Source: Mariniflexile sp. TRM1-10 (GTDB lineage: Bacteria > Bacteroidota > Bacteroidia > Flavobacteriales > Flavobacteriaceae). Taken from it: a stretch of DNA of 64,000 bases. Made by a program: the position numbers and the translations under genes. This document shows, piece by piece, positions 1-64,000 of this stretch. Every line of letters starts with the position of its first letter. Position 1 is the stretch's first letter. The notes beneath the pieces are model-generated. The model was not told the DNA's origin. It did no database searches and was given only the letters and a program-made list of their open reading frames with translations. The stretch spans positions 533,501 to 597,500 of the forward strand of contig NZ_CP022985.1 of assembly GCF_003425985.1 (NCBI RefSeq). The letters are read 5' to 3'.

Positions 1-57
1 GTAGCTTGTCGAAACCGATATTGATTACCAATAAGTTAAAATATTTCGACAAGCTAC
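1..57. repeat. REP-like palindrome (gtagcttgtcgaaa / tttcgacaagctac)
   Basis: Two 14-bp arms at 1-14 and 44-57 are perfect reverse complements around a 29-bp AT-rich loop. The same core (cttcgacaagct) recurs at 1747-1769 and four times at 25622-25775, so this is one family of interspersed palindromic repeats. The bases after the right arm (accaatgacgt) also match those after the copy at 25755. Confidence 0.75.
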
Positions 58-115
58 CAATGACGTTTTTTAGGCACATTCAGAAGTAAGAGTACTTTTG
101 AGTAAAACTAACATA

Positions 116-154
116 AAAAATGACCGATTTTGATTTTCAAAATCGGTCATTTTT
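116..154. terminator. Hairpin terminator downstream of the DDE transposase
   Basis: A near-perfect hairpin: tgaccgattttga (121-133), loop ttt, tcaaaatcggtca (137-149), extended by A and T runs on both sides, so it could terminate in both directions. It lies about 100 bp beyond the transposase stop. Confidence 0.7.
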
Positions 155-1680
155 GTTATTTGGAGTTTTTTAAGGATAATTTTATAGAAAAGAATGCGTT
201 TTTGTTTCCAACAGGACACAAGTATCCCATCGAAGTTAGCTTTCGTTTTTTTAAGCAGCTAAGTTTTTAAATCGAGAGCTGTAAATTCTTCTTCCAATTT
301 CAAGAGCATTGGCTGTATGGATTCCGAAGAAAATCCAGAGAATCTCGCTCTTTTGGGTTTTGGCCTTGATCTTTTTCAGGTTGTAATGTTCTTTTTCTTT
401 ACCAAAGCTTCCTTCAAGACGTGTGGAACGTTCTTTTTTGATTTCTCTGGCCAAAATTTTACGCTGTTCTTCGTTTTTACCAGCCTTTCCTTTTCTGATA
501 AAATCGGTCTGGATTTTGCGACTTGAGGTAAATGTTCGGTTTTTATTGGTAGCATAAATAGCATCTGCCCCCAGTATTTTTATTTTAGTCTTGGTCAGGT
601 TTTGGGCGCAAGATACACTGCTCTGCAAACGGGTCCCTTCATTGAAGGCACGGTACTGGATATGCTCAATAAAATTGATTCCGTCTATTTGAACTTTGTT
701 CACTTTTGCTCCAAATTCTACCTGTTTGGTTTCTTTGCCCCGCACAATTGGACGAATGTAACTTTTGCTGATGCTTACGATTCTATCGGGAACACTTTTT
801 CCTGTTTTAAATATTTGTGCCTGTTGCCGGTAAACTTTGGCAATAATGGATCGTTGTCGCTTGTATTTAGCGGTGGATTCAAATGGATATTGATTTTCTA
901 TCTGACCCAGTGCACCGTTAAGTTTGTACAGTAATTTCAGTAACCCTCGGGTTACTTTTGTGCGGTATTTGGATTGTTTCTTTCGTTTTTTCGAATACTC
1001 GTTATAGCGTCTGCACCAATCCAGATATTTGGTCCTGGGCAATTTGATTTTCAAAGTGCGGCATAAGGATTCCATTTGTCTGTAGTTCCACTGAACGCAT
1101 TCCCAAAGCAATTTCTGATTGGTTGGAAAACGCACTTCGCTCTCGTAACAGGTCGCATCGGTAAACATTTTGTCCAGGTCCTTCATATAAGGAATCCAGT
1201 TCTTGGCAAGTACTTCTTGGGATCTTCTAATATTTAAACCCTTGGAAAGCTCCATCCTGATTTGGCTCACGATCTTAAAGTTGGTCAGCGGTTTATCGAT
1301 GGGAATTAGAATATCGCAAAAAAACTGCATGAAAATATTTCCATTCAAAAGCTCGATCAGTTTCTTGTCCGAGCATCCATAATAGTTTTTGAGCATCATC
1401 AGGGCAATTTTCCCTTTGGGACTAAAATAGCAATGGGTTCCTTTTTTAGAATCTTTCAATTTGAAAGATTGACCAAGCTCGGAAAAAGGCGTGGAAAGGT
1501 AAATTTTGCCCAAATCGGTTTTTAGAAATTGGGCATAAAATCCATCAAAATCTTTATTGATGGCGAAAATTGGAATTTCGTATTGAAATTCGCTTAAACG
1601 TATTATTTTTGGCATCACACTTTAAAAGAAAACCCCGTTTTTGGCCCGTTTGGAGCAATTTCGGGGTTTGTTCCTTCTAA
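155..1680 (-). mobile_element. Insertion sequence with IS1182/IS5-type DDE transposase (boundaries approximate)
   Basis: A single transposase gene occupies most of this span. I could not identify convincing terminal inverted repeats or a target duplication, so the ends are estimates. REP-like repeats lie on both sides (1-57 and 1747-1769), which suggests insertion into or next to a REP cluster. A GC-rich stretch upstream of the gene (1630-1669, aaaccccg...cggggttt) may fold and lie near the right end. Confidence 0.5.
251..1615 (-). CDS. DDE transposase, IS1182/IS5-like
   Basis: Cut-and-paste transposase of about 454 residues. Visible features are an N-terminal DUF772-like DNA-binding region (residues ~60-130), a candidate first catalytic Asp in MFTDATCYES (D154), a long basic insert, a second Asp in ILGADAIYATNKN (D352) and the final Glu in RLEGSFGKEKEHY (E402). 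The order and spacing fit the DDE fold of IS1182-type transposases. A GTG sits one codon before the ATG at 1615; I prefer the ATG. The frame is open end to end, so the enzyme may be active. The family is assigned from motifs only. Confidence 0.85.
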   Translation of the reverse strand: MPKIIRLSEFQYEIPIFAINKDFDGFYAQFLKTDLGKIYLSTPFSELGQSFKLKDSKKGTHCYFSPKGKIALMMLKNYYGCSDKKLIELLNGNIFMQFFCDILIPIDKPLTNFKIVSQIRMELSKGLNIRRSQEVLAKNWIPYMKDLDKMFTDATCYESEVRFPTNQKLLWECVQWNYRQMESLCRTLKIKLPRTKYLDWCRRYNEYSKKRKKQSKYRTKVTRGLLKLLYKLNGALGQIENQYPFESTAKYKRQRSIIAKVYRQQAQIFKTGKSVPDRIVSISKSYIRPIVRGKETKQVEFGAKVNKVQIDGINFIEHIQYRAFNEGTRLQSSVSCAQNLTKTKIKILGADAIYATNKNRTFTSSRKIQTDFIRKGKAGKNEEQRKILAREIKKERSTRLEGSFGKEKEHYNLKKIKAKTQKSEILWIFFGIHTANALEIGRRIYSSRFKNLAA

Positions 1681-1746
1681 TATAATACCTATTTTATTGA
1701 AAAACAATAGTTTATATTATTATGAATATGCCTTTTTAAAATTAGG

Positions 1747-1769
1747 ACTTCGACAAGCTCAGTCCGACA
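1747..1769. repeat. REP-like unit (acttcgacaagctcagtccgaca)
   Basis: One half-unit of the cttcgacaagct repeat family, on the far side of the insertion sequence from the copy at 1-57. It is nearly identical to the unit at 25660-25683. Confidence 0.7.
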
Positions 1770-1889
1770 AACTAAATGTCATTTTATATTGCTTTTTTTA
1801 GAATAAAAATGACACCTCAATATGAACATAGAACTAAACTTTTCAAAAGACAGCTTCTTCTTTTTTATAAATAAACAAATTTCTTGAAA

Positions 1890-1917
1890 CAAAAAATCCC
1901 CGAGGCAAGCCCCGAGG
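1890..1917 (-). terminator. Terminator of hppA
   Basis: Read on the minus strand the RNA forms an 8-bp stem cctcgggg / cctcgggg (two G-U pairs, loop cttg) followed by a T-run. On the plus strand the same bases are a direct repeat and fold poorly, so the signal is strand-specific and fits the end of hppA 27 bp upstream. Confidence 0.75.
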
Positions 1918-1943
1918 AATTCTTTAGATTAAAAGCTATAAAC

Positions 1944-4319
1944 TTAATTTACCACTTCTTCTTCAATTTCTTTGTTATTTAAAGCTGCAATACTTGCTTT
2001 TACTTCAGCCTCTCCACCTTGAAAGGTTTCATAACTTGTAGACTTTTCACCATTATTGGTCGTTACAGTGGTGACTACTGCTTTAACAGTACCATCATCA
2101 TTATTATGCATAGCTACTTTCACTTCTTTGGTGATTTCAACTTTCTCTGGCGCGTTTTCAGAAACATAAGCTGTTACAACATCCGATGATAATGCAATAC
2201 TTGGTGCAATTACCAAGGCTACAACCGACATTAATTTTAACAAGATATTTAATGAAGGCCCAGAAGTGTCTTTAAACGGATCTCCAACAGTATCACCAAC
2301 TACAGCTGCTTTATGTGCATCGGTACCTTTACGTCCGTCGGCTTCTATCATTTTCTTGGCATTATCCCAAGCACCACCTGCATTCGATTGAAAAATAGCC
2401 ATTAATACCCCACAAGTAGTAACTCCTGCTAATAAACCTCCTAACATTTCGGCACCACCTACAAATCCAACAGCAACTGGTACTGCAATGGCTAACAATC
2501 CAGGCAATACCATTTCTTTAATAGATGCTTTTGTTGAAATAGCAACACATTTCTCATATTCAGCATAACCATCGGCAGCGTCAAAAATAGCACGATCCTC
2601 AACAGTTGCTTTACTCATATCTGAATCATATTTACGCATCACTCCTAATGCCGCTTTCAATTGTGGAATGTCCCTAAACTGTCGACGCACTTCTTCAATC
2701 ATAGCCATGGCTGCCCTACCCACTGCATTCATGGATAATGCAGAGAACACAAATGGCAACATACCTCCTATTAATAATCCTGCCATAATATCTGGTTTAG
2801 ATACATCGATAGAACTAACATTTGCCACTTTCATAAATGCAGAAAACAAAGCCAATGCTGTTAAAGCAGCCGAAGCAATAGCAAATCCTTTTCCAATAGC
2901 TGCAGTTGTATTACCAACGGCATCTAATTTGTCGGTACGCTCCCTAACTTCTTTTGGTAATTCAGCCATTTCAGCTATACCACCAGCATTATCAGAAATG
3001 GGTCCGTAAGCATCTACAGCCAATTGTATTCCTGTATTTGCCAACATACCAACCGCAGCAATGGCAATTCCGTATAATCCTGCAAAATGATGAGAAACCA
3101 AAATAGCAGCAGCAATGAATAATATAGGGAACATTGTTGACATCATACCAACACCTAAACCAGCGATAATGTTTGTAGCAGCACCCGTTTCAGATTGTTT
3201 AACAATAGAACTTACTGGTTTTGTTCCTGTACCTGTATAATATTCGGTTATCTTACCAACAGCTAAACCAGCAAGTAGACCTGCTAGGGTCGCTAAAAAA
3301 ACACCTAATGATGTGTACTCAATACCGCTATAAACCCATGTTTCAGGAATTAAGGCATCAATAATAAAATAGGATGCTATAACCATTAATCCGGCCGAAC
3401 CAAATTCACCAATGTTTAAGGCCGTTTGCGGATTTCCTCCGTCTTTAACCTTTACGAAAAAGGTTCCTATGATAGACATAATAATACCAACCGCAGCTAA
3501 TACCAATGGCAAATAAACAGCGCCTAAATTAAAGCTAGGTATCGCCGATGTAACAAACGCCCCTAAAACCATGGTTCCTATAATAGAACCCACATACGAT
3601 TCGAATAAATCGGCTCCCATTCCAGCAACGTCTCCAACATTATCACCAACGTTATCTGCTATTGTTGCTGGATTTAACGGGTGATCTTCTGGAATGCCTG
3701 CTTCAACTTTACCAACTAAATCGGCTCCCACATCGGCAGCTTTTGTATATATACCACCACCTACACGAGCAAATAATGCAATGGACGATGCTCCTAATGA
3801 GAACCCTGAAAGCACATTAAGTACCATAGATAAGTTTTCAGCACCTGGCCATACTTCTTGATAAATAGCAAACAGACCGCTTAATCCTAAAACCCCCAAG
3901 CCAACAACTCCTAAGCCCATAACAGCACCTCCAGCAAACGCTACTTCCAAGGCTTTACCTAATGACGTTCTTGCTGCTTGAGTAGTTCTCACATTGGCTT
4001 TAGTTGCTACTTTCATACCAATAAAACCTGCCAAAGCGGAACAAATAGCACCCACAATAAAAGAAAGGGCAACCATGCCGTTAGAGCCTATTTCATTTGC
4101 GCCTTTAAAATATAATAAGACAGCAACTGCTATAACAAATACTGATAAAATTTTATATTCTGCTTTAAGAAAAGACATGGCACCATCGGCAATGCTTTTA
4201 GCAATCCTTGTCATGCGTTCATTACCCTGATCTTGCTTCGTTACCCAAGCACTTTTAATAAATACAAATGCCAATGCCAAAACCCCGAAAAGTGGCAAAA
4301 ATTTTACTATTAATTCCAT
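1944..4319 (-). CDS. hppA: Membrane-bound ion-translocating pyrophosphatase (K+-dependent type)
   Basis: Integral inner-membrane pump that couples PPi hydrolysis to Na+ and/or H+ export. The 791-residue protein has about 16 hydrophobic segments and the hallmark pyrophosphate/Mg site [18 protein letters not shown] (residues 222-239). The selectivity motif is [10 protein letters not shown] (469-478): Ala instead of Lys after GNTT marks the K+-dependent class. Na+ or Na+/H+ pumping is common in that class but is inferred here. The C-terminal ~65 residues are a charged extension beyond the last membrane helix. A strong hairpin terminator follows, and the soluble pyrophosphatase gene lies 129 bp upstream on the same strand with its own promoter and terminator. 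Confidence 0.97.
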
Positions 4320-4384
4320 ATAAGTTTAGTTAGTTATAATTAAATATTTTTTAACGGAGCTAAAAATAGTAAAATATAAGTGAT

Positions 4385-4414
4385 AAAAAAAACCACCTTT
4401 AGTTAAAGATGGTT
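4385..4414 (-). terminator. Terminator of ppa
   Basis: An 11-bp hairpin with one mismatch (aaccacctttagttaaagatggtt on the plus strand, 4391-4414), followed on the minus strand by a run of T (4385-4390). It lies about 35 bp past the ppa stop and separates ppa from hppA. Confidence 0.75.
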
Positions 4415-4447
4415 CAGTTATTTTTTAATATTTTAAGAATACCTCAA

Positions 4448-4975
4448 TTATATAGTAAACGTTCGTTTTTTCTTGTGGTCGCTTTCATCATATCTCTTTA
4501 CACATTCATGATAAATTTTAACAGCTTCCTCTGCATTACCCCAGCCACCAACATCAACCTTCTTTTCTTCTAAATCTTTATAAACTTGAAAAAAGTGTTC
4601 AATCTCTTTAAGACGGTGTGGGTTTAATTCAGAAATATCTTCTCTATTGCTCCATACAGGGTCTGAAACTGGTACACAAATTATTTTCTCGTCTGGTCCT
4701 TTTTCATCAGTCATATAAAAAACACCTATAGGTTTTACTTCCATTACTACCATTGGGAAAGTTGGCTCGATACCTAATACAAGTACATCTAGCGGATCTT
4801 TATCTAAAGCTAAAGTTTCAGGAATAAAACCATAATCGCCAGGATACATCATAGATGAAAACAAGGTACGGTCGAAACGGATTTTATTTAATGTGAAATC
4901 ATATTCGTATTTATTTCTACTTCCTTTTGGTATTTCGATTAACACATCAAAAGTTAATGGGGTTTTCTCACTCAT
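4448..4975 (-). CDS. ppa: Inorganic pyrophosphatase (soluble, family I)
   Basis: Cytosolic Mg2+-dependent enzyme that hydrolyses pyrophosphate and drives biosynthetic reactions forward. The family I signature is present: KYEYD near the N-terminus and DPLDVLVLG (catalytic acidic cluster), plus MMYPGDYGFIPET. The product is 175 residues from the ATG at 4975 (MSEKTPLTFDV). The open frame extends upstream to 5032, but a good promoter at 5002-5032 lies inside that extension, so the shorter start is right. Its neighbour hppA acts on the same substrate at the membrane. Confidence 0.96.
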   Translation of the reverse strand: MSEKTPLTFDVLIEIPKGSRNKYEYDFTLNKIRFDRTLFSSMMYPGDYGFIPETLALDKDPLDVLVLGIEPTFPMVVMEVKPIGVFYMTDEKGPDEKIICVPVSDPVWSNREDISELNPHRLKEIEHFFQVYKDLEEKKVDVGGWGNAEEAVKIYHECVKRYDESDHKKKRTFTI

Positions 4976-5001
4976 ATTTTTTATTTTCTTTTTTAAAGGC
5001 A

Positions 5002-5032
5002 CAAATATACTGAACGCCTTAGCGTTAAGCAA
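5002..5032 (-). promoter_or_regulatory. Bacteroidota-type promoter of ppa
   Basis: On the minus strand, TTG (5030-5032), 20-bp spacer, then TATATTTG (5002-5009), matching the -33/-7 consensus of the Bacteroidota primary sigma factor. Transcription would start about 20 bp before the ATG at 4975, which decides the start codon. Confidence 0.7.
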
Positions 5033-5311
5033 TAAAAAAATAGGTTGTTTTTATGTTAATAATTATGCTGTTTTACCAAACTTTTTTAACTGCTAACTTT
5101 AATTTATAACTGCTTTATATTTGATGGGTTAATTTTAAGATACTATATTTTAGAAGCTGTTTGGGCTTTGATAAGTATTTGAAGATTATTTGGTGTTTTT
5201 TAAGAAAGATTAAGGTTTTGTTGTAAGAGATATTTACTAAATTCGTTTAACGTCTGACATAAAACACTAAAAATGATTTTATATCATGCTAATTAGTACC
5301 AATAGAACAAG

Positions 5312-6151
5312 ATGAAAATAATTTATATCGGATCCATATTAATTCTATTCTTTTCCTGCACTGGTAAAAAATCCTCCTCTGACAAAAAGGAGATTAAGGC
5401 AACAGGGCGAGAAATAGTAGTTCCAGAATTCCAAACAATTATTGATTCCGCCAATGTTAATGGGGCTATTTTGATATATGACCTTGAAGCTGATAGGTAT
5501 TATTCGAATAACTTTGAATGGACTAAAAAAGGAAATTTACCAGCTTCTACATTTAAAATAGCTAATTCAATTATTGCGCTTGAAACAGGAATAGTAGAAA
5601 ACGATAGTACACTTTTTAAATGGAACGGAGAAAAAAGAAGGCTCAAAAACTGGGAGCAGGATTTAATCTTTAGAGATGCTTTTCATTTATCGTGTGTGCC
5701 ATGCTATCAAGAGATAGCAAGGAAAATTGGAGTAAAAAAGATGTCCGAACATCTGGGTAAACTTGAATATGGGACTATGAAAGTTGATTCTACCAATATT
5801 GATACATTCTGGCTTGAAGGGGATTCTAAAATTAATCAGTTTCAACAAATAGACTTTTTAAATAGACTCTATCAATCTGAACTACCAATTTCTGAACGGA
5901 CTGAGGTAATAATAAAAAGAATGATGACAATTGAAGAAAATGACGAATACAAACTTAGTGGAAAAACAGGTTGGTCAATCAGAAATGGAAATAATAATGG
6001 TTGGTTCGTTGGATATATCGAATCCCAAAGCAAAACATATTTTTTCGCTACAAACGTTGAGCCTAAAGAACAATTTGAAATGGATATGTTTCCAATGATA
6101 AGAAAAGATGTGACTCATAAAGCATTCGGACAAATGGAAATAATAAAATAA
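5312..6151 (+). CDS. Class D (OXA-type) beta-lactamase, lipoprotein
   Basis: Serine beta-lactamase or closely related penicillin-binding enzyme, 279 residues. The signal peptide ends in a lipobox-like FFSC (Cys16), so it is probably lipid-anchored. Class D motifs appear in order: S79-T-F-K82 (nucleophile and the Lys that is carbamylated in the family), S127-C-V129, Y153-G-T (usually YGN), W167 and K218-T-G220. Fold assignment is strong; hydrolysis of any particular drug is not shown by sequence. It is a monocistronic plus-strand gene between minus-strand housekeeping genes, first in a run of three unrelated accessory genes. A 12-bp palindrome (agtgttaacact) follows the stop. OXA-type genes are known in related flavobacteria, so it may be intrinsic to the lineage. 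Confidence 0.92.
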   Translation: MKIIYIGSILILFFSCTGKKSSSDKKEIKATGREIVVPEFQTIIDSANVNGAILIYDLEADRYYSNNFEWTKKGNLPASTFKIANSIIALETGIVENDSTLFKWNGEKRRLKNWEQDLIFRDAFHLSCVPCYQEIARKIGVKKMSEHLGKLEYGTMKVDSTNIDTFWLEGDSKINQFQQIDFLNRLYQSELPISERTEVIIKRMMTIEENDEYKLSGKTGWSIRNGNNNGWFVGYIESQSKTYFFATNVEPKEQFEMDMFPMIRKDVTHKAFGQMEIIK

Positions 6152-6152
6152 A

Positions 6153-6408
6153 AGTGTTAACACTGTATAAACCCCTCTGAGAAGTCCGTGCCTTCGTAGC
6201 AATATAAAAGAAAAAGTAAGCATCTATAAGAAGCTACATTTTATAATAAGGTGTGGTTTTTTTTATTTTTAATACCTTATTAAAAGTAATATATTGCATA
6301 CATAAATAATATCACTACGATATTATTGCTGTTTGTTGGGGTTATATGATTGTTACAAGCAAGCTGAAAAAACTTCGAACTTCAATTAATATTCTGAATT
6401 AACAAAAT
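6153..6408. other. Gene-free interval in the accessory island
   Basis: About 255 bp without a supportable gene. It holds a 12-bp palindrome at 6153-6164 and a weak inverted repeat (aataaggt...accttatt, 6246-6281) around a T-rich loop. No clear promoter is seen before the next gene. Confidence 0.4.
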
Positions 6409-6726
6409 ATGGCGAAAACTAACATTAACTCTCATAGCGGATTTAAATATGGAATAACGGAATTAGGATTAATAATTATTTTAGTAGTTCTAACTCAATT
6501 CTTGGATTCGCAAAATTCTGATATTTATTCTATATTAATCGGACTTCTGACTTTTGTTATAGGAATAGTATCAATTATCGGACTTGCAAAATCTTTGAGA
6601 GGATTAAAAGAGCCAAATACATTAAAAAAAATAATCGGAATCATAATTAATTTCGGAATTGTTACATTATTCATTTTTGTAATAATTTCAAATATATTGG
6701 ATATTTATAACGCACTTATTGAATAA
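6409..6726 (+). CDS. Small three-helix membrane protein, unknown function
   Basis: A 105-residue protein not recognised as a named family. It has three hydrophobic segments at about residues 18-31, 42-63 and 73-96, with a short basic loop (KSLRGLKEPNTLKK) after the second. It is very AT-rich and stands alone between two unrelated genes. Directly downstream (6744-6780) is a repeat also found after another orphan membrane protein at 18231, which suggests that both travelled as cassette-like units. Confidence 0.7.
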   Translation: MAKTNINSHSGFKYGITELGLIIILVVLTQFLDSQNSDIYSILIGLLTFVIGIVSIIGLAKSLRGLKEPNTLKKIIGIIINFGIVTLFIFVIISNILDIYNALIE

Positions 6727-6743
6727 AATAAAAAGCCACCTTA

Positions 6744-6862
6744 AGCCGTGTATAAAAATTTGCTAGTTTTAGCTAACACAAAGTTGGTTGCTTATTTGCT
6801 GGCTTCCGGATTTTGCTTGCGCCAGTTCGCTTCGCTTTCCATACACACGTTGTGCATAATGC
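6744..6862 (+). repeat. Cassette-boundary-like element between accessory genes
   Basis: About 120 bp beginning gccgtgtataaaaatttgc and ending ccatacacacgttgtgcataatgc. The outer segments contain gtgtat and atacac as an inverted pair. The first ~36 bp match 18233-18272 with few differences. The last 14 bp (gttgtgcataatgc, 6849-6862) are repeated inverted at 8173-8186 after the next gene. The interior is relatively GC-rich (gcttgcgccagttcgcttcgc). The recombination-site function is inferred. Confidence 0.55.
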
Positions 6863-6887
6863 AAAAAAATCGAACTAACATCAAAAT

Positions 6888-8171
6888 ATGAAATTAAAAA
6901 ATCATCTATTATTATCGATTTTATCATTTAGTATTTTAATTTGTTGTAAACCATCAGAGGAAAAAACTATCCATCAAAAAATTGAACAGAACACAAACGA
7001 AATTTTCGATAGTTTAGTTGAAATTAGAAGAAATTTCCACGAACATCCCGAACTGGCTGGAAATGAAAAAAGAACTTCTAAAATCATCGCTGAATATTTA
7101 TCGAATTTAGGATTAGAAGTAAAAACAGGCTTCGCAGGTTATGGTGTCATTGGAATCTTAAAAGGTGGAAAAGAAGGAAAAAATATAGGTTGGCGAGCTG
7201 ATATGGATGCTCTTCCAAATGATTTTCCAGACGAAGTAAAATATAAGTCGAAAATTAACGGAATTCAACACGGTTGCGGTCATGATGTTCATATGTCAAT
7301 TGGACTTGGAATAGCTGAAGTATTAGCTAAAAATAAAGAATCGATTAAAGGCACGATATATTTCATATTTCAACCAGAAGAGGAAACGTTTGTTGGTGCG
7401 AAAAATATAGTTGATAGCAGTCTCTTTTCAAAAATTCATCTTGATGAAATATATTCCTTGCACGTAACTGCGTTACCAGTTGGTCAAATAATAGTCAAAC
7501 CTAACGAACTGTATGCATATCAAAAGCGAATACAGATTACCTTCAACGAAAAATTCTCTAAAGACGATGCAAAAACGCTCTACAATAAAATAAGGAATGA
7601 AATTCTACGAAAAAAAGATGGAGCAAATCCTTGGGAAATTCCAAAAGCATTTGATTCTATCATTGGATTAACCAACCCAAATACTATTTTCAAAGACTAT
7701 CTTTTTTTGGAGGAAAATTTCGTTATTGAAGAAGACAATAATCAACTTCACTTAAAAGCCTATCTGTATGAAACGAACAAGTCTAATTTGCCAAAAATTT
7801 TACCAAAAATTGAACAAGTAATAAATAATTCAAAATTTAAAGACAAATTCATTGCAACATCATTCATTCAGGAAAATCCAACTGTGTTAAACGATGAAAG
7901 ATTGACAGAAAACGCAATGAACATTCTAAAAGATATTTATGGCAATGAAACTGTTTTGATGGATTATGGTCAAATTCCTTATTTCAATGATGACTTCTTT
8001 TACTTTCAACAAAAAGTACCTGGAGTATATTTCTTATTAGGTGGTTCAAACATTGAAAAAGGAATAATTGCTATGAATCACTCACCTAATTTTAGAGTTG
8101 ACGAAGAATGTATTAAAATTGCTGTAAAATCTTTTTCATCCTTGATTTTGGAAAGAACTAATAGCGAATAA
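6888..8171 (+). CDS. M20D-family metal-dependent amidohydrolase, lipoprotein
   Basis: Predicted dinuclear zinc hydrolase of N-acyl amino acids or small peptides, related to hippurate and IAA-amino-acid hydrolases. It has 427 residues with a lipoprotein signal (LICCKPS, Cys20), so it probably acts in the periplasm or on the outer membrane. Metal and catalytic motifs: RADMDALP (D105/D107), HGCGHDVH (128-135), QPEEE (~162-166), SLHVTALPVG (H192) and a C-terminal MNHSPNF. Residues ~215-320 form the dimerisation lid seen in the family. It is monocistronic and bracketed by a 14-bp inverted repeat (13 of 14 match), the downstream arm starting 1 bp after the stop. Exact substrate unknown. Confidence 0.88.
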   Translation: MKLKNHLLLSILSFSILICCKPSEEKTIHQKIEQNTNEIFDSLVEIRRNFHEHPELAGNEKRTSKIIAEYLSNLGLEVKTGFAGYGVIGILKGGKEGKNIGWRADMDALPNDFPDEVKYKSKINGIQHGCGHDVHMSIGLGIAEVLAKNKESIKGTIYFIFQPEEETFVGAKNIVDSSLFSKIHLDEIYSLHVTALPVGQIIVKPNELYAYQKRIQITFNEKFSKDDAKTLYNKIRNEILRKKDGANPWEIPKAFDSIIGLTNPNTIFKDYLFLEENFVIEEDNNQLHLKAYLYETNKSNLPKILPKIEQVINNSKFKDKFIATSFIQENPTVLNDERLTENAMNILKDIYGNETVLMDYGQIPYFNDDFFYFQQKVPGVYFLLGGSNIEKGIIAMNHSPNFRVDEECIKIAVKSFSSLILERTNSE

Positions 8172-8172
8172 A

Positions 8173-8186
8173 GCACTATGCACAAC
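8173..8186 (-). repeat. Inverted partner of gttgtgcataatgc flanking the M20 gene
   Basis: gcactatgcacaac is the reverse complement of 6849-6862 with one mismatch. It sits immediately after the stop codon, so the pair encloses exactly one gene. Confidence 0.6.
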
Positions 8187-8283
8187 CGCTAAACTCCAAT
8201 TAATGACGTTACTCTTAAAAATAATTAATTAGTAAACACAACTTAGAAAATAGCAACTATATAATTTTACTATCTGAAACTAG

Positions 8284-8303
8284 ATTCCTGCCTTCGCAGG
8301 AAT
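8284..8303 (-). terminator. Hairpin attcctgc-cttc-gcaggaat at the end of the mpl-like gene
   Basis: Perfect 8-bp stem with a 4-base loop, 3 bp past the stop of the minus-strand ligase gene. No T-run follows, so it may be a REP-type hairpin or an mRNA 3' stabiliser rather than a true terminator. A related palindrome lies at 21438-21457 and a decayed one at 20238-20253. Confidence 0.5.
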
Positions 8304-8306
8304 GGC

Positions 8307-9662
8307 TTACCCAATCAACTCCTTTACGGCATTAAAATCCAATCCGCCATAATTTCCGGAACTCATTAAAAGCAATGCTTTATTATCAAAGTTTTGCGAG
8401 AATAGGAAATTTTTAAAATCGTCTGGGTTAGTGTAAATAATTAAATCGTCGCGTTCAAAGGCTCTAGCTATTTGCTCGTGGGTGACTTCTTTAAGCTTTT
8501 TAATTTCTACAGCATGTGGCGAGTAAAACACCACGGCAACATCGGCAACATCTAACGCGCCTTTGTATTCTTTTAAAAATTCGGCATTTAAACTGCTATA
8601 GGTATGCAGCTCCAAACAAGCCACTAAAGTTCTATTGGCATATTGTTCTTTAACGGCTTTTGTTGTGGCTTCCACTTTACTTGGTGAATGGGCAAAATCT
8701 TTATAGGCCACACTGGTTTTACTTTCTGCAATTTTCTCAAGGCGTTTGCTCGCTCCTTTAAAGGTGGCGATGGCTTCATAAAAATCGTCTTCATCGACAC
8801 CCATGTGTTGGCAAATCCATTTAGCACCCGCCAAATTGTTTAGGTTGTGCTTCCCAAAAATCTCAATTGGTAAAAGCCCTTCGGGAGTTTCCAATAATGT
8901 TTGTCCGTTCTCTACGCTATATTCCGGTGTTTGGTATGGTAATTTACGAATGGTATTATTAGACGCCTCTACAACTTGTTTGACTTCTAGGTCTTCTTCA
9001 TTATAGGTTATGCTTCCACCACTAACAATAGAATCCACAAAAATACGGAACTGCTCTACATAATTATCATACGTGGGGAATACGTTTATATGATCCCAAG
9101 CAATCCCGCTTAGCAAGGCAATATTGGGTCTATATAAATGGAATTTTGGGCGTCTATCTATAGGAGAACTTAAATACTCGTCGCCTTCAAGCACCATAAA
9201 ATCGTTGGTTTCGGTGAGTTTTACCATCACATCAAAACCTTCTAATTGTGCGCCCACCATATAATCGACATCACGATTGTGGTAATGCATCACATGTAAA
9301 ATCATAGAGGTTATAGTGGTTTTTCCATGACTCCCACCAATAACCACTCGGGTTTTGTGTTTTGATTGTTCATATAAAAACTCTGGATAACTGTATATTT
9401 TCAAGCCTAATTCCTGAGCTTTTAGCAGTTCAGGATTATCAGCTTTGGCATGCATGCCTAAAACAACCGCATCGATAGCAGCATTGATTTTTTCTGGAAA
9501 CCAACCGTAAGTTTCTGGCAATAACCCTTTTGCTTGCAATCGAGATTTTGAAGGTTCGAAAATTTCGTCGTCGCTACCTGTTACTTGATATCCTTTATTG
9601 TGAAGTGCCAGGGCTAAATTATGCATCGCAGAGCCACCAATTGCTATAAAATGTACGTTCAT
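8307..9662 (-). CDS. mpl: Mur ligase family protein, UDP-N-acetylmuramate:L-Ala-gamma-D-Glu-mDAP ligase (Mpl)-like
   Basis: Cytosolic ATP-dependent ligase of 451 residues in the MurC/Mpl group. Mpl reattaches the recycled murein tripeptide to UDP-MurNAc, bypassing de novo peptide addition. The N-terminal nucleotide-binding loop (IAIGGSAMHNLAL), the ATP P-loop GGSHGKTT (109-116), the Mur-family Glu/His region (LEGDEYLSS, SGIAWDHINVFP) and the C-terminal domain are all present. It is shorter than MurC proteins and carries the HFIAIGGSAMHNLA start that I associate with Mpl. Distinguishing Mpl from MurC is by resemblance only. It is monocistronic. Confidence 0.85.
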   Translation of the reverse strand: MNVHFIAIGGSAMHNLALALHNKGYQVTGSDDEIFEPSKSRLQAKGLLPETYGWFPEKINAAIDAVVLGMHAKADNPELLKAQELGLKIYSYPEFLYEQSKHKTRVVIGGSHGKTTITSMILHVMHYHNRDVDYMVGAQLEGFDVMVKLTETNDFMVLEGDEYLSSPIDRRPKFHLYRPNIALLSGIAWDHINVFPTYDNYVEQFRIFVDSIVSGGSITYNEEDLEVKQVVEASNNTIRKLPYQTPEYSVENGQTLLETPEGLLPIEIFGKHNLNNLAGAKWICQHMGVDEDDFYEAIATFKGASKRLEKIAESKTSVAYKDFAHSPSKVEATTKAVKEQYANRTLVACLELHTYSSLNAEFLKEYKGALDVADVAVVFYSPHAVEIKKLKEVTHEQIARAFERDDLIIYTNPDDFKNFLFSQNFDNKALLLMSSGNYGGLDFNAVKELIG

Positions 9663-9696
9663 GGAATTGTTTTGAATGCACCAAATATACTTTTTT

Positions 9697-9893
9697 GTTA
9701 GGTAGTTTCAAAGGTAAAAAAGTTGCAAAGTTTCTGAGGTACAAAGTTGCAAAGTTGCAAAGACTCAAAGTTTCAGAGTTTCAGAGAGGCAAAGTTTCAA
9801 AGTTGCAGAGCTTCAGAGGCGCAGAGTTTCAGAGATACAAACTAACTGTGACTGAAAACTGTGACTGAAAACTGAGACCGCAAACTGAGACCA
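9697..9893. repeat. Degenerate short tandem repeats (caaagttgcaaagtttcagag type)
   Basis: About 140 bp of imperfect head-to-tail copies of gcaaagttt / tcagagttt words, then about 50 bp of imperfect copies of aactgtgactgaa and aactgagacc. There is no open frame or obvious fold. It fills the gap between the Mpl-like and TPR genes. Confidence 0.8.
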
Positions 9894-9894
9894 A

Positions 9895-10848
9895 CTACAA
9901 CCTCAATATCTTTAGCCTCTCGTCTTTAAACGACTTGGTTTTTGGCGATTCGGCAAGTGCTAAATCGATATACTTTAAAGCGGCTTCTTTATTCTTTTTG
10001 TGGGCGTAAATTTGGGATAGCCTATAGTGCGCCCAAGCTTTCGGAACGCCGTCTTCGGGCGAATAATTTTTAAGATAGGTTTGCAAACATTGCACGCCTT
10101 TTTGCAACTCAATGTTGTATTCTGCAGCTATTTTGCCCATTTGGTAATCTAGCGCATTGCGTTTGTGTTTTTCTTTGGCTACTTCTAAATTCGCCAAGGC
10201 TTTTTCGGGTTGCTTTTGTTTTTCGTAAAAGGTCGTCAACTTATCGTAACACCATAAAGAACCGCCCTGGTTTATGGCCAGTTTATAATACTTTTCGGCA
10301 AGTTCTGGTTCATTATCATATTCATAAATATAGCCTTTTGCCAAATAGCCATCTACTTTTGATAGTTGCTCTAGCTGATAAGCATACTTTAACGACTTAT
10401 TTATGCTTCCTCCTAAAATACCGGGTAATTTCGTGTAATATTCAACCAATGCCCAGCGTACGTTAACGTGTTTGGGATCCAGTTCTGCAGCTTTAAGAAA
10501 CGCTGCTTCAATATCGCCTACCATCCCCAACGCTGTTAGTTTGCTAGCCGCTAACGCTTTCATACCCAAAGCACCACCATATTTATAGTGGTACTCGGCA
10601 CTTTTGGGGTTGGCATCTACGAGTTGTTTGTAGCTTGCTATGGCTTCATCCCATTTTTCTTGATGACCATAGGTATCTCCTAATAACTCGATAGCTTTTG
10701 GACTTTTCGGTTGTTTTTTTAGATACGCTGTTAATTGTATTTCAGCTTTTTCAAATTGCTTTTGCCTAAAAAAATAATCGATACTATCTAACGGGGTTTG
10801 ACTAAATGATACTATCGGAAAAAGTAGTAGGTAAATAAATTTTCTCAT
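9895..10848 (-). CDS. Secreted or periplasmic TPR protein
   Basis: A 317-residue protein from the ATG at 10848, where a clean signal peptide begins (MRKFIYLLLFPIVSFSQ); an upstream ATG at 10881 would bury it. After the signal come repeated TPR-type helix pairs, visible as segments such as AIELLGDTYGHQEKWDEAI, AEYHYKYGGALGMKALAA, YLAKGYIYEYDNEPELAEKY and AHYRLSQIYAHKKNKEAAL. It probably scaffolds protein-protein contacts in the cell envelope. No partner is evident; the gene stands alone and divergent from the macroglobulin. Confidence 0.85.
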   Translation of the reverse strand: MRKFIYLLLFPIVSFSQTPLDSIDYFFRQKQFEKAEIQLTAYLKKQPKSPKAIELLGDTYGHQEKWDEAIASYKQLVDANPKSAEYHYKYGGALGMKALAASKLTALGMVGDIEAAFLKAAELDPKHVNVRWALVEYYTKLPGILGGSINKSLKYAYQLEQLSKVDGYLAKGYIYEYDNEPELAEKYYKLAINQGGSLWCYDKLTTFYEKQKQPEKALANLEVAKEKHKRNALDYQMGKIAAEYNIELQKGVQCLQTYLKNYSPEDGVPKAWAHYRLSQIYAHKKNKEAALKYIDLALAESPKTKSFKDERLKILRL

Positions 10849-11097
10849 CGGTTCATGCTTATTGAATTCATTGTTTTTCATCGGTCAAATACAACATTCG
10901 TATAACGAACTTGTTTAAACTATTATCACTGTGTAACAAAAATTTAATTATGAATGTTTCATAACATGATTTCTTATCAAATATCAAAACGTCTTTTAAC
11001 TAAAAATAGCTAACTTCACTCAGTCAAATTAACTATTCACTCATTTGTTATTTTTTGGAATAGCTTTTGAAAGTAATTTAGTAACAAATTTAATGAA

Positions 11098-14000
11098 ATG
11101 AAACAATCAGTAATTTTTTTAACAATTCTTTTGCTTTCAAGCTTGGGCTACAGTCAAAACCCAGATTACGACACCCTTTGGAAAACTGTTGAAAAGCATG
11201 AAGTTGAAGGCTTGCCAAAATCGGCCTTAAACGTTGTAAACCAAATTTCCACATTGGCAACTAAAGATAAAAACCAACCTCAACTTATAAAAACCATGCT
11301 TTTTAAAAGCAAATTTGCCTTGGTTCTGGAAGAAGATGCCCAGTTAAAAATTATAAACGATTTTAAGAAGCAAATCGAGCTTAGCGCCTTCCCAACAAAA
11401 AACATCCTTGAAAGCATTTTGGCAAATTTATATTGGCAATACTTTAACCAAAACAGATGGCAATTTTATAATAGAACAAATACAGAAAATAAGGTTGATC
11501 GGGTTGACTTTAGAACTTGGGATTTACAAACCTTGTTCGATGAGATTCATTTACATTACCAAAACGCATTACAAAACGGGTTAATGCTTCAATTAGAGCC
11601 TTTAGGAAAGTATGATGCTATTTTAAACATTCAAAAAGACTCAAAAATTTATAGACCTACGCTGTTCGATTTTTTAAATCATGAAGCTTTGGATTTTTAT
11701 AAAACCAACGAAACCCATATTACCAAACCTGCTTATAAATTTGAAATTGATGACCCAAAATTCCTTGGGGACGCTTTCACGTTTGCTAACATAGAATTAA
11801 AGTCTAAAGATTCCACGTCTTTACAGTTACATGCTTTAAAAATTTATCAAGACGTCATTCAATTTCATTTAAAGGATAAAGAACCCTTTGCTTTGGCGGA
11901 TGTGAATATTGAACGCTTAAAATTTGTTAATCAATATGGCACTTTTAGCGATAAAGAATCCTTATTGTTAAAAGCTTTAAAATCTGAATCCGACAAACTA
12001 AAATCCCACGAAGTTTCTGGGTTATATGATTTTGAAATCGCCACTATTTATTACCAACAAAGCAACCAATACCAACCAACAACTAAAGAAGAAAACCGAT
12101 GGAAAGCCAAAGAAGCTTTAGATATTTGTAATGCAGTCATTCTAAAATTTCCAAAAAGTAAAGCTGCGGAAAAATGCGTTATTTTAAAACAACAAATACT
12201 TCAGCAAACACTACAAATTACCACAGAAAGCTACTTGCCTATTCAACATCACAGTCGATTATTGGTAAGCTATAAAAATTTAGACAGTCTTGATTTTAAA
12301 ATATTCAAACTAACACGAAACCAATTAGAGAAATTCAATAAAACCTATCGGAAGGAAGAACAACTGGCTTTTATAAAAAAACTGGATGTTAACAATCAAT
12401 GGGAAAGTAAGCTTCGAAACGAGGATGACTACCAAAATCATACCACCGAAGTTGCTGTACCCAAACTTAATAATGGTACGTGTTTAATTTTTGCTTCAAC
12501 AAAAAATGATGACGAAACCTTTGCGTTTAGTACCATTCAAGTTACCAATTTAGCTTTGGTTGAAACTGAAACCGAAGCTCATAAAACCTTTCAAGTTATT
12601 GATAGAAACAACGGAAAGCCTATAAGTAATGCATCCGTTGAATTAAGTTATACCGAAAACAATAACCGAAGCATTCAATATGAAAACCTATCTACAAATA
12701 ATTTAGGAGAAATCAACATTGAGAAAACCAAAGACCGCTACAGGAACCTTTCGGTAAAAGTTAAATACGGTAATGACACCGCTTATTTTGGCGATTATTA
12801 TGTTACGCCTAAATATAAAACCGAAAAAGAAGAAACCGAATACAAAGCCTTTTTATTTACCGACAGAAGCATTTACCGCCCAGGACAAACCGTTTATTTT
12901 AAAGCCATTGCTATAAAAACTAATCCGAATGATGGAAAATCGGAAGTCGTAGCAAACGAACCTGTGTATGCTACGCTATATGATGTCAATGATGATGAAA
13001 TAAAAGAACTGGAATTTAAAACCAATGAATTCGGCTCCGTTTCAGGCGAATTTATCTTACCAAACTCTGGATTAACAGGTGAATACCACATTGAATTTGA
13101 TGGTGATGAAGAAGATTTTTATTTAGAACATTATTTCTCTGTTGAAGAATACAAACGTCCGAAGTTCGAAACTAAATTCACTCCCGTTACCGAAACCTTT
13201 AAAGTCAACGATTCCATAACCATTAAAGGCACGGCTTTGGCGTATGCAGGAAGCAATATTACCGATGCCAAAGTCGTATATCGGGTACACCGAAAAGTGG
13301 AATACCCACGTTGGTATTTTTGGAGTCGTCCTTGGTTTAACAGTGAACCACAAGAAATCACCCATGGAGAAAGTACCACCAATGAGAAAGGTGAATTTGA
13401 AATCGTTTTTAAAGCCATCCCTGACCAAAGTGTGGATAAAAGCAGTTTGCCTATTTTCAATTATGAAATTACGGCAGATGTGACCGATTTAAATGGCGAA
13501 ACCCGAAGCGCTACGACGATTGTCAATGTAGGATATCATGCGTTGGTGGCAACTATGACTATTGCTGACAAACTGGATAAAAACGAGAAAGACCAAAAAA
13601 TCAACATCGACACCAAAAACCTTAATGGCGAATTCGTACCAGCAACGGGTACTATTAAAATATATAAATTACAAGCACCGAAGTCCGTTTTACGAACCAG
13701 ACCTTGGGCAGCACCCGATTATCAAGATTTTTCAGAAGAAGCTTTTAAAAATCTATTTCCGCATGATGCCTATACCAATGAACATGATTCCAGTCATTGG
13801 GAAAAAGGCGATTTGGTTTTTGAAAAACCCTTTGACACTAAAACATCCAAAGAACTTCCTTTAGGAAACATTAAGAAATGGGACTCCGGGCAATACATCA
13901 TCACTTTGGAAAGCAAGGATAAGTTTGGTCAATTGGTTAAAGATGAAATAAAAACCATGTTGTATAGTGATCATGATAAAACCGTAGCCGATAACCAACT

Positions 14001-17000
14001 ATTTAGCATCACAAGCAATAAACCAACCTATAAAGTTGGTGAAACCGCTATGGTAACATTTGCTTCAGCTGCTGAAGATTTAAAAATCACGGTATCCATT
14101 GAAAAAGATCATAAAATTGTTCAAACCCAAATCATTCAACTAAATAATAACAAACAAACCATTTCAATACCTGTTACAAAAGAAGATGTTGGTGGTTTTA
14201 AAATTTACTACAGTTTTGCAGCTTTTAATAGTTTTCGGTCGGGTACTGAAATAATTATGGTGCCTTACCCAAAAACCGATTTAGATATAGAAACCACCAC
14301 CTTTAGAGACAAATTACAACCGGGAACCGATGAGACTTGGAGTTTCAAAATTAAAGGCCCGAAAAGAGATAAAGTATCTGCAGAATTATTAGCAAGTATG
14401 TATGATGCGTCTTTAGACCAGTTTAAATCTCATGCTTGGGATTTTAATCCTATTAACAAACCTCATTACTATTCATATAATCGTAGCAATGCAAGCCAAA
14501 GTTTTGGAACTAAAAATTTTAGGGTTTATAATAAACCATATCCAAATCTAAACGATCCGCAACAATACGATCAATTAAATTGGTTTGGGTTTTATTTTGG
14601 AAATAATAATGCTATTAGAATTAGAGGAACTGCAAGTATTTCTAAAGCATTAAACGGAATGGTTTCAGGTGTTCAAGTTGAAGAAGATTCCTCTAATCTT
14701 GATGAAGTTGTAGTGGTTGGTTATGGCGAAATGAAAAGAGAAGCTTTAAATGCTCCTCCGACTCCAAATACCCCTGAAGTTATAGAAGAAAAACCAAACT
14801 TCGACACCGTTCAAATTCGTAAAAACCTTCAAGAAACAGCCTTTTTCTTTCCGCAGTTACAAACCGATGCAGAAGGCCATGTGAGTTTTAGTTTCAGCAC
14901 GCCGGAAGCCCTGACCCAATGGAAATTGCAACTATTGGCACATACAAAAACTTTGGAAAGCGCTACCAAAACCTTAACAACCGTTACCCAAAAAGAATTG
15001 ATGGTCATTCCAAACGCCCCTCGTTTTTTACGTCAAGGCGACCAAATAAGCATCAGTACGAAAATTGCGAATCTAACGGACAAACAACTTTCTGGACAAG
15101 CCGTTTTACTATTAACCAATGCTATCACAGGAAAAGACATAACCGCAAACCTGCTCAGCCCTCCCCCCTCGGGAGAGTTAGAGGGGGCTTTTATGGTGAA
15201 TGCCAAAGGCAACACACAAGTCTCTTGGAATTTAACAATCCCTGATGATGTTGATGCCGTTCAATACAAAATCATAGCAAAATCTGGCGATTTTAGCGAT
15301 GGCGAACAAAATGCGCTTCCTGTTTTAAGTAACCGCATGTTAGTTACCGAAACCCTACCTATGTGGATTCGCAGTAACGAAACCAGAACTTTCACGTTAG
15401 ACAAGCTTAAAACTAATACCTCAACAACCCTTAAAAACCATAAGTTAACCTTGGAAATCACCTCCAACCCTGCGTGGTATGCCGTTCAAGCCTTGCCCTA
15501 TTTAATGGAATATCCGTATGATTGTAACGAACAAACGTTTTCTCGTTATTATGCCAATGCCTTGGCGAGCCATATTGCGAATTCAAACCCTAGAATTCAG
15601 GAGGTTTTTAACCAATGGGCGTCTCAAGACGCACTTATGAGCAATCTTGAAAAGAATGAAGAATTAAAATCTATTCTTATTCAAGAAACACCTTGGCTAC
15701 GTGATGCCCAAAGTGAAACCGAACAGAAAAAACGTATTGCCTTGTTATTCGACTTAAACAAAATGAATAACGAACTGCAATCGGCTATGCGCAAACTTAA
15801 AAACAACCAATTACCAAATGGCGCTTGGGCATGGTTTAATGGCGGACATGAAAACCGCTATATCACCCAACACATCATCATTGGTTTTGGACATTTGAAT
15901 AAACTCGGTGTCACTACTACTGAAAACGCGAAAATGATTGAAAAAGCCATCAACTATTTAGATGCCGAATTTGTAAAAGAATATAAAGACATTAGAAAAT
16001 ATGATGCTAAAGTCGATTTAAGCAAAGACCATTTAAGTTACACCCAATTGCATTATTTATACATGCGTAGCTTCTTTCCAGATATTAAAAAATCAAAAGA
16101 AGTAGAAGACATCATTAAATATTACCAAACACAAATTCAAAAATACTGGTTAAGCCGTTCGCTGTATTCAAAAGGACTCATGGCATTGGTTTCAGAACGG
16201 TTGAATGACAAATCAACGTCTGCCAAGATTTTAAAATCATTAAAAGAAACCAGCATTACTAATGAAGAATTAGGCATGTATTGGAAAGAAAACACCCCTT
16301 CTTGGTATTGGTACCAAGCACCCGTTGAAACACAAGCGTTGTTGATTGAAGCATTTTCTGAAATTGAAAATGACACCAAAACCATCGATAATTTAAAAAT
16401 CTGGTTACTTAAAAACAAACAAACCCATCAGTGGAAAACCACCAAAGCAACTACCGAAGCTGTTTATGCTTTGTTGTTACAAGGAAGTGACTGGTTATCG
16501 GTGACCGATGCGGTTGACGTGGTTTTAGGCGGTCAAAAAATAGAGCCTTCAAAACTTGAAAATGTAAAAGTTGAAGCGGGAACTGGGTATTATAAAACTT
16601 CTTGGAGCGCTTCTGAAATTAAACCAGAAATGGCTGAAGTGACCCTCACCAAAAAAGGAGAAGGCATTGCATGGGGCAGTTTATACTGGCAATATTTTGA
16701 AGATTTAAACAAAATAACTTCGGCTGAAACACCACTTAAATTAAAGAAAAAGTTGTTCCTTAAAAAGAATACGGATACTGGCGAGCAAATTTCGGAAATC
16801 ACAGAAAAAACCCATTTAAAAGTTGGTGATTTAGTAAGAGTTCGTATTGAACTACAAAGCGATAGACCTATGGAATTTGTCCATATGAAAGACATGCGCG
16901 CCGCTGGATTAGAACCTGTAAATGTGCTTTCCCAATACAAATGGCAAGACGGCTTGGGGTATTATGAAAGCACTAAAGATGCATCGACAAACTTCTTTTT

Positions 17001-17151
17001 CGATTATTTACCCAAAGGCATTTTTGTATTTGAATACGATTTAAGAATCAATAATGCCGGTAATATGAGCAATGGTATCACCACGATTCAAAGCATGTAT
17101 GCACCAGAATTTAGTAGCCATAGTGAAGGTGTTCGCCTATTAGTAGATTAA
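11098..17151 (+). CDS. Alpha-2-macroglobulin family protein with inserted TonB-box/plug-like segment
   Basis: A very large (2017-residue) envelope protein starting with a signal peptide (KQSVIFLTILLLSSLGYSQ). Bacterial macroglobulins are thought to trap attacking proteases. The MG2-like region starts near FTDRSIYRPGQTVYFKA (~585), the A2M core near FFFPQLQTDAEGHVSFSF (~1250), and the thioester-type motif is YPYDCNEQT with Cys1476 and the partner Gln two residues after Asn. The alpha/alpha helical TED repeats follow to ~1800. Two oddities: residues ~1175-1215 read like a SusC plug and TonB box (LDEVVVVGYG at 1201-1210), and residues ~1353-1364 (SPPPSGELEGA) are encoded by a GC-rich imperfect palindrome. 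No penicillin-binding protein PbpC is adjacent, unlike many bacterial A2M loci. Confidence 0.93.
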   Translation: MKQSVIFLTILLLSSLGYSQNPDYDTLWKTVEKHEVEGLPKSALNVVNQISTLATKDKNQPQLIKTMLFKSKFALVLEEDAQLKIINDFKKQIELSAFPTKNILESILANLYWQYFNQNRWQFYNRTNTENKVDRVDFRTWDLQTLFDEIHLHYQNALQNGLMLQLEPLGKYDAILNIQKDSKIYRPTLFDFLNHEALDFYKTNETHITKPAYKFEIDDPKFLGDAFTFANIELKSKDSTSLQLHALKIYQDVIQFHLKDKEPFALADVNIERLKFVNQYGTFSDKESLLLKALKSESDKLKSHEVSGLYDFEIATIYYQQSNQYQPTTKEENRWKAKEALDICNAVILKFPKSKAAEKCVILKQQILQQTLQITTESYLPIQHHSRLLVSYKNLDSLDFKIFKLTRNQLEKFNKTYRKEEQLAFIKKLDVNNQWESKLRNEDDYQNHTTEVAVPKLNNGTCLIFASTKNDDETFAFSTIQVTNLALVETETEAHKTFQVIDRNNGKPISNASVELSYTENNNRSIQYENLSTNNLGEINIEKTKDRYRNLSVKVKYGNDTAYFGDYYVTPKYKTEKEETEYKAFLFTDRSIYRPGQTVYFKAIAIKTNPNDGKSEVVANEPVYATLYDVNDDEIKELEFKTNEFGSVSGEFILPNSGLTGEYHIEFDGDEEDFYLEHYFSVEEYKRPKFETKFTPVTETFKVNDSITIKGTALAYAGSNITDAKVVYRVHRKVEYPRWYFWSRPWFNSEPQEITHGESTTNEKGEFEIVFKAIPDQSVDKSSLPIFNYEITADVTDLNGETRSATTIVNVGYHALVATMTIADKLDKNEKDQKINIDTKNLNGEFVPATGTIKIYKLQAPKSVLRTRPWAAPDYQDFSEEAFKNLFPHDAYTNEHDSSHWEKGDLVFEKPFDTKTSKELPLGNIKKWDSGQYIITLESKDKFGQLVKDEIKTMLYSDHDKTVADNQLFSITSNKPTYKVGETAMVTFASAAEDLKITVSIEKDHKIVQTQIIQLNNNKQTISIPVTKEDVGGFKIYYSFAAFNSFRSGTEIIMVPYPKTDLDIETTTFRDKLQPGTDETWSFKIKGPKRDKVSAELLASMYDASLDQFKSHAWDFNPINKPHYYSYNRSNASQSFGTKNFRVYNKPYPNLNDPQQYDQLNWFGFYFGNNNAIRIRGTASISKALNGMVSGVQVEEDSSNLDEVVVVGYGEMKREALNAPPTPNTPEVIEEKPNFDTVQIRKNLQETAFFFPQLQTDAEGHVSFSFSTPEALTQWKLQLLAHTKTLESATKTLTTVTQKELMVIPNAPRFLRQGDQISISTKIANLTDKQLSGQAVLLLTNAITGKDITANLLSPPPSGELEGAFMVNAKGNTQVSWNLTIPDDVDAVQYKIIAKSGDFSDGEQNALPVLSNRMLVTETLPMWIRSNETRTFTLDKLKTNTSTTLKNHKLTLEITSNPAWYAVQALPYLMEYPYDCNEQTFSRYYANALASHIANSNPRIQEVFNQWASQDALMSNLEKNEELKSILIQETPWLRDAQSETEQKKRIALLFDLNKMNNELQSAMRKLKNNQLPNGAWAWFNGGHENRYITQHIIIGFGHLNKLGVTTTENAKMIEKAINYLDAEFVKEYKDIRKYDAKVDLSKDHLSYTQLHYLYMRSFFPDIKKSKEVEDIIKYYQTQIQKYWLSRSLYSKGLMALVSERLNDKSTSAKILKSLKETSITNEELGMYWKENTPSWYWYQAPVETQALLIEAFSEIENDTKTIDNLKIWLLKNKQTHQWKTTKATTEAVYALLLQGSDWLSVTDAVDVVLGGQKIEPSKLENVKVEAGTGYYKTSWSASEIKPEMAEVTLTKKGEGIAWGSLYWQYFEDLNKITSAETPLKLKKKLFLKKNTDTGEQISEITEKTHLKVGDLVRVRIELQSDRPMEFVHMKDMRAAGLEPVNVLSQYKWQDGLGYYESTKDASTNFFFDYLPKGIFVFEYDLRINNAGNMSNGITTIQSMYAPEFSSHSEGVRLLVD
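15156..15190. repeat. GC-rich imperfect palindrome inside the macroglobulin gene
   Basis: The arms agccctccccc and gagggggct enclose tcgggagagtta. Its composition differs sharply from the surrounding AT-rich coding sequence. It is in frame and encodes roughly SPPPSGELEGA. It resembles a mobile intergenic palindrome captured by a gene. Confidence 0.6.
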
Positions 17152-17228
17152 GTAAATTTCGATGAAATGAATAAAAAATTAATTTTAATTTATTATCTTT
17201 CAACTTACTAACTAATAAATATATCATT

Positions 17229-17609
17229 ATGAATTCAAAAGTTTTTATGGTAATTAGAATTATTCTAGGTCTTTTACTCCTTGTTTTTGGACTTAACAAA
17301 TTTTTAAATTTTTTACCCGCACCAGAAGGAATGTCTGAAGAAGCTGGTGCTTATTTTGGCGCTTTAATGTCGGCTAAAGTAATCCCACATTTGGTTGGGA
17401 TTGTTGAAGTTTTAGCCGGTTTGGCTTTAATACTGAATAAATATGGTGCTTTAATGGCTCTTATTTTAATGAGTGTTTCTGTAAACGCTGTGCTTTTCCA
17501 CATCAATTTAGATCCTGAAGGCATAGGCCCTGCATTGGCTGTTCTAATTTTAAATATCGTCGTACTATACGGTTATAAAGACAAATATAAAGATTTACTC
17601 GCTGGATAA
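17229..17609 (+). CDS. DoxX family membrane protein
   Basis: A 126-residue integral membrane protein with four predicted helices (about 7-26, 48-68, 75-92 and 102-118). It fits the DoxX family: a long first helix with RIILGLLLLVFGLNKF, then a second with HLVGIVEVLAGLALI. DoxX-like proteins are linked to redox and sulfur metabolism in some bacteria, but the role here is unknown. A strong terminator follows, so it ends its transcript. It lies 77 bp after the macroglobulin stop and could be read through from it. Confidence 0.85.
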   Translation: MNSKVFMVIRIILGLLLLVFGLNKFLNFLPAPEGMSEEAGAYFGALMSAKVIPHLVGIVEVLAGLALILNKYGALMALILMSVSVNAVLFHINLDPEGIGPALAVLILNIVVLYGYKDKYKDLLAG

Positions 17610-17620
17610 AATTTTTCTTA

Positions 17621-17647
17621 AAGAGGCTTAAAAGCCTCTTTTTTTTT
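17621..17647 (+). terminator. Rho-independent terminator after the DoxX gene
   Basis: Stem aagaggctt / aagcctctt with a 2-base loop followed by seven T. It starts 11 bp past the stop. The same aaagaggct stem type occurs after rpsO and in the split hairpin flanking the IS110. Confidence 0.9.
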
Positions 17648-17687
17648 ATGATTAGCTTTGCCTTGAGAAAATGGGTTACAGTACATA

Positions 17688-18212
17688 TTGAAACTAACAG
17701 CAGAATACATAAAGACCAATTATTTAATTCTATCAATTAAATTATTAATAGTTAGCTTCTTTATTCTATCATTAAAATTCGGAATTCAAAGAATAACAGA
17801 TTATTATTTCGCATTTGCCAATTACAACGATAGCAGATTTACAGAATATTTGAATATTTCCATCAATGAATTTTTTTTAAGGCCAACAATCTTTTTACTG
17901 ATTCCAGTCATCGGGATTTTTATTAATAAAAAAACTGGTTGGATTTTAATTCAATCTTATTTCTATTACCTGATTTCAAATTTGTCTTTCTCAGTAAAGT
18001 TCGTTGACCCAACAGACAAAACTCTGATTTTGACAAATATCATCGGATTCTCACTCGTGCTTCTAATCATATTAATTATGAATAAACATAAAATTAGCAA
18101 TCAAACTTATGGAATAGCTAAAACAGAATTGATAAGCAAGAATATTATTGCATCCATTATTGGAATATCAATAACAATAATTTCAGTAGTGATTAAGGCT
18201 AATGGTTTATGA
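17688..18212 (+). CDS. Orphan membrane protein, unknown function
   Basis: A 174-residue protein with about four hydrophobic helices (12-30, 67-82, 113-130 and 151-169) and no recognised family. The frame opens with TTG at 17688; no better ATG is near. It is very AT-rich. The cassette-like repeat at 18231-18272 follows its stop, as one also follows the small membrane protein at 6409. The next frame overlaps its stop (atga), but that overlap is probably fortuitous because the downstream lipoprotein most likely starts at 18302. Confidence 0.65.
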   Translation: MKLTAEYIKTNYLILSIKLLIVSFFILSLKFGIQRITDYYFAFANYNDSRFTEYLNISINEFFLRPTIFLLIPVIGIFINKKTGWILIQSYFYYLISNLSFSVKFVDPTDKTLILTNIIGFSLVLLIILIMNKHKISNQTYGIAKTELISKNIIASIIGISITIISVVIKANGL

Positions 18213-18230
18213 GTAAAAATATGAGCTGTA

Positions 18231-18272
18231 ACATCGTGAATAAAAAATTGCTAATTTTAGCTAAACAAAAGA
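18231..18272 (+). repeat. Second copy of the cassette-boundary-like repeat
   Basis: cgtgaataaaaaattgctaattttagctaaac aligns with cgtgtataaaaatttgctagttttagctaac at 6748-6778 with only a few substitutions. Both copies lie just after orphan membrane-protein genes. Here it lies inside the apparent 5' part of the next open frame. Confidence 0.55.
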
Positions 18273-18301
18273 AAGTTTTAACATCAAAGGCAAAAACCCC
18301 A

Positions 18302-18802
18302 TTGCAAAAAAACCACATCCATATCTTTTTGTTAATAGCGCTATTAGCGTTACAAATTTCTTGCGCTTCAAAAAGAAATGTGGATGCAAATGAAACCGTC
18401 ATTGAAGAACTCCCTCCAAAACTTATTTTTTTAAATTACACCATCTCTAAAGATAACTATGGTAACAAACATGCTCAGTTTATAAACAAGATCATTGCTG
18501 ATGGAAAACTAAAAAATAACACCGAAACATACCTTAAAACGGGTTCTGTAGGCGATTTAAAATGCAGCCAATTAGATAAAGATTCCCTAGAAATTAAAAC
18601 GGTTATTATAAAAAACCCGTTATCGAAAATAATTGAATACGTTAATGATTCTCTTATCTTTGAAAGCAAAAAAATAGAGTTGAAGAGTGCGCCACTGTCA
18701 TTAAGATTACCATTACATGATAAAACAAAGTACATAACCATTAGCGACATCATAGATTCGTTACAAAATAGTCGCCCTTTAATTACCACTAAACTTGATT
18801 GA
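18302..18802 (+). CDS. Hypothetical lipoprotein
   Basis: Unrecognised protein of about 166 residues. The open frame begins with ATG at 18209, but its first ~31 codons are the cassette-like repeat and lie before a textbook lipoprotein signal (FLLIALLALQISCASK), so TTG at 18302 is the likelier start. The mature part is hydrophilic, with no recognised motif. Its stop overlaps or abuts the M64 peptidase gene, suggesting an operon and co-expression. Alternative start: ATG 18209. Confidence 0.65.
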   Translation: MQKNHIHIFLLIALLALQISCASKRNVDANETVIEELPPKLIFLNYTISKDNYGNKHAQFINKIIADGKLKNNTETYLKTGSVGDLKCSQLDKDSLEIKTVIIKNPLSKIIEYVNDSLIFESKKIELKSAPLSLRLPLHDKTKYITISDIIDSLQNSRPLITTKLD

Positions 18803-18804
18803 AA

Positions 18805-20220
18805 ATGAAGCATATATTACCCATCGTTTTATTTTTTAGTTTCCAATGGCTTTCTGCTCAGGTTTTTGATGTGGAAACCATTAAAAATTCTGGAAATAAT
18901 GATAAACGTATCAATCTGGTTATTTTAAGTGAAGGTTATCAAGCTAGTGAATTGGCTCAGTTTAAAACCGATGCTATTAACTTCACCAATGCTATGTTCA
19001 ACCAATCTCCTTTTAAAGAATATACCAATTATTTTAATGTGCATATTATAAAAGTGCCTTCTAACGAAAGCGGTGCAGACCATCCAGGAACTGCTACAGA
19101 TGTTACAGAACCCGCTTCCCCGATACTAAATGTGGACACTTATTTTAATGCTACTTACGATTCCTATGGAAAACACAGATTACTTTACTACGAAATTGAT
19201 GGTTTTAGTTCCAATAACACCCAAGCAAAAATAATGGATGTTTTGGCCACTAATTTTCCAACATACGACCAAGCTTTAATTTTGGTTAATTCCTCTGAAT
19301 ATGGTGGTAGTGGCGGTATGTTCCCTATGGCTTATAGAGGTTTTTGGGGCAACAAAGTTATTATGCACGAATTGGGACATTCCTTATTTAATTTAAAAGA
19401 TGAATATTATCCTGGAGATATTTTAGCTGCCGAAGCCATAAACATGACTCAAGAAACAGACCCCATTTCTATTAGATGGAAAAATTGGCTAGGCGTTAAT
19501 GGCGTTGGTATTTATCAATACACCTGTACGACTGGTAATTGTGCCGATTGGTATAAACCACACCAAAACTGTATCATGGAAAGTATTGACAAATCCTTTT
19601 GTTCGGTTTGTAAAGAAGGTATGGTTGAAAAAATACACAGTTTAATTTCACCAATTAATTCTTATACACCAATTTCAAACTCTATAACGAGCCCAACATT
19701 TCCAGTTGATTTTCAATTAAACTTAATAAATCCCATTCCAAATACTTTAAAAAGCACTTGGACTCTTAACGCTTCCAATTTTGCAAATGATGTTGATAAT
19801 ATAAGCCTTACAGAAAGTGATTTGAATACTGGAGCAAACACGTTAACTGTTGCCATTACCGATGCGACTACACTATTAAAAGTTGATAACCACGATGCGT
19901 TTCATGTTTACACCGTAACGTGGGACATCGACAATTCGGCTTTAGGGATTAAAGACATTACCAGCAACATTGCTAATTATAATATTGCCATGTATCCAAA
20001 CCCTACAAACACTTTTTTAAATTTTAAATTTGAAAGTGATGTAGATAACACCTTAAAGGTTGATATCATTGGCTTAGACGGAAAAAGAATTAAAACAATT
20101 ACAATAAGCAACTTTCAAACAAACCAAGTTGATATAAGTGATTTTAGCACGGGCATTTATTTAACTAACTTCTACTCAAAAAACATACTTATTGCTAGTA
20201 AAAAACTAGTTAAAAATTAG
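18805..20220 (+). CDS. M64 (IgA-peptidase-like) zinc metallopeptidase with T9SS type A sorting domain
   Basis: Secreted zinc peptidase of about 471 residues. The signal peptide (MKHILPIVLFFSFQWLSAQ) is followed by the M64 catalytic domain, with NLVILSEGY near residue 35 and zinc motif HELGHSLFNLKDEY (first His about residue 188). The C-terminal ~80 residues form a type IX secretion sorting domain: IAMYPNPTNTFLNFKF, then GLDGKRIKT and a final FSTGIYLTNF...KKLVKN. It should cross the outer membrane through the T9SS, of which PorT is encoded at 50148. A TTG two codons upstream could also serve as start. Substrate unknown; the IgA peptidase name is only historical. Confidence 0.92.
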   Translation: MKHILPIVLFFSFQWLSAQVFDVETIKNSGNNDKRINLVILSEGYQASELAQFKTDAINFTNAMFNQSPFKEYTNYFNVHIIKVPSNESGADHPGTATDVTEPASPILNVDTYFNATYDSYGKHRLLYYEIDGFSSNNTQAKIMDVLATNFPTYDQALILVNSSEYGGSGGMFPMAYRGFWGNKVIMHELGHSLFNLKDEYYPGDILAAEAINMTQETDPISIRWKNWLGVNGVGIYQYTCTTGNCADWYKPHQNCIMESIDKSFCSVCKEGMVEKIHSLISPINSYTPISNSITSPTFPVDFQLNLINPIPNTLKSTWTLNASNFANDVDNISLTESDLNTGANTLTVAITDATTLLKVDNHDAFHVYTVTWDIDNSALGIKDITSNIANYNIAMYPNPTNTFLNFKFESDVDNTLKVDIIGLDGKRIKTITISNFQTNQVDISDFSTGIYLTNFYSKNILIASKKLVKN

Positions 20221-20237
20221 AGACAGGGGGAAATATG

Positions 20238-20253
20238 ATTCCTGCATAGGAAT
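20238..20253. repeat. Decayed attcctgc...aggaat hairpin
   Basis: attcctgcataggaat is a shortened version of the perfect palindrome at 21438-21457. In both places it lies just 3' of a DUF4136 reading frame. Confidence 0.45.
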
Positions 20254-20350
20254 ATTTATTGCTTTGGGGATATACTGCTAATACTTTTTGAGCAATATCA
20301 TTAATCAATAATAATTTATCTTTTTTTCTAATAGAAAATCCTATTAGCTT
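20254..20350 (-). pseudogene. Relic of a DUF4136 lipoprotein gene 3' end
   Basis: On the minus strand this reads ...KKDKLLLINDIAQKVLAVYPQ, matching the C-terminus of the intact DUF4136 protein at 21462-21980 (KREQLFKALAEKVLAAYPPK). A one-base deletion near the end and a lost stop break the frame, and nothing recognisable lies further upstream. Even the flanking hairpin is shared, so this is a decayed duplicate. Confidence 0.6.
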
Positions 20351-20409
20351 AAAGCATGTTGGTCTGTTCTATTATTTCTTTTAAAAATAATTATTATCTG
20401 CCAAGATTA

Positions 20410-20820
20410 TTAAATTACAGGAACTTCAATAGTCAAGAAAGTATCTTCCCCATTCGCGTCTTCCCCTTGATAAAATTTAAAAATATAAGGTTCAGATTGT
20501 ATAGCATGTACTCGTACTGAAAATGTAGTTTCTGTAATGTTTTGAGTGCAAGCAACGTTATCATCTACATGTACAATAGGGTAGATAAACCTTGTGGTCC
20601 CCTCATAAAAGTAATCATATTGATTATATTGATAATAACAGCTATTTGGTAATTCTAAGGTAATATCAATACGATAATTTTGTCCGTAAACAAATTCATC
20701 TGGAATGTCTACGCTTTTAACACCTATATATTCTAAATGGTAGTCATGATAGTTGTCGTCGTCCTTGCTGCATCCAACTATTAAAAATGCGATTAAAAAA
20801 AGGGCAATAAAATGTTTCAT
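20410..20820 (-). CDS. Hypothetical lipoprotein
   Basis: A 136-residue product from the ATG at 20820, chosen because a lipoprotein signal follows (HFIALFLIAFLIVGCSKDDD, lipidated Cys about 17); the frame runs on to 20895 without support. The Ser-Lys-acidic run after the Cys is typical of surface-exposed Bacteroidota lipoproteins. The remainder is rich in Tyr and beta-strand-like. No family recognised. Monocistronic. Confidence 0.7.
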   Translation of the reverse strand: MKHFIALFLIAFLIVGCSKDDDNYHDYHLEYIGVKSVDIPDEFVYGQNYRIDITLELPNSCYYQYNQYDYFYEGTTRFIYPIVHVDDNVACTQNITETTFSVRVHAIQSEPYIFKFYQGEDANGEDTFLTIEVPVI

Positions 20821-20895
20821 AATAATAAAAATTTTAAGAATATTTAATGAATAAATATATTCACTATAGAAGAAAGACTTATGTTGTATAAACAT

Positions 20896-21437
20896 TTTTT
20901 TTGACTCAAAAAATTTAATTTAAGTACTTACGGGATAAAGGGGATATGTATAACCAAACATAGTTTTCTGTCTTTTTTATTCTAAATTCAAGCAATTATA
21001 TCAACTGCTTCTCCTTCTGTTTTCTACGGTTACTTATAGCTATCCTCTGAAACCCTTGAAAACACTAGGTTCTTGCCTACGGTTTGGATGTCCTGTTGTA
21101 TTTTTGGACTGATTTTTTACTTTTATTGTAATGCTTGTACGTCTTAAAAAGAACAAAAGCGGCTCTACGAGCGCTTAGATCGTAGACAAATTTTCCGGAA
21201 AATATGTCCCCGCTATCGCAAGCATCCTGTTCGTGACGGCATGAGCAAAAAAGTAAAGGGAGTAAGCTATGATGAGTCTGAGTTTAAATTTAGAAATATG
21301 AATAAAAATTTAATGCTAGCGTATTTAACGGCACAAGTAAGATGCTTAACAAAAAGAACTTGACAAGGGGTTCTACTGCGCTCAAACTGCCCCCCTTCCC
21401 TCTAACTTAATAATATTGTGCTTGCGTTAGCCGTGGG
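20896..21437. other. Gene-free interval of ~540 bp
   Basis: No supportable gene on either strand. It contains a short palindrome attttccggaaaat (about 21190-21204) in a relatively GC-rich patch (21160-21260), and a pyrimidine-rich stretch ending in gccccccttccctctaac (about 21390-21407). It looks like decayed mobile or repeat DNA. Confidence 0.4.
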
Positions 21438-21457
21438 ATTCCTGCGTACGCAGGAAT
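21438..21457. repeat. Perfect 20-bp palindrome attcctgcgtacgcaggaat
   Basis: Fully self-complementary, 4 bp after the stop of the minus-strand DUF4136 gene. On that strand it may act as a 3' hairpin. Same family as 8284-8303. Confidence 0.7.
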
Positions 21458-21461
21458 TTTA

Positions 21462-21980
21462 TTACTTTGGAGGATATGCTGCCAATACTTTTTCAGCAAG
21501 AGCTTTAAACAGTTGTTCGCGTTTTTCGGGTGTTGCGTTTGGGCTAAAACTCGATTCGGTTACGGCTTGCCAAAAGAGTTGTTTTTTATTTTCATCAACA
21601 AAATCGATAGTAATTTGGCGGTTAACATTCGCTTGACCAATAGGCAACCCTATGGAAACACCTCCGCCAACATTACCTCCGCCACCACCTAAACCAACAC
21701 CTACAGTATTACGTTGTGCTTCTTGATACTCGCTACTTTTAATGTCTACAAAAAAATCGGGTGTTTCGGAAAACATAAATCCTTTGGCTGCCATTTGCGC
21801 ATCAAAAGCATCTAAAAACCGTTTGGTATCCAATTCGCTCATACCTGTTTTCATATCGGCATAATAACTATATGTTTTGTATTTTGAAAAATCAGTTCCT
21901 TTTTCGAAATCATAATTGACACGAATGGGCGCGCAAGATGTTATTAAAAGAAGTAAAATGGTAGCTTTAAGGAATTTCAT
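21462..21980 (-). CDS. DUF4136 family lipoprotein
   Basis: Periplasmic-side lipoprotein of 172 residues, unknown function. Start chosen at the ATG at 21980, giving the signal KFLKATILLLLITSCAPI (Cys about 16). DUF4136 features follow: VNYDFEKGTDFSKYKTYSYY, the middle DFFVDIKSSEY, a glycine-rich stretch (GVGLGGGGGNVGGGVSIG), and the C-terminal ITIDFVDENKKQLFWQAV...LAEKVLAAYPP. A decayed relative of its 3' end lies at 20254-20350. Monocistronic. Confidence 0.85.
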   Translation of the reverse strand: MKFLKATILLLLITSCAPIRVNYDFEKGTDFSKYKTYSYYADMKTGMSELDTKRFLDAFDAQMAAKGFMFSETPDFFVDIKSSEYQEAQRNTVGVGLGGGGGNVGGGVSIGLPIGQANVNRQITIDFVDENKKQLFWQAVTESSFSPNATPEKREQLFKALAEKVLAAYPPK

Positions 21981-22078
21981 AACACTAATTTTATTTATAA
22001 AGTTAATCAAAAATTATTCCACCCTTATTTCTATTAACAAAAAACTTAAACATAGAAGTTTAAATTACTTCATGGATA

Positions 22079-23071
22079 TCAATTCTGCTTCACGAACCTA
22101 TAAATGGCACCATTTTGTCTCACATGAAAGAATTTACAGTTTGAATAATGTACAAATTCAAAAGCTTCGTGGTAATTAAAAGTGTCGCTGTCAGCCATAA
22201 AGACAGCTTCAACATCAACATGCCCAACAGGTGAGATTCTTCTAAAAAGATATTCCAAGTCGGATTCCGTTTTATGTAATTCAAACCATGCACCTGCTGC
22301 AATACCGGGCAGCCATTGTGCTTTTTCATGTAAACCATCAACAGGTTTAGGCTCTAAAGTACCCACAAAATTTGGTCTGTGGTCTTTAAGTTTATCTAAA
22401 AAACAACGCACATTTTCACTTTTTCGAGAACCTTCAAATTTTGAAATCACACCTGTTTCACTCACTTCAAAAGCATGTGTTTCGGTATTTGCCAACACCA
22501 CATTGCTGACTGTACTGGGCGTAAACCATTTGGAGTTTTCCAGATTCTTTTTAATACGATTATCGGTTACCGAAGCAATCAAGGTATCGGTTACAAAACG
22601 CGCACAATTACAGGCGTTTTTTATAAAAGCGGCGTAACAAATAAAATGTTTTTCCTGCATGTTGGTAATATGTGCCCGTGCCTTTTTATAATCAATTGCG
22701 TTACAAACCGATGCCAGCATTTTACCATCGCCATGTGTTAGTTTGGGATGGGTTGCCAAAAACTCTAAAATAGCGTTTAAATTGGTGATTTTATCATTTT
22801 CGATTTGTGCCACTAACGGAAAATGCAGCTCGTTATCGGTATCACTTCCTCGAACGCGTCCTGTAGGTTCGGGCGTAATGTAGCGACCAAAATCGTGGTA
22901 TTCCAAAACACCGGTTTCTTTATTTATAAGTACCAAAGCAGCATGACCAGCGCGTAAATAGTTCTTTTTCCCAACACCCAAAAACCTTAAAAATGGCGAA
23001 AACCATTCTTTAGACACCATCACAATAGTTTCTGGATAGGCTAAGGTTAAAATAATGCCTGTGCTAGTCAT
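22079..23071 (-). CDS. Conserved hypothetical protein with permuted papain-fold (LRAT/NlpC-like) motifs
   Basis: A 330-residue protein without a signal peptide; I know no functional name. Two motifs suggest a circularly permuted NlpC/P60 or LRAT-type fold: an early strand with His (RAGHAALVLI, His43, then EYHDFGRY) and a later helix with NCARFV (Cys156), the order and NC..FV pattern seen in that superfamily. If so it would be a thiol hydrolase or acyltransferase. Its ATG overlaps the stop of the NRDE gene upstream by 8 bp, so translation is probably coupled. Fold assignment is inference only. Confidence 0.75.
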   Translation of the reverse strand: MTSTGIILTLAYPETIVMVSKEWFSPFLRFLGVGKKNYLRAGHAALVLINKETGVLEYHDFGRYITPEPTGRVRGSDTDNELHFPLVAQIENDKITNLNAILEFLATHPKLTHGDGKMLASVCNAIDYKKARAHITNMQEKHFICYAAFIKNACNCARFVTDTLIASVTDNRIKKNLENSKWFTPSTVSNVVLANTETHAFEVSETGVISKFEGSRKSENVRCFLDKLKDHRPNFVGTLEPKPVDGLHEKAQWLPGIAAGAWFELHKTESDLEYLFRRISPVGHVDVEAVFMADSDTFNYHEAFEFVHYSNCKFFHVRQNGAIYRFVKQN

Positions 23072-23789
23072 TTACTGTTTCAGAAAGTTTAAAGGTTTTA
23101 CTTGAAATGGTTTTGTTTTGTAAGTTCTCATGATACATTTCAAGTGATTCTCTAAATTTTTCAATTTGCGTGATACTGGTCGTTTTTACAAAACCTCTAT
23201 TCATAACAACACCAAACTCTTTATTATCGGCTCCTGCTGTTTTATGAAACCTCAATAAGGTTTGTGCATTCAAATCATTTTCAGCTTTAAAATCTTCAAA
23301 CCATTGTAGGCGTTCTTGTTTCATTGCTGCAGTATAGAGTGTAGAAGACGACCAAATTTTAGGTTCCAATGGCAATTCTTTAAAATGTTTTTCTGCGCCA
23401 TCCCAAACCAATTCGTAAAATTTCAAAGTCGTGTTCCAATCTACTAGCACCATCGTAAAGGGTTCGATATTAATAAAATCGTAGGCTTCGGCGGTAGTTG
23501 AAATGCTTTCAGAAGTCAAAAAATCCAAAGCAATGACGCCTCTACTTTTCAGGTAATCTTCTTGACGTTCGTGAATATTAAACGCACCATTCAACACACA
23601 AACCACTCTGTTCTTTTCGCTCAAACCAATCCAAGTCCCCCCTGAGAGTTTATCCATAGGATATAAAAGTCTGGTTTCCTTATTTATATAAAAATCTGGC
23701 GGAAGCGAAACTCTGTTTGGAGCCTCGTCCCTGTTTGAGGTTAATACAAAATCGTTGTCTCCTTTTGGGATAATAGTTACTGTACACAT
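23064..23789 (-). CDS. NRDE (TANGO2-like) family protein
   Basis: A 241-residue protein starting with the family signature MCTVTIIPKGDNDFVLTSNRDE, which contains NRDE. Cys2 would become N-terminal after Met removal, as in Ntn hydrolases, and the family has been proposed to have that fold. Other family points: GGTWIGLSEKNRVVCVLN and a C-terminal SITQIEKF. TANGO2 relatives are tied to heme or lipid handling in other organisms; nothing local confirms this. It overlaps the next gene and probably forms a two-gene operon with it. Confidence 0.85.
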   Translation of the reverse strand: MCTVTIIPKGDNDFVLTSNRDEAPNRVSLPPDFYINKETRLLYPMDKLSGGTWIGLSEKNRVVCVLNGAFNIHERQEDYLKSRGVIALDFLTSESISTTAEAYDFINIEPFTMVLVDWNTTLKFYELVWDGAEKHFKELPLEPKIWSSSTLYTAAMKQERLQWFEDFKAENDLNAQTLLRFHKTAGADNKEFGVVMNRGFVKTTSITQIEKFRESLEMYHENLQNKTISSKTFKLSETVND

Positions 23790-23889
23790 AAAAATATAGT
23801 CTGAAAACAGATTGGCAACTTACAAAAAATAAATAAACTTTAACGCGCATTTAAGAAGGCATCCAACCTAAAAATCGTTTAAAAATTCT

Positions 23890-23897
23890 TAAATTTG
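23890..23897 (+). promoter_or_regulatory. Putative -7 element of pruA (TAAATTTG)
   Basis: Matches TAnnTTTG 43 bp before the pruA ATG; no good -33 TTG is seen at 19-21 bp spacing. Confidence 0.4.
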
Positions 23898-23939
23898 TAA
23901 CCTATTTACTGATAATTCAATAACAAAAATAAACAAATT

Positions 23940-25568
23940 ATGGGAAAAGGTTTTTTTAATGTACCAATTGCAGTTAACGAGCCTGTAAAAAGTTATGCGC
24001 CAGGAACCTCTGAACGCGATGCTGTTTTAAAGGCTTACAAAGAGATGTATACGAGTACTATAGACGTGCCTTTGTATATAAATGGAGAAGATGTAATAAC
24101 AGGAAATACCCGAACCATGTCACCTCCACATGACCATAAACATGTTGTTGGGACCTATCATTTAGCTGAAAAAACACATATAGACAAAGCCATTGCAACT
24201 GCTTTAGAAGCCAGAAAAACGTGGTCTCTAATGCCTTGGGAGCAACGTGCAGGTATCTTTTTAAAAGCTGCTGAATTGGTTGCTGGCCCTTACCGCTATA
24301 AAATAAATGCTGCCACCATGATAGGGCAGTCTAAAAATATTTTTCAAGCAGAAATCGATTCAGCTTGCGAGCTTGTTGACTTTTTACGCTTTAATGTCCA
24401 ATACATGTCAGACATTTATATGGAACAGCCAGAAAGCACAAGCGATGCATGGAACCGCCTTGAATACCGTCCGCTGGAAGGATTTACTTATGCAGTTACA
24501 CCTTTTAATTTTACCGCTATTGCTGGTAACTTACCATCTTGCATGGCGTTAATGGGTAATGTTGTGATTTGGAAACCTAGTGATAGCCAAATATATTCGG
24601 CTAAAGTCATTATGGACGTTTTTGAAGAAGCTGGTGTTCCTCCAGGCGTAATCAACGTCGTTTTTGGGGACCCCGTGATGATTACCGAAACCATATTGTC
24701 TAGTCCAGATTTCTCAGGACTACACTTTACAGGATCTACTTTTGTATTTAAAGAACTTTGGAAACAAATAGGAAACAACATCCATAACTACAAAACCTAT
24801 CCAAGAATAGTAGGTGAAACTGGAGGCAAAGATTTTATTATAGCTCATAAATCGGCTAATCCAAAACAAGTCTCGACGGCTATTGTTCGTGGAGCTTTCG
24901 AATTCCAAGGACAAAAATGTAGTGCAGCATCAAGAGCTTATATTCCAAAAAGTATTTGGAGTGATGTAAAAAAACATATTATAGAAGATGTAAACTCATT
25001 TAAAATGGGTTCTCCTGAAGATATGAGCAATTTTATTACTGCTGTAATTCATGAAGGTTCGTTTGATAAATTGGCAAAGTATATTGATCAAGCTAAAACA
25101 GATAAAGATGCTGAAATTATTGTTGGTGGTGGATATGATAAAAGTAAAGGCTATTTTATTGAACCTACTGTAATACTTACAACGAACCCAAAATACACAA
25201 CGATGTGTACCGAATTATTCGGACCAGTAATTACTATTTATGTTTATGAAGATGATGCTTACTCTGAAACTTTAAAATTAGTTGACGAAACAAGTGAATA
25301 CGCTTTAACTGGTGCTATTTTAGCAACTGATAGATATGCCATTACCGAGGCTACTACAGCTTTACAAAATTGTGCCGGCAACTTTTACATTAATGATAAA
25401 TGTACTGGTGCTGTTGTAGGTCAACAACCTTTTGGAGGCGCACGTGCATCAGGAACTAACGATAAAGCAGGAAGTGCCCAAAACTTATTGCGTTGGGTAT
25501 CTCCACGTATGATAAAAGAAACTTTCGTGACACCAACTGATTATCGCTATCCGTTTTTAGGAGAATAA
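23940..25568 (+). CDS. pruA: L-glutamate gamma-semialdehyde (1-pyrroline-5-carboxylate) dehydrogenase
   Basis: Cytosolic NAD+-dependent aldehyde dehydrogenase that oxidises glutamate semialdehyde to glutamate, the second step of proline breakdown. Length 542, usual for the stand-alone enzyme. Motifs: Rossmann region SGLHFTGSTFVFKELWK, general base Glu293 in GETGGKDF, catalytic Cys327 in GQKCSAASRAY, and the C-terminal PFGGARASGTNDKAG. The proline dehydrogenase partner is not in the window. Its probable terminator is split by the downstream IS110/REP block. Confidence 0.97.
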   Translation: MGKGFFNVPIAVNEPVKSYAPGTSERDAVLKAYKEMYTSTIDVPLYINGEDVITGNTRTMSPPHDHKHVVGTYHLAEKTHIDKAIATALEARKTWSLMPWEQRAGIFLKAAELVAGPYRYKINAATMIGQSKNIFQAEIDSACELVDFLRFNVQYMSDIYMEQPESTSDAWNRLEYRPLEGFTYAVTPFNFTAIAGNLPSCMALMGNVVIWKPSDSQIYSAKVIMDVFEEAGVPPGVINVVFGDPVMITETILSSPDFSGLHFTGSTFVFKELWKQIGNNIHNYKTYPRIVGETGGKDFIIAHKSANPKQVSTAIVRGAFEFQGQKCSAASRAYIPKSIWSDVKKHIIEDVNSFKMGSPEDMSNFITAVIHEGSFDKLAKYIDQAKTDKDAEIIVGGGYDKSKGYFIEPTVILTTNPKYTTMCTELFGPVITIYVYEDDAYSETLKLVDETSEYALTGAILATDRYAITEATTALQNCAGNFYINDKCTGAVVGQQPFGGARASGTNDKAGSAQNLLRWVSPRMIKETFVTPTDYRYPFLGE

Positions 25569-25588
25569 TATTATAGATAACACATAGC

Positions 25589-25604
25589 AAAGAGGCTAAA
25601 AAGT
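25589..25604 (+). repeat. Left arm of a 16-bp inverted repeat enclosing REP + IS110
   Basis: aaagaggctaaaaagt is the exact reverse complement of 27346-27361 (actttttagcctcttt). Together the arms would form a terminator hairpin after pruA and for the convergent gene, now 1741 bp apart. Confidence 0.7.
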
Positions 25605-25621
25605 TTAGTTCTATGTCATAT

Positions 25622-25780
25622 GGAGCTTGTCGAAACTATCTGAAAGAAGTGGCAATAATGGACTTCGACAAGCTCAGTCTGACACTGGAAATGGTATTAA
25701 AATAGCCTGTCAAGCTGAGCCTGTCGAAGCTATATGGAAGAAGTGGCAGTAATGGACTTCGACAAGCTACCATTGACGTA
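25622..25780. repeat. REP cluster: two ~95-bp units built on cttcgacaagct
   Basis: Unit 1 runs agcttgtcgaaactatctgaaagaag...gacttcgacaagct (25624-25674) and unit 2 agcctgtcgaagctatatggaagaag...gacttcgacaagct (25718-25769). Each is an inverted pair, and the two units are direct copies about 94 bp apart with roughly 90% identity. The last is followed by accattgacgt, as at 54-65. Confidence 0.8.
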
Positions 25781-25784
25781 TTTG

Positions 25785-27092
25785 CTAAACCGCTGTTTTA
25801 TAGCTAATTGACAAACCAAGTTCTCTTGCCATTTTCATAATGTTCTTTTGTTTATTAAACAAGATCTTCTCCTCATAATCTTTGATTCCCTTCTCTACAT
25901 ATGACAGTCCTTTAACAAATAGCTTCCAATAGAGCTCTGCCAGTTTTCTTGCCATTGCCTTTATTGCCGGTGATGCCCCTTTCTTTGCCCTTATCTTTCT
26001 GCCAAAAGCACCCAATGCAATTTTCTTGCTGTTGAGCAGGCTCGTGGCCGCTTGCTTAAATATCAGGCCGGCCTTTGGTTGTCCTTTAGCCTTATAGTTT
26101 TTTTTCATCTTGCCCGAATGGTGCTGTTTTGGCGCCAGTCCCAACCAGGAAGTAAAATGCTTTTCTGTTTTCCATTTATGTAAATCAGTCCCTATTTCCG
26201 ATAGGAGCTGCATCCAATTATAATCTGTTATACCGGGTAGGACCGTAGCATCTTTGCCTTCAAATATTTGCAATAGATAACGGTCCATTCCTTCTATATT
26301 TGGTTTGTGGTGCCTCACGTTTTTTCGTGGAGTTGCCTTATTTGATACTTTAGGCCGGTTTGCCCCCATCTTTTTAAGGACTTCTTCCATTTTCAGATCA
26401 CAACCGGCAATTTGTTGTTGATAAAAATCATAGCACACCACTGCTTGGCCCAAAGCAAATAGCCCTGCTTCATTGTAGTGCCCTTTCAAGGATTTAAGGA
26501 TCAGTTCCTTTTTTGTTTTCAACACACTCCCATGGCATAGCTTTACCAAAACCCCGGGATCCCTTTCGCCCTTTAAGATCGCCCTGATTATTTTCAATCC
26601 ACTTACCCCGTGAACTTGGTCCAGAACTTCTTTTAGCCGAACGTTCATCAGGGTCAGTGCTTTTTGCATATGGTTAATATGCATAGCAGCACTACGGATG
26701 TGATCTTCGCGCAGGCGTTGATAGCTCCTTAGTTCATGTACCAGTTCATCTGCAACAAAACAACGGTTCAACAAACCATAGCTGTGCAATTGCTGTATCC
26801 ATTGACAGTCCTTTACATCGGTCTTTCTGCCTGGAACTTGTTTTGTGCTCCTGCCATCCACCAACCATACATCGATGCCTCTTGCCTTCAATATATCATA
26901 GAGGATGACCCAATACACTCCCGTGGCTTCCATGGCCACTGAGGTTACATTGTTTTCCTCTAAGTAAGATACCGCCTGTTCCAGATCTGATGTGAAGGTA
27001 TCAAAACTGCGAACCTCCTTATCTTCAAGACCTATGAAGATTTTTTTGGCTCCGATATCGATCCCTCCTGCGTTTTTCCTGATTTTTTTCAT
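25785..27092 (-). CDS. IS110 family transposase (DEDD, bridge-RNA-guided type)
   Basis: A 435-residue recombinase. The N-terminal RuvC-like DEDD domain shows GGIDIGAKKIF (D12), AMEATGVYW and GRKTDVKDCQW. A coiled-coil middle follows, and the C-terminal Transposase_20 domain has VLPGITDYNWMQLLSEIG, TSWLGLAP and HHSGKMKK with a candidate catalytic Ser. Members of the family are guided by a non-coding bridge RNA encoded beside the gene; the upstream gap here is a candidate. The frame is intact. It lies between pruA and the giant LamG gene. Confidence 0.93.
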   Translation of the reverse strand: MKKIRKNAGGIDIGAKKIFIGLEDKEVRSFDTFTSDLEQAVSYLEENNVTSVAMEATGVYWVILYDILKARGIDVWLVDGRSTKQVPGRKTDVKDCQWIQQLHSYGLLNRCFVADELVHELRSYQRLREDHIRSAAMHINHMQKALTLMNVRLKEVLDQVHGVSGLKIIRAILKGERDPGVLVKLCHGSVLKTKKELILKSLKGHYNEAGLFALGQAVVCYDFYQQQIAGCDLKMEEVLKKMGANRPKVSNKATPRKNVRHHKPNIEGMDRYLLQIFEGKDATVLPGITDYNWMQLLSEIGTDLHKWKTEKHFTSWLGLAPKQHHSGKMKKNYKAKGQPKAGLIFKQAATSLLNSKKIALGAFGRKIRAKKGASPAIKAMARKLAELYWKLFVKGLSYVEKGIKDYEEKILFNKQKNIMKMARELGLSISYKTAV

Positions 27093-27345
27093 CCTACATT
27101 ATTTTTTAAAATCACACCCAGAAAATTTTTATGCTTGCTAGACTACCATTCGGGCATTATTATAAATAAGCACCATAATCGCTACCCCTATTTTCTGAAA
27201 ACCATACTCAACCACAGGTATATAAACACTACGCTGTGCCTCGGAAATATTGTGACTTTTTGTTAAACTTGCACAAAATACGTCATCGCATTCGCTAGTT
27301 AAAAACTTTAACAAAAGTCTCAACCTGACAAATTAAATTCAAAGG
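27093..27345 (-). ncRNA. Candidate IS110 bridge-RNA region
   Basis: A 253-bp gap upstream of the transposase that belongs to the element and has no supportable gene (the 61-codon frame here lacks any gene-like feature). In IS110-group elements the bridge RNA is encoded in this position. I could not fold it, so its exact ends and guide loops are unknown. Confidence 0.4.
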
Positions 27346-27361
27346 ACTTTTTAGCCTCTTT
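27346..27361 (-). repeat. Right arm of the split terminator-like inverted repeat
   Basis: actttttagcctcttt, perfect complement of 25589-25604. It lies 27 bp past the stop of the LamG gene, where a convergent terminator would be expected. Confidence 0.7.
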
Positions 27362-27387
27362 ATTTCAAAGTTAAAATTTGATAGTGA

Positions 27388-30300
27388 TTACCTTTCCATA
27401 ACTATCTTTCTACGAACTATTCCTCTAGCTGTTTTTAATTTTAACGATTTAACTTCTTGTCCTAAAAGGTTGTACAACGACACCTCTAATAGATCTATCT
27501 TATTCTCGTTATGTATTTTTACAGAAGAATTATTCGCATCAAAATGAATAAAAAAGTTGGCCTTTTCAACCTCATTGGCTGTTAAAAATTTCGCTTGGCT
27601 GGATTGAAACACTAATTTGAACCTATTATTATAAATGCCTTTTTCCAAATACACTTCAAAAGGATTCTTATTAATTTCATTTATTTCACCTGTTAATTCA
27701 TCTTTAATATAAATAGGCATATTCGATTCTAAATGCTCTAAAGCATCAAGCCTTATTTTTGCCACACCACTCTTCTTAACAATGATTCCTAAGGAAAGCT
27801 CTTTAGACGCATCAAATGCATCAACACCTTGAATTACTAATTTATTATTATCAATAGTCCAATACATATCTTCGACATTCACACCAACCATAAAGGCATC
27901 GTAGCCTAAATCGAAACCACTTGAAGCTTTACTATTAGCTCCAACAACAATTTGTCTATGGTATCCTAAAGGAGAATCGTAAACCAAACGAATGGTTGGT
28001 GTGTTGTTTTTTGTTTTATTGTTTGCAATCTTACTTGATGTTTTGTCTTTTGAAGACCTCATGAACAGCGACGATGAGCCATCTTCGGTTGCATATACGC
28101 GTTGGCTGTTTTTAAATATAATGGTTCCACCATCTACACTAGAAATTGTTCCGCTATTATCATTAGGGTTTCCTTCTAATACTGTAGACACAAAAAAGCC
28201 TTGGTTTGCAGGAATATATTGCCCTGGCACTTTGGTTCCTACAGCAGCACTACCAGCATTGGATGTATTGTTAATTCTTGCATCATTTGAAATGGCAGCT
28301 GCTCCTCCAATTAAATTATACGTAGCATAACCACCAACATAGTCTTTTAATACATGTGAGTTTGCCTGACCAAAATGATCCCAAAAATACAGAGCGCCAT
28401 TAATAACGGTATTTGTATTGTTACCACCTTCAGCTACACTTATATTATCTAATATAAACTCTATGGCATCTATGGCAGAAGGATATGGATTCCCTATTAA
28501 CCTTTCAACATCGCCAGACGATTTATCTAAAGCCAAAGTAATATCACCATTATTTGGCAGGCCTTTAAACACATAATTTTGAAGTGTTGTTATTGGAATT
28601 GCTGCTGAACCTCCCGTTCCTTTCATTGTAAAACCTTCACCAGCAAGTAAAGAAGATGTTTCATTTATTTTTATCCAAGCATTATAATTATTTGCTGTAC
28701 CATAAAATTTATATAACCACGCCGTACTAATCGTTCTTGGGGAACCCGGTGGCGGAATAGAACCGCTTCCATTAAGGGATGTGCTAAATAAAAGATCTTG
28801 ATATAATGCCGATATGGTTCCGTCTTTTAAAACATCTTTTATGGTGTAGTTAGCATTTGTATTTGAAACACCTGTACCTCTTGTGGCACTATTTCCAGCG
28901 ATGGGACCTACTGAAGACGACCAATAATTATAATTAAACCCATTAGCTGTACCCTGTTGGTCTCTTTCAATATACCCACCACTATCGGCATCAACAATGC
29001 TGCCTTCGGTTTGGATTAATTGCGATTCACCTACTAAATCTATGACACCATCTAACTCTAAATAATGGGTAATTGTTAATTCTTGACCTGCATTGTTTTC
29101 TTCGGGTGTTGTGGCTACTGGATCTGCAATTGTTAAAGTTCCATCGGCTTGTATTAAACCTAAAAGTGAAATATCCCTATCGCCTGAGCTTATATTATGC
29201 GACATTTGAACGATGTTCCAATCGACTTTAGTAGTACCATCTAAACTTATTGAATTGGGTATGACTTGATCGGCATTATGACTCCAGACAGCACCTGTAT
29301 CCCAATCGCCATCTGCTACAGAAATATAAGGTAAAGGTGTTGTTTGTGCATCAACAAGGGCTTTGTCTTTTACTAAATATTTTAATCGCAAGAAGTTTCT
29401 ATCGTCTGTTAAGCCTTCTACAGTTGAACCATAAAAGGAATTAAAATCATAATAGGCCTTTAATTTACTCCAAGCAATTGTTGACACTTCATTACAGGAA
29501 CTCGCCGAAGGGATCATTTTACCACTTACAAAATCTCCTGTAACCTTTTCTATTTCTTGATTCATAAGATAACGTACTTGATCTTCATGGAGTCCTTGAT
29601 CCCATATATACACTTCATCTATTTCACCTAAAAACGGGTTTGAAATGTTATTTTTTCCAACATACAATGCGCCAACAGCAAAACGATTGAAATTTGGAGA
29701 AGGTGCGGTAACGTTTTGTTCTGACTTGTCTAAAACACCATCTACATATAAATATATCGTTCCACTAATGTAGACAAATGTTATTTGATGCCATTTACCG
29801 TCATTCAACTGCATTGTAGATGTAAATCTTGGCGTTACATCATTATCTACCATCACTTCAATTTGGTCACTCGTATTTAACCTTAGCTGTAGCTTACTTC
29901 CTTTAGACATTATTGTTCTTGGACTTGCATTTGCTGTATTGTTTTTAACCCAAGCAGAAATAGTAAAGTCGTTAACATTTAAATTAAGCGCATATTCGCC
30001 CACCAAATAATCTCCAGAACCCATACTAACGGAATGATTTTCAGAAAATCGAGCTGCCTTACCAAATGTGAAATATTTAGTACCGTCAAAATCGTACCAA
30101 GTCTTCAGGTTTCCGGCACCATCAGATTTTAAAGGAATAACATCTATAATGTCTGTATTGGAAAAATTAGAATTATCAGCAACAATTAGCACATATTCTT
30201 CATCGGCACCCAATGTAAATCCACTAAAAGCAGCACTTGGTATGGAGACATATACATTTTCAACATCGCCTCCAGAACCAGATTCTATAGATTCTACAAT

Positions 30301-32226
30301 TTTCCAGTTGCGGTCAATACGCGTCAATGAAGTGGTAATTCCTGATGCTATAGTAATTGTATTTGTATTTGATCCTGTATAACTTGCATTATTACATCCC
30401 CAAACCAAAAAGTCGCCATTGGCATTAAATTCATTGGTATTGGCACTATTTGTATTAAAAATACCATTTAGACCAATAGTTACTTCATTGGTCGTATTGA
30501 TTGTTTTTGATTGTTTTTGATTCAAATCGGAATCATCATCCCTACCAATTCCTGCAATGTGGTAATTAAAGCCTGCATTTGCGGTTATATCCCAAACAGA
30601 CGTATTAAAAGAATTAACATAATTTTTTTGAGCTTCTGCCGAAGCTCCTAGAGTAATACCATATTTAATGGCCAAATAAGATTCTATTTTTTGTCTTCCA
30701 GCAGCATCTACACTCGTTTCAAATGTGAAAATTTCAGCGATTCGCCCATTTAGACTACCTACAAGATCATAATTTCTACCAATCCAATATTTGCTTCCAT
30801 TTATATTAGTAAAGGAATTAGTAACCGCAGATGTTGTTAAAAGATTGGAATTATATAAAATTTCTTGACCCGTTGGAGATGTTATTGTATTGTTTCTAAT
30901 ATTTATAATACCAACATTAGAATAAGTTGAACTGATTTCCGCAACACCATTAAAACTTCCTGTTCCGGCAATGTCTTGATTATAAGATAAGGTTTCATTA
31001 GTAAAACCTGAAGAATAATCACCAAAACCCAATCCGGTAACATCGCCAGCAGTTTCGGAATCTACCCCAGCAAAAATGGTATTTCTAGTAGAAGCATGGG
31101 TCATGTTTGTGTCTGGAATCATCACAATAAATATATCTGCACTATAAAATCCGCTTAAAGGCGCGTCGCTGTTATACATATATTGTTCTGTAGCTCCGCC
31201 ATCATTTACGAATTTCACTACCGGATTAAAATTTATATTATCGGCTGGTGTATCTAAATATGTTGGTTCTTTACCAGAAACTGTACTGGCATTTTTCCCA
31301 TTGGTCCCTACATCAATCCAGTTGGTAAGATTAGCACCTGATGTGGTAATCCCTCTGGTAGATTTTAACCATAGCCTAAAATCGGCAGTAATACCACCTG
31401 GTCCAGGAATACTATAATTAAACATTTCTGCGCTGACATCAAAAGTAAATGTTGTATTGGCTGTATTGGTAATACTTATGGTTGCCGTTTGTGTTCCTGT
31501 ACCAGCTACCGGTCCCGTAAAAGTAACAGGTAAAATAACATAAGCCCCTGGAACAACAGTTGTAGGAATACCAGTTGGTGTATAATTTGGCAATAAAACA
31601 TATCCCGGTACCGAAAAGTCAGCTACCGAACTAGAAATTGCAGAAATATCCATAGGGCAACTCCCAGTATTTGATAGAATATAATAACGTGTGATACTTG
31701 CGCCTTCGTCTACGACTCCAAAATAAGTTCCATTAATTGACGTTGTAATTGTTGAACCATTAACTATATCGGCAGAAGGGCTCCCTCCTAGCACATTAAT
31801 TTCAGGGTCTCCATTTATAGAAAACGCAAAGGTAAAATCTGGATCTTGCTTAACTTCTATAATGACATCAGTAGAAGCATCGCAATTACCACTTATATTT
31901 GTAATGGTAAAATCAAAATACTTGATTTTACCATTACAGCTTTGGGTATCTATATTTATTGGGGTTTTATCGGTGGAAATTAAAAAGTCAGTTGTATTTG
32001 ACAAATTTACATCTTCAATTTTAACTTTATCACAATCCGTTCTTATGTTTGTAATTCTAAACGAAATCGTATTGCCCGCAGAAATAGCGACTGGAGTGCC
32101 TTCTAAAACTGTTGATCCTCCTAAAATTTCAACTTGGATGTCTTGTGCGTTGCCAATAAAATTAAGTAGTAAAAAAAATATGACTATTCTAAAAATAAAT
32201 AATCCTTTGAGAGACTTGATTTTCAT
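27388..32226 (-). CDS. Giant secreted surface protein with LamG domain and shortened T9SS-type C-terminus
   Basis: A 1612-residue exported protein. After a signal peptide (FRIVIFFLLLNFIGNAQ) come immunoglobulin-like choice-of-anchor repeats (residues ~30-270), a jelly-roll region starting at DFRLWLKS (~277) to ~560, a LamG/concanavalin-like domain around DFTISAWVKNN to IDEVYIWDQGL (~735-890), and a long beta-rich tail. The C-terminus has LLEVSLYNLLGQEV, as in T9SS sorting domains, but then jumps to KTARGIVRRKIVMER, skipping the usual ~20 residues with GIYIVKI; an internal deletion is likely. Probably an adhesin or matrix protein; ligand unknown. The promoter -7 candidate is at 32263-32270. 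Confidence 0.85.
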   Translation of the reverse strand: MKIKSLKGLFIFRIVIFFLLLNFIGNAQDIQVEILGGSTVLEGTPVAISAGNTISFRITNIRTDCDKVKIEDVNLSNTTDFLISTDKTPINIDTQSCNGKIKYFDFTITNISGNCDASTDVIIEVKQDPDFTFAFSINGDPEINVLGGSPSADIVNGSTITTSINGTYFGVVDEGASITRYYILSNTGSCPMDISAISSSVADFSVPGYVLLPNYTPTGIPTTVVPGAYVILPVTFTGPVAGTGTQTATISITNTANTTFTFDVSAEMFNYSIPGPGGITADFRLWLKSTRGITTSGANLTNWIDVGTNGKNASTVSGKEPTYLDTPADNINFNPVVKFVNDGGATEQYMYNSDAPLSGFYSADIFIVMIPDTNMTHASTRNTIFAGVDSETAGDVTGLGFGDYSSGFTNETLSYNQDIAGTGSFNGVAEISSTYSNVGIINIRNNTITSPTGQEILYNSNLLTTSAVTNSFTNINGSKYWIGRNYDLVGSLNGRIAEIFTFETSVDAAGRQKIESYLAIKYGITLGASAEAQKNYVNSFNTSVWDITANAGFNYHIAGIGRDDDSDLNQKQSKTINTTNEVTIGLNGIFNTNSANTNEFNANGDFLVWGCNNASYTGSNTNTITIASGITTSLTRIDRNWKIVESIESGSGGDVENVYVSIPSAAFSGFTLGADEEYVLIVADNSNFSNTDIIDVIPLKSDGAGNLKTWYDFDGTKYFTFGKAARFSENHSVSMGSGDYLVGEYALNLNVNDFTISAWVKNNTANASPRTIMSKGSKLQLRLNTSDQIEVMVDNDVTPRFTSTMQLNDGKWHQITFVYISGTIYLYVDGVLDKSEQNVTAPSPNFNRFAVGALYVGKNNISNPFLGEIDEVYIWDQGLHEDQVRYLMNQEIEKVTGDFVSGKMIPSASSCNEVSTIAWSKLKAYYDFNSFYGSTVEGLTDDRNFLRLKYLVKDKALVDAQTTPLPYISVADGDWDTGAVWSHNADQVIPNSISLDGTTKVDWNIVQMSHNISSGDRDISLLGLIQADGTLTIADPVATTPEENNAGQELTITHYLELDGVIDLVGESQLIQTEGSIVDADSGGYIERDQQGTANGFNYNYWSSSVGPIAGNSATRGTGVSNTNANYTIKDVLKDGTISALYQDLLFSTSLNGSGSIPPPGSPRTISTAWLYKFYGTANNYNAWIKINETSSLLAGEGFTMKGTGGSAAIPITTLQNYVFKGLPNNGDITLALDKSSGDVERLIGNPYPSAIDAIEFILDNISVAEGGNNTNTVINGALYFWDHFGQANSHVLKDYVGGYATYNLIGGAAAISNDARINNTSNAGSAAVGTKVPGQYIPANQGFFVSTVLEGNPNDNSGTISSVDGGTIIFKNSQRVYATEDGSSSLFMRSSKDKTSSKIANNKTKNNTPTIRLVYDSPLGYHRQIVVGANSKASSGFDLGYDAFMVGVNVEDMYWTIDNNKLVIQGVDAFDASKELSLGIIVKKSGVAKIRLDALEHLESNMPIYIKDELTGEINEINKNPFEVYLEKGIYNNRFKLVFQSSQAKFLTANEVEKANFFIHFDANNSSVKIHNENKIDLLEVSLYNLLGQEVKSLKLKTARGIVRRKIVMER

Positions 32227-32262
32227 GTGAGAGACTTAAATGTTAAATATTTATTAAAAAGG

Positions 32263-32270
32263 CAAACATA
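32263..32270 (-). promoter_or_regulatory. Putative -7 element of the LamG protein gene (TATGTTTG)
   Basis: Matches TAnnTTTG on the minus strand 37 bp before the ATG at 32226. No clear -33. Confidence 0.4.
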
Positions 32271-32489
32271 AATAAATTTATCGTTTAAATGCTATTTAAT
32301 CCGATAAAATGTATAATTTTTTAATATTTTTATAATTTTTCATCTTAAAAACAAGTTATATCCTACATTTTAGTGTAATAATACTTAATAAATTCATGTA
32401 GAAAAAAAATAATGGTCTTAACCAAAATGCTTAAAAATATTGTAACTTTAATTTTTAAAAACTCAAATCTTAAATTTCATTATCATAAA

Positions 32490-33449
32490 ATGAAAAGAAC
32501 TTTTATTGTGATACTATTAATGATGTGCCATGGGCTCTCCTATGGACAAGCAAACAAATTTTTTAGGCAAGCTAACAAAGCTACTGACTTGAATGAAAAA
32601 ATAGAGCTTTACACCAAAGTAATAGAGCTTGAACCTAAAAATCTTGACGCTTACTTTTATAGGGGTCTTGCTAAAAACGATTTGGGTGATTATTCCGGAG
32701 CTATAGTAGATTATTCTAAAATAATCGTTTTGCAACCAGATGCAGATACTTATTATAACAGAGGGAATTCTAGATACAGTCTAAAAGATTATGTTGGCGC
32801 ACAGGAAGATTACCAAAACGCTTTTAAACTTGACCCAAACTTTATTGATGCTCTTTATAGCCTAGGGTGCGTAAAATATGATTTAGGGGATTATGAAGGT
32901 GCCATAAAAGATTTTACTTCGGTAATAAAGGTTATACCTTCACAAGCTAAAACCTATTTTTTAAGAGCAGCTGCTTATAGTGCCTTAGAAAAATACCCAC
33001 TGGCTTTGAATGATTACAGTCTTGCTATTTTAGCAGATCCGAGTTCAGATTCATACTACAAAAGGGGTGTATTTTATTTAGGCATCAATTACTACGAAAA
33101 AGCAAATTTAGATCTTTCAATTGCTTTAAAGCTAAACGAAAATAATAGTTATGCTTATTTTTATAGAGGCACTTCAAATCTGTTTTTAGGAAAATATATG
33201 GATGCTGTTACCGATTTTAATACCGCTTTACGCTTTGATTCTTTAGATTTTGATGCCCTTATTGGCTTAGCCTTAACTTATTATAAAATAAATGATTTAA
33301 ATAAATCTAAATTATATTTTCAAAAAGCAAAAGCTATCATATCACCAGAAGAAACTATAGAAAATATAGACCAATTTAAAAACACCTATTGGTTTCAAAA
33401 TCAGTACTTCTTTTTTAATGAAAATTTCAAAGAATTATCTAAGTTATAA
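32490..33449 (+). CDS. Exported TPR protein
   Basis: A 319-residue product from the ATG at 32490, where a signal peptide starts (MKRTFIVILLMMCHGLSYGQ); the frame opens earlier, at 32412, without support. About seven canonical TPR units follow, e.g. LDAYFYRGLAKNDLGDYSGA, IDALYSLGCVKYDLGDYEGA and SYAYFYRGTSNLFLGKYMDA. Likely a periplasmic protein-interaction scaffold. It converges with rsmG (10 bp apart). Confidence 0.87.
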   Translation: MKRTFIVILLMMCHGLSYGQANKFFRQANKATDLNEKIELYTKVIELEPKNLDAYFYRGLAKNDLGDYSGAIVDYSKIIVLQPDADTYYNRGNSRYSLKDYVGAQEDYQNAFKLDPNFIDALYSLGCVKYDLGDYEGAIKDFTSVIKVIPSQAKTYFLRAAAYSALEKYPLALNDYSLAILADPSSDSYYKRGVFYLGINYYEKANLDLSIALKLNENNSYAYFYRGTSNLFLGKYMDAVTDFNTALRFDSLDFDALIGLALTYYKINDLNKSKLYFQKAKAIISPEETIENIDQFKNTYWFQNQYFFFNENFKELSKL

Positions 33450-33459
33450 TTTTTAAAAA

Positions 33460-34089
33460 TCAGCCTCTATACTTTAAAGGCAAATGGACTAGCTTTTTGG
33501 TTTCGTAAAAATCTTCTGTATAAAAATCGCTTAAATTGTATATAGTAACCGTTTTATAATCTTGAAGCTCTTCTGCTAAATCACCACCTTTTAAATACAG
33601 TATTCCGTTTTTAAGTTCGTGGTTTTGCTGTTTGGCTATTTTACCTTTTACCCAATGCACAAATGTTGGCATAATGGCTACGGCTCGACTTACAATAAAA
33701 TCATAAGTACCGTCAATTTCTTCAACACGACTGTGGGTTGTTTTCACATTGGTCAACCCTAAGCCTTCAACCACTTCATCGACCACTTTTAACTTCTTTG
33801 CGATACTATCAACCAAATGAAACGAACAATTTGGAAACAAAATAGCTAACGGAATACCTGGAAAACCACCACCTGTACCAACATCCAAAATCTTACTGCC
33901 ATCTTTAAATTCAACAACTTTAGCAATACCTAATGAATGTAAAACATGCCTTAAATAAAGTTCGTCAATATCTTTACGGGATACGACGTTTATTTTCAAA
34001 TTCCAATCTTGATAAAGGGCTTCTAATTGTTTGAATTTACTTATTTGATCGTCCGTAAGATTCGTAAAGTATTTTAATATCAGGTCCAT
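33460..34089 (-). CDS. rsmG: 16S rRNA (guanine527-N7)-methyltransferase
   Basis: Cytosolic SAM-dependent enzyme that methylates G527 of 16S rRNA; loss gives low-level streptomycin resistance in other bacteria. Length 209, standard. The SAM-binding motif KILDVGTGGGFPGIPLAI starts at residue 66; other family points are WNLKINVVSRKD and DFIVSRAVA. The plus-strand neighbour converges at 10 bp. A promoter -7 candidate (TATTTTTG) lies at 34107-34114. Confidence 0.96.
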   Translation of the reverse strand: MDLILKYFTNLTDDQISKFKQLEALYQDWNLKINVVSRKDIDELYLRHVLHSLGIAKVVEFKDGSKILDVGTGGGFPGIPLAILFPNCSFHLVDSIAKKLKVVDEVVEGLGLTNVKTTHSRVEEIDGTYDFIVSRAVAIMPTFVHWVKGKIAKQQNHELKNGILYLKGGDLAEELQDYKTVTIYNLSDFYTEDFYETKKLVHLPLKYRG

Positions 34090-34106
34090 TCTTGTTAAAT
34101 TTTCAA

Positions 34107-34114
34107 CAAAAATA
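34107..34114 (-). promoter_or_regulatory. Putative -7 element of rsmG (TATTTTTG)
   Basis: TAnnTTTG match on the minus strand 17 bp upstream of the ATG; a TTTG lies 23 bp further up, slightly long for the consensus spacing. Confidence 0.45.
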
Positions 34115-34171
34115 TGCTTTTTAAGTACATATTTTTACAAAAAAACGTTATTACTTAAGTTGGTTTATGCC

Positions 34172-34179
34172 TATCTTTG
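34172..34179 (+). promoter_or_regulatory. Putative -7 element of the desaturase gene (TATCTTTG)
   Basis: TAnnTTTG match 51 bp before the ATG. No clear -33 TTG. Confidence 0.45.
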
Positions 34180-34230
34180 CAGCAGGTATGATCAACAATT
34201 TTTTATTATAATCATATTAAAATTAATAGC

Positions 34231-35331
34231 ATGTCACAACAAACCCTATCATTCTCAAGAACAGACTCTGCAAAGTTTTTCCGAACACTTAACAAACGTG
34301 TTAACGATTACTTTAAAGATAATAACATAAAAAGAACAGGCAACTGGAAATTATGGGCAAAAACCATTGTGATGTTCTCTCTTTTTTTAACGCCTTATTT
34401 TTTACTTTTAACATTAAACATACCTGGGTGGGCACAATTGCTATTAACCATAGTTATGGGCATAGGCATGGCCGGTGTTGGTATGAATGTGATGCACGAT
34501 GGCAACCATGGCTCTTTTTCTAACAAGGAATGGATTAACCGTTTAATGGGAAGCAGTATCTATATTCTTGCCGGAAATGTTTACAATTGGAAAGTACAGC
34601 ACAATGTATTACACCATACCTACACAAATATTCATGGTCATGATGAAGATTTAGAAGCAGGCCGCATTTTACGTTTTTCAGAACACTCTGAATGGAAATG
34701 GTATCATAAATTCCAACAATATTATTCTGTTTTATTATATGGATTGCTAACGATCAATTGGGCAATTACTACCGATTTTCAGCAAATGAGACGCTATATG
34801 AAACGTAAATTATCATACGGTAAATTCCCTAATCCGGTTTGGAATTGGAGTAAATTGGTGATTTCCAAAATTATTTATATTGCTATTTGGATTGTGCTTC
34901 CTATGTTAATTTTAGATATTGCTTGGTGGAAAATCTTAATAGGATTTTTTCTGATGCATTATACAGCAGGTTTAATTTTAAGTGTCGTGTTTCAATTGGC
35001 TCACGTCATGGAAGATGCCGAAATGCCTCTACCAGAAAAAGATGGCTCCATGAAAAATACTTGGGCAGTTCATCAATTAAAAACAACCGTTAATTTTGGT
35101 GTGAAAAACAAGATTATAAACTGGTTTACTGGTGGTTTGAACCATCAAGTAGAACACCATATCTTCCCTCATATTAGCCATGTTCACTACACTAAAATTT
35201 CAAAAATAGTTAAGGAAACTGCTAAAGAATTCAATTTACCATACAACGAATATAAAACTACCCGTAAAGCCATTATCGCGCATTTTAAGCACTTAAAAGA
35301 AATGGGCATGAAACCAGCTTTACACGTCTAA
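34231..35331 (+). CDS. Membrane fatty-acid (acyl-CoA/acyl-lipid) desaturase
   Basis: Di-iron membrane desaturase of 366 residues that introduces a double bond into acyl chains, probably for membrane fluidity. The three histidine boxes are visible: HDGNH (89-93), HNVLHH (124-129) and HQVEHH (305-310), the last with the Gln-type first position typical of front-end and linoleoyl-CoA-type desaturases. Four or more membrane helices surround them. There is no cytochrome b5 domain, so an external electron donor is needed. The following aminotransferase starts 20 bp downstream, so they may share a transcript. Regiospecificity cannot be read from the sequence. Confidence 0.92.
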   Translation: MSQQTLSFSRTDSAKFFRTLNKRVNDYFKDNNIKRTGNWKLWAKTIVMFSLFLTPYFLLLTLNIPGWAQLLLTIVMGIGMAGVGMNVMHDGNHGSFSNKEWINRLMGSSIYILAGNVYNWKVQHNVLHHTYTNIHGHDEDLEAGRILRFSEHSEWKWYHKFQQYYSVLLYGLLTINWAITTDFQQMRRYMKRKLSYGKFPNPVWNWSKLVISKIIYIAIWIVLPMLILDIAWWKILIGFFLMHYTAGLILSVVFQLAHVMEDAEMPLPEKDGSMKNTWAVHQLKTTVNFGVKNKIINWFTGGLNHQVEHHIFPHISHVHYTKISKIVKETAKEFNLPYNEYKTTRKAIIAHFKHLKEMGMKPALHV

Positions 35332-35351
35332 CAACTATTATTTATTTTTAA

Positions 35352-36536
35352 ATGCAATTACTATCCGATAGAATTTTAAACATGGCTCAGTCTGCTACAC
35401 TAGCTATGGCTGCAAAAGCACGAGAGTTAAAAGAAGAAGGCAAAGACATTATTGGGTTAAGTTTGGGTGAACCAGATTTTAACACACCCGATTTTATTAA
35501 AGATGCCGCTATTCAAGCAATTAATGACAATTACAATTCGTACTCACCTGTTGATGGGTACGGCGATTTAAAACAAGCCATCATCACTAAATTTAAACGT
35601 GATAATGGTTTAACTTATACACCAAACCAAATAGTAGTTTCTACAGGTGCAAAACAATCGTTGGCTAACATTGCTGCGGTTATGACCAACAAAGGTGACG
35701 AAGTTATTATGCCTTGTCCTTACTGGGTTAGTTATGCCGATTTAGTAAAATTAAACGATGGTATTCCTGTTGAAGTTAAAACAACGATAGCTACCGATTT
35801 TAAAATGACACCTGCACAGTTAGAAGCGGCTATTACACCAAAAACTAAAATGATTTGGTTTAGTTCGCCTTGTAACCCAAGTGGTTCTATATATAGCAAA
35901 GAGGAACTAAGAGGATTGTCAGATGTATTGGTGAAATACCCAAATGTTTATGTGGTTTCTGATGAAATTTACGAACACATTAACTATGTTGGTGGTCATG
36001 CAAGTATGGCTCAGTTTGAAGATATGTACGACCGTACCATTACTGTAAATGGGGTATCGAAAGCATTTGCGATGACTGGATGGCGTATTGGATATATTGG
36101 TGCTCCTGAAAAAATTGCGCGTGCATGCAACAAAATGCAAGGGCAAATTACAAGTGGTGCTAACTGTATTGCACAACGTGCGACTATTACAGCACTTAAC
36201 GAATCGCCAAGTCGTGTTCAATACATGATTGACGAATTTAAAGTACGTCGTGATTTAATTTTAGGTTTATTAAACGAGATTGAAGGTTTTGTAACAAACG
36301 TTCCTGAAGGTGCATTTTATGTATTTCCAAATATCTCTTATTTCTTTGGAAAAACGCTTCGTGGAAAAACCATAAATAATGCTTCCGATTTTTCTTTATA
36401 TTTATTAGAAGAAGCTTTAGTAGCCACTGTTGATGGTGAATCGTTTGGAAATCCAGATTGTATAAGAATTTCTTATGCGGCTTCACAAGAACAAATTATT
36501 GAAGCTATTAAACGTATTAAAGCTGCCGTAAGTTAA
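35352..36536 (+). CDS. aspC: Aspartate aminotransferase-like PLP enzyme (class I)
   Basis: Cytosolic PLP-dependent transaminase, 394 residues, most like subgroup I-gamma aspartate aminotransferases. Motifs: GLSLGEPDFNTP (substrate loop), SPCNPSG (Asn174), SDEIYEH (Asp204/Tyr207 contacts), Schiff-base Lys237 in NGVSKAFAMTGWRIGY, and a C-terminal IRISYA. It lies 20 bp after the desaturase. A very strong bidirectional terminator follows. Amino-acid specificity is by family resemblance. Confidence 0.93.
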   Translation: MQLLSDRILNMAQSATLAMAAKARELKEEGKDIIGLSLGEPDFNTPDFIKDAAIQAINDNYNSYSPVDGYGDLKQAIITKFKRDNGLTYTPNQIVVSTGAKQSLANIAAVMTNKGDEVIMPCPYWVSYADLVKLNDGIPVEVKTTIATDFKMTPAQLEAAITPKTKMIWFSSPCNPSGSIYSKEELRGLSDVLVKYPNVYVVSDEIYEHINYVGGHASMAQFEDMYDRTITVNGVSKAFAMTGWRIGYIGAPEKIARACNKMQGQITSGANCIAQRATITALNESPSRVQYMIDEFKVRRDLILGLLNEIEGFVTNVPEGAFYVFPNISYFFGKTLRGKTINNASDFSLYLLEEALVATVDGESFGNPDCIRISYAASQEQIIEAIKRIKAAVS

Positions 36537-36561
36537 AAAATAAATATTTTTTAATCTTCAT

Positions 36562-36607
36562 TATAAACAAAGAAGACTGCTTTTTTAAGCAGTCTTCTTT
36601 GTTTATA
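36562..36607. terminator. Bidirectional terminator, 21-bp perfect stem
   Basis: Arms 36562-36582 and 36587-36607 around a tttt loop. It separates the aminotransferase gene from the small convergent lipoprotein gene and can serve both. Confidence 0.9.
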
Positions 36608-36627
36608 AAACTATTTTGTATTGATTC

Positions 36628-36804
36628 CTAATCAACAGCATCTTCAATATCATCTCCTACTTCTTCTGCACCTTCTTCAATGCCTTCTCCTACTTCTTCA
36701 ACACCATCTTCAATTTTTTCTTCTGGGTTTTTTTTCTCTCTACAGTTCGTAGAAGAAATTCCTACTGTAGCTAATAATAAAAATATATATACTAGTTTTT
36801 TCAT
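36628..36804 (-). CDS. Small acidic lipoprotein (58 aa)
   Basis: Short gene: ATG at 36804, stop TAG at 36628-36630. The product starts with a signal (KKLVYIFLLLATVGISSTNC, Cys21 as lipidation candidate) and continues as an acidic tail with imperfect repeats of EE/VGEGIEEG type (EEVGEGIEEGAEEVGDDIED), probably helical. Similar tiny acidic lipoproteins occur in flavobacteria; function unknown. It ends at a strong shared terminator and heads the minus-strand small-envelope-protein cluster. Confidence 0.75.
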   Translation of the reverse strand: MKKLVYIFLLLATVGISSTNCREKKNPEEKIEDGVEEVGEGIEEGAEEVGDDIEDAVD

Positions 36805-36865
36805 CTTATTGCTTTTTTAAGTTAATAAATGGCTTTAAAAATCTTATATTCAGTGTTTTATATTA

Positions 36866-36912
36866 AACTCGTTTAAACTTTTTATAATTGGTTAAAAAAG
36901 TTTAAACGAGTT
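36866..36912 (-). terminator. Terminator of the beta-barrel gene
   Basis: 18-bp perfect stem (aactcgtttaaacttttt, 36866-36883; complement 36895-36912) with an 11-base loop, between the minus-strand beta-barrel gene and the small lipoprotein gene. Confidence 0.75.
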
Positions 36913-36958
36913 CATTATTTACTTTTGTAATCTCATATTTAGTTTTGATTTTTTTTAT

Positions 36959-37450
36959 TTAAAACTGATATCTAATACCTAAAGCAATGTCTAAATCGAG
37001 GTCGTTGTTATCATAAACTTCATCACCAAAGCCTATTTCGGGTCTAAAGTCTAATGACAATAATAATGGTATATCAAAATTATATTCTATACCAATATCT
37101 CCTGCTGCAAAGGCAAACGTATCGGTATAATCATTGTCGTTATCATTATTAAAGCTATATGACCCAACACCACCACCAAGACCAACGTACCAATTAAATC
37201 CATCTTCTATATTCCAAACCCATTGGTGCAATGCTGCTAGCTTAAAACCATCGAAGTTTTTTCCATCTCTCCAGCCTAAATCTAACTCTAATCTACGATC
37301 TGGAGCTAAACGTGCTTGATAGGATATTTCACCACCAAAACCATCACTATCACCCAATCGTAAACCTAATGCATTTTTTGAAATATCTTGCGCATTCATT
37401 GATACACTTGCTATTAATACTAGAACACCAGTTATTAAATATGTTTTCAT
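36959..37450 (-). CDS. Small outer-membrane beta-barrel protein
   Basis: A 163-residue protein with signal peptide (KTYLITGVLVLIASVSMNAQ) followed by alternating strands consistent with an eight-stranded barrel and ending in an aromatic residue (IALGIRYQF), typical of OMPs. Loops are rich in Asn and Asp (SFNNDNDNDYTD), possibly binding cations. Function unknown. It lies in the envelope-stress-like cluster and has its own terminator. An inverted repeat (37482-37541) lies in the leader. Confidence 0.82.
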   Translation of the reverse strand: MKTYLITGVLVLIASVSMNAQDISKNALGLRLGDSDGFGGEISYQARLAPDRRLELDLGWRDGKNFDGFKLAALHQWVWNIEDGFNWYVGLGGGVGSYSFNNDNDNDYTDTFAFAAGDIGIEYNFDIPLLLSLDFRPEIGFGDEVYDNNDLDLDIALGIRYQF

Positions 37451-37481
37451 CTGTTTATATTTATTGATTTTTAATTGTAAG

Positions 37482-37541
37482 ATGAAACACCCTTTATAAT
37501 CATCTTCGTATATGTGAATATGATTCTCAGGGGTGCTTCAT
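37482..37541. repeat. Inverted repeat between lipoprotein and beta-barrel genes
   Basis: atgaaacaccc (37482-37492) pairs with gggtgcttcat (37531-37541) with one G-U, enclosing a smaller aatcat...atgatt pair. It may be a weak terminator of the upstream gene or a leader structure; there is no T-run. Confidence 0.4.
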
Positions 37542-37574
37542 TTATTTGTTTTTAAGTTTTTCTTAAACTAATAA

Positions 37575-38237
37575 TTATTTTTTTGCATCAGAGTTTTCTT
37601 CCGATTTTGCTCCCATTCTGTTTACTGTGTACATGGGTGCAAACTTTAATTTTAGAGCGGCAATTTTTCTATTATCCTCACTTGATAAACCTTCTTTTTC
37701 AACGGTATTCTTTCTTGTATCGATAGCTTCATAAATCAATTTGATTTCATCCCAATCTTCACGAGAATACGAATCTTTATTTTTTTCAACGGTATCAACA
37801 AAGTTTTGATAAACACTCAAAATATTATCTTTATTAATCCATTCAAAACTCAAATCGCCTCCAGTATATTGGCTTCCTAATAAAGATTCACGAATCATCA
37901 TCTTAGAATTTTCCTCTTCCATTCTCTCATGTTCTGCCATCACTTCTGCTTTAAATTTCTCATATTTTAAAGTAGCTTCGTCTATCTCTTTTTGTAATTC
38001 TGAATTATCATCTATAGACGCTATGGCTTCATTGGTTTGTGATTTTACTTCTTGATAATCTCTTTCAATGGCTTCCCAGTTTTGAGCAGCTTCTTCAGTC
38101 GTTTTACGACTTACAGAGTCTATATAAAATTCATAATTATCTACTTCCTTTTTAGCCATATCTTTACGACCATCGTTACATGCTACAAATATTATTGATG
38201 CAGCAATTACTCCTAATGTTAATTTTAATGCTTTCAT
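37575..38237 (-). CDS. Coiled-coil-rich lipoprotein, unknown function
   Basis: A 220-residue lipoprotein (ALKLTLGVIAASIIFVACND, Cys20) whose body is almost entirely charged helix (KSQTNEAIASIDDNSELQKE, ATLKYEKFKAEVMAEHERME), likely a periplasmic coiled coil. The C-terminal part has AIDTRKNTVEKEGLSSEDNR and ALKLKFAPMYTVNRMGAKSE. I recall similar uncharacterised lipoproteins in flavobacteria but will not assign a function. It sits upstream of the beta-barrel gene and downstream of the holin-like pair on the same strand. Confidence 0.75.
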   Translation of the reverse strand: MKALKLTLGVIAASIIFVACNDGRKDMAKKEVDNYEFYIDSVSRKTTEEAAQNWEAIERDYQEVKSQTNEAIASIDDNSELQKEIDEATLKYEKFKAEVMAEHERMEEENSKMMIRESLLGSQYTGGDLSFEWINKDNILSVYQNFVDTVEKNKDSYSREDWDEIKLIYEAIDTRKNTVEKEGLSSEDNRKIAALKLKFAPMYTVNRMGAKSEENSDAKK

Positions 38238-38288
38238 TTTTTTAAGTGTTATTAATTATTTAAGTGTTATTTAATTATTTATTCTTCA

Positions 38289-38630
38289 CTAATGTATATC
38301 TGCATGGATCTTTTTTAAAATAAAGTTGGTTATCGCATCCTGTAAAGTGTATCCTGAAATTTTTTTCATTAAAGAATTTGATTTACCTATGATTATTTCT
38401 TTTGAAAAATATACTCCTGTAATGCTTAATAAGGTTTCAAAAGGATTTATTTCTACTTCTGATAGTTCTCTAAAATCTTTTACTGTCTGGTTGAATATGT
38501 TAGCGGGTCTAAAATTTTTGAAAATTTCATAAAACCGGTGTTTTAATTCTTCACATTCCTTCCTTCTTCTATTTTCAAGAAGGACCATTGCATCATTTAA
38601 TAGTTCTATTTGATTTTCAGGCTTCTTCAT
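38289..38630 (-). CDS. Hypothetical small protein, coupled to holin-like gene
   Basis: A 113-residue soluble protein with no recognised family. The N-terminal half is a charged helix (AMVLLENRRRKECEELKHRF) and the C-terminal half includes LLSITGVYFSKEIIIGKSNS. It overlaps the preceding gene by 14 bp, so translation is probably coupled and the two products may act together at the membrane. Confidence 0.7.
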   Translation of the reverse strand: MKKPENQIELLNDAMVLLENRRRKECEELKHRFYEIFKNFRPANIFNQTVKDFRELSEVEINPFETLLSITGVYFSKEIIIGKSNSLMKKISGYTLQDAITNFILKKIHADIH

Positions 38631-38880
38631 GAGTCTTTTTTTTAAGTACTAAAGCCAATATCAAATAGACCCCAGATACAATAAAAAAACTTAAGTCCAT
38701 ATTAACAAACAATGTAAGCATGGCAACAACTATAACAAAAAGCATTGTGAATGAAGACGAAAGCGCATCGGCAGCTTTATCAACCGCTTTTAACACAAAT
38801 AATTCCATATCTGTTTTTGTTCCCTTTTTTACCTCTTCATAAAGCTTGTCTATACTTGCCATGTTTGTGTTGCTGTTCAT
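38617..38880 (-). CDS. Small membrane protein, phage-holin-superfamily-like
   Basis: An 87-residue protein: a hydrophilic helix (KLYEEVKKGTKTDMELFVLKA), then two membrane helices (about 43-59 and 63-79) and a short basic tail. The layout resembles the Holin-X/competence-type small proteins found in stress clusters with YtxH; lysis is not implied. It follows the YtxH gene by 14 bp and overlaps the next gene. Confidence 0.7.
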   Translation of the reverse strand: MNSNTNMASIDKLYEEVKKGTKTDMELFVLKAVDKAADALSSSFTMLFVIVVAMLTLFVNMDLSFFIVSGVYLILALVLKKKTHEEA

Positions 38881-38894
38881 TTTTAGTTTTAAAA

Positions 38895-39155
38895 TTACAG
38901 TTCAGAGTTTACTGTATTCTTTATTTTATCTTTTCCTTCTTCTAGAATTTCTTCCCCATTGTTAACTATCGAATCATATTTTTTTGATAACGTATCTAAA
39001 AAATTATCAAGCTCTTCTTTCAAGCTTTCTTTAGCTTCTATAGTTTTGTTTTTAATTTTTTTTCTGGTTTTAGATCCTTTGTCTGGTGCAAATAATACAC
39101 CTAATACTACACCTGTAGCGACTCCTGCTAATACTCCTAATACACTTGATTTCAT
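38895..39155 (-). CDS. YtxH-like (gas-vesicle-protein-like) small protein
   Basis: An 86-residue protein with the YtxH layout: one N-terminal glycine-rich membrane helix (VLGVLAGVATGVVLGVLFAP), the following DKGSKTRKKIKNK, then an amphipathic helix that resembles apolipoprotein-type repeats. YtxH proteins are stress-induced in Bacillus. It stands first in a tight minus-strand run with the holin-like and hypothetical genes. Confidence 0.85.
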   Translation of the reverse strand: MKSSVLGVLAGVATGVVLGVLFAPDKGSKTRKKIKNKTIEAKESLKEELDNFLDTLSKKYDSIVNNGEEILEEGKDKIKNTVNSEL

Positions 39156-39231
39156 AATTTGATTTTTTTTGTTTTCTATTACTGTTTCCCCATCACAGAT
39201 GGTGTTTTTGTTATTTTAATTCATGCATAGC

Positions 39232-39384
39232 CTACACGCCTCTACCTCCAATTAATCTTAGTAAAATGGCTATTACAGCAATCACTAATAATATATGGAT
39301 AAGACCTCCAGCACTGTAAACAAAGAACCCTAAAGCCCAACCTATTACTAGTACTACTGCTATTAGATATAATAATCCTCTCAT
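39232..39384 (-). CDS. Lmo0937-like small membrane protein (50 aa)
   Basis: Short gene: ATG at 39384, stop TAG at 39232-39234. The product has two helices: MRGLLYLIAVVLVIGWALGF, then GGLIHILLVIAVIAILLRLI, ending GGRGV. The LIHILLVIAVI core and overall size match the Lmo0937 family of small membrane proteins, often general-stress-induced. Spaced 77 bp from the YtxH gene on the same strand. Confidence 0.85.
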   Translation of the reverse strand: MRGLLYLIAVVLVIGWALGFFVYSAGGLIHILLVIAVIAILLRLIGGRGV

Positions 39385-39396
39385 AATGTTTAATCT

Positions 39397-39969
39397 TTAA
39401 ATTGTTAATGGTTCTACTCGCGTTTTATGTATTTGATTTAAATTATAATTCAACTTCACTATTATTTTAACTGCTAATACCTTAAAGTCCAAATCATTTG
39501 TCATGACTGACAAATATTCTGATTCTGTAATTTCACTTTTCAATAGCTCTATAATTTTACTTAAGTACGCTTCAAAAAAGTCAGCTCCATCAATTTTAGA
39601 CAACTCGCTAACTTCTTTTTTATTCAACCTTGTTGGCAGCAGTATCAATTTTTTTTTAGCCAAATCATTTAAGTCCTTTTTAATTTCTATGTTATCCTTT
39701 ATTAGCTTATATGATATGATTTTCTCACGATAAGCACTGCTTTTTTCTAGTGATAACTTGCTCAAAACAATTATAGTTTCATTTAATGTTGATATATCTG
39801 ATATGGACCTTGCTTCTTCAATATTGATTTTAACTCTTTCTGCTAAGGTATCATTGTACAAACGGTTTTTGCTTTCATTCTTATCTAAACTACAAGAAAT
39901 AATACTCACACATATAGTTATAATTAGTGAGAGTACTGCATACTTTTTTATGTTTTTATTAATTATCAC
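39397..39969 (-). CDS. Divergent DUF4142-like lipoprotein
   Basis: About 190 residues from GTG at 39969 (TTG at 39993 also possible; no ATG). A lipoprotein signal leads to IISCSLDK. The rest is helical and follows the DUF4142 pattern: ETIIVLSKLSLEKSSAYREK, then a LPTRL turn, then ADFFEAYLSKIIELLK, but lacks the usual conserved His that follow FDxxY. DUF4142 proteins are ferritin-like helical bundles; metal binding looks lost. Lies directly upstream of the Lmo0937-like gene. Confidence 0.6.
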   Translation of the reverse strand: MIINKNIKKYAVLSLIITICVSIISCSLDKNESKNRLYNDTLAERVKINIEEARSISDISTLNETIIVLSKLSLEKSSAYREKIISYKLIKDNIEIKKDLNDLAKKKLILLPTRLNKKEVSELSKIDGADFFEAYLSKIIELLKSEITESEYLSVMTNDLDFKVLAVKIIVKLNYNLNQIHKTRVEPLTI

Positions 39970-40080
39970 TTGTGTTTTTTCTCTACATAGCAAAGATGCA
40001 AACCAGACTAGGGTTTTACGTTACAGCATTTTTAGCGTTTGTTATAGAATTTCAATACACGGGAAAAACATCCCAAAACC

Positions 40081-40119
40081 AAAAAAAGCCCGAAGCATCT
40101 TGCTTTAGGACTTTTTTTT
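40081..40119 (-). terminator. Terminator of the kinase/regulator operon
   Basis: On the minus strand the stem agtcctaaagca / tgcttcgggct (one bulge, G-U pairs, loop aga) is followed by a T-run; A/T runs flank both sides. It lies about 30 bp after the histidine-kinase stop. Confidence 0.65.
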
Positions 40120-40146
40120 AAATTTTTTTTTAATTATAAATTAATT

Positions 40147-41931
40147 TTATACGGGAAAATAAATGGTAAAGGTGGCAGCTACTTGAGGTTTGCCATGGGC
40201 CATAATAAACCCATCGTGGTTATCAATAATCTTTTTACAAATTGACAGCCCCACACCTGTTCCGGAATAGTCATGCTTGTTATGAAGCCTATTAAATAAT
40301 TCGAATATTTGATTTGCATATTGCTGTTCGAAGCCTATACCATTATCTGAAAAAGTAATTTTATGATAATTGTTTTTTGATGCATTTATCAAATTTTCAT
40401 CATCTTTTGAATTAATTTTTGAATATCCTATATTAATAACAGGGGCTACATCTTTTTTACAGTATTTTAGCGAATTACTTAACAAATTTAAGAACAATTG
40501 GTGTACTTGAAAAGGAATTACGGGTATTGTCGGCAACACATCACTAATAATAGTTACTTCTTTTTCTAAAATGGTATCTGCTACATCTTGTTTGGCATTT
40601 TCAAAAAGATCATTCAAATTGGTTAAAACAAATTCCTTATCCGGCTTGTTGGTTCTTGAAAACTGAAGCAAATCGTCTATTAACAAGCGCATTCTGGTGG
40701 CAGATGCCTTGATGCGCTCAAGGTACTGAAGTCCGAAACTCGAAAAGTTTTTGGTTTCATTTTCTTCCAATCTAGATATAAAGATTTGTATTTTTCGCAA
40801 AGGCTCTTGCAGGTCGTGGCTGGCAACATAATTAAATTCTGAAAGTTCAGCATTGTTTTTTTCAAGTTCTAAATTACGCTCTTCAAGCTGCAAATAGTTT
40901 TCAATTTCATCTGAAATATCAGTAATATTCCCAACAATTCGTTTATCTCCGTCTCCAATAACAAGCAATTTACCGTAAGCTTTTATATGTCTTACGGTAC
41001 CGTCCTTTTTAATAATTCTAAAGTATATAAAAGGCAAATCATTTACTTTCATCATTTTATCTATATCGTCAACAAATTTTTGCTTATCATTTGGATGAAC
41101 AAAATCCATAAAGTTTTCTAAAGTGGACTTAAAAGCCCCTGGTTTTTCGCCTAAAACCCTGTACAAATTATCTGAAAAAACAAAGGTGTTCGTATCAACG
41201 TGCCAAACCCAATTGCCATGTTTCCCAATAGTTTCTAATTGAATAGTCGCTTCTTTAAATATTGATAATTGATTATTAAATGTCTTAATGTTTTTAAAAT
41301 CGTTACTTATTCTATTGTATGAGATTATGATTAACACCAACGTAAACAACAACAATAAATACAAGAATAATGGCGTAAATTGTAAATTGCTTTGATGCTG
41401 TTTTTGATCTTCTTTAAGTTGTTTGTTTTCAAGCGCTACCATCTCGTTGATTATCTGCCTGATAGAATCCATAATTATTTTTTCTTCAAAAAAATTGGAT
41501 TTAAATTCTTCTGTTAATGTTAGCTTGTTTTCAACAAAAGCATTGGTATGTGTAAAATTGTTGAATAATTTGTCAATATATTTGCTAAGTGTTTTTAAAT
41601 TTTCTTCTTGAGTCTTGCTATCGCTTGCTGTCTCTTTTAATTCGGCAAACGATTCGTTAACCTTTTCTCTGGCGGTTAAATAGGGCTCTAAGTGGGTAGT
41701 ATCTTTTGTTAAAATGTAATTTCTATGACCGTTTTCGGCATCCTTGAGGTATGAAATAACTTTTTCTAACTCAACATTTACTTTATAAGTGTTAACAACC
41801 TCTTTGGTAGACGCTGTTAAATTAGAAATATGTCGGTATGTAAAACCACCTATAACCAGAATGAGAAACACACTAACCAAAAAAACAATTCTTAAGAATA
41901 AAGCCGACTGTGTAAATACTTGTCTGATCAT
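40147..41931 (-). CDS. CHASE3-PAS sensor histidine kinase
   Basis: Membrane-bound hybrid-free kinase, 594 residues. One membrane helix (12-30), an extracytoplasmic CHASE3 domain (~35-180; LKDAENGHRNYILTKD is its signature), a second helix (~190-207), a PAS domain (~235-345, HPNDKQKF), then HisKA with His372 in NYVASHDLQEPLRK, and HATPase with NLLSNSLKYC, DNGIGFEQQ and GTGVGLSICKKI. The H-box is of the phytochrome-like type. The CheY-like regulator gene overlaps its start (atga), so they form a pair. Signal unknown. Confidence 0.93.
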   Translation of the reverse strand: MIRQVFTQSALFLRIVFLVSVFLILVIGGFTYRHISNLTASTKEVVNTYKVNVELEKVISYLKDAENGHRNYILTKDTTHLEPYLTAREKVNESFAELKETASDSKTQEENLKTLSKYIDKLFNNFTHTNAFVENKLTLTEEFKSNFFEEKIIMDSIRQIINEMVALENKQLKEDQKQHQSNLQFTPLFLYLLLLFTLVLIIISYNRISNDFKNIKTFNNQLSIFKEATIQLETIGKHGNWVWHVDTNTFVFSDNLYRVLGEKPGAFKSTLENFMDFVHPNDKQKFVDDIDKMMKVNDLPFIYFRIIKKDGTVRHIKAYGKLLVIGDGDKRIVGNITDISDEIENYLQLEERNLELEKNNAELSEFNYVASHDLQEPLRKIQIFISRLEENETKNFSSFGLQYLERIKASATRMRLLIDDLLQFSRTNKPDKEFVLTNLNDLFENAKQDVADTILEKEVTIISDVLPTIPVIPFQVHQLFLNLLSNSLKYCKKDVAPVINIGYSKINSKDDENLINASKNNYHKITFSDNGIGFEQQYANQIFELFNRLHNKHDYSGTGVGLSICKKIIDNHDGFIMAHGKPQVAATFTIYFPV

Positions 41932-42377
41932 CCCAGTCTCATTAAAAAATTATCTTTGTTTAGACTATTGGTATGATATTGCCAATTAATAGATACAACT
42001 TCTGAAAGCACTTTTTTAAGTTGTTTAAAACTACTTGGTTTTTTAATATAAATATTGGCGCCTAATACGAAGGTTTCTTCAATATCTTCTTCCGATGCCG
42101 ATGTGGAGTAAATAGCAATCGCAATGTCGGACATCTTACTATTTGCCCTAATTTCGTTCAAACATTCTATGCCCGACTTTTTTGGCATATTTAAATCTAA
42201 AAAAAGCACATTTGGTAAAATGGCATCTTCGCTGTTTAAATAGTCCATGAGTTCTACCCCATCGTTAAAGGTAGTTACTTTGGTATTCATACTTAATTCC
42301 TCAAAAGCATCGATAAAAAACAGTCTGTCGTCTTCATCATCGTCAGTAAGAATGATATGTATATAATCGTTTGGCAT
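41928..42377 (-). CDS. CheY-like single-domain response regulator
   Basis: A 149-residue receiver domain with no output domain. Acidic pocket TDDDEDD (11-17), phosphorylation site Asp61 in FLDLNMPKKSG, switch Ser/Thr in IYSTS (~91-92) and Lys in YIKKPSS (~113). Its stop overlaps the kinase start, so co-translation is likely. Without a DNA-binding domain it must act through protein contacts. Confidence 0.93.
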   Translation of the reverse strand: MPNDYIHIILTDDDEDDRLFFIDAFEELSMNTKVTTFNDGVELMDYLNSEDAILPNVLFLDLNMPKKSGIECLNEIRANSKMSDIAIAIYSTSASEEDIEETFVLGANIYIKKPSSFKQLKKVLSEVVSINWQYHTNSLNKDNFLMRLG

Positions 42378-42400
42378 AAATGAATTTAGTATAAATACTG

Positions 42401-42964
42401 TTAGCTTTTTTGTTGAGCAATACTTCTTCTTTTTGAAATAATACGCTGAAAAGCAGAAGGTGTAATACCTGTACTATTTTTAAATTGTGTACTTAAATGC
42501 GCCACACTGGAATAATTAAGCTTAAAGGCTATTTCGGTTAAACTTAAATCGGTAGTTAATAGCAGTTGCTTGGTATATTCTATTTTTTGAATGATAATGA
42601 AATTTTCAATGGATGTATAAGTAACCTCTGAAAAGAAATTGGAAAGATACCCGTAACTATGCCCTAATTTTTCCGACAAATATACCGAACTTTTGACGTT
42701 TACCGCAACATCTTCATTAAAAACCATATCCACAATAACATCTTTAATTTTTTGGACCAAAATACTTTTTTGGTTTTCAACTATTTCGATGCCGTACTCC
42801 TTTAAAGCATCATTTAAAATTTCGTAGGTTTCAGTCGGTACTTTTTCCAGCAACTCAACTTCCCCAAAAGCTAAAATTCTATACTTTATCTTAAGCTCAT
42901 CAAGCTTTGTTTCTAAAACTCTTTTGCAAATAGTATTAAAATCGAACTTTATAAATAATTTCAT
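42401..42964 (-). CDS. AraC-family regulator with degenerate HMA-like N-terminus
   Basis: A 187-residue transcription factor. The C-terminal AraC HTH pair spans ~95-178 (HSYGYLSNFFSEVTYTSIEN, LSLTEIAFKLNYSSVAHLS, TGITPSAFQRI). The N-terminal ~80 residues (MKLFIKFDFNTICKRVLE...AFGEVELLE) resemble the ferredoxin-like metal-binding domain of AraC relatives that start with MVCxRC, but here only one Cys remains (TICK), so metal sensing is probably lost. It lies 23 bp upstream of the response regulator and may be co-transcribed with the kinase pair. Confidence 0.88.
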   Translation of the reverse strand: MKLFIKFDFNTICKRVLETKLDELKIKYRILAFGEVELLEKVPTETYEILNDALKEYGIEIVENQKSILVQKIKDVIVDMVFNEDVAVNVKSSVYLSEKLGHSYGYLSNFFSEVTYTSIENFIIIQKIEYTKQLLLTTDLSLTEIAFKLNYSSVAHLSTQFKNSTGITPSAFQRIISKRRSIAQQKS

Positions 42965-43311
42965 ACGCTAATAATGATTGTTTTTTAAGGTCATAGACAC
43001 CTTATCTTCATTAAATTTTCTTTAAAACGCGTTTATCAATGGCGATTTCATATGAAGTTTAATTATTGTAAAGTTAAGAAAGCATTTTGTCTTAACCTCA
43101 ATTTATTTTAGGCTGTACCTATTTAATCTTTTAATCTGAGTTCAATATAATAATTAAACTCAAATTCATATCAAAACACATATCAACTAACTCAGCATAA
43201 AAACGTTAATACATCAAAAATCTTCAAACATCGCATATTTGTCTGTCTAAACGTGATGAAGACAGCTACATATAACGTAAAAACATCCATAATATTTAAA
43301 TAGAATTCATA
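42965..43311. other. Gene-free interval upstream of the AraC gene
   Basis: 347 bp, very AT-rich, no open frame worth calling. It should contain the promoter of the AraC/regulator/kinase set; I could not pick a convincing TAnnTTTG with -33 partner. Confidence 0.4.
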
Positions 43312-44424
43312 TTATTTAGCTTTTCTAATGCCTTTCCATCTTTTTAAACGGCTCCTTGCTCTACTTTGAAGATGCTTATCTACAGGTTCGCCTATAAGAA
43401 ATCCATAAGCTTCATACCCTGGTGTGTTATCAAACAATATTTTTAAAGTTGCCGTAATGGGTAATGCTAAAATCATACCCGTTATTCCCCAAAGCATTGA
43501 AAACAGCACCAACGATGTAATAACAACAAAAGCATTAACGCTTACTTTAGAGCCCGTTATTTTAGGTGTTATAAAATTACCTTCTAAAAATTGAATAAAT
43601 CCAAAAATAGCAATAACACCAAATGCATACCACGCTGAATCTTTAGTTGCCAGAGCTATTATGGCCGGTAATAACGACCCAATGATAACACCTATATAAG
43701 GAATTAACAATAAAAACGCTGCCAAAAAACCAAAGAAAAACGGATTACTTATACCCAAAAGCAATAGTCCCAAACTATTTAAACAACCAACAATAATAAT
43801 AACCTTAATTAAACCTAGCAAATAATTTTGTTGGATTTCGTATACCTTTTTTAATATACTATTTATGAATGATTTTGATTTTGATCTGAACGCTTTATAA
43901 ATAAATGTTCTGAAAAAGGATCGGTAATACAAAAAGAAAAATATATAAATAGGTATTAAAACCATATCGCCTAAAAGGCTACTGGATTCAGATAAAACAA
44001 TACCTATTTTATCTAAATTAGCTTTAATAATGTTTTCGGCTTTATACTCCTGTTCTGAAAAAAGTCTATTGTTTCCTATATTAAATGTACGCTCTAAATT
44101 GTTTACAGATCTATGAAATAGTTCCCCTAATTTTTGCGAGTAAATCTCGCTATTATCCATAAAATAGCTTAACCGCGTACTAATTAAAAAAAAGATTAAT
44201 GCCGTTAAAAAAAACAAGGTTGTTAAAGATGCAAGTGTTGCAAACAACCTGTTACAGCGCCATTTTTTTTCAAGAAACCTTTGAATAGGAAATATCATAA
44301 CGCTAAAAATAATAGCGAATAATATAGGTACTATAAAAGGCTTTAATATATATAAAACAAAAACCACAGCTATAAACGACAGTAGGCTTAAAGCACTGTG
44401 ATTGATGTGTTTTTTTGCATCCAT
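43312..44424 (-). CDS. AI-2E family transporter (PerM/TqsA-like permease)
   Basis: A 370-residue inner-membrane protein with about eight helices: a clustered N-terminal pair (10-45), an extended middle, then helices around 150-175, 205-290 and 300-330. Family markers include FIVPILFAIIFSVMIFPIQR, LLIPYIGVIIGSLLPAI and EGNFITPKITGSKVSVNAF. The family includes autoinducer-2 exporters and Na+/H+ antiporters, so the substrate here is open. Flanked by small stress-protein genes on the same strand. Confidence 0.9.
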   Translation of the reverse strand: MDAKKHINHSALSLLSFIAVVFVLYILKPFIVPILFAIIFSVMIFPIQRFLEKKWRCNRLFATLASLTTLFFLTALIFFLISTRLSYFMDNSEIYSQKLGELFHRSVNNLERTFNIGNNRLFSEQEYKAENIIKANLDKIGIVLSESSSLLGDMVLIPIYIFFFLYYRSFFRTFIYKAFRSKSKSFINSILKKVYEIQQNYLLGLIKVIIIVGCLNSLGLLLLGISNPFFFGFLAAFLLLIPYIGVIIGSLLPAIIALATKDSAWYAFGVIAIFGFIQFLEGNFITPKITGSKVSVNAFVVITSLVLFSMLWGITGMILALPITATLKILFDNTPGYEAYGFLIGEPVDKHLQSRARSRLKRWKGIRKAK

Positions 44425-44523
44425 ATTATATAATAAAAAACTGCCCAGAAGTTACAAAAAATGGTCTCACTAACCAACCAAAACGACCATAATTGTAATA
44501 ATTCCAGACAGTATATTTATTTT

Positions 44524-44709
44524 CTACAAATCGGATAGAATTCTATGCATTTCTTCTTTGGTCTTCCCAAGTTTTTCTTGTAACCTACCAACTAACTCGT
44601 CTTGTTTCCCTTCTGCTAAAAGCAAATCATCATCTGTTAATGTGGCATATTCTTGCTTTAATTTTCCTTTTAGCTCTTTCCAGTTTCCTTTAATTTCTGT
44701 TGTGTTCAT
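44524..44709 (-). CDS. CsbD-like stress protein
   Basis: A 61-residue hydrophilic protein with the CsbD signature: [20 protein letters not shown] near the start and [12 protein letters not shown] at the end. CsbD-type proteins are general-stress-induced in Bacillus and other bacteria. It is in tandem with the membrane protein at 44749. Confidence 0.9.
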
Positions 44710-44748
44710 AATTTTATTTTTTTTGGGTTAACAATCATTTTTTACTTT

Positions 44749-44955
44749 TTAAGCTTTTTTGCCTCCTAAAAAACCAATAAAAAGAGCCACAAGTCCTAAG
44801 CCAATAGTTATATATGCATTGGTATTATCTTGTTGTTTAACAATATCTAAATCCCCAATACTTATTTGGGTTTCTGGAATTATCATGGTATAAATACCAT
44901 AAGCTAACAATCCCACACCTACTATTATTAAAATTGTTTTTACACTTTTATTCAT
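44749..44955 (-). CDS. Small two-helix membrane protein (DUF3185-like)
   Basis: 68 residues: helix 1 at 7-25 (TILIIVGVGLLAYGIYTMI), a polar stretch with IGDLDIVKQQDNTN, helix 2 at 46-64, ending GGKKA. The YGIYTM...GL layout resembles DUF3185 proteins; assignment tentative. Probably co-transcribed with the CsbD-like gene. Confidence 0.75.
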   Translation of the reverse strand: MNKSVKTILIIVGVGLLAYGIYTMIIPETQISIGDLDIVKQQDNTNAYITIGLGLVALFIGFLGGKKA

Positions 44956-45124
44956 GGCTTAGTAATTTGATAAGTTATTTTGATAAGTTATAAAGAAGCT
45001 TTAATCGTTTGATACAAAGATACTATGGCAGTAAGTGTTTGCTGTTACACAATTTTTACAGAATATTATAGAATTCAATAAATATTTTAGGAATAAAAAA
45101 ATGTGGTGAAGTGACTTTAATATA

Positions 45125-45391
45125 TTAATGCATAAAATACATGGCTATAAAAGTTATAATAAACATAATTGACACAAATAATAGGATTTGCTTGATTCTA
45201 TTACGCTGATTTTCTAACTGAAGCCTTTTTTTAATTTCTTTGAGCTGTTCTGGGGTTGCTTCTGAACTTTTAAATTCAAGTTTACCACTTTCTTTTCCAG
45301 ACAAAGTCCCCTTTAATTTACTTCTTTTATCCAGTAAATTTCTATTACTCTTCAAAGACGCAATCATAGATTGTACAACACCAAAACTCAT
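45125..45391 (-). CDS. Small C-tail-anchored protein, paralogue A
   Basis: 88 residues. A basic N-terminal part with SLKSNRNLLDKRSKLKG, a helix ATPEQLKEIKKRLQLENQRN, and one C-terminal membrane helix (about 66-85). It is clearly homologous to the neighbour at 45397 over its whole length, so the pair arose by tandem duplication. No family name known to me. Confidence 0.75.
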   Translation of the reverse strand: MSFGVVQSMIASLKSNRNLLDKRSKLKGTLSGKESGKLEFKSSEATPEQLKEIKKRLQLENQRNRIKQILLFVSIMFIITFIAMYFMH

Positions 45392-45396
45392 AATTT

Positions 45397-45663
45397 CTAA
45401 TGATTAAGATATATAGCAAATGAAACTAAAATTATTAAGAATACTCCTAAAACAATAAGCTGTCGAATCCTGTTTTGTTTATTTTTAATTTGAATTCGCT
45501 CTCTAATTCCCTCTAATTGTTCTGCTGTAACTTTAGGAAATTCCTTTAATTCAATAGCAGCATAACTCCCTTCTAACGCTTTCGTTTCTTTGCGTTTTGC
45601 TAAAAGACTTCGGTTGTTTTTCAGCGAGTTATTAGCAGCCATCATGGCACCTTCTCCACCCAT
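45397..45663 (-). CDS. Small C-tail-anchored protein, paralogue B
   Basis: 88 residues, same layout as its neighbour: SLKNNRSLLAKRKETKALEG, VTAEQLEGIRERIQIKNKQN, then a single C-terminal helix (about 66-85). The start may be at the first ATG or at the Met-Met six residues in. Five bp separate its stop from the paralogue's ATG, so the two are co-translated and may form a heteromer. Confidence 0.75.
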   Translation of the reverse strand: MGGEGAMMAANNSLKNNRSLLAKRKETKALEGSYAAIELKEFPKVTAEQLEGIRERIQIKNKQNRIRQLIVLGVFLIILVSFAIYLNH

Positions 45664-45799
45664 AATTTCTAAGTTTTAATGGTTTAGATTATTTGAGATT
45701 TGCTCAAAGATTATCAGTTAACAATCGTAAAAAGCTGCTTTAAGTTATAAGTATGGCATTTTATTAAAATGTTACAAAAGTTATTTGTTTTTTTTGCGT

Positions 45800-45900
45800 T
45801 AGTGATAGTAGTGAATAGCTTTTGGCGAGGCGCGCATCGAGCCAAAACTAGTAACGAATAGTGCGACCGCTTGCCCTGAGCGCAGACGAAGGGTGTGGTA
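45800..45900. repeat. GC-rich hairpin-bearing repeat-like block
   Basis: In an otherwise AT-rich gap, a ~100-bp GC-rich block contains the stem ttttggc (45819-45825) / gccaaaa (45840-45846) and the near-repeats agtgaatag and taacgaatag on either side. The sequence gaccgcttgccctgagcgcagacg follows. It looks like an interspersed repeat; only one copy is in the window. The 309-bp gap has no other feature. Confidence 0.5.
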
Positions 45901-45972
45901 ACGTCCAATTATTACAAAGATCAAAAACAATGGGATTCCCACCTATATAGAAATGACAAATGAATTATCAAA

Positions 45973-47466
45973 CTATCTATTTCGCCAGAAGAAAGGTGTG
46001 AATAAAATAAGTACCGTAAAGAGTTCCAAACGCCCAATAAGCATTAAAAAAGATGACCACCATTTTGCCAATGCAGGTAATGCCGAATAATTATTAACCG
46101 GTCCGAAATCACCAAGTGCCGGACCAATATTACCCAAACTGGAAGCGGACAAACCTATTGCCGATATAAAATCTATGTTGAACATAGAAAACACCAAAGC
46201 ACCAATAATAAACGACAACATATACAAGATAAAAAATGCCAATACGTTAAACACAATAAACCTATTTATGGCTTTATTGTTATAACGAACAGGCACAATA
46301 GCACTAGGGTGAAGTGTGCGTTTAAACTCTAAAAAACCATTTTTTATAAGTATTAAATGGCGTACAACTTTTACACCACCTGCCGTACTTCCTGCTGAGC
46401 CTCCTAAAAACATAAGTCCGAAAAAGAAAACCAATAAAAATGGTGTCCACAAGGTATAATCGGCAGAGATAAACCCTGTTGTAGTAATAACAGTTAACAC
46501 CTGAAACAAGGCGTGCCTAAAAACACTTTCACCTTTGCCCCAAACCATAGGGTGGTTTATGGACGATTTTGAGACATCTGCCTGAAAGTAAATTACAAAG
46601 GCTGCTATTATGGTAAAAACAGCTATAAATTTAAAGTACAGCTTAAATTCTTCATCATGAATTATTTTTTGAACTTTTCCTTTAAACGCAAAATAACTTA
46701 ACACAAAGTTTGAGCCTGCCAAAAACATAAACAATATAATGATGTATTGAATAACTGGCTGATGGTTCCAATAAGCGACACTGGCATTTTTTGTTGAAAA
46801 CCCGCCTGTAGATAGGGTTGCCATAGAATGATTGATGGCATCAAAAAAAGACATACCTGCCAACTTCAGCAACAGTGTTTCGGCTGCTGTGTAACCAAAA
46901 TAAATAAGCCATAAACGTTTGGCGGTATCGGTTATTCTTGGGTGTAATTTATCGCCACTGGGACCTGGTGCTTCGGCTGCAAAAAGCTGCATCCCTCCTA
47001 TGCCTAATAATGGCAAAATAGCTACGGCAAGTACAATAATACCCATGCCCCCTATCCAATGTGTGGTGCTGCGCCAAAACAATATGCCTTTAGGTATTAT
47101 TTCAATATCGTTTAAAATGGATGCTCCCGTAGTCGTATAACCAGACATGGTTTCAAAAAAGGCATTCGTAAAATTTGAAATACTTCCCGTTAATACATAC
47201 GGTAACGTACCGGACAAAGACATGATAATCCAACCAAAGGCCACGACAATGTAGCCTTCGCGCTTGTTCATTTCTTTTCTATGCTTGGCAGTAATAAGCA
47301 TGGTTACAATACCAACGATTATGGTAAACAGGCCGGCAAAAAATATTTGTAACGTTACACCATCACTATAAAAATAACTGACTAGTGACGATAACAGCAT
47401 GAAACCACCATTAAACAATAGCAGTAAGCCTAGAAAGTGAAAAATGATTTTATAGTTGAGTTTCAA
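45973..47466 (-). CDS. trkH: TrkH/KtrB-family potassium transporter, membrane subunit
   Basis: A 497-residue K+ translocator with four M1-P-M2 repeats and extra N-terminal helices. Selectivity-filter regions with conserved Gly: TTTGAS in repeat 1, STGGFS in repeat 2, TTTGFI in repeat 3 and SLGNIGP in repeat 4. The start is a TTG at 47466; no upstream ATG in frame. It works with the TrkA regulator encoded 23 bp upstream. Confidence 0.94.
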   Translation of the reverse strand: MKLNYKIIFHFLGLLLLFNGGFMLLSSLVSYFYSDGVTLQIFFAGLFTIIVGIVTMLITAKHRKEMNKREGYIVVAFGWIIMSLSGTLPYVLTGSISNFTNAFFETMSGYTTTGASILNDIEIIPKGILFWRSTTHWIGGMGIIVLAVAILPLLGIGGMQLFAAEAPGPSGDKLHPRITDTAKRLWLIYFGYTAAETLLLKLAGMSFFDAINHSMATLSTGGFSTKNASVAYWNHQPVIQYIIILFMFLAGSNFVLSYFAFKGKVQKIIHDEEFKLYFKFIAVFTIIAAFVIYFQADVSKSSINHPMVWGKGESVFRHALFQVLTVITTTGFISADYTLWTPFLLVFFFGLMFLGGSAGSTAGGVKVVRHLILIKNGFLEFKRTLHPSAIVPVRYNNKAINRFIVFNVLAFFILYMLSFIIGALVFSMFNIDFISAIGLSASSLGNIGPALGDFGPVNNYSALPALAKWWSSFLMLIGRLELFTVLILFTPFFWRNR

Positions 47467-47489
47467 TATCTAATTAGGTTTATTTCGTT

Positions 47490-48839
47490 TTAAAGGAATA
47501 ACTTCTCAACCCTTTTTATAGATTGGAGCAAACAACATACTACCACCTTATCTCCTTCTTGAATTTTAAAATTACCAAGCGCAATCATACCAACATCGTT
47601 TCTAATAACACCTCCAATAATGGCAGACCTAGGAAAGTCTATTGACTTGATGGTTTTATTGCAAACTGCCGAGGTGCCTTTTACTTCAAATTCCAACAAC
47701 TCTGCATTTAAATTGTTAAGTTTTGTCATGGCAAGAACTTCACCTCGACGTATATACCTGAAAATATTATTCGCTGCTAATAATTTTTTATTTACCAAGG
47801 TGTCAATTCCTATGGAGTGTGACAGTTCAAAATAGTCCATATTTTCAACCAAAGCTATGGTTTTTTTAACACCTTTGGATTTAGCAACCAAACAAGACAT
47901 GATATTAGTCTCAGAATTTGCGCCTACAGCAACAAAAGCATCCATATCACTAATATTTTCTTCATCTAGCAAGTCTGCATTGCGTCCGTCGCTATTAATA
48001 ACTAACACCTTGGTTAGCACTTCTGCAATTTCGAAGGCTCTATCTCTATCGCCTTCTAAAAGTTTTATATTAAACCCCTTTTCACTTAAATCCCTAGCGG
48101 TTTTAAATCCTATTTGGCTTCCACCCAAAATCATAATGTTTTTTATGACTCGATTTACTTTTCCGGTAAGTCTGCAAAGCTCATCGGCACCACCTTCCGA
48201 TGTTATAAACACCACGTTATCACCGCGTTTAAACTTAGTATCACCTCGAGGAATGATGGTATATTGCGTACCAAAACGTTGAATGGCAATAGGTACAAAG
48301 TGTATTTCCGGAAAAATTCCAGCAGCTTCTTTTACCGTTTTTCCAACAAATGACGCCGACCTAGACAATGTTAAACCTGCCATGGTAAGTGCCCCATTTT
48401 CAAACTCATAATTTTCGTTAAATGAAGATTGTTTTAACGATAACTCAATTTCTGAAGCCGCTAAAGCCTCGGGAGAAATTAACTCATCAATACCAAACTT
48501 TGTAAATCCTACTTCATCTTTATAGTGTATAAATTCAGTATTGGAAATTCTAGCAATGGTTTTCTTAGCACCTAATTGTTTTGCCAATACACATACTGTG
48601 ATGTTAGTTGTTTCGCTAGATGTTACTGCTATAAATAAATCGCAGGTATTAACACGTGCTTCTTTTAAAATAGAAATAGACGTGGCATCGCCTCTAACAA
48701 CCCTTATATCTAAATGGGTATCGGCGTAAGCTAAACTTACCTTATTTGGGTCTATTAAAGTAATTTCTTGGGATTCGTAAGACAATAATTTAGCCAAATG
48801 AAATCCAACTTCACCTGCTCCAGCAATAATTACTTTCAT
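47490..48839 (-). CDS. trkA: Trk potassium uptake regulator TrkA
   Basis: Cytosolic regulator, 449 residues, two tandem RCK halves. Each half has an NAD(H)-binding Rossmann region (MKVIIAGAGEVGFHLAKLL at 1-19; IMILGGSQIGFKTARDL at ~230-246) followed by a TrkA_C domain. It gates TrkH in response to nucleotides in related bacteria. Encoded immediately upstream of trkH, forming a two-gene operon. Confidence 0.95.
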   Translation of the reverse strand: MKVIIAGAGEVGFHLAKLLSYESQEITLIDPNKVSLAYADTHLDIRVVRGDATSISILKEARVNTCDLFIAVTSSETTNITVCVLAKQLGAKKTIARISNTEFIHYKDEVGFTKFGIDELISPEALAASEIELSLKQSSFNENYEFENGALTMAGLTLSRSASFVGKTVKEAAGIFPEIHFVPIAIQRFGTQYTIIPRGDTKFKRGDNVVFITSEGGADELCRLTGKVNRVIKNIMILGGSQIGFKTARDLSEKGFNIKLLEGDRDRAFEIAEVLTKVLVINSDGRNADLLDEENISDMDAFVAVGANSETNIMSCLVAKSKGVKKTIALVENMDYFELSHSIGIDTLVNKKLLAANNIFRYIRRGEVLAMTKLNNLNAELLEFEVKGTSAVCNKTIKSIDFPRSAIIGGVIRNDVGMIALGNFKIQEGDKVVVCCLLQSIKRVEKLFL

Positions 48840-49103
48840 CTGTCTTTCTTATTTGTTTTTAATTATTAGATGGCACTCCATAATTATGCTCCTGTGTGTT
48901 AAGGTATTTTTAGCATAGATGGTTCATCTATTAATATTCCATTTTTAACTAGCTTATAAAGGTACTGCAATATACTATAATTTACAATTTGCATATTAAA
49001 ATAGGTTTATATAACCAATAAATCGTGTAAGCTGTATCAGTTAAATGATTCAAAAAGGCTAAAATTATTATTACTTTAAAGTATTTAGACTTTAATTGAT
49101 ATT
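48840..49103. other. Gene-free divergent region between trkA and ubiE
   Basis: 264 bp, AT-rich. It must hold the trkA promoter; none is convincing to me. It is followed by copy 1 of the 180-bp inverted-repeat element. Confidence 0.4.
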
Positions 49104-49283
49104 GAACTCATCTTTACTTTTTCTATTTCCTAAAACCTGCCTGCCGGCAGGCAGGAATGGCTAAAATTTATACATATTTAGTTACTTTTTTTATGCATAG
49201 CGATGCTATGGCTTGCAAAAAGTGCCTCATCTGTACAAATTTTATCTCATTTTCGGTTAAAAACAAAAAGTAAAGATGAGTTC
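49104..49283. repeat. 180-bp inverted-repeat element, copy 1
   Basis: Begins gaactcatctttacttttt (49104-49122) and ends with its perfect 19-bp reverse complement (49265-49283). Inside is the 20-bp palindrome cctgcctgccggcaggcagg (49136-49155) and a conserved stretch caaattttatctcattttcgg. Two more copies at 56993 and 61370 share order and length. It contains no open frame of its own. It resembles a MITE or a structured non-coding element. Confidence 0.9.
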
Positions 49284-49307
49284 ATTTTAAAGTAGAAATA
49301 AATTATG

Positions 49308-49315
49308 TAGGTTTG
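49308..49315 (+). promoter_or_regulatory. Putative -7 element of ubiE (TAGGTTTG)
   Basis: TAnnTTTG match 17 bp before the TTG start, implying a very short leader. The -33 region would fall at the end of the inverted-repeat element. Confidence 0.5.
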
Positions 49316-49331
49316 CCAAAAAAACAGAGCA

Positions 49332-50057
49332 TTGTCGAAAATTAAGCCTTACAAGAACAGCGATTTAGGAAAAAAAGAACAGGTAACTAAAATGTTTGAT
49401 AACATTTCCGGAGATTACGATGGGTTAAACCGCGTTATTTCTTTTGGAATTGATATCACATGGCGAAAAAAAGTAGTTAAACTGGTTAAAGAAAATAACC
49501 CAGACACTATCTTAGATATTGCTACCGGAACGGGCGATTTGGCTATTAATCTAGCCGAAACAAATGCTACCAAAATTGTTGGTCTAGACATTAGTAGTGG
49601 CATGCTTGAAATAGGCAAAGAAAAAATTAAAAAGAAAGCCTTAGAATCTAAAATCGATATGGTTTTGGGCGATAGCGAAAACATGCCTTTTGAAGATAAT
49701 TCGTTTGATGCCATTACCGTTGCCTTTGGTGTTCGTAATTTTGAAACACTTGAAAATGGACTAAAAGAAATTTACAGGGTACTAAAACCCAACGGGACTT
49801 TTGTTATTCTAGAAACCTCAATGCCTACTAAATTTCCTTACTTGCAAGGTTATAAATTTTATACCAAAAATATTTTGCCTTTCATCGGGAAGTTATTTTC
49901 TAAAGACAGAAGTGCTTATAAATATTTATGCGAATCGGCATCTGTTTTTCCTTATGGTGAAGATTTAAACAATATTTTACGTAAAATTGGGTTTATTAAT
50001 GTTGAAGATTTTCCGCAAACTTTTGGGGTTGCGACTATTTACAAATCGTCAAAATAA
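49332..50057 (+). CDS. ubiE: Demethylmenaquinone methyltransferase
   Basis: SAM-dependent C-methyltransferase, last step of menaquinone synthesis, 241 residues. Motifs: [23 protein letters not shown] motif [30 protein letters not shown] and AFGVRNFE. Starts with TTG at 49332 ([20 protein letters not shown]), which matches family N-termini better than the ATG 19 codons later. Followed 90 bp on by porT, likely in one operon. Confidence 0.95.
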
Positions 50058-50147
50058 AACTATGAACGAGCATGTTAAAAATTTTATCATCCAAGGGAAT
50101 GATCACTAGTGAACAGCACGTGTCCGTTAAAAAAAACATATAAACAC

Positions 50148-50876
50148 ATGAAGTATTTTTTTGCATTAATTACATGTTTACTTACCATCCAAACTTCTAA
50201 TGCACAGCTGTTTAAAAAAGAAAAGGTAAGCTATGATGCAAACTCAGGAAGAGGCTCTACCGATAACAACTTATTACGTTGGGGATACTTTCTAGGCATT
50301 AATAATTACGACTTCAACTTTGATTACAATGAAGATTTACGGGATATTTATGTAAAACGAAGCCCAGGCTTTAGTGTTGGATTAATAGGGAATTTACGCA
50401 TTAACGAGTTTTTGGATTTGCGTTTAGAACCCGGTTTGCTAATTACAACCAGAGAACTGTATTACAGTCAAACGTATTTTCAAGGTACCGCCTTTACCTC
50501 ATCCGATTTAACACGAGAAGTAAAATCCACATACATACATGTGCCTTTATTATTAAAAGTCTCAACCAAACGCATAAATAACTTCAAACCTTTTATAGTG
50601 GGTGGTTTTTCAACAGCTTTAAACTTATCGAGTAATGAGGAAAACCCAAACGATAACGCCAATGGACAATTTAGAACGACCAAGAACAACGTGTTTTACG
50701 AACTAGGTTTTGGGATCGATTTTTACTTATACAACTTTAAATTCACACCATCTATTCGCGGACTTTTTGGAATTAATGATGAACTAGTACGCGATGAAAA
50801 TCCAGACAGCCCTTGGACAAGCAACATAAACGCCATGAAAACCAGAGGAGTGTTTATTAATTTTACGTTTCAATAA
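50148..50876 (+). CDS. porT: PorT/SprT-like type IX secretion outer-membrane protein
   Basis: A 242-residue outer-membrane beta-barrel. Start chosen at 50148 where a signal peptide begins (KYFFALITCLLTIQTSNAQ). Strand-rich body with DNNLLRWGYFLGINNYDFNF and RLEPGLLITTRELYY, ending in an aromatic residue (VFINFTFQ). PorT is required for type IX secretion in Porphyromonas and flavobacteria. Lying directly after ubiE supports the call, since I recall that arrangement in related genomes. A generic porin-family barrel is the alternative. Confidence 0.75.
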   Translation: MKYFFALITCLLTIQTSNAQLFKKEKVSYDANSGRGSTDNNLLRWGYFLGINNYDFNFDYNEDLRDIYVKRSPGFSVGLIGNLRINEFLDLRLEPGLLITTRELYYSQTYFQGTAFTSSDLTREVKSTYIHVPLLLKVSTKRINNFKPFIVGGFSTALNLSSNEENPNDNANGQFRTTKNNVFYELGFGIDFYLYNFKFTPSIRGLFGINDELVRDENPDSPWTSNINAMKTRGVFINFTFQ

Positions 50877-50950
50877 AGTTGGTTGATGGTTGTTGGTTGA
50901 TGGTTGATGGTTGTTGGGTTTTGGGTTGTAGGCATTGGGTGCTAGGTATA
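50877..50950. repeat. Low-complexity repeat (ttggttgatgg type)
   Basis: About 70 bp of imperfect gttggttgatggttg words immediately after the porT stop, drifting into gggttttgggttgtaggc. No gene. Confidence 0.75.
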
Positions 50951-51037
50951 TTTATATATTAGGGACACACAACACACTCCTTTCACGTCTCACCTTTCAC
51001 GAATTCACAGGTGTTAGAAAAAACCATTTTCACTTTT

Positions 51038-51781
51038 TCAATCATTCATTGCCAATTGCCAATTGCCTCTCCTAAACTCACTCAACAAAATAGCGGTTGC
51101 GGTGGCTACATTCAAACTTTCTGTTGCTTGCAAATCCCCAAATCTTGGGATGGCTATTTTATCAGTGATCATAGCTTCCACTTCTTTTGATATACCATTA
51201 GCTTCATTACCCATAACCAAAATACCATTTTCTGGCAGTCGTTTGGCATAAACATTTTCACCTTCCATAAAAGCACCAAATATGGGCAAGTTAGTCGATT
51301 TTAGAAAATCAGCCAAATCAATATAATTAATAGCCACTCTAGCAATAGAACCCATAGTTGCTTGAACCACTTTGGGATTGAAACAATCTACCGTTTCGTT
51401 ACTGCACACCAAATCTTTCACACCAAACCAATCACAAAGTCTTATAATGGTTCCTAAATTCCCTGGATCCCTAACTGCATCAAGCGCAACAATAAGTCCT
51501 TTCTTTTCTATAGGTTGTGGTTGTGGTATTTCAAAAATTGCCAGTGCCGTATTAGGTGTTGTTAAAAAGCTAATACGTTTTAAATCGGTTTCAGAAATTA
51601 AAACTTCATTTTTGGCATCAATATTGAATGGTTCTGTCGTATATAAAGCATGAAGCACCAAATGGGATTGTAATAGCTCTTTAATTGTTTTAACGCCTTC
51701 AACAACAAAAAAACCGTGTTGCTGTCTATATTTTTTTTGCTTTAAACTCGTTATTAATTTTATTTGACTTTTAGACAACAT
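51038..51781 (-). CDS. TrmH/SpoU-family RNA 2'-O-methyltransferase
   Basis: A 247-residue SPOUT-fold enzyme that methylates ribose 2'-OH in tRNA or rRNA. Conserved motif 1 (LDAVRDPGNLGTIIRLCDWF), motif 2 (ILVMGNEANGISKEV) and motif 3 (IPRFGDLQATESLNVATATA, knotted SAM site) are all present, as is an N-terminal substrate-binding domain (FVVEGVKTIKELL). Exact RNA target unknown. Divergent from tamL. Confidence 0.93.
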   Translation of the reverse strand: MLSKSQIKLITSLKQKKYRQQHGFFVVEGVKTIKELLQSHLVLHALYTTEPFNIDAKNEVLISETDLKRISFLTTPNTALAIFEIPQPQPIEKKGLIVALDAVRDPGNLGTIIRLCDWFGVKDLVCSNETVDCFNPKVVQATMGSIARVAINYIDLADFLKSTNLPIFGAFMEGENVYAKRLPENGILVMGNEANGISKEVEAMITDKIAIPRFGDLQATESLNVATATAILLSEFRRGNWQLAMND

Positions 51782-51989
51782 AATTATTGATTATGAAAAT
51801 GAGAATAAACACATGAAATAATGTATTTTTGAGTCCGTAAAGGTCTTTTTTTACCAAATAATTTGTTAATACCTTTAACCTGAATTAATTTTAATTTGAT
51901 TTGAAATGAGTTATAAAAAACTCCATAACACAATACGAATTTCAACATTACGAATTGCATCTGACCATTTTAAAAATAGAAATTAACAG

Positions 51990-54539
51990 ATGAAACTACA
52001 ATTCCCAAAAGTAACACTTTTAGTTTTAATTACGACACACCTCTTATCCTGTGATGCAGTAAAGCGAGTTCCCGAAAATGAACATTTACTTACCGACAAT
52101 ACTGTTTTTATAAACGGTAAAAAGGATCAAACCGAATTAATAAACAATTTATTATACCAAGAACCCAATAGCAAAATACCCATTATAGGCACTCCCTTAC
52201 GGTTACACATATACAATTTAGCCCGCAATAATAGAGATTCTTTATTTGAAGCATGGTTGGATAAAAATCCGAACCGTAGAGAACGTTTAACTAAACGCCT
52301 ATCTAAAAAACAATTAGATAAATTAAAAGAATCTTCAATAGGCTTTAATAATTGGTTACGTAAAACGGGGGAAGCTCCAGTAATTGTCGATGAAGAAAAA
52401 ACAACAAAATCTACAAAAAGACTTGAGGCTTACTATATAAACAATGGATGGTTTGATGTTGAAGCAACTTACAATATTAACAAAAAAGAAAATAAACGTG
52501 CCGATATGGAATACTATGTTGAAACAGGAACACCCTATGTTTTAGATACCATATCAGAAAAAATAAAATCAGACGTTGTTAATTCTATATATCAAAAGAC
52601 CAAGAAAAACACACTAATTAAGCATAACGAACAATACCGGTCTTCAAACTTTTCACAGGAACGCGAACGTATTTCCAATGAATTACGTAACTCTGGCGTC
52701 TATCATTTCAATCAAGATTATATCACTTTTGAAATGGATACTATTGGAACCAATAAAAAAGTAAATATTGAGATCCAAATCCAAAATAGAGCGATTAGAA
52801 CACAAGATTCCGTAAAACGCGTACCGTTTGACATTTACAAAATTAAGGATGTCAATATTATAACCGATTATACTTTTGAAAACAGAGGTAAGCCTTTTCA
52901 AGATTCCATAACCTATGAAGGCTACAAGATATATGGTTATAATAAAATAAAATACCGACCCAAAGCTTTAACCGATGCCGTTTTTATTACACCAAATACT
53001 ATTTTCAAGGATAGCGACCGAACGCTAACCTACAGGCATATTAACGAATTACGCACCTTTAAATACCCAAATATTGAGTATATAGAAAACGCAAACAATA
53101 CGCTAACAGATACTATTAGGCTAACCCCCTTAAAGAAATTCAGTTTGGGTTTTAGTGCCGATGTATCGCAAAGCAATATACAAACAGTAGGTTTCTCATT
53201 AAACCCAAGCTTATTGATTAGAAATGTTTTTAGAGGTGCCGAAACCTTAGAGCTATCGGCCATTGGATCTATTGGTGCATCAAAAGAAAAAAACAATATT
53301 AACGACCCGTTTTTTGATATTAATGAAATTGGTGCCGATTTAAAATTAACCATTCCGCGATTCTTTTTTCCTTTTAATACCGAAAAAATCATCCCAAAAT
53401 ACATGTCGCCAAGTACAAGAATAAGCTTAGCGACCACCAGTCAGACCAACATCGGATTGGACAAACAAACCTTTACAGGTATTTTTAATTACAACTGGCA
53501 ACCTTCTGCCAAAGTCACTAACAGGCTCGACGTTTTTAATATTCAATATGTTAGAAATTTAAATACTCAAAATTATTTTAGAATTTATGACAACTCATTT
53601 AGCGTATTAAATCAAGTTGCAAGAGATATTAACTATATTGAAGATGATACTAGCTTAAATCTTCCAAATTCTGACAACCCAGTAAACGAAGCAGATATTT
53701 TTATAAATGATGTGCTAAGCAATAACACCTCTTTAAACCCCAATGATCCTAGTTTTAAGTCGGTTTCCAGTATTAATGAACGCAAACAACGTTTAACCGA
53801 AAACAACTTAATAATTTCGTCAAGCTTCAGCTTAACCAACGATGAGCGTACCAATTTGTTTGACGATGACTTCTCGATTTTCCGTTTTAAATTAGAATTG
53901 GCAGGCAACCTGCTTTCCACCGTATCTGACTTTATTGGTCAGAAAAAAAACGCCGATAACCGTTATGAACTTTTTAATGTAGCCTATTCACAATTTGTCA
54001 AAACCGAATTGGACTATGTAAAACATTGGAGTTTAGGCAAAAAAAACATACTAGCAGCCAGAAGTTATTTTGGCATTGCCATACCCTATGGAAATTCCAG
54101 CAATATTCCTTTTTCCAAAAGTTTTTTTGCTGGAGGTGCTAACGATAATCGTGCTTGGACCGCCTACCGCTTAGGGCCCGGAAGTTCAGAATCCACTAAC
54201 GAGTTTAACGAGGCCAATTTAAAATTAGCCTTAAGTGTTGAACAGCGCTTTAATATTTTTGGAAAACTGAATGGTGCCGTATTTGTAGATGCAGGAAATA
54301 TTTGGAACGTGCTAGACGACGTTACGGATGAAAACGCTACATTTTCAAACCTTAGCTCATTAAAAAATATTGCCGTTGGTTCAGGTTTTGGCTTACGCTA
54401 TGATTTTAGTTTTTTTATATTTCGTTTTGATATAGGTTTTAAAACTTACGACCCTTCATACCAAGACCAAAACCGTTGGTTTAACGACTATAACTTTTCT
54501 AATGCCGTGTATAATATAGGTATTAACTATCCATTTTAA
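51990..54539 (+). CDS. tamL: TamL-like lipidated Omp85 (BamA/TamA superfamily) protein
   Basis: An 849-residue outer-membrane assembly protein. The signal ends in a lipobox (THLLSCDAVK), so it is a lipoprotein, which separates TamL from TamA and BamA. POTRA-type domains occupy ~25-370, with a conserved TKSTKRLEAYYINNGWFDVEA. The C-terminal 16-strand barrel holds SFFAGGANDNRAWTAYRLGP, the Omp85 loop-6-like motif, and ends SNAVYNIGINYPF. In Bacteroidota TamL pairs with TamB for envelope assembly; tamB is not in the window. Confidence 0.87.
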   Translation: MKLQFPKVTLLVLITTHLLSCDAVKRVPENEHLLTDNTVFINGKKDQTELINNLLYQEPNSKIPIIGTPLRLHIYNLARNNRDSLFEAWLDKNPNRRERLTKRLSKKQLDKLKESSIGFNNWLRKTGEAPVIVDEEKTTKSTKRLEAYYINNGWFDVEATYNINKKENKRADMEYYVETGTPYVLDTISEKIKSDVVNSIYQKTKKNTLIKHNEQYRSSNFSQERERISNELRNSGVYHFNQDYITFEMDTIGTNKKVNIEIQIQNRAIRTQDSVKRVPFDIYKIKDVNIITDYTFENRGKPFQDSITYEGYKIYGYNKIKYRPKALTDAVFITPNTIFKDSDRTLTYRHINELRTFKYPNIEYIENANNTLTDTIRLTPLKKFSLGFSADVSQSNIQTVGFSLNPSLLIRNVFRGAETLELSAIGSIGASKEKNNINDPFFDINEIGADLKLTIPRFFFPFNTEKIIPKYMSPSTRISLATTSQTNIGLDKQTFTGIFNYNWQPSAKVTNRLDVFNIQYVRNLNTQNYFRIYDNSFSVLNQVARDINYIEDDTSLNLPNSDNPVNEADIFINDVLSNNTSLNPNDPSFKSVSSINERKQRLTENNLIISSSFSLTNDERTNLFDDDFSIFRFKLELAGNLLSTVSDFIGQKKNADNRYELFNVAYSQFVKTELDYVKHWSLGKKNILAARSYFGIAIPYGNSSNIPFSKSFFAGGANDNRAWTAYRLGPGSSESTNEFNEANLKLALSVEQRFNIFGKLNGAVFVDAGNIWNVLDDVTDENATFSNLSSLKNIAVGSGFGLRYDFSFFIFRFDIGFKTYDPSYQDQNRWFNDYNFSNAVYNIGINYPF

Positions 54540-54631
54540 TAGCTTAATCATTCTTCACAAACTATAACGTTTTAGTACTTATTTAGTATTTTCAAACCGT
54601 TAAAACACTAAAAATGTTTTAAAAATTGATT

Positions 54632-54639
54632 ACTTTTGA
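54632..54639 (+). promoter_or_regulatory. Putative -7 element of fbaA (TACTTTTG)
   Basis: TAnnTTTG match 35 bp before the ATG at 54674. It lies in the upstream frame extension and so supports the later start. Confidence 0.45.
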
Positions 54640-54673
54640 AAACTTACAAACTAAAATAAAATTTCAAATAATT

Positions 54674-55741
54674 ATGGGACATAATATAAAACCAGGCGTT
54701 GCTACAGGACGAGAAGTACAAGCCATTTTTAAACTCGCTAAAGAAAAAGGATTTGCTTTACCAGCTGTAAATGTCATTGGTTCAGATACAATTAATGGCG
54801 TATTGGAAACTGCAGCAGAACTAAATGCACCAGTAATTATTCAATTTTCAAATGGTGGTGCACAATTTAATGCTGGAAAAGGCTTAAGTAACGAAGGCCA
54901 GAAAGCAGCTATCGCAGGAGCTATCGCAGGAGCAAAACACGTACACACATTAGCAGAAGCATACGGTGTTCCTGTAATTTTACATACAGACCACTGTGCA
55001 AAAAAACTATTACCTTGGATTGATGGTTTATTGGACGCCAGTGAAAAACATTTCGCTGAAACCGGAAAATCACTTTTCAGTTCTCACATGATTGACCTTT
55101 CGGAAGAACCCATCGAAGAAAACATAGAAATATGCAAAACCTATTTAGAACGTATGAGCAAAATGGGGATGACATTAGAAATTGAATTGGGGATTACAGG
55201 TGGTGAAGAAGACGGTGTAGATAATAGTGATGTAGATGATTCTAAATTATATACACAACCAGAAGAAGTTGCCTATGCATACGAAGAATTAAGTAAAGTA
55301 AGCGACCAGTTTACTATTGCTGCAGCTTTCGGTAACGTACACGGCGTATACAAACCAGGAAACGTAAAATTAACACCAAAAATCTTGAAAAACTCTCAAG
55401 ATTATATTTCTAAAAAATACGGTGTAGGTCATAACCATATTGATTTTGTATTCCATGGTGGTTCAGGTTCTACAGTTGAAGAAATTCGTGAAGGTATTAG
55501 CTACGGTGTTATTAAAATGAATATAGATACCGATTTACAATATGCCTTTATGAGTGGTATTCGTGACTATATGAACAGTAAAAAAGATTATTTACAAGGA
55601 CAAATTGGAAACCCTGAAGGCTCTGATGTTCCTAACAAAAAATACTACGACCCACGTGTTTGGTTACGTTCGGGCGAAGTCACTTTTATTGAGCGTTTAA
55701 AAAAGGCTTTCGAAGACCTTAATAATGTAAATACACTATAA
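54674..55741 (+). CDS. fbaA: Class II fructose-1,6-bisphosphate aldolase
   Basis: Cytosolic zinc-dependent aldolase of glycolysis and gluconeogenesis, 355 residues from the ATG at 54674 (MGHNIKPGVATGREVQ). Zinc ligands in VILHTDHCAKKLLPW and the later GVGHNHIDFVFHGGSGS; the NMDTDLQYA-type region reads KMNIDTDLQYA. Length and the Asp-rich insert EEDGVDNSDVDDSKL fit the class IIA branch. A terminator follows. Confidence 0.96.
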   Translation: MGHNIKPGVATGREVQAIFKLAKEKGFALPAVNVIGSDTINGVLETAAELNAPVIIQFSNGGAQFNAGKGLSNEGQKAAIAGAIAGAKHVHTLAEAYGVPVILHTDHCAKKLLPWIDGLLDASEKHFAETGKSLFSSHMIDLSEEPIEENIEICKTYLERMSKMGMTLEIELGITGGEEDGVDNSDVDDSKLYTQPEEVAYAYEELSKVSDQFTIAAAFGNVHGVYKPGNVKLTPKILKNSQDYISKKYGVGHNHIDFVFHGGSGSTVEEIREGISYGVIKMNIDTDLQYAFMSGIRDYMNSKKDYLQGQIGNPEGSDVPNKKYYDPRVWLRSGEVTFIERLKKAFEDLNNVNTL

Positions 55742-55761
55742 AATAGAGTTGTTATGTATAT

Positions 55762-55789
55762 AAAATCCTGCTTCACGCAGGATTTTTTC
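55762..55789 (+). terminator. Terminator of fbaA
   Basis: Stem aaaatcctgc / gcaggatttt around ttcac, then T-run. Starts 21 bp past the stop. Confidence 0.9.
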
Positions 55790-55974
55790 ATTTCTAAGCA
55801 ATAAAAAAATTAAAAAAATTCAATTAATAAAAACAGAATGGCTTTACTACTAAATTAAAATAAAGCCTTAATTTTGTAGTCAGGCTTTTTGCTTTATCAT
55901 TTTTGATTTTACACATAACGTGTTTGTTAAAAAAGAATCTAGCAACTATCCTTAACGAAAATACCGATGTACAA

Positions 55975-56030
55975 AATTTTTTAAATCTAAAATTGTAAAT
56001 CGTAAATCTAAAATCGTAAATCATAAATCA
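55975..56030. repeat. Short direct repeats aaatc(t/g)aaaatcgt before accD
   Basis: Imperfect head-to-tail copies of the word taaatctaaaa(t/c)gtaaatcg occupy the last ~55 bp before the accD ATG. The rest of the gap (55790-55975) is AT-rich with one weak hairpin (aaagcct / aggcttt, about 55862-55893). Confidence 0.55.
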
Positions 56031-56032
56031 CT

Positions 56033-56890
56033 ATGTCTTGGTTTAAAAGAAAAACAAAAGGAATAACAACAACAACAGAGGAAAAAAAAGACACCCCTAG
56101 GGGTCTTTGGTACAAATCTCCAACTGGAAAAATTGTCGATACAGATGAACTTGAAAAAAACTTTTATGTAAGTCCGGAAGATGGATACCACGTTCGAATA
56201 GGAAGTAAAGAATACTTCGAAATTCTTTTTGATGATAATAAATTTAAAGAGCTGGACGCTAATTTAGAATCTAAAGACCCATTAAAATTTGTTGACACTA
56301 AAAAATATCCAGACCGTTTAAAAGCTGCCCAAGAAAAAACCAAATTAAAAGACGCTATTAGAGTAGGCGTTGGCAAATCTAAAGGAAAAGACTTGGTCGT
56401 TGCTTGTATGGATTTTGCATTTATTGGTGGCTCTATGGGAAGTGTTGTTGGTGAAAAAATTGCACGTGCTGCAGATTATTCATTAAAAAACAACATTCCA
56501 CTAATGGTCATTTCTAAATCTGGTGGTGCCCGTATGATGGAGGCAGCTTTATCGCTTATGCAATTAGCAAAAACATCTGTAAAGTTAGCACAATTAGCAG
56601 ATGCTGGCATTCCATACATATCATTATGTACCGACCCAACAACTGGTGGTACTACAGCATCGTTTGCCATGTTGGGAGATATTAATATTGCAGAACCAGG
56701 TGCTTTAATTGGGTTTGCAGGCCCTCGTGTAGTAAAAGATACGACTGGCAAGGATTTACCTGAAGGTTTTCAAACCTCAGAGTTTTTATTGGAACACGGT
56801 TTCTTAGATTTTATTACACTAAGAAAAGATTTAAAAACCAAAGTAAATCAGTATTTGGATTTAATTTTAAATCAGCCTTTAAGAACATAA
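56033..56890 (+). CDS. accD: Acetyl-CoA carboxylase carboxyltransferase beta subunit
   Basis: Carboxyltransferase beta subunit, 285 residues, transferring CO2 from carboxybiotin to acetyl-CoA in the first step of fatty-acid synthesis. The crotonase core is intact: [46 protein letters not shown] and [12 protein letters not shown]. The N-terminal Cys4 zinc ribbon is absent: positions that carry CxxC pairs read SPTG (29-32) and SPED (47-50). Other flavobacterial AccD proteins, as I recall them, share this loss. accA is not in the window. Confidence 0.95.
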
Positions 56891-56992
56891 ATATTAACAC
56901 ATTACAATAAACTACCTCGTAGATTTAAAAAATTTACGAGGTAGTTTGTATAAGTAACTAAGTTGAATGGAGAATTAATGTAAAAATAGATA

Positions 56993-57170
56993 GAATTCAT
57001 CTTGACTTCTCTATTTCCTAAAACCTGCCTGCCGGCAGGCAGGAATGGCTAAAATTCGTCCATAGTTTATTTCTTTTTTATGCTTAGCTCCGCCTATGCC
57101 TTTCAAAAAGTGCATCATCCGTACAAATTTTATCTCATTTTCGGTTAAAAACAAAAATCAAGAAGAGTTC
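56993..57170. repeat. 180-bp inverted-repeat element, copy 2
   Basis: Same element as at 49104: starts gaattcatcttgacttct, ends agaagagttc, with the identical 20-bp palindrome at 57024-57043 and the same caaattttatctcattttcgg tail. Its terminal repeats differ at about four positions. It lies between accD and a convergent kinase gene. Confidence 0.87.
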
Positions 57171-57180
57171 ATAATTTTCT

Positions 57181-58278
57181 TTAACCTGCTTTCAAAAAAA
57201 TCGAAAATGTTGTACCGACATCAACTTCACTTTTTACTTTTATATACCCTCCCAACGATTCAACATGATTTTTAGTAATAAAGAGTCCTACACCTAAAGC
57301 GTCTTTATTCTTATGAAAGGTTTTGTACATTTGAAATAACGTATTGCCAAATTTATCTAAATCGATTCCCAAACCATTATCTTCTATATGGAATATAACA
57401 TATCCTTCTTGAATCTCACTGGATAGTTTAATAATGGTATCTCTTTTATCAGAACGGTATTTAACAGCATTCGTTAAAAAATTTAAAATAATACTATCCA
57501 AATACGCTGGGACAGCTTTAACATTATGATTCTCATTAACATCATTCTTAATTGTACAATGAATGTTTTTTGCCAATGCACTCACGTTATATATAGATTG
57601 ATTAACATAATCATATAAATTAAGTACCTCAATATTACTTTCATCAATAGCTTTTATTTTGGCCACTTCTGCTAAATGCAAAACCGTTTGGTTTAAATTT
57701 ATTACAGAACCTTTTAAAAGTTCAAAATTCTCATCTTCTGTTAGTTCATGCGATTCTTCTTCAAGAAACGTCACTAAAGTCATTAAGTTTGAAACATGGG
57801 TTCGTAAGTTATGGGTAATAATCTCTGCAAAGCTAGATAACCTACTATTTTGTTCCCTTGCTACATCTAGCATGATTTCTAATTGATTTCTGTCCGCTTT
57901 CCTTTTGGAAATATCATCAATTTGAGATATAATGTATAACGGTTCACCTTTAACATTCCTAACTATTGAGGCAGATAGCATGGCCCAAACTATGCTTCCG
58001 TCTTTATGAAAATAGCGCTTTTCCATTTGATAGTTTTCAGCCTCACCTTGAAGTAGTGATTCCACGCAACTTAAATTGGCATCTAAATCATCTTTATGGG
58101 TAATGTCTGTAAACGACATGTTATAAAGTTCCTCTTCAAAATACCCTAAAAAATTAGTAACACTTTTATTAACCTTTATCCATCGACCATCGAGACTCAA
58201 AATGGCTATTCCACCTCTAGCATAATTGAAAATATTTTCAAATAGTTTGTCTTTTACCAGACTTAGGTTTTTAGGCAT
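57181..58278 (-). CDS. Soluble PAS sensor histidine kinase
   Basis: A 365-residue kinase without membrane helices. An N-terminal PAS domain (~12-125; GGIAILSLDGRWIKVN and ISQIDDISKRK) feeds a HisKA-like domain with His156 in FAEIITHNLRTHVSNL and a HATPase with ILNFLTNAVKYRSD, DNGLGIDLDKFG and LGVGLFITKNHVE. No regulator is adjacent, so its partner is unknown. It lies between two inverted-repeat elements. Confidence 0.9.
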   Translation of the reverse strand: MPKNLSLVKDKLFENIFNYARGGIAILSLDGRWIKVNKSVTNFLGYFEEELYNMSFTDITHKDDLDANLSCVESLLQGEAENYQMEKRYFHKDGSIVWAMLSASIVRNVKGEPLYIISQIDDISKRKADRNQLEIMLDVAREQNSRLSSFAEIITHNLRTHVSNLMTLVTFLEEESHELTEDENFELLKGSVINLNQTVLHLAEVAKIKAIDESNIEVLNLYDYVNQSIYNVSALAKNIHCTIKNDVNENHNVKAVPAYLDSIILNFLTNAVKYRSDKRDTIIKLSSEIQEGYVIFHIEDNGLGIDLDKFGNTLFQMYKTFHKNKDALGVGLFITKNHVESLGGYIKVKSEVDVGTTFSIFLKAG

Positions 58279-58309
58279 CGTTATGAGGGAATAAAAAAAT
58301 GGACTCTTA

Positions 58310-58471
58310 AGATACTGTTTAAGTTTTATCCTTTGGCTCTTTTATGTGCCTTTTTCCGCCATACTTCAGCTATTTTTCGGTCCATAGCTATGGCTATGAA
58401 TCTCAAAATACCTTCGTCTAACAAAAAAATACCCTATAAAACATTCCAAAAACAAAATTTAAACAGTATCT
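58310..58471. repeat. 162-bp inverted-repeat element, different termini
   Basis: Starts agatactgtttaagtttt (58310-58327) and ends aaaatttaaacagtatct (58454-58471), arms complementary at all but one position. The interior (ccatagctatggctatgaatctcaaaatacc) is reminiscent of gcatagcgatgctatggcttgcaaaaag in the 180-bp family. No open frame. Confidence 0.75.
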
Positions 58472-58547
58472 AAATATAGTGATTTTTTTCGAAAATATTA
58501 CTTTAAAAAAGAATTGCTACTTGTTATTATAAAATTAATTTATTCAC

Positions 58548-58555
58548 TATATTTG
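58548..58555 (+). promoter_or_regulatory. Putative -7 element of rpsO (TATATTTG)
   Basis: Perfect TAnnTTTG, 54 bp before the ATG at 58610; the frame extension upstream is therefore not coding. Confidence 0.6.
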
Positions 58556-58560
58556 CCGCT

Positions 58561-58577
58561 CGAAAGAAAGGCTTTCG
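58561..58577 (+). promoter_or_regulatory. Leader hairpin of rpsO (cgaaag-aaagg-ctttcg)
   Basis: 6-bp perfect stem with a 5-base loop, right at the start of the predicted rpsO mRNA. S15 binds its own leader in several bacteria, so this may be an autoregulatory site; that is inference. Confidence 0.4.
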
Positions 58578-58609
58578 TGTACATAAAAATTATTTACAAC
58601 AATATTAGC

Positions 58610-58879
58610 ATGTATTTAGATCAAAAAGAAAAAGAAGCCATCTTTACAAAACACGGTAAAGATGCAAAAGACACAGGTTCTGCAGAAGGACAAATTGCGT
58701 TATTCACTTACAGAATCAATCACTTAACTGAACACTTAAAAAAGAATCGTAAAGATTTTAACACCGAGCGTTCATTAGTAAAATTAGTAGGTAAAAGAAG
58801 AAGCTTACTAGATTACTTAACTAAGAAAGATATCTTAAGATATCGCGCGATAGTAAAAGAATTAGGATTAAGAAAATAA
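58610..58879 (+). CDS. rpsO: 30S ribosomal protein S15
   Basis: Binds 16S rRNA central domain, 89 residues, the standard length, from the ATG at 58610 (MYLDQKEKEAIFTKHGKDAK). Core motifs: TGSAEGQIALFTYRINHLTEHL and GKRRSLLDYL. Followed by a strong terminator and pnp, the classical rpsO-pnp order. Confidence 0.97.
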   Translation: MYLDQKEKEAIFTKHGKDAKDTGSAEGQIALFTYRINHLTEHLKKNRKDFNTERSLVKLVGKRRSLLDYLTKKDILRYRAIVKELGLRK

Positions 58880-58880
58880 A

Positions 58881-58909
58881 AAAAAGAGGCTTTTTCAGCC
58901 TCTTTTTTG
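58881..58909 (+). terminator. Terminator between rpsO and pnp
   Basis: Stem aaaaagaggct / agcctcttttt around ttttc, then T. Starts 2 bp after the stop. Confidence 0.9.
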
Positions 58910-59035
58910 TTTTAAATATAACTCTGCGTAGAGTATAAACCCGTATTGAAGAAGCTTATTATAGTTTTTCATTGGTCACACAACAACTACACACAACAAC
59001 ACAACGACCATTGTTTAATTAGAATTAAAAAATTT

Positions 59036-61306
59036 ATGATTCCAAAAGTTTTTAGAGAGGTCATTGACCTTGGTGATGGACGTACAATTTCCATCGAAAC
59101 CGGAAAATTAGCAAAACAGGCGCACGGTTCTGTTGTTGTGCAATCTGGAAAATGTATGCTTTTGTGTACAGTTGTTTCCAACTACCAACAAAGTGATGTT
59201 GACTTTTTACCGTTAACGGTAGATTACAGAGAAAAATTTGCTGCTTCTGGACGTTATCCAGGAGGTTTCTTTAAAAGAGAAGCAAGACCCAGTGATGGCG
59301 AAGTATTAACAATGCGTTTAGTAGACCGTGTTTTACGTCCGTTATTCCCAAAAGATTACCATGCTGAAACCCAATTAATGATTCAGTTAATGTCTCATGA
59401 TGAGGATGTGATGCCAGACGCTATGGCTGGATTAGCAGCTTCTGCAGCGATTCAATTATCTGACATTCCTTTTGAAACACCAATTTCTGAAGTTAGAGTA
59501 GGCCGTGTAGATGGTCAATTTATCATCAATCCAACAAGAGCACAATTAGCAGTTTCCGATATCGATATGGTTATTGGAGCATCCGCAGATTCTGTGATGA
59601 TGGTTGAAGGTGAGATGAGTGAGATTTCTGAAGAAGAAATGGTTGAAGCCATTAAGTTTGCACACGAAGCCATTAAAGTACAATGTACTGCTCAAGTAAA
59701 ATTAGCGGAAGCCTTTGGTAAAAAAGAAACTCGTGAATACGAACCAGAACGTGAAGATGAAGCATTAGCTAAAAAGGTAGAAGCTTTAACTTACGATAAA
59801 GTATATGCCGTAGCAAGAGCTGCATCGGCAAAACATGAGCGCAGTGCTGCTTTTGAAGCTATTAAAGAAGAAGTAAAAGCAACATTTACCGAAGAAGAAT
59901 TGGCTGATTATGGAGGCATGGTTTCTAAATACTTCTATAAAGCTGAGAAAAAAGCGGTTAGAGATTTAACCTTGAATGAAGGCTTACGTTTAGATGGACG
60001 TAAAACAACAGACATCAGACCTATTTGGTGTGAAATCGATTATTTACCATCTACACATGGTTCATCAATCTTTACCCGTGGGGAAACTCAAGCCTTGGCA
60101 ACAGTTACTTTAGGAACTTCAAGAGAAGCCAATCAAATAGATATGCCATCGTTTGAAGGAGAAGAGCGTTTCTATTTACACTATAACTTCCCTCCTTTTT
60201 CAACTGGTGAAGCGCGTCCAATAAGAGGAACGTCTCGTCGTGAAGTAGGTCATGGAAATTTAGCACAACGTGCCTTAAAAGGTATGGTACCTGCAGATTG
60301 TCCGTATACCGTAAGAATCGTGTCTGAAGTATTAGAATCAAACGGTTCGTCTTCTATGGCTACTGTTTGTGCTGGTACAATGGCATTAATGGATGCAGGC
60401 GTTCAAATTAAAAAACCAGTTTCAGGTATTGCCATGGGATTAATCTCTGATGCTGAAACAGGAAAATACGCCGTATTATCTGATATTTTAGGTGATGAAG
60501 ACCACTTAGGAGATATGGACTTTAAAGTAACCGGTACTGCCGATGGTATTACTGCTTGCCAAATGGACATAAAAGTTAAAGGTCTTTCTTATGAAATTTT
60601 AGTAAATGCTCTTAAACAAGCACAAGCTGGACGTTTACATATTTTGGGCAAACTTACTGAAACCATTGCACAACCAAATGCAGATGTAAAAGCACATGCT
60701 CCTAAAATGATTACAAGAGTGATTCCTAATGCGTTTATTGGTGCCTTAATTGGTCCTGGTGGCAAAGTGATTCAAGAATTACAAAAAGCGACTAAAACAA
60801 CCATCGTTATTAACGAGGATCCGATTACCGAAGAAGGTATTGTTGAAATTTTAGGAACCAATCAAGATGGTATTGATGCGGTTTTAGCTAAAATAGACTC
60901 GTTAATGTTTAAACCGGAAGTTGGTGGCACTTACGAAGTAAGAGTCATTAAAATGCTGGATTTTGGAGCTGTTGTAGAATATACGGAAGCACCAGGAAAC
61001 GAGGTGTTATTACACGTAAGCGAACTAGCTTGGGAACGTACCGAAAATGTAACCGATGTGGTTAATATGGGCGATGTTTTCAATGTGAAGTATTTTGGTG
61101 TAGATCCAAAAACCCGTAAAGAAAAAGTATCCCGTAAAGCATTATTGGAAAAACCAGAAGGTTATGTAGCAAGACCACCAAGAGATAACAACGACCGTGG
61201 TGGACGTGATAACAGAGGTGGAAGTCGTGATAATCGCGGACGTGATAATCGTAGAGATGATCGTCGTGACGATAGAAGACCTAGAGAAGACAGAAAAGAC
61301 GACTAA
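59036..61306 (+). CDS. pnp: Polynucleotide phosphorylase
   Basis: 3'-5' exoribonuclease and RNA-degradosome component, 756 residues from the ATG at 59036 ([20 protein letters not shown]); earlier frame has no support. Two RNase PH domains (~10-145 and ~320-545, the second with PPFSTGEA and [15 protein letters not shown]), a KH domain ([12 protein letters not shown]) and an S1 domain ([20 protein letters not shown]). The C-terminus is an Arg/Gly/Asp-rich tail (from ~725) that probably contacts RNA. The leader holds a CA-rich stretch bounded by ggtc/gacc. Terminator follows. Confidence 0.97.
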
Positions 61307-61328
61307 GTTTTTATAATCTTATAAATTT

Positions 61329-61363
61329 AAAACCTCACAAGATATTTTTTTGTGAGGTTTTTT
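61329..61363 (+). terminator. Terminator of pnp
   Basis: Stem aaaacctcacaa / ttgtgaggtttt with T-run. Confidence 0.9.
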
Positions 61364-61369
61364 AATTTA

Positions 61370-61549
61370 GAACTCATCTTGACTTTTTCTATTTCCTAAA
61401 ACCTGCCTGCCGGCAGGCAGGAAGGGCTAAAATCCGTCCATATTTTGTTTCTTTTTTTATGCTTAGCTCTACTATGCCTTTCAAAAAGCGTCTCATCTGC
61501 ACAGATTTTATCTCATTTTAGGTTAAACATAAAAAATAAAGATGAGTTC
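61370..61549. repeat. 180-bp inverted-repeat element, copy 3
   Basis: Starts gaactcatcttgacttttt, ends aataaagatgagttc, with the 20-bp palindrome at 61402-61421. It abuts the stop codon of the next minus-strand gene exactly, so it may serve as its 3' UTR. Confidence 0.9.
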
Positions 61550-62065
61550 TTACTTAAACCTTTGCTCGCCTATTGTTTGCTGAAATAGACTCCAATTCAC
61601 ATCACTAGCATTAATAATAAAAGTTTCCGATTTTTTAAAAAAAGAAGTTATCCCGCCTACCCCTCCACCAACAAAGGCACCAGAAAGTCCTCCTATTAAA
61701 CCGCCTTCAGCTGGTGTGTATGAAAAAACCCAATCATTTGGGTCTGAAGAAGAAGCTATTAAAACAGCTCCTAGAGCAGCCCCTGTTGCAGCACCAATAA
61801 GCACATTATTACCTGCTGCCCGTTTGGTTTTTATAAAACCAATTTCTCGTAAACTTATTTTCTCTTGTTTGCTACTCCCTTTTAGTTCCAGAAGTGAATC
61901 ATTAATAAAAATTAGCGACCCCTTATTTATTTGCTTGCCTTCCAAATCATATACTCTAAGGTATATATTGCTTTTTTTTACTTCACTTTGAGCATAAGTG
62001 CCTGTACTAAATACCAAAACTATAGCCAAAGCCATTAGTCTGATTTGCTTTTTTAGTGTCTTCAT
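61550..62065 (-). CDS. Hypothetical exported protein with glycine-rich helices
   Basis: 171 residues, signal peptide (IRLMALAIVLVFSTGTYAQ), a beta-rich part resembling an SH3-like module (GSLIFINDSLLELKG...ISLREIGFIKTKR), then two glycine-zipper-like hydrophobic segments (IGAATGAALGAVLIA and GLIGGLSGAFVGGGVGG) that could insert in or span a membrane. No named family. In the same orientation as the next gene, 39 bp away. Confidence 0.75.
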   Translation of the reverse strand: MKTLKKQIRLMALAIVLVFSTGTYAQSEVKKSNIYLRVYDLEGKQINKGSLIFINDSLLELKGSSKQEKISLREIGFIKTKRAAGNNVLIGAATGAALGAVLIASSSDPNDWVFSYTPAEGGLIGGLSGAFVGGGVGGITSFFKKSETFIINASDVNWSLFQQTIGEQRFK

Positions 62066-62104
62066 GATTTTTTAAATTTATACAGTTAGTTATTATAATT
62101 AATT

Positions 62105-62872
62105 TTATTTGAGCTTATAAGTAAGTCCAATTTTAGAAGATTTAATGTCTCCTTCGCCTGTTTCAAAAATGGCATTAACGGAGTATTTATTAAGCCTCAA
62201 TCCTAATGTTATACCACTAAATCCTGTGCTATCGCTATATAATTCCGTGTTTTTGTAATTCAACAAATCACCTAGATAAAAACCTAGAGTGAATGCTTCT
62301 TCATTAGAAATTTTAAACACATATTCTGAATATAAGTTGAAAGTGAACATAGATTTCTGATTGACAATAATCAGATTTCCGTCATTATTGGTAGTTAATT
62401 CAGATAATTTATCTTGATAAGGTCCAAATTCATTTAGATAAGCAAATTCCAAACCTATAAAACGCCAGTCTACTTTAGGTCTTGTATAAGTATAGTTTAT
62501 TCCAGATTTAATATTAATGGTATAAAAAAGACTCTTTTCACCTTTAACAATTAGATCGCTATAGCCTTCCTTAAAATTATAAGCACCATAGGTTCCTCCC
62601 AATCCATAATAATAATTAAAAAACCTTCCCGTAGTATTTCTATGAATATTAATTGCTACTATAGTTTTAGTATCATTAAAACTATCATCCTCTTGCGAAT
62701 GTTTTCCAAAACTAATGTCTCCAGATACATAGGTTGCGGTTGTTTTTTTATCTATAAAATGTTGTTTTTCGGTATAAGACTTTATCGAGCCGTATGAACC
62801 TGTGGTATAAACCCTTTTAACCTCGCAGGAACTCACAATAATCACTAATAATAAATTCAATAACGCTTTCAT
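62105..62872 (-). CDS. Hypothetical lipoprotein, beta-barrel-like
   Basis: 255 residues from the ATG at 62872, chosen for the lipoprotein signal (KALLNLLLVIIVSSCEVK, Cys16); the frame opens seven codons earlier. Body alternates short aromatic-rich strands (FFNYYYGLGGTYGAYNF, FTFNLYSEYVF, SGITLGLRLNKYSVNAIF), suggesting an outer-membrane or surface beta-structure. Function unknown. Probably co-transcribed with the downstream glycine-rich gene. Confidence 0.72.
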   Translation of the reverse strand: MKALLNLLLVIIVSSCEVKRVYTTGSYGSIKSYTEKQHFIDKKTTATYVSGDISFGKHSQEDDSFNDTKTIVAINIHRNTTGRFFNYYYGLGGTYGAYNFKEGYSDLIVKGEKSLFYTINIKSGINYTYTRPKVDWRFIGLEFAYLNEFGPYQDKLSELTTNNDGNLIIVNQKSMFTFNLYSEYVFKISNEEAFTLGFYLGDLLNYKNTELYSDSTGFSGITLGLRLNKYSVNAIFETGEGDIKSSKIGLTYKLK

Positions 62873-63042
62873 AATAATAGTGTTTAAAGTCATGCTTTTA
62901 TTTTAAAAAACGCATGAATGGTTAGTAGTTCAAATGTACTTTGTGATATTTGATAATCATTTGACTAAAACGCTGATAATTAGAATTATTTTTCTTAAAT
63001 TTCACAAAGTCTTCCAGAAACCTACTTGTAATTTTTCAAAAA

Positions 63043-64000
63043 ATGCAAGAACAATTTATTAGGTATCTAAAGGAAAAAACACAAAATCAGACCTCGTTTG
63101 TAGAAGAAATAGCCACTATTTTAGATATAGGTTATGATGCAGCATACAGACGTATTAATTTAAAAACCAGCTTATCTCTTGAGGAAAGTGTAAAACTTGC
63201 AAAACACTATAAAATATCGTTAAATAATTTATTTGAAGTTGGCAGTCAAAATTCTATCCTTACAGAATTATCACCACCAATACATAACAAAGAAGGTTTA
63301 GAACTCTACTTTAAACAATCGCTTAATAATGTTTTACCATTAACACAATTAAAAAGTGCTTCCATAATTTATTCAGCTAAAGACATTCCACTTTTTCATA
63401 CATTAAAAGATTCCTTTTTATCACGTTATAAAATTTATGTTTGGTTAAAAGATGTTGATACCAATATGACTAAAAGCAAAGTCACATTTGATGATTTTAT
63501 AAAAACCATTCCCGATTCATTACTTGAAAACGCTTACAAATTAGGTGAAGTTTACAAAGACATAAACATTACAGAGATTTGGAACAATACCACCATTAAT
63601 GGCACATTACAACAAGTATTATACTATTTTGAAGCAGGAGCGCTATCAAAAAAATTGGCATTGCTAATTTGTACAGACATTGAAGATGTTATTCGGCATG
63701 TAGAAAAACAAGCCATTCAACAGTCTATAATTGGTTCCAAAAATAAAGCTATTTATAATTTATACATTAACGATATCCATACCATGAGCAATACTATTAT
63801 GGTAAAAACACCTTATAAAAAAGTATTCTTTACACCTTTTACAGTAATAAGTTATTTTAAAATAGAGCATCAACCAACTTGTGAACTTATGCACGATTTT
63901 TTTGAAAAACAAATGAGCATTTCTAAGCTATTGGTGAATGCGGGCGAAAAAGACAGGTCATTATTTTTTAATAGAATGCACCAAAAAATAAACCGATTGC
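63043..64000 (+). CDS. HTH (BetR-like) transcriptional regulator, truncated by window edge
   Basis: An open frame from the ATG at 63043 runs without a stop to the window end (319 codons so far). The first ~65 residues form a helix-turn-helix of the BetR/XRE-like type: SFVEEIATILDIGYDAAYRR then SLSLEESVKLAKHYKISLNN. The remaining ~250 residues are a helical ligand- or partner-binding region common to a group of flavobacterial regulators of unknown signal. Near-complete judging by family size, but the C-terminus is outside the window. Confidence 0.8.
   Translation, partial: MQEQFIRYLKEKTQNQTSFVEEIATILDIGYDAAYRRINLKTSLSLEESVKLAKHYKISLNNLFEVGSQNSILTELSPPIHNKEGLELYFKQSLNNVLPLTQLKSASIIYSAKDIPLFHTLKDSFLSRYKIYVWLKDVDTNMTKSKVTFDDFIKTIPDSLLENAYKLGEVYKDINITEIWNNTTINGTLQQVLYYFEAGALSKKLALLICTDIEDVIRHVEKQAIQQSIIGSKNKAIYNLYINDIHTMSNTIMVKTPYKKVFFTPFTVISYFKIEHQPTCELMHDFFEKQMSISKLLVNAGEKDRSLFFNRMHQKINRL

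Follow-up and report, generated by a model that had tools for sequence, protein, structure and literature searches.

The hairpin MITEs of bacteria, such as ERIC, YPAL, bcr1, RUP and Correia/NEMIS, are non-coding, intergenic elements of approximately 100–170 bp that form imperfect palindromes or carry inverted ends and occur in many copies. For several accepted bacterial MITEs, no autonomous partner is known. The REP/RAYT elements consist of a conserved tetranucleotide beside an imperfect hairpin, with a RAYT gene nearby. Comparable short GC-rich palindromes are the PstI palindromes of Neurospora mtDNA, while the palindromic elements of Rickettsia are inserts tolerated inside genes, which are longer, of other sequence and confined to one genus. 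The repeats described here share size, intergenic location, inverted ends and copy number with the hairpin MITEs, but the end sequence is different, and the duplications are 3 bp and A/T-rich instead of TA or 5 bp.

Results

Three copies of the element in the window

The preliminary description of the 64,000-nt stretch of DNA analysed here (the window), from Mariniflexile sp. TRM1-10, reported three repeats of 178–180 bp with inverted ends of approximately 19 bp and a shared internal palindrome. All three repeats matched one another over their full length, and the likeness ended at the boundaries listed below. The inverted ends were perfect in copy 1, with a few mismatches in copies 2 and 3, and the same 20-bp palindrome was present in copies 1, 2 and 3. 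The features are as follows (positions in the window; no strand is assigned except where + or − is given for the feature itself).

49104–49283, putative MITE copy 1, 180-bp form, between the divergent trkA (− strand) and menG/ubiE (+ strand)
49101–49103, 3-bp target duplication ATT, left of copy 1; G002, G003 and G005 each have one ATT at the empty site
49284–49286, 3-bp target duplication ATT, right of copy 1
49104–49122, strand +, left 19-bp terminal inverted repeat of copy 1
49265–49283, strand −, right terminal inverted repeat (19 bp) of copy 1, perfectly complementary to the left one
49136–49155, 20-bp GC palindrome, apparently inserted in copy 1; 160-bp copies are without it
56993–57170, putative MITE copy 2, 178 bp, between the convergent accD (+ strand) and a PAS sensor kinase gene (− strand)
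56990–56992, 3-bp target duplication ATA, left of copy 2
57171–57173, 3-bp target duplication ATA, right of copy 2
57024–57043, 20-bp GC palindrome, apparently inserted in copy 2
61370–61549, putative MITE copy 3, 180 bp, between the convergent pnp (+ strand) and a 171-aa ORF (− strand)
61367–61369, 3-bp target duplication TTA, left of copy 3
61550–61552, 3-bp target duplication TTA, right of copy 3, which doubles as the stop codon (TAA, minus strand) of the ORF at 61550–62065
61402–61421, 20-bp GC palindrome, apparently inserted in copy 3

As previously stated, all three copies are intergenic and without an open frame: copy 1 overlaps ORFs of 22–38 aa only, and copies 2 and 3 contain no ORF at the 90-aa threshold applied there. 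With up to three mismatches, the end motif was detected seven times in the window, compared with 1.62 expected and at most five in 100 shuffles, and six of these seven matches were the six ends of the three copies. Beyond the earlier account, we observed 3-bp target duplications (ATT/ATT, ATA/ATA and TTA/TTA) and the separability of the palindrome from the element.

Copy number, length forms and distribution

The element ends are 19-bp inverted repeats, GAACTCATCTTGACTTTTT, common to forms A, B and mini. In the 4.86-Mb genome of the same strain, the end motif was found 66 + 75 times, compared with 4 + 4 for the reversed control. The expected high copy number was confirmed by at least 47 matches to the element, at least 26 of them near full length; some of the 47 represent both strands of one copy, and the copy count is a lower bound because 40 of the 130 candidates were scored. 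The ground form is 160 bp long, and the three window copies are longer, the 180-bp form by exactly 20 bp. Among 159 end-to-end elements, collected at lengths of 40–240 bp only, the lengths spanned 48–217 bp and 93 elements were 158–162 bp long. The length of approximately 160 bp was held in two subfamilies, and short forms of 48–64 bp were also present.

An exact 18-bp end was detected in 28 of 397 sampled Flavobacteriaceae genomes, including that of the window strain (0 for the reversed control), and named genomes contained at least 108 stretches with the end. The family is a small non-coding jumping element spread over many Flavobacteriaceae genera. Neither the isolate-phage nor the plasmid collection gave a match to the 160-bp element, and IMG/VR gave none to the 19-base end. 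The papers returned by a literature search on MITEs and flavobacteria included the Cardinium MITE and a Porphyromonas gingivalis repeat paper, and none titled on a flavobacterial element.

Target duplication and empty sites

The target duplication is 3 bp and A/T-rich. Identical 3-bp flanks were found in 104 of the 159 end-to-end elements (mean 17.4 and maximum 31 in 1000 shuffles), leaving 55 without; for the window strain's own genome, the count was 31 of 47. The comparison of orthologous sites, proposed earlier as the check on mobility, showed that the element was missing at the copy 1 site in all five congeners (G001–G005). In three of the five (G002, G003 and G005), the flanks were joined by one ATT, exact over 43 bp, that is, an exact empty site with a single 3-bp target; copy 1 was the one site at which an exact empty site was examined. 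Copies 2 and 3 were also missing in congeners, with flanks too diverged for an exact empty site.

Because further copies exist, congeners are without the element and the exact empty site is present at copy 1, the MITE option of the preliminary description is supported, with the transposase still unseen. We consider it probable (approximately 0.88) that all three repeats belong to one family of non-autonomous DNA transposons (MITEs) in Flavobacteriaceae. The family is short and without transposase coding (48–217 bp; ORFs of 22–38 aa in copy 1), carries terminal inverted repeats (19-bp ends in forms A, B and mini), shows a target site duplication (3 bp, 104/159) and is dispersed, with empty sites (at least 26 near-full matches; exact empty site at copy 1). 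The ends would be bound by a DDE-type transposase whose gene lies elsewhere, and through it the element would move by cut-and-paste or copy-paste.

Hairpin structure and gene context

The other option of the earlier account was a structured RNA or a transcription terminator or regulatory module, in which the hairpin is selected for a role in the transcripts of neighbouring genes. Over its full length, the element forms an imperfect hairpin, with more pair-keeping double changes than in shuffles. The proposed fold check gave a strong fold on both strands, in favour of such a module; as DNA, one 160-bp copy had a folding z-score of −8.46. Based on a structure folded from the consensus, 76 double-change cells were counted, compared with 23.6 in shuffles (0 of 500 shuffles reached this number). 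RNAalifold returned no consensus structure. The double changes in inner helices also agree with a role in transcripts, as does the proximity to stop codons, seen at copy 3 and, in our reading, at several further sites. Arm-to-arm conversion in a palindrome could likewise give double changes, and the 3-bp target duplications and the exact empty site speak against a transcript module. Using a simple ORF caller, the gene orientations around 47 copies were mixed (24 tandem, 13 divergent, 7 convergent and 3 unclassified). Terminator-like sites in the region numbered 9, compared with 8.4 in shuffles; the three copies contain none, and a separate terminator-like hairpin that belongs to pnp lies immediately upstream of copy 3. 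Rfam at gathering scores identified the S15 leader only in the whole window, with no match for the element, and the distribution of the element is patchy. As the primary nature of the element, the RNA or terminator module was not upheld, and we regard it as improbable.

The GC palindrome as a separable insert

In the window copies, the 20-bp palindrome, CCTGCCTGCCGGCAGGCAGG, is inserted at CCTAAAA^AATGGC, exactly and without duplication, and the 160-bp copies of the MITE lack exactly those 20 bp. It looks like a separate 20-bp insert, which is also exactly inserted in unrelated DNA. The genome of the window strain contains 16 exact palindromes. Fourteen occupy one and the same site of the element, in complete copies or in remnants (the remnant at 2292387 was assigned from its genome-search match only), and in the tree, 15 of the 16 palindrome-bearing form-A copies of this genome share one site. 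This would fit a palindrome that is an integral part of the MITE and was deleted from some copies, rather than an independent insert. That interpretation is very unlikely in view of the other occurrences. Among the 56 form-A copies that the tree includes from other genomes, one has the palindrome. The two remaining exact copies of the window strain lie in the opposite arm of the element (L028) and inside another repeat family (L068, by comparison with its paralogue L345). Elsewhere, a Galbibacter element of the B type carries the palindrome, as does a tRNA-Met gene located on an IMG/VR contig, and a survey of 395 Bacteroidota genomes detected it in 27 (controls 0).

The flanks of the insert showed a preference for A before the insertion point and nothing else. 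Exact duplications of 4, 5 and 6 nt beside the insert were each found in 0 of 77 contexts, those of 3, 7 and 8 nt in 2, 2 and 1, respectively. No preference of the insertion point for predicted loops was detected in 76 contexts (junction unpaired, 0.496 versus a mean of 0.486 as DNA, and 0.418 versus 0.446 as RNA). An intact tRNA was predicted around the palindrome in 1 of 50 contexts and in 0 of 27 further contexts, and none was predicted across the site in four tRNA-like contexts spotted by eye (L289, L317, L322 and L326). Isolate phages gave four weak partial matches, none with the whole 20 bp; the plasmid collection gave none at E 0.3, at which an exact 20-base match should appear, and 115 weak matches in a looser search, 40 of which were inspected. 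A literature search for CCTGCCGGCAGG returned no paper, with subscription papers and preprints outside its scope, and one for CTGCCGGCAG together with palindrome returned unrelated matches only.

The absence of exact copies from the plasmid and isolate-phage collections, together with the many environmental assemblies that contain the palindrome, might point to a sequencing, adapter or assembly artefact, but this is highly implausible in view of the 16 copies in a single-contig 4.86-Mb genome, the existence of diverged variants of 16 and 24 bp and of point mutants, and the carriage by isolates such as Flavivirga aquimarina and Galbibacter.

We put forward tentatively, at somewhat below even odds, the interpretation that CCTGCCTGCCGGCAGGCAGG moves independently as a DNA unit of its own in bacteria and phages. 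Its insertion would be exact, without target duplication and preferably after A, and would use an undescribed mechanism; the targets would include MITEs, other repeats and a tRNA gene, in Bacteroidota as well as in environmental viral contigs. It would then possibly be the smallest such unit known to us. The palindrome may have entered an ancestral element and spread along with it, and may later have been lost, re-gained or exchanged between copies several times. Exchange between copies may account for such changes; simple slippage between the A runs is disfavoured, since it would be expected not to give back the six A found in the 160-bp form.

Search for the mobilizing transposase

Intervals between matching ends were scanned with up to five mismatches per end, and up to two in one of them, in 241 partly overlapping loci (L001–L103 and L150–L287; an earlier listing of end pairs up to 4 kb apart covered L150–L259). 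This gave 170 intervals of 0.5–4 kb. Identical 3-bp flanks were present in 8 of the 170; these eight contained ten ORFs of at least 120 aa, with one interval lacking such an ORF, and none was a transposase by Pfam. The ten comprised NDH-2, two thioredoxin-like proteins, a Pvc16-like protein, a HAD hydrolase, LytTR, a 2OG-Fe(II) oxygenase, a weak lipocalin-like match, a metallopeptidase and one without match. In the L045 interval, of 2077 bp and with ATT on both sides, the NDH-2 gene is flanked by a complete 161-bp copy and by a solo end; we read the two ATT as chance. Transposases of the same genome with PF01609 (n=3) or PF00665 (n=2) were rejected as mobilizers, because their ends are different or no matching pair was seen.

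An origin as a REP-like or IS200/IS605-type element, for which a Y1 transposase (RAYT) would mobilize single-stranded hairpin DNA, would agree with a hairpin spanning the whole element, but the ends are true inverted repeats and Y1 transposition leaves no target duplication, so that the duplications in 104 of 159 elements make this origin barely credible.

Discussion

The near-constant length and ends of this MITE over many Flavobacteriaceae genera, with no visible parent, raise the questions of which transposase moves it and what sets its size. The forms of 48–64 bp, barely more than two ends, offer a probe of minimal transposon size. The surprising part is the 20-bp palindrome, which carries more weight than the MITE family itself: if it moves alone, there would be an insertion process without a known enzyme, the product of which is predictable to the base. 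With such a product, palindrome gain could then be searched for at once in strain pairs and mutation-accumulation lines.

Among Bacteroidota, the IS982-derived MITE of Cardinium has also spread within one genome, and its parental IS is known and intact (PMC9769881), whereas no parent was found for the present family. BrickBuilt of P. gingivalis is likewise an intergenic MITE of Bacteroidota with inverted ends, long stem loops, a comparison of filled and empty sites and no Rfam match (PMC4596501). BrickBuilt has 12-bp IS5-like ends, internal 23-nt tandem repeats, duplications of varying length and 19 copies in strain ATCC 33277 (PMC4596501). In a by-eye comparison, the ends of the present family, GAACTCATCTTGACTTTTT, did not resemble the IS5 ends (GAGAC..) in a table of that paper (PMC4596501).

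The palindrome resembles the GC clusters of yeast mitochondria, which are similar short GC-rich palindromes of sporadic occurrence, with evidence that they spread within a genome and between species (PMC4478555). Those clusters are mitochondrial, GC42 is 42 nt long and putative target duplications are described for them (PMC4478555), whereas the bacterial palindrome is 20 bp long, with none detected. Set against the features of the mitochondrial clusters, it is GC-rich and sporadically inserted, without target duplication. Finally, what distinguishes the present family from ERIC, YPAL, bcr1, RUP and Correia/NEMIS is its occurrence in Flavobacteriaceae and its separable 20-bp palindrome insert.

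Identification and insertion sites of the MITE

The repeat element present in three copies in the window is a MITE. The coordinates and common 20-bp palindrome reported in the preliminary description were reproduced, the three copies aligning end to end, and the MITE end motif occurred in the window above chance. Gene assignments are from NCBIfam.

49104–49283, copy 1, beside TrkA and UbiE/MenG
56993–57170, copy 2, beside AccD and a PAS sensor kinase
61370–61549, copy 3, beside PNPase and a 171-aa protein with no NCBIfam match at E 1e-10

To characterize the flanks, we used 159 distinct end-to-end elements (40–240 bp, up to four mismatches per end). Identical 3-bp flanks were detected for 104 of these, where 1000 shuffled pairings averaged 17.4 and never exceeded 31; in the own genome, 31 of 47 elements had them. 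The commonest targets were ATT (23), AAT (22) and ATA (17), with T-rich sequence to the left of the target and A-rich sequence to the right. At the copy 1 site, alignments with three congener genomes (G002, G003 and G005) overlapped by exactly 3 bases at the element position, and the copy 1 flanks joined with a single ATT matched the same 43 bp exactly in all three. Nor is the element present at this site in the other two congeners, G001 and G004, which have substitutions at the junction; the exact match up to 2 bases left of the junction covers 43 bp in G004 and 20 bp in G001. Copy 2 was absent from the four congeners compared and copy 3 from five, the flanks having diverged at both sites. 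The flank identity and the empty sites indicate that the MITE is an inserted element. Of the two readings proposed at the outset, a MITE or a structured RNA/terminator module, the former is supported by many further copies, target duplications and the empty copy 1 site. Within the genus, as sampled by five congeners, the MITE occurs almost only in this species; one 75% copy was found in G002, at another site.

Copy number, forms and distribution

The suspected high copy number was confirmed: searching the own genome with the 180-bp copy gave at least 47 matches, at least 26 of them near full length, both being lower bounds from 40 scored candidates of 130. The 16-base end motif (up to two mismatches) was hit 66 + 75 times, with about 100 places listed, whereas its reversed control was hit 4 + 4 times. 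By a simple ORF finder, all 47 elements counted were intergenic, overlapping ORF calls by at most 50 bases, and their neighbouring genes were tandem (24), divergent (13), convergent (7) or unclassified (3).

Forms were described from 30 MITE copies and from another 40 stretches, each surrounding an end or the palindrome. Form A is 160 or 180 bp long, while form B (159–162 and 214–217 bp) has the same ends and a different interior. Mini forms of 48–64 bp consist almost wholly of the two ends (L035, L037, L048, L033, L051, L036, L049 and L050), and 10 of 17 forms of this size had identical 3-bp flanks. Two mini forms, L184 and L251, both 57 bp, lie at different sites in two Aquimarina genomes with near-identical interiors, so a form as short as 57 bp may have mobility of its own. 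Solo ends are also present, several of which, by reading, lie over or immediately 3′ of gene stop codons (L039, L090, L061, L099 and similar loci).

Of 397 family genomes, 28 (the own among them) contained the exact 18-base end and none its reversed control. A scan of named genomes gave at least 108 stretches with a MITE end, some being solo ends; the 80 listed came from Aquimarina, Snuella, Flavivirga, Lutibacter, Galbibacter, Kordia, Maribacter, Myroides, Wocania and others. The 160-bp MITE was not matched by any isolate phage or plasmid, nor was the 19-base end by any IMG/VR sequence. Length was strikingly constant, at 158–162 bp in 93 of the 159 elements (form A and part of form B). The MITE is a new family of unusual constancy.

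Hairpin of the MITE

Folded as DNA, a 160-bp copy gave −31.6 kcal/mol (z −8.46). Pair changes were counted in 60 copies of form A (the top 62 of 95 by score, minus L267 and L287) on a hairpin folded from the consensus of the same copies; 92.8% of cells were paired and 17 pairs were changed on both sides. Double-change cells numbered 76, a count inflated by relatedness of the copies, against 23.6 in shuffles (0/500) and up to 20 in slid controls. RNAalifold predicted no structure for form-A copies. The double changes may reflect selection on the hairpin, or may have arisen by arm-to-arm conversion. A terminator role, the alternative raised initially, is unlikely, since none of the three window copies contains a terminator-like site.

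Search for the mobiliser

We scanned end-to-end intervals of 0.5–4 kb (241 partly overlapping loci) for an autonomous partner. Among 170 intervals between MITE ends, eight distinct ones had identical 3-bp flanks. Seven of these contained a total of ten ORFs 120 aa or longer, with no transposase by Pfam and one ORF matchless; the eighth (L243) had no such ORF. IS4-like, Tn5-like and IS3-like elements of the own genome had other ends or no matching pair, and no mobiliser was found among these elements and the eight intervals. L243 1271–2022 (Flavivirga aquimarina) is a 752-bp form with TCA on both sides, its centre swapped for a repeated block, and with a 16-bp palindrome at the usual insert site.

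Other repeats and features

Two further features were observed in the window.

58311–58470, second repeat, 160 bp, ends GATACTGTTTAA / TTTAAACAGTATC, TAA on both sides
58548–58612, S15-Flavobacteria ribosomal protein leader, 71.8 bits

The second repeat has 15 further near-full matches in the own genome; L145 likewise has TAA on both sides, and L146 and L147 have non-matching flanks. Its ends resemble the IS5-type ends tabulated in PMC4596501, and it is probably another MITE. The leader lies within an ORF called from 58514, which probably puts the start of the S15 gene downstream of the called one.

The palindrome as a separate insert

The palindrome is an insert separate from the MITE. Where 160-bp copies read CCTAAAAAATGG, those of 180 bp have CCTAAAA[20 bp]AATGG, the 20 bp being inserted exactly and with no duplication. 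In another copy (L028) it occupies the opposite arm, CGAA[20 bp]AATGAG versus CGAAAATGAG; in Galbibacter (L225) it lies within a form-B element; and in L068 it interrupts another repeat family, the paralogue L345 being uninterrupted. This third own-genome family (L068 1040–1200 and L345) has dozens of partial matches. In an IMG/VR contig (L310), the palindrome lies within a tRNA-Met gene, which ARAGORN predicts whether the 20 bp is kept (92 nt) or removed (72 nt).

Presence of the palindrome requires 11 changes on a tree of 82 form-A copies with unsettled bootstrap, at least four of these forced by well-supported branches, compared with 15.7 for shuffled labels, indicating that the trait is clustered. 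Gain, loss and exchange between copies are indistinguishable on this tree. The 17 carriers comprise 16 of 26 own-genome copies and 1 of 56 elsewhere (Flavivirga aquimarina).

Other insertions were also observed. A 190–191 bp variant at two sites in one uncultured Aquimarina isolate (L180 4373–4563 and L234 3808–3997) has ~30 bp of other inserted sequence in the same arm. Close to the apex of the form-A hairpin, at about the same position in the own genome and Flavivirga sp. 57AJ16 (L065 1105–1473 and L230 1781–2084), lies an inserted hairpin element of another kind (ends CAATGT..ATTGAG).

Spread and target preference of the palindrome

The palindrome was detected in 33 IMG/VR stretches, where three other palindromes matched in composition each gave none. 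It was also present in 9 of 99 genomes of relatives and 27 of 395 Bacteroidota genomes, the own included in both; the reversed control was absent from all 395. No exact copy was found in isolate phages or plasmids, nor its 12-base core in the literature searched. Across 77 contexts, including a few MITE-family sites (L010, L028, L225 and L243), A directly preceded or T directly followed the palindrome in 58, compared with 24–43 at offsets 1–30. Exact duplications of 4, 5 or 6 nt were each found in 0 of 77, and those of 3, 7 and 8 nt in two, two and one, respectively. The palindrome therefore has a target preference and no regular target duplication. Predicted loops were not favoured as sites.

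To our knowledge, such wide, exact and duplication-free occurrence fits no known bacterial element. Mitochondrial GC clusters, as described in PMC4478555, work alike; putative target duplications are reported for them, whereas the palindrome shows no regular one.
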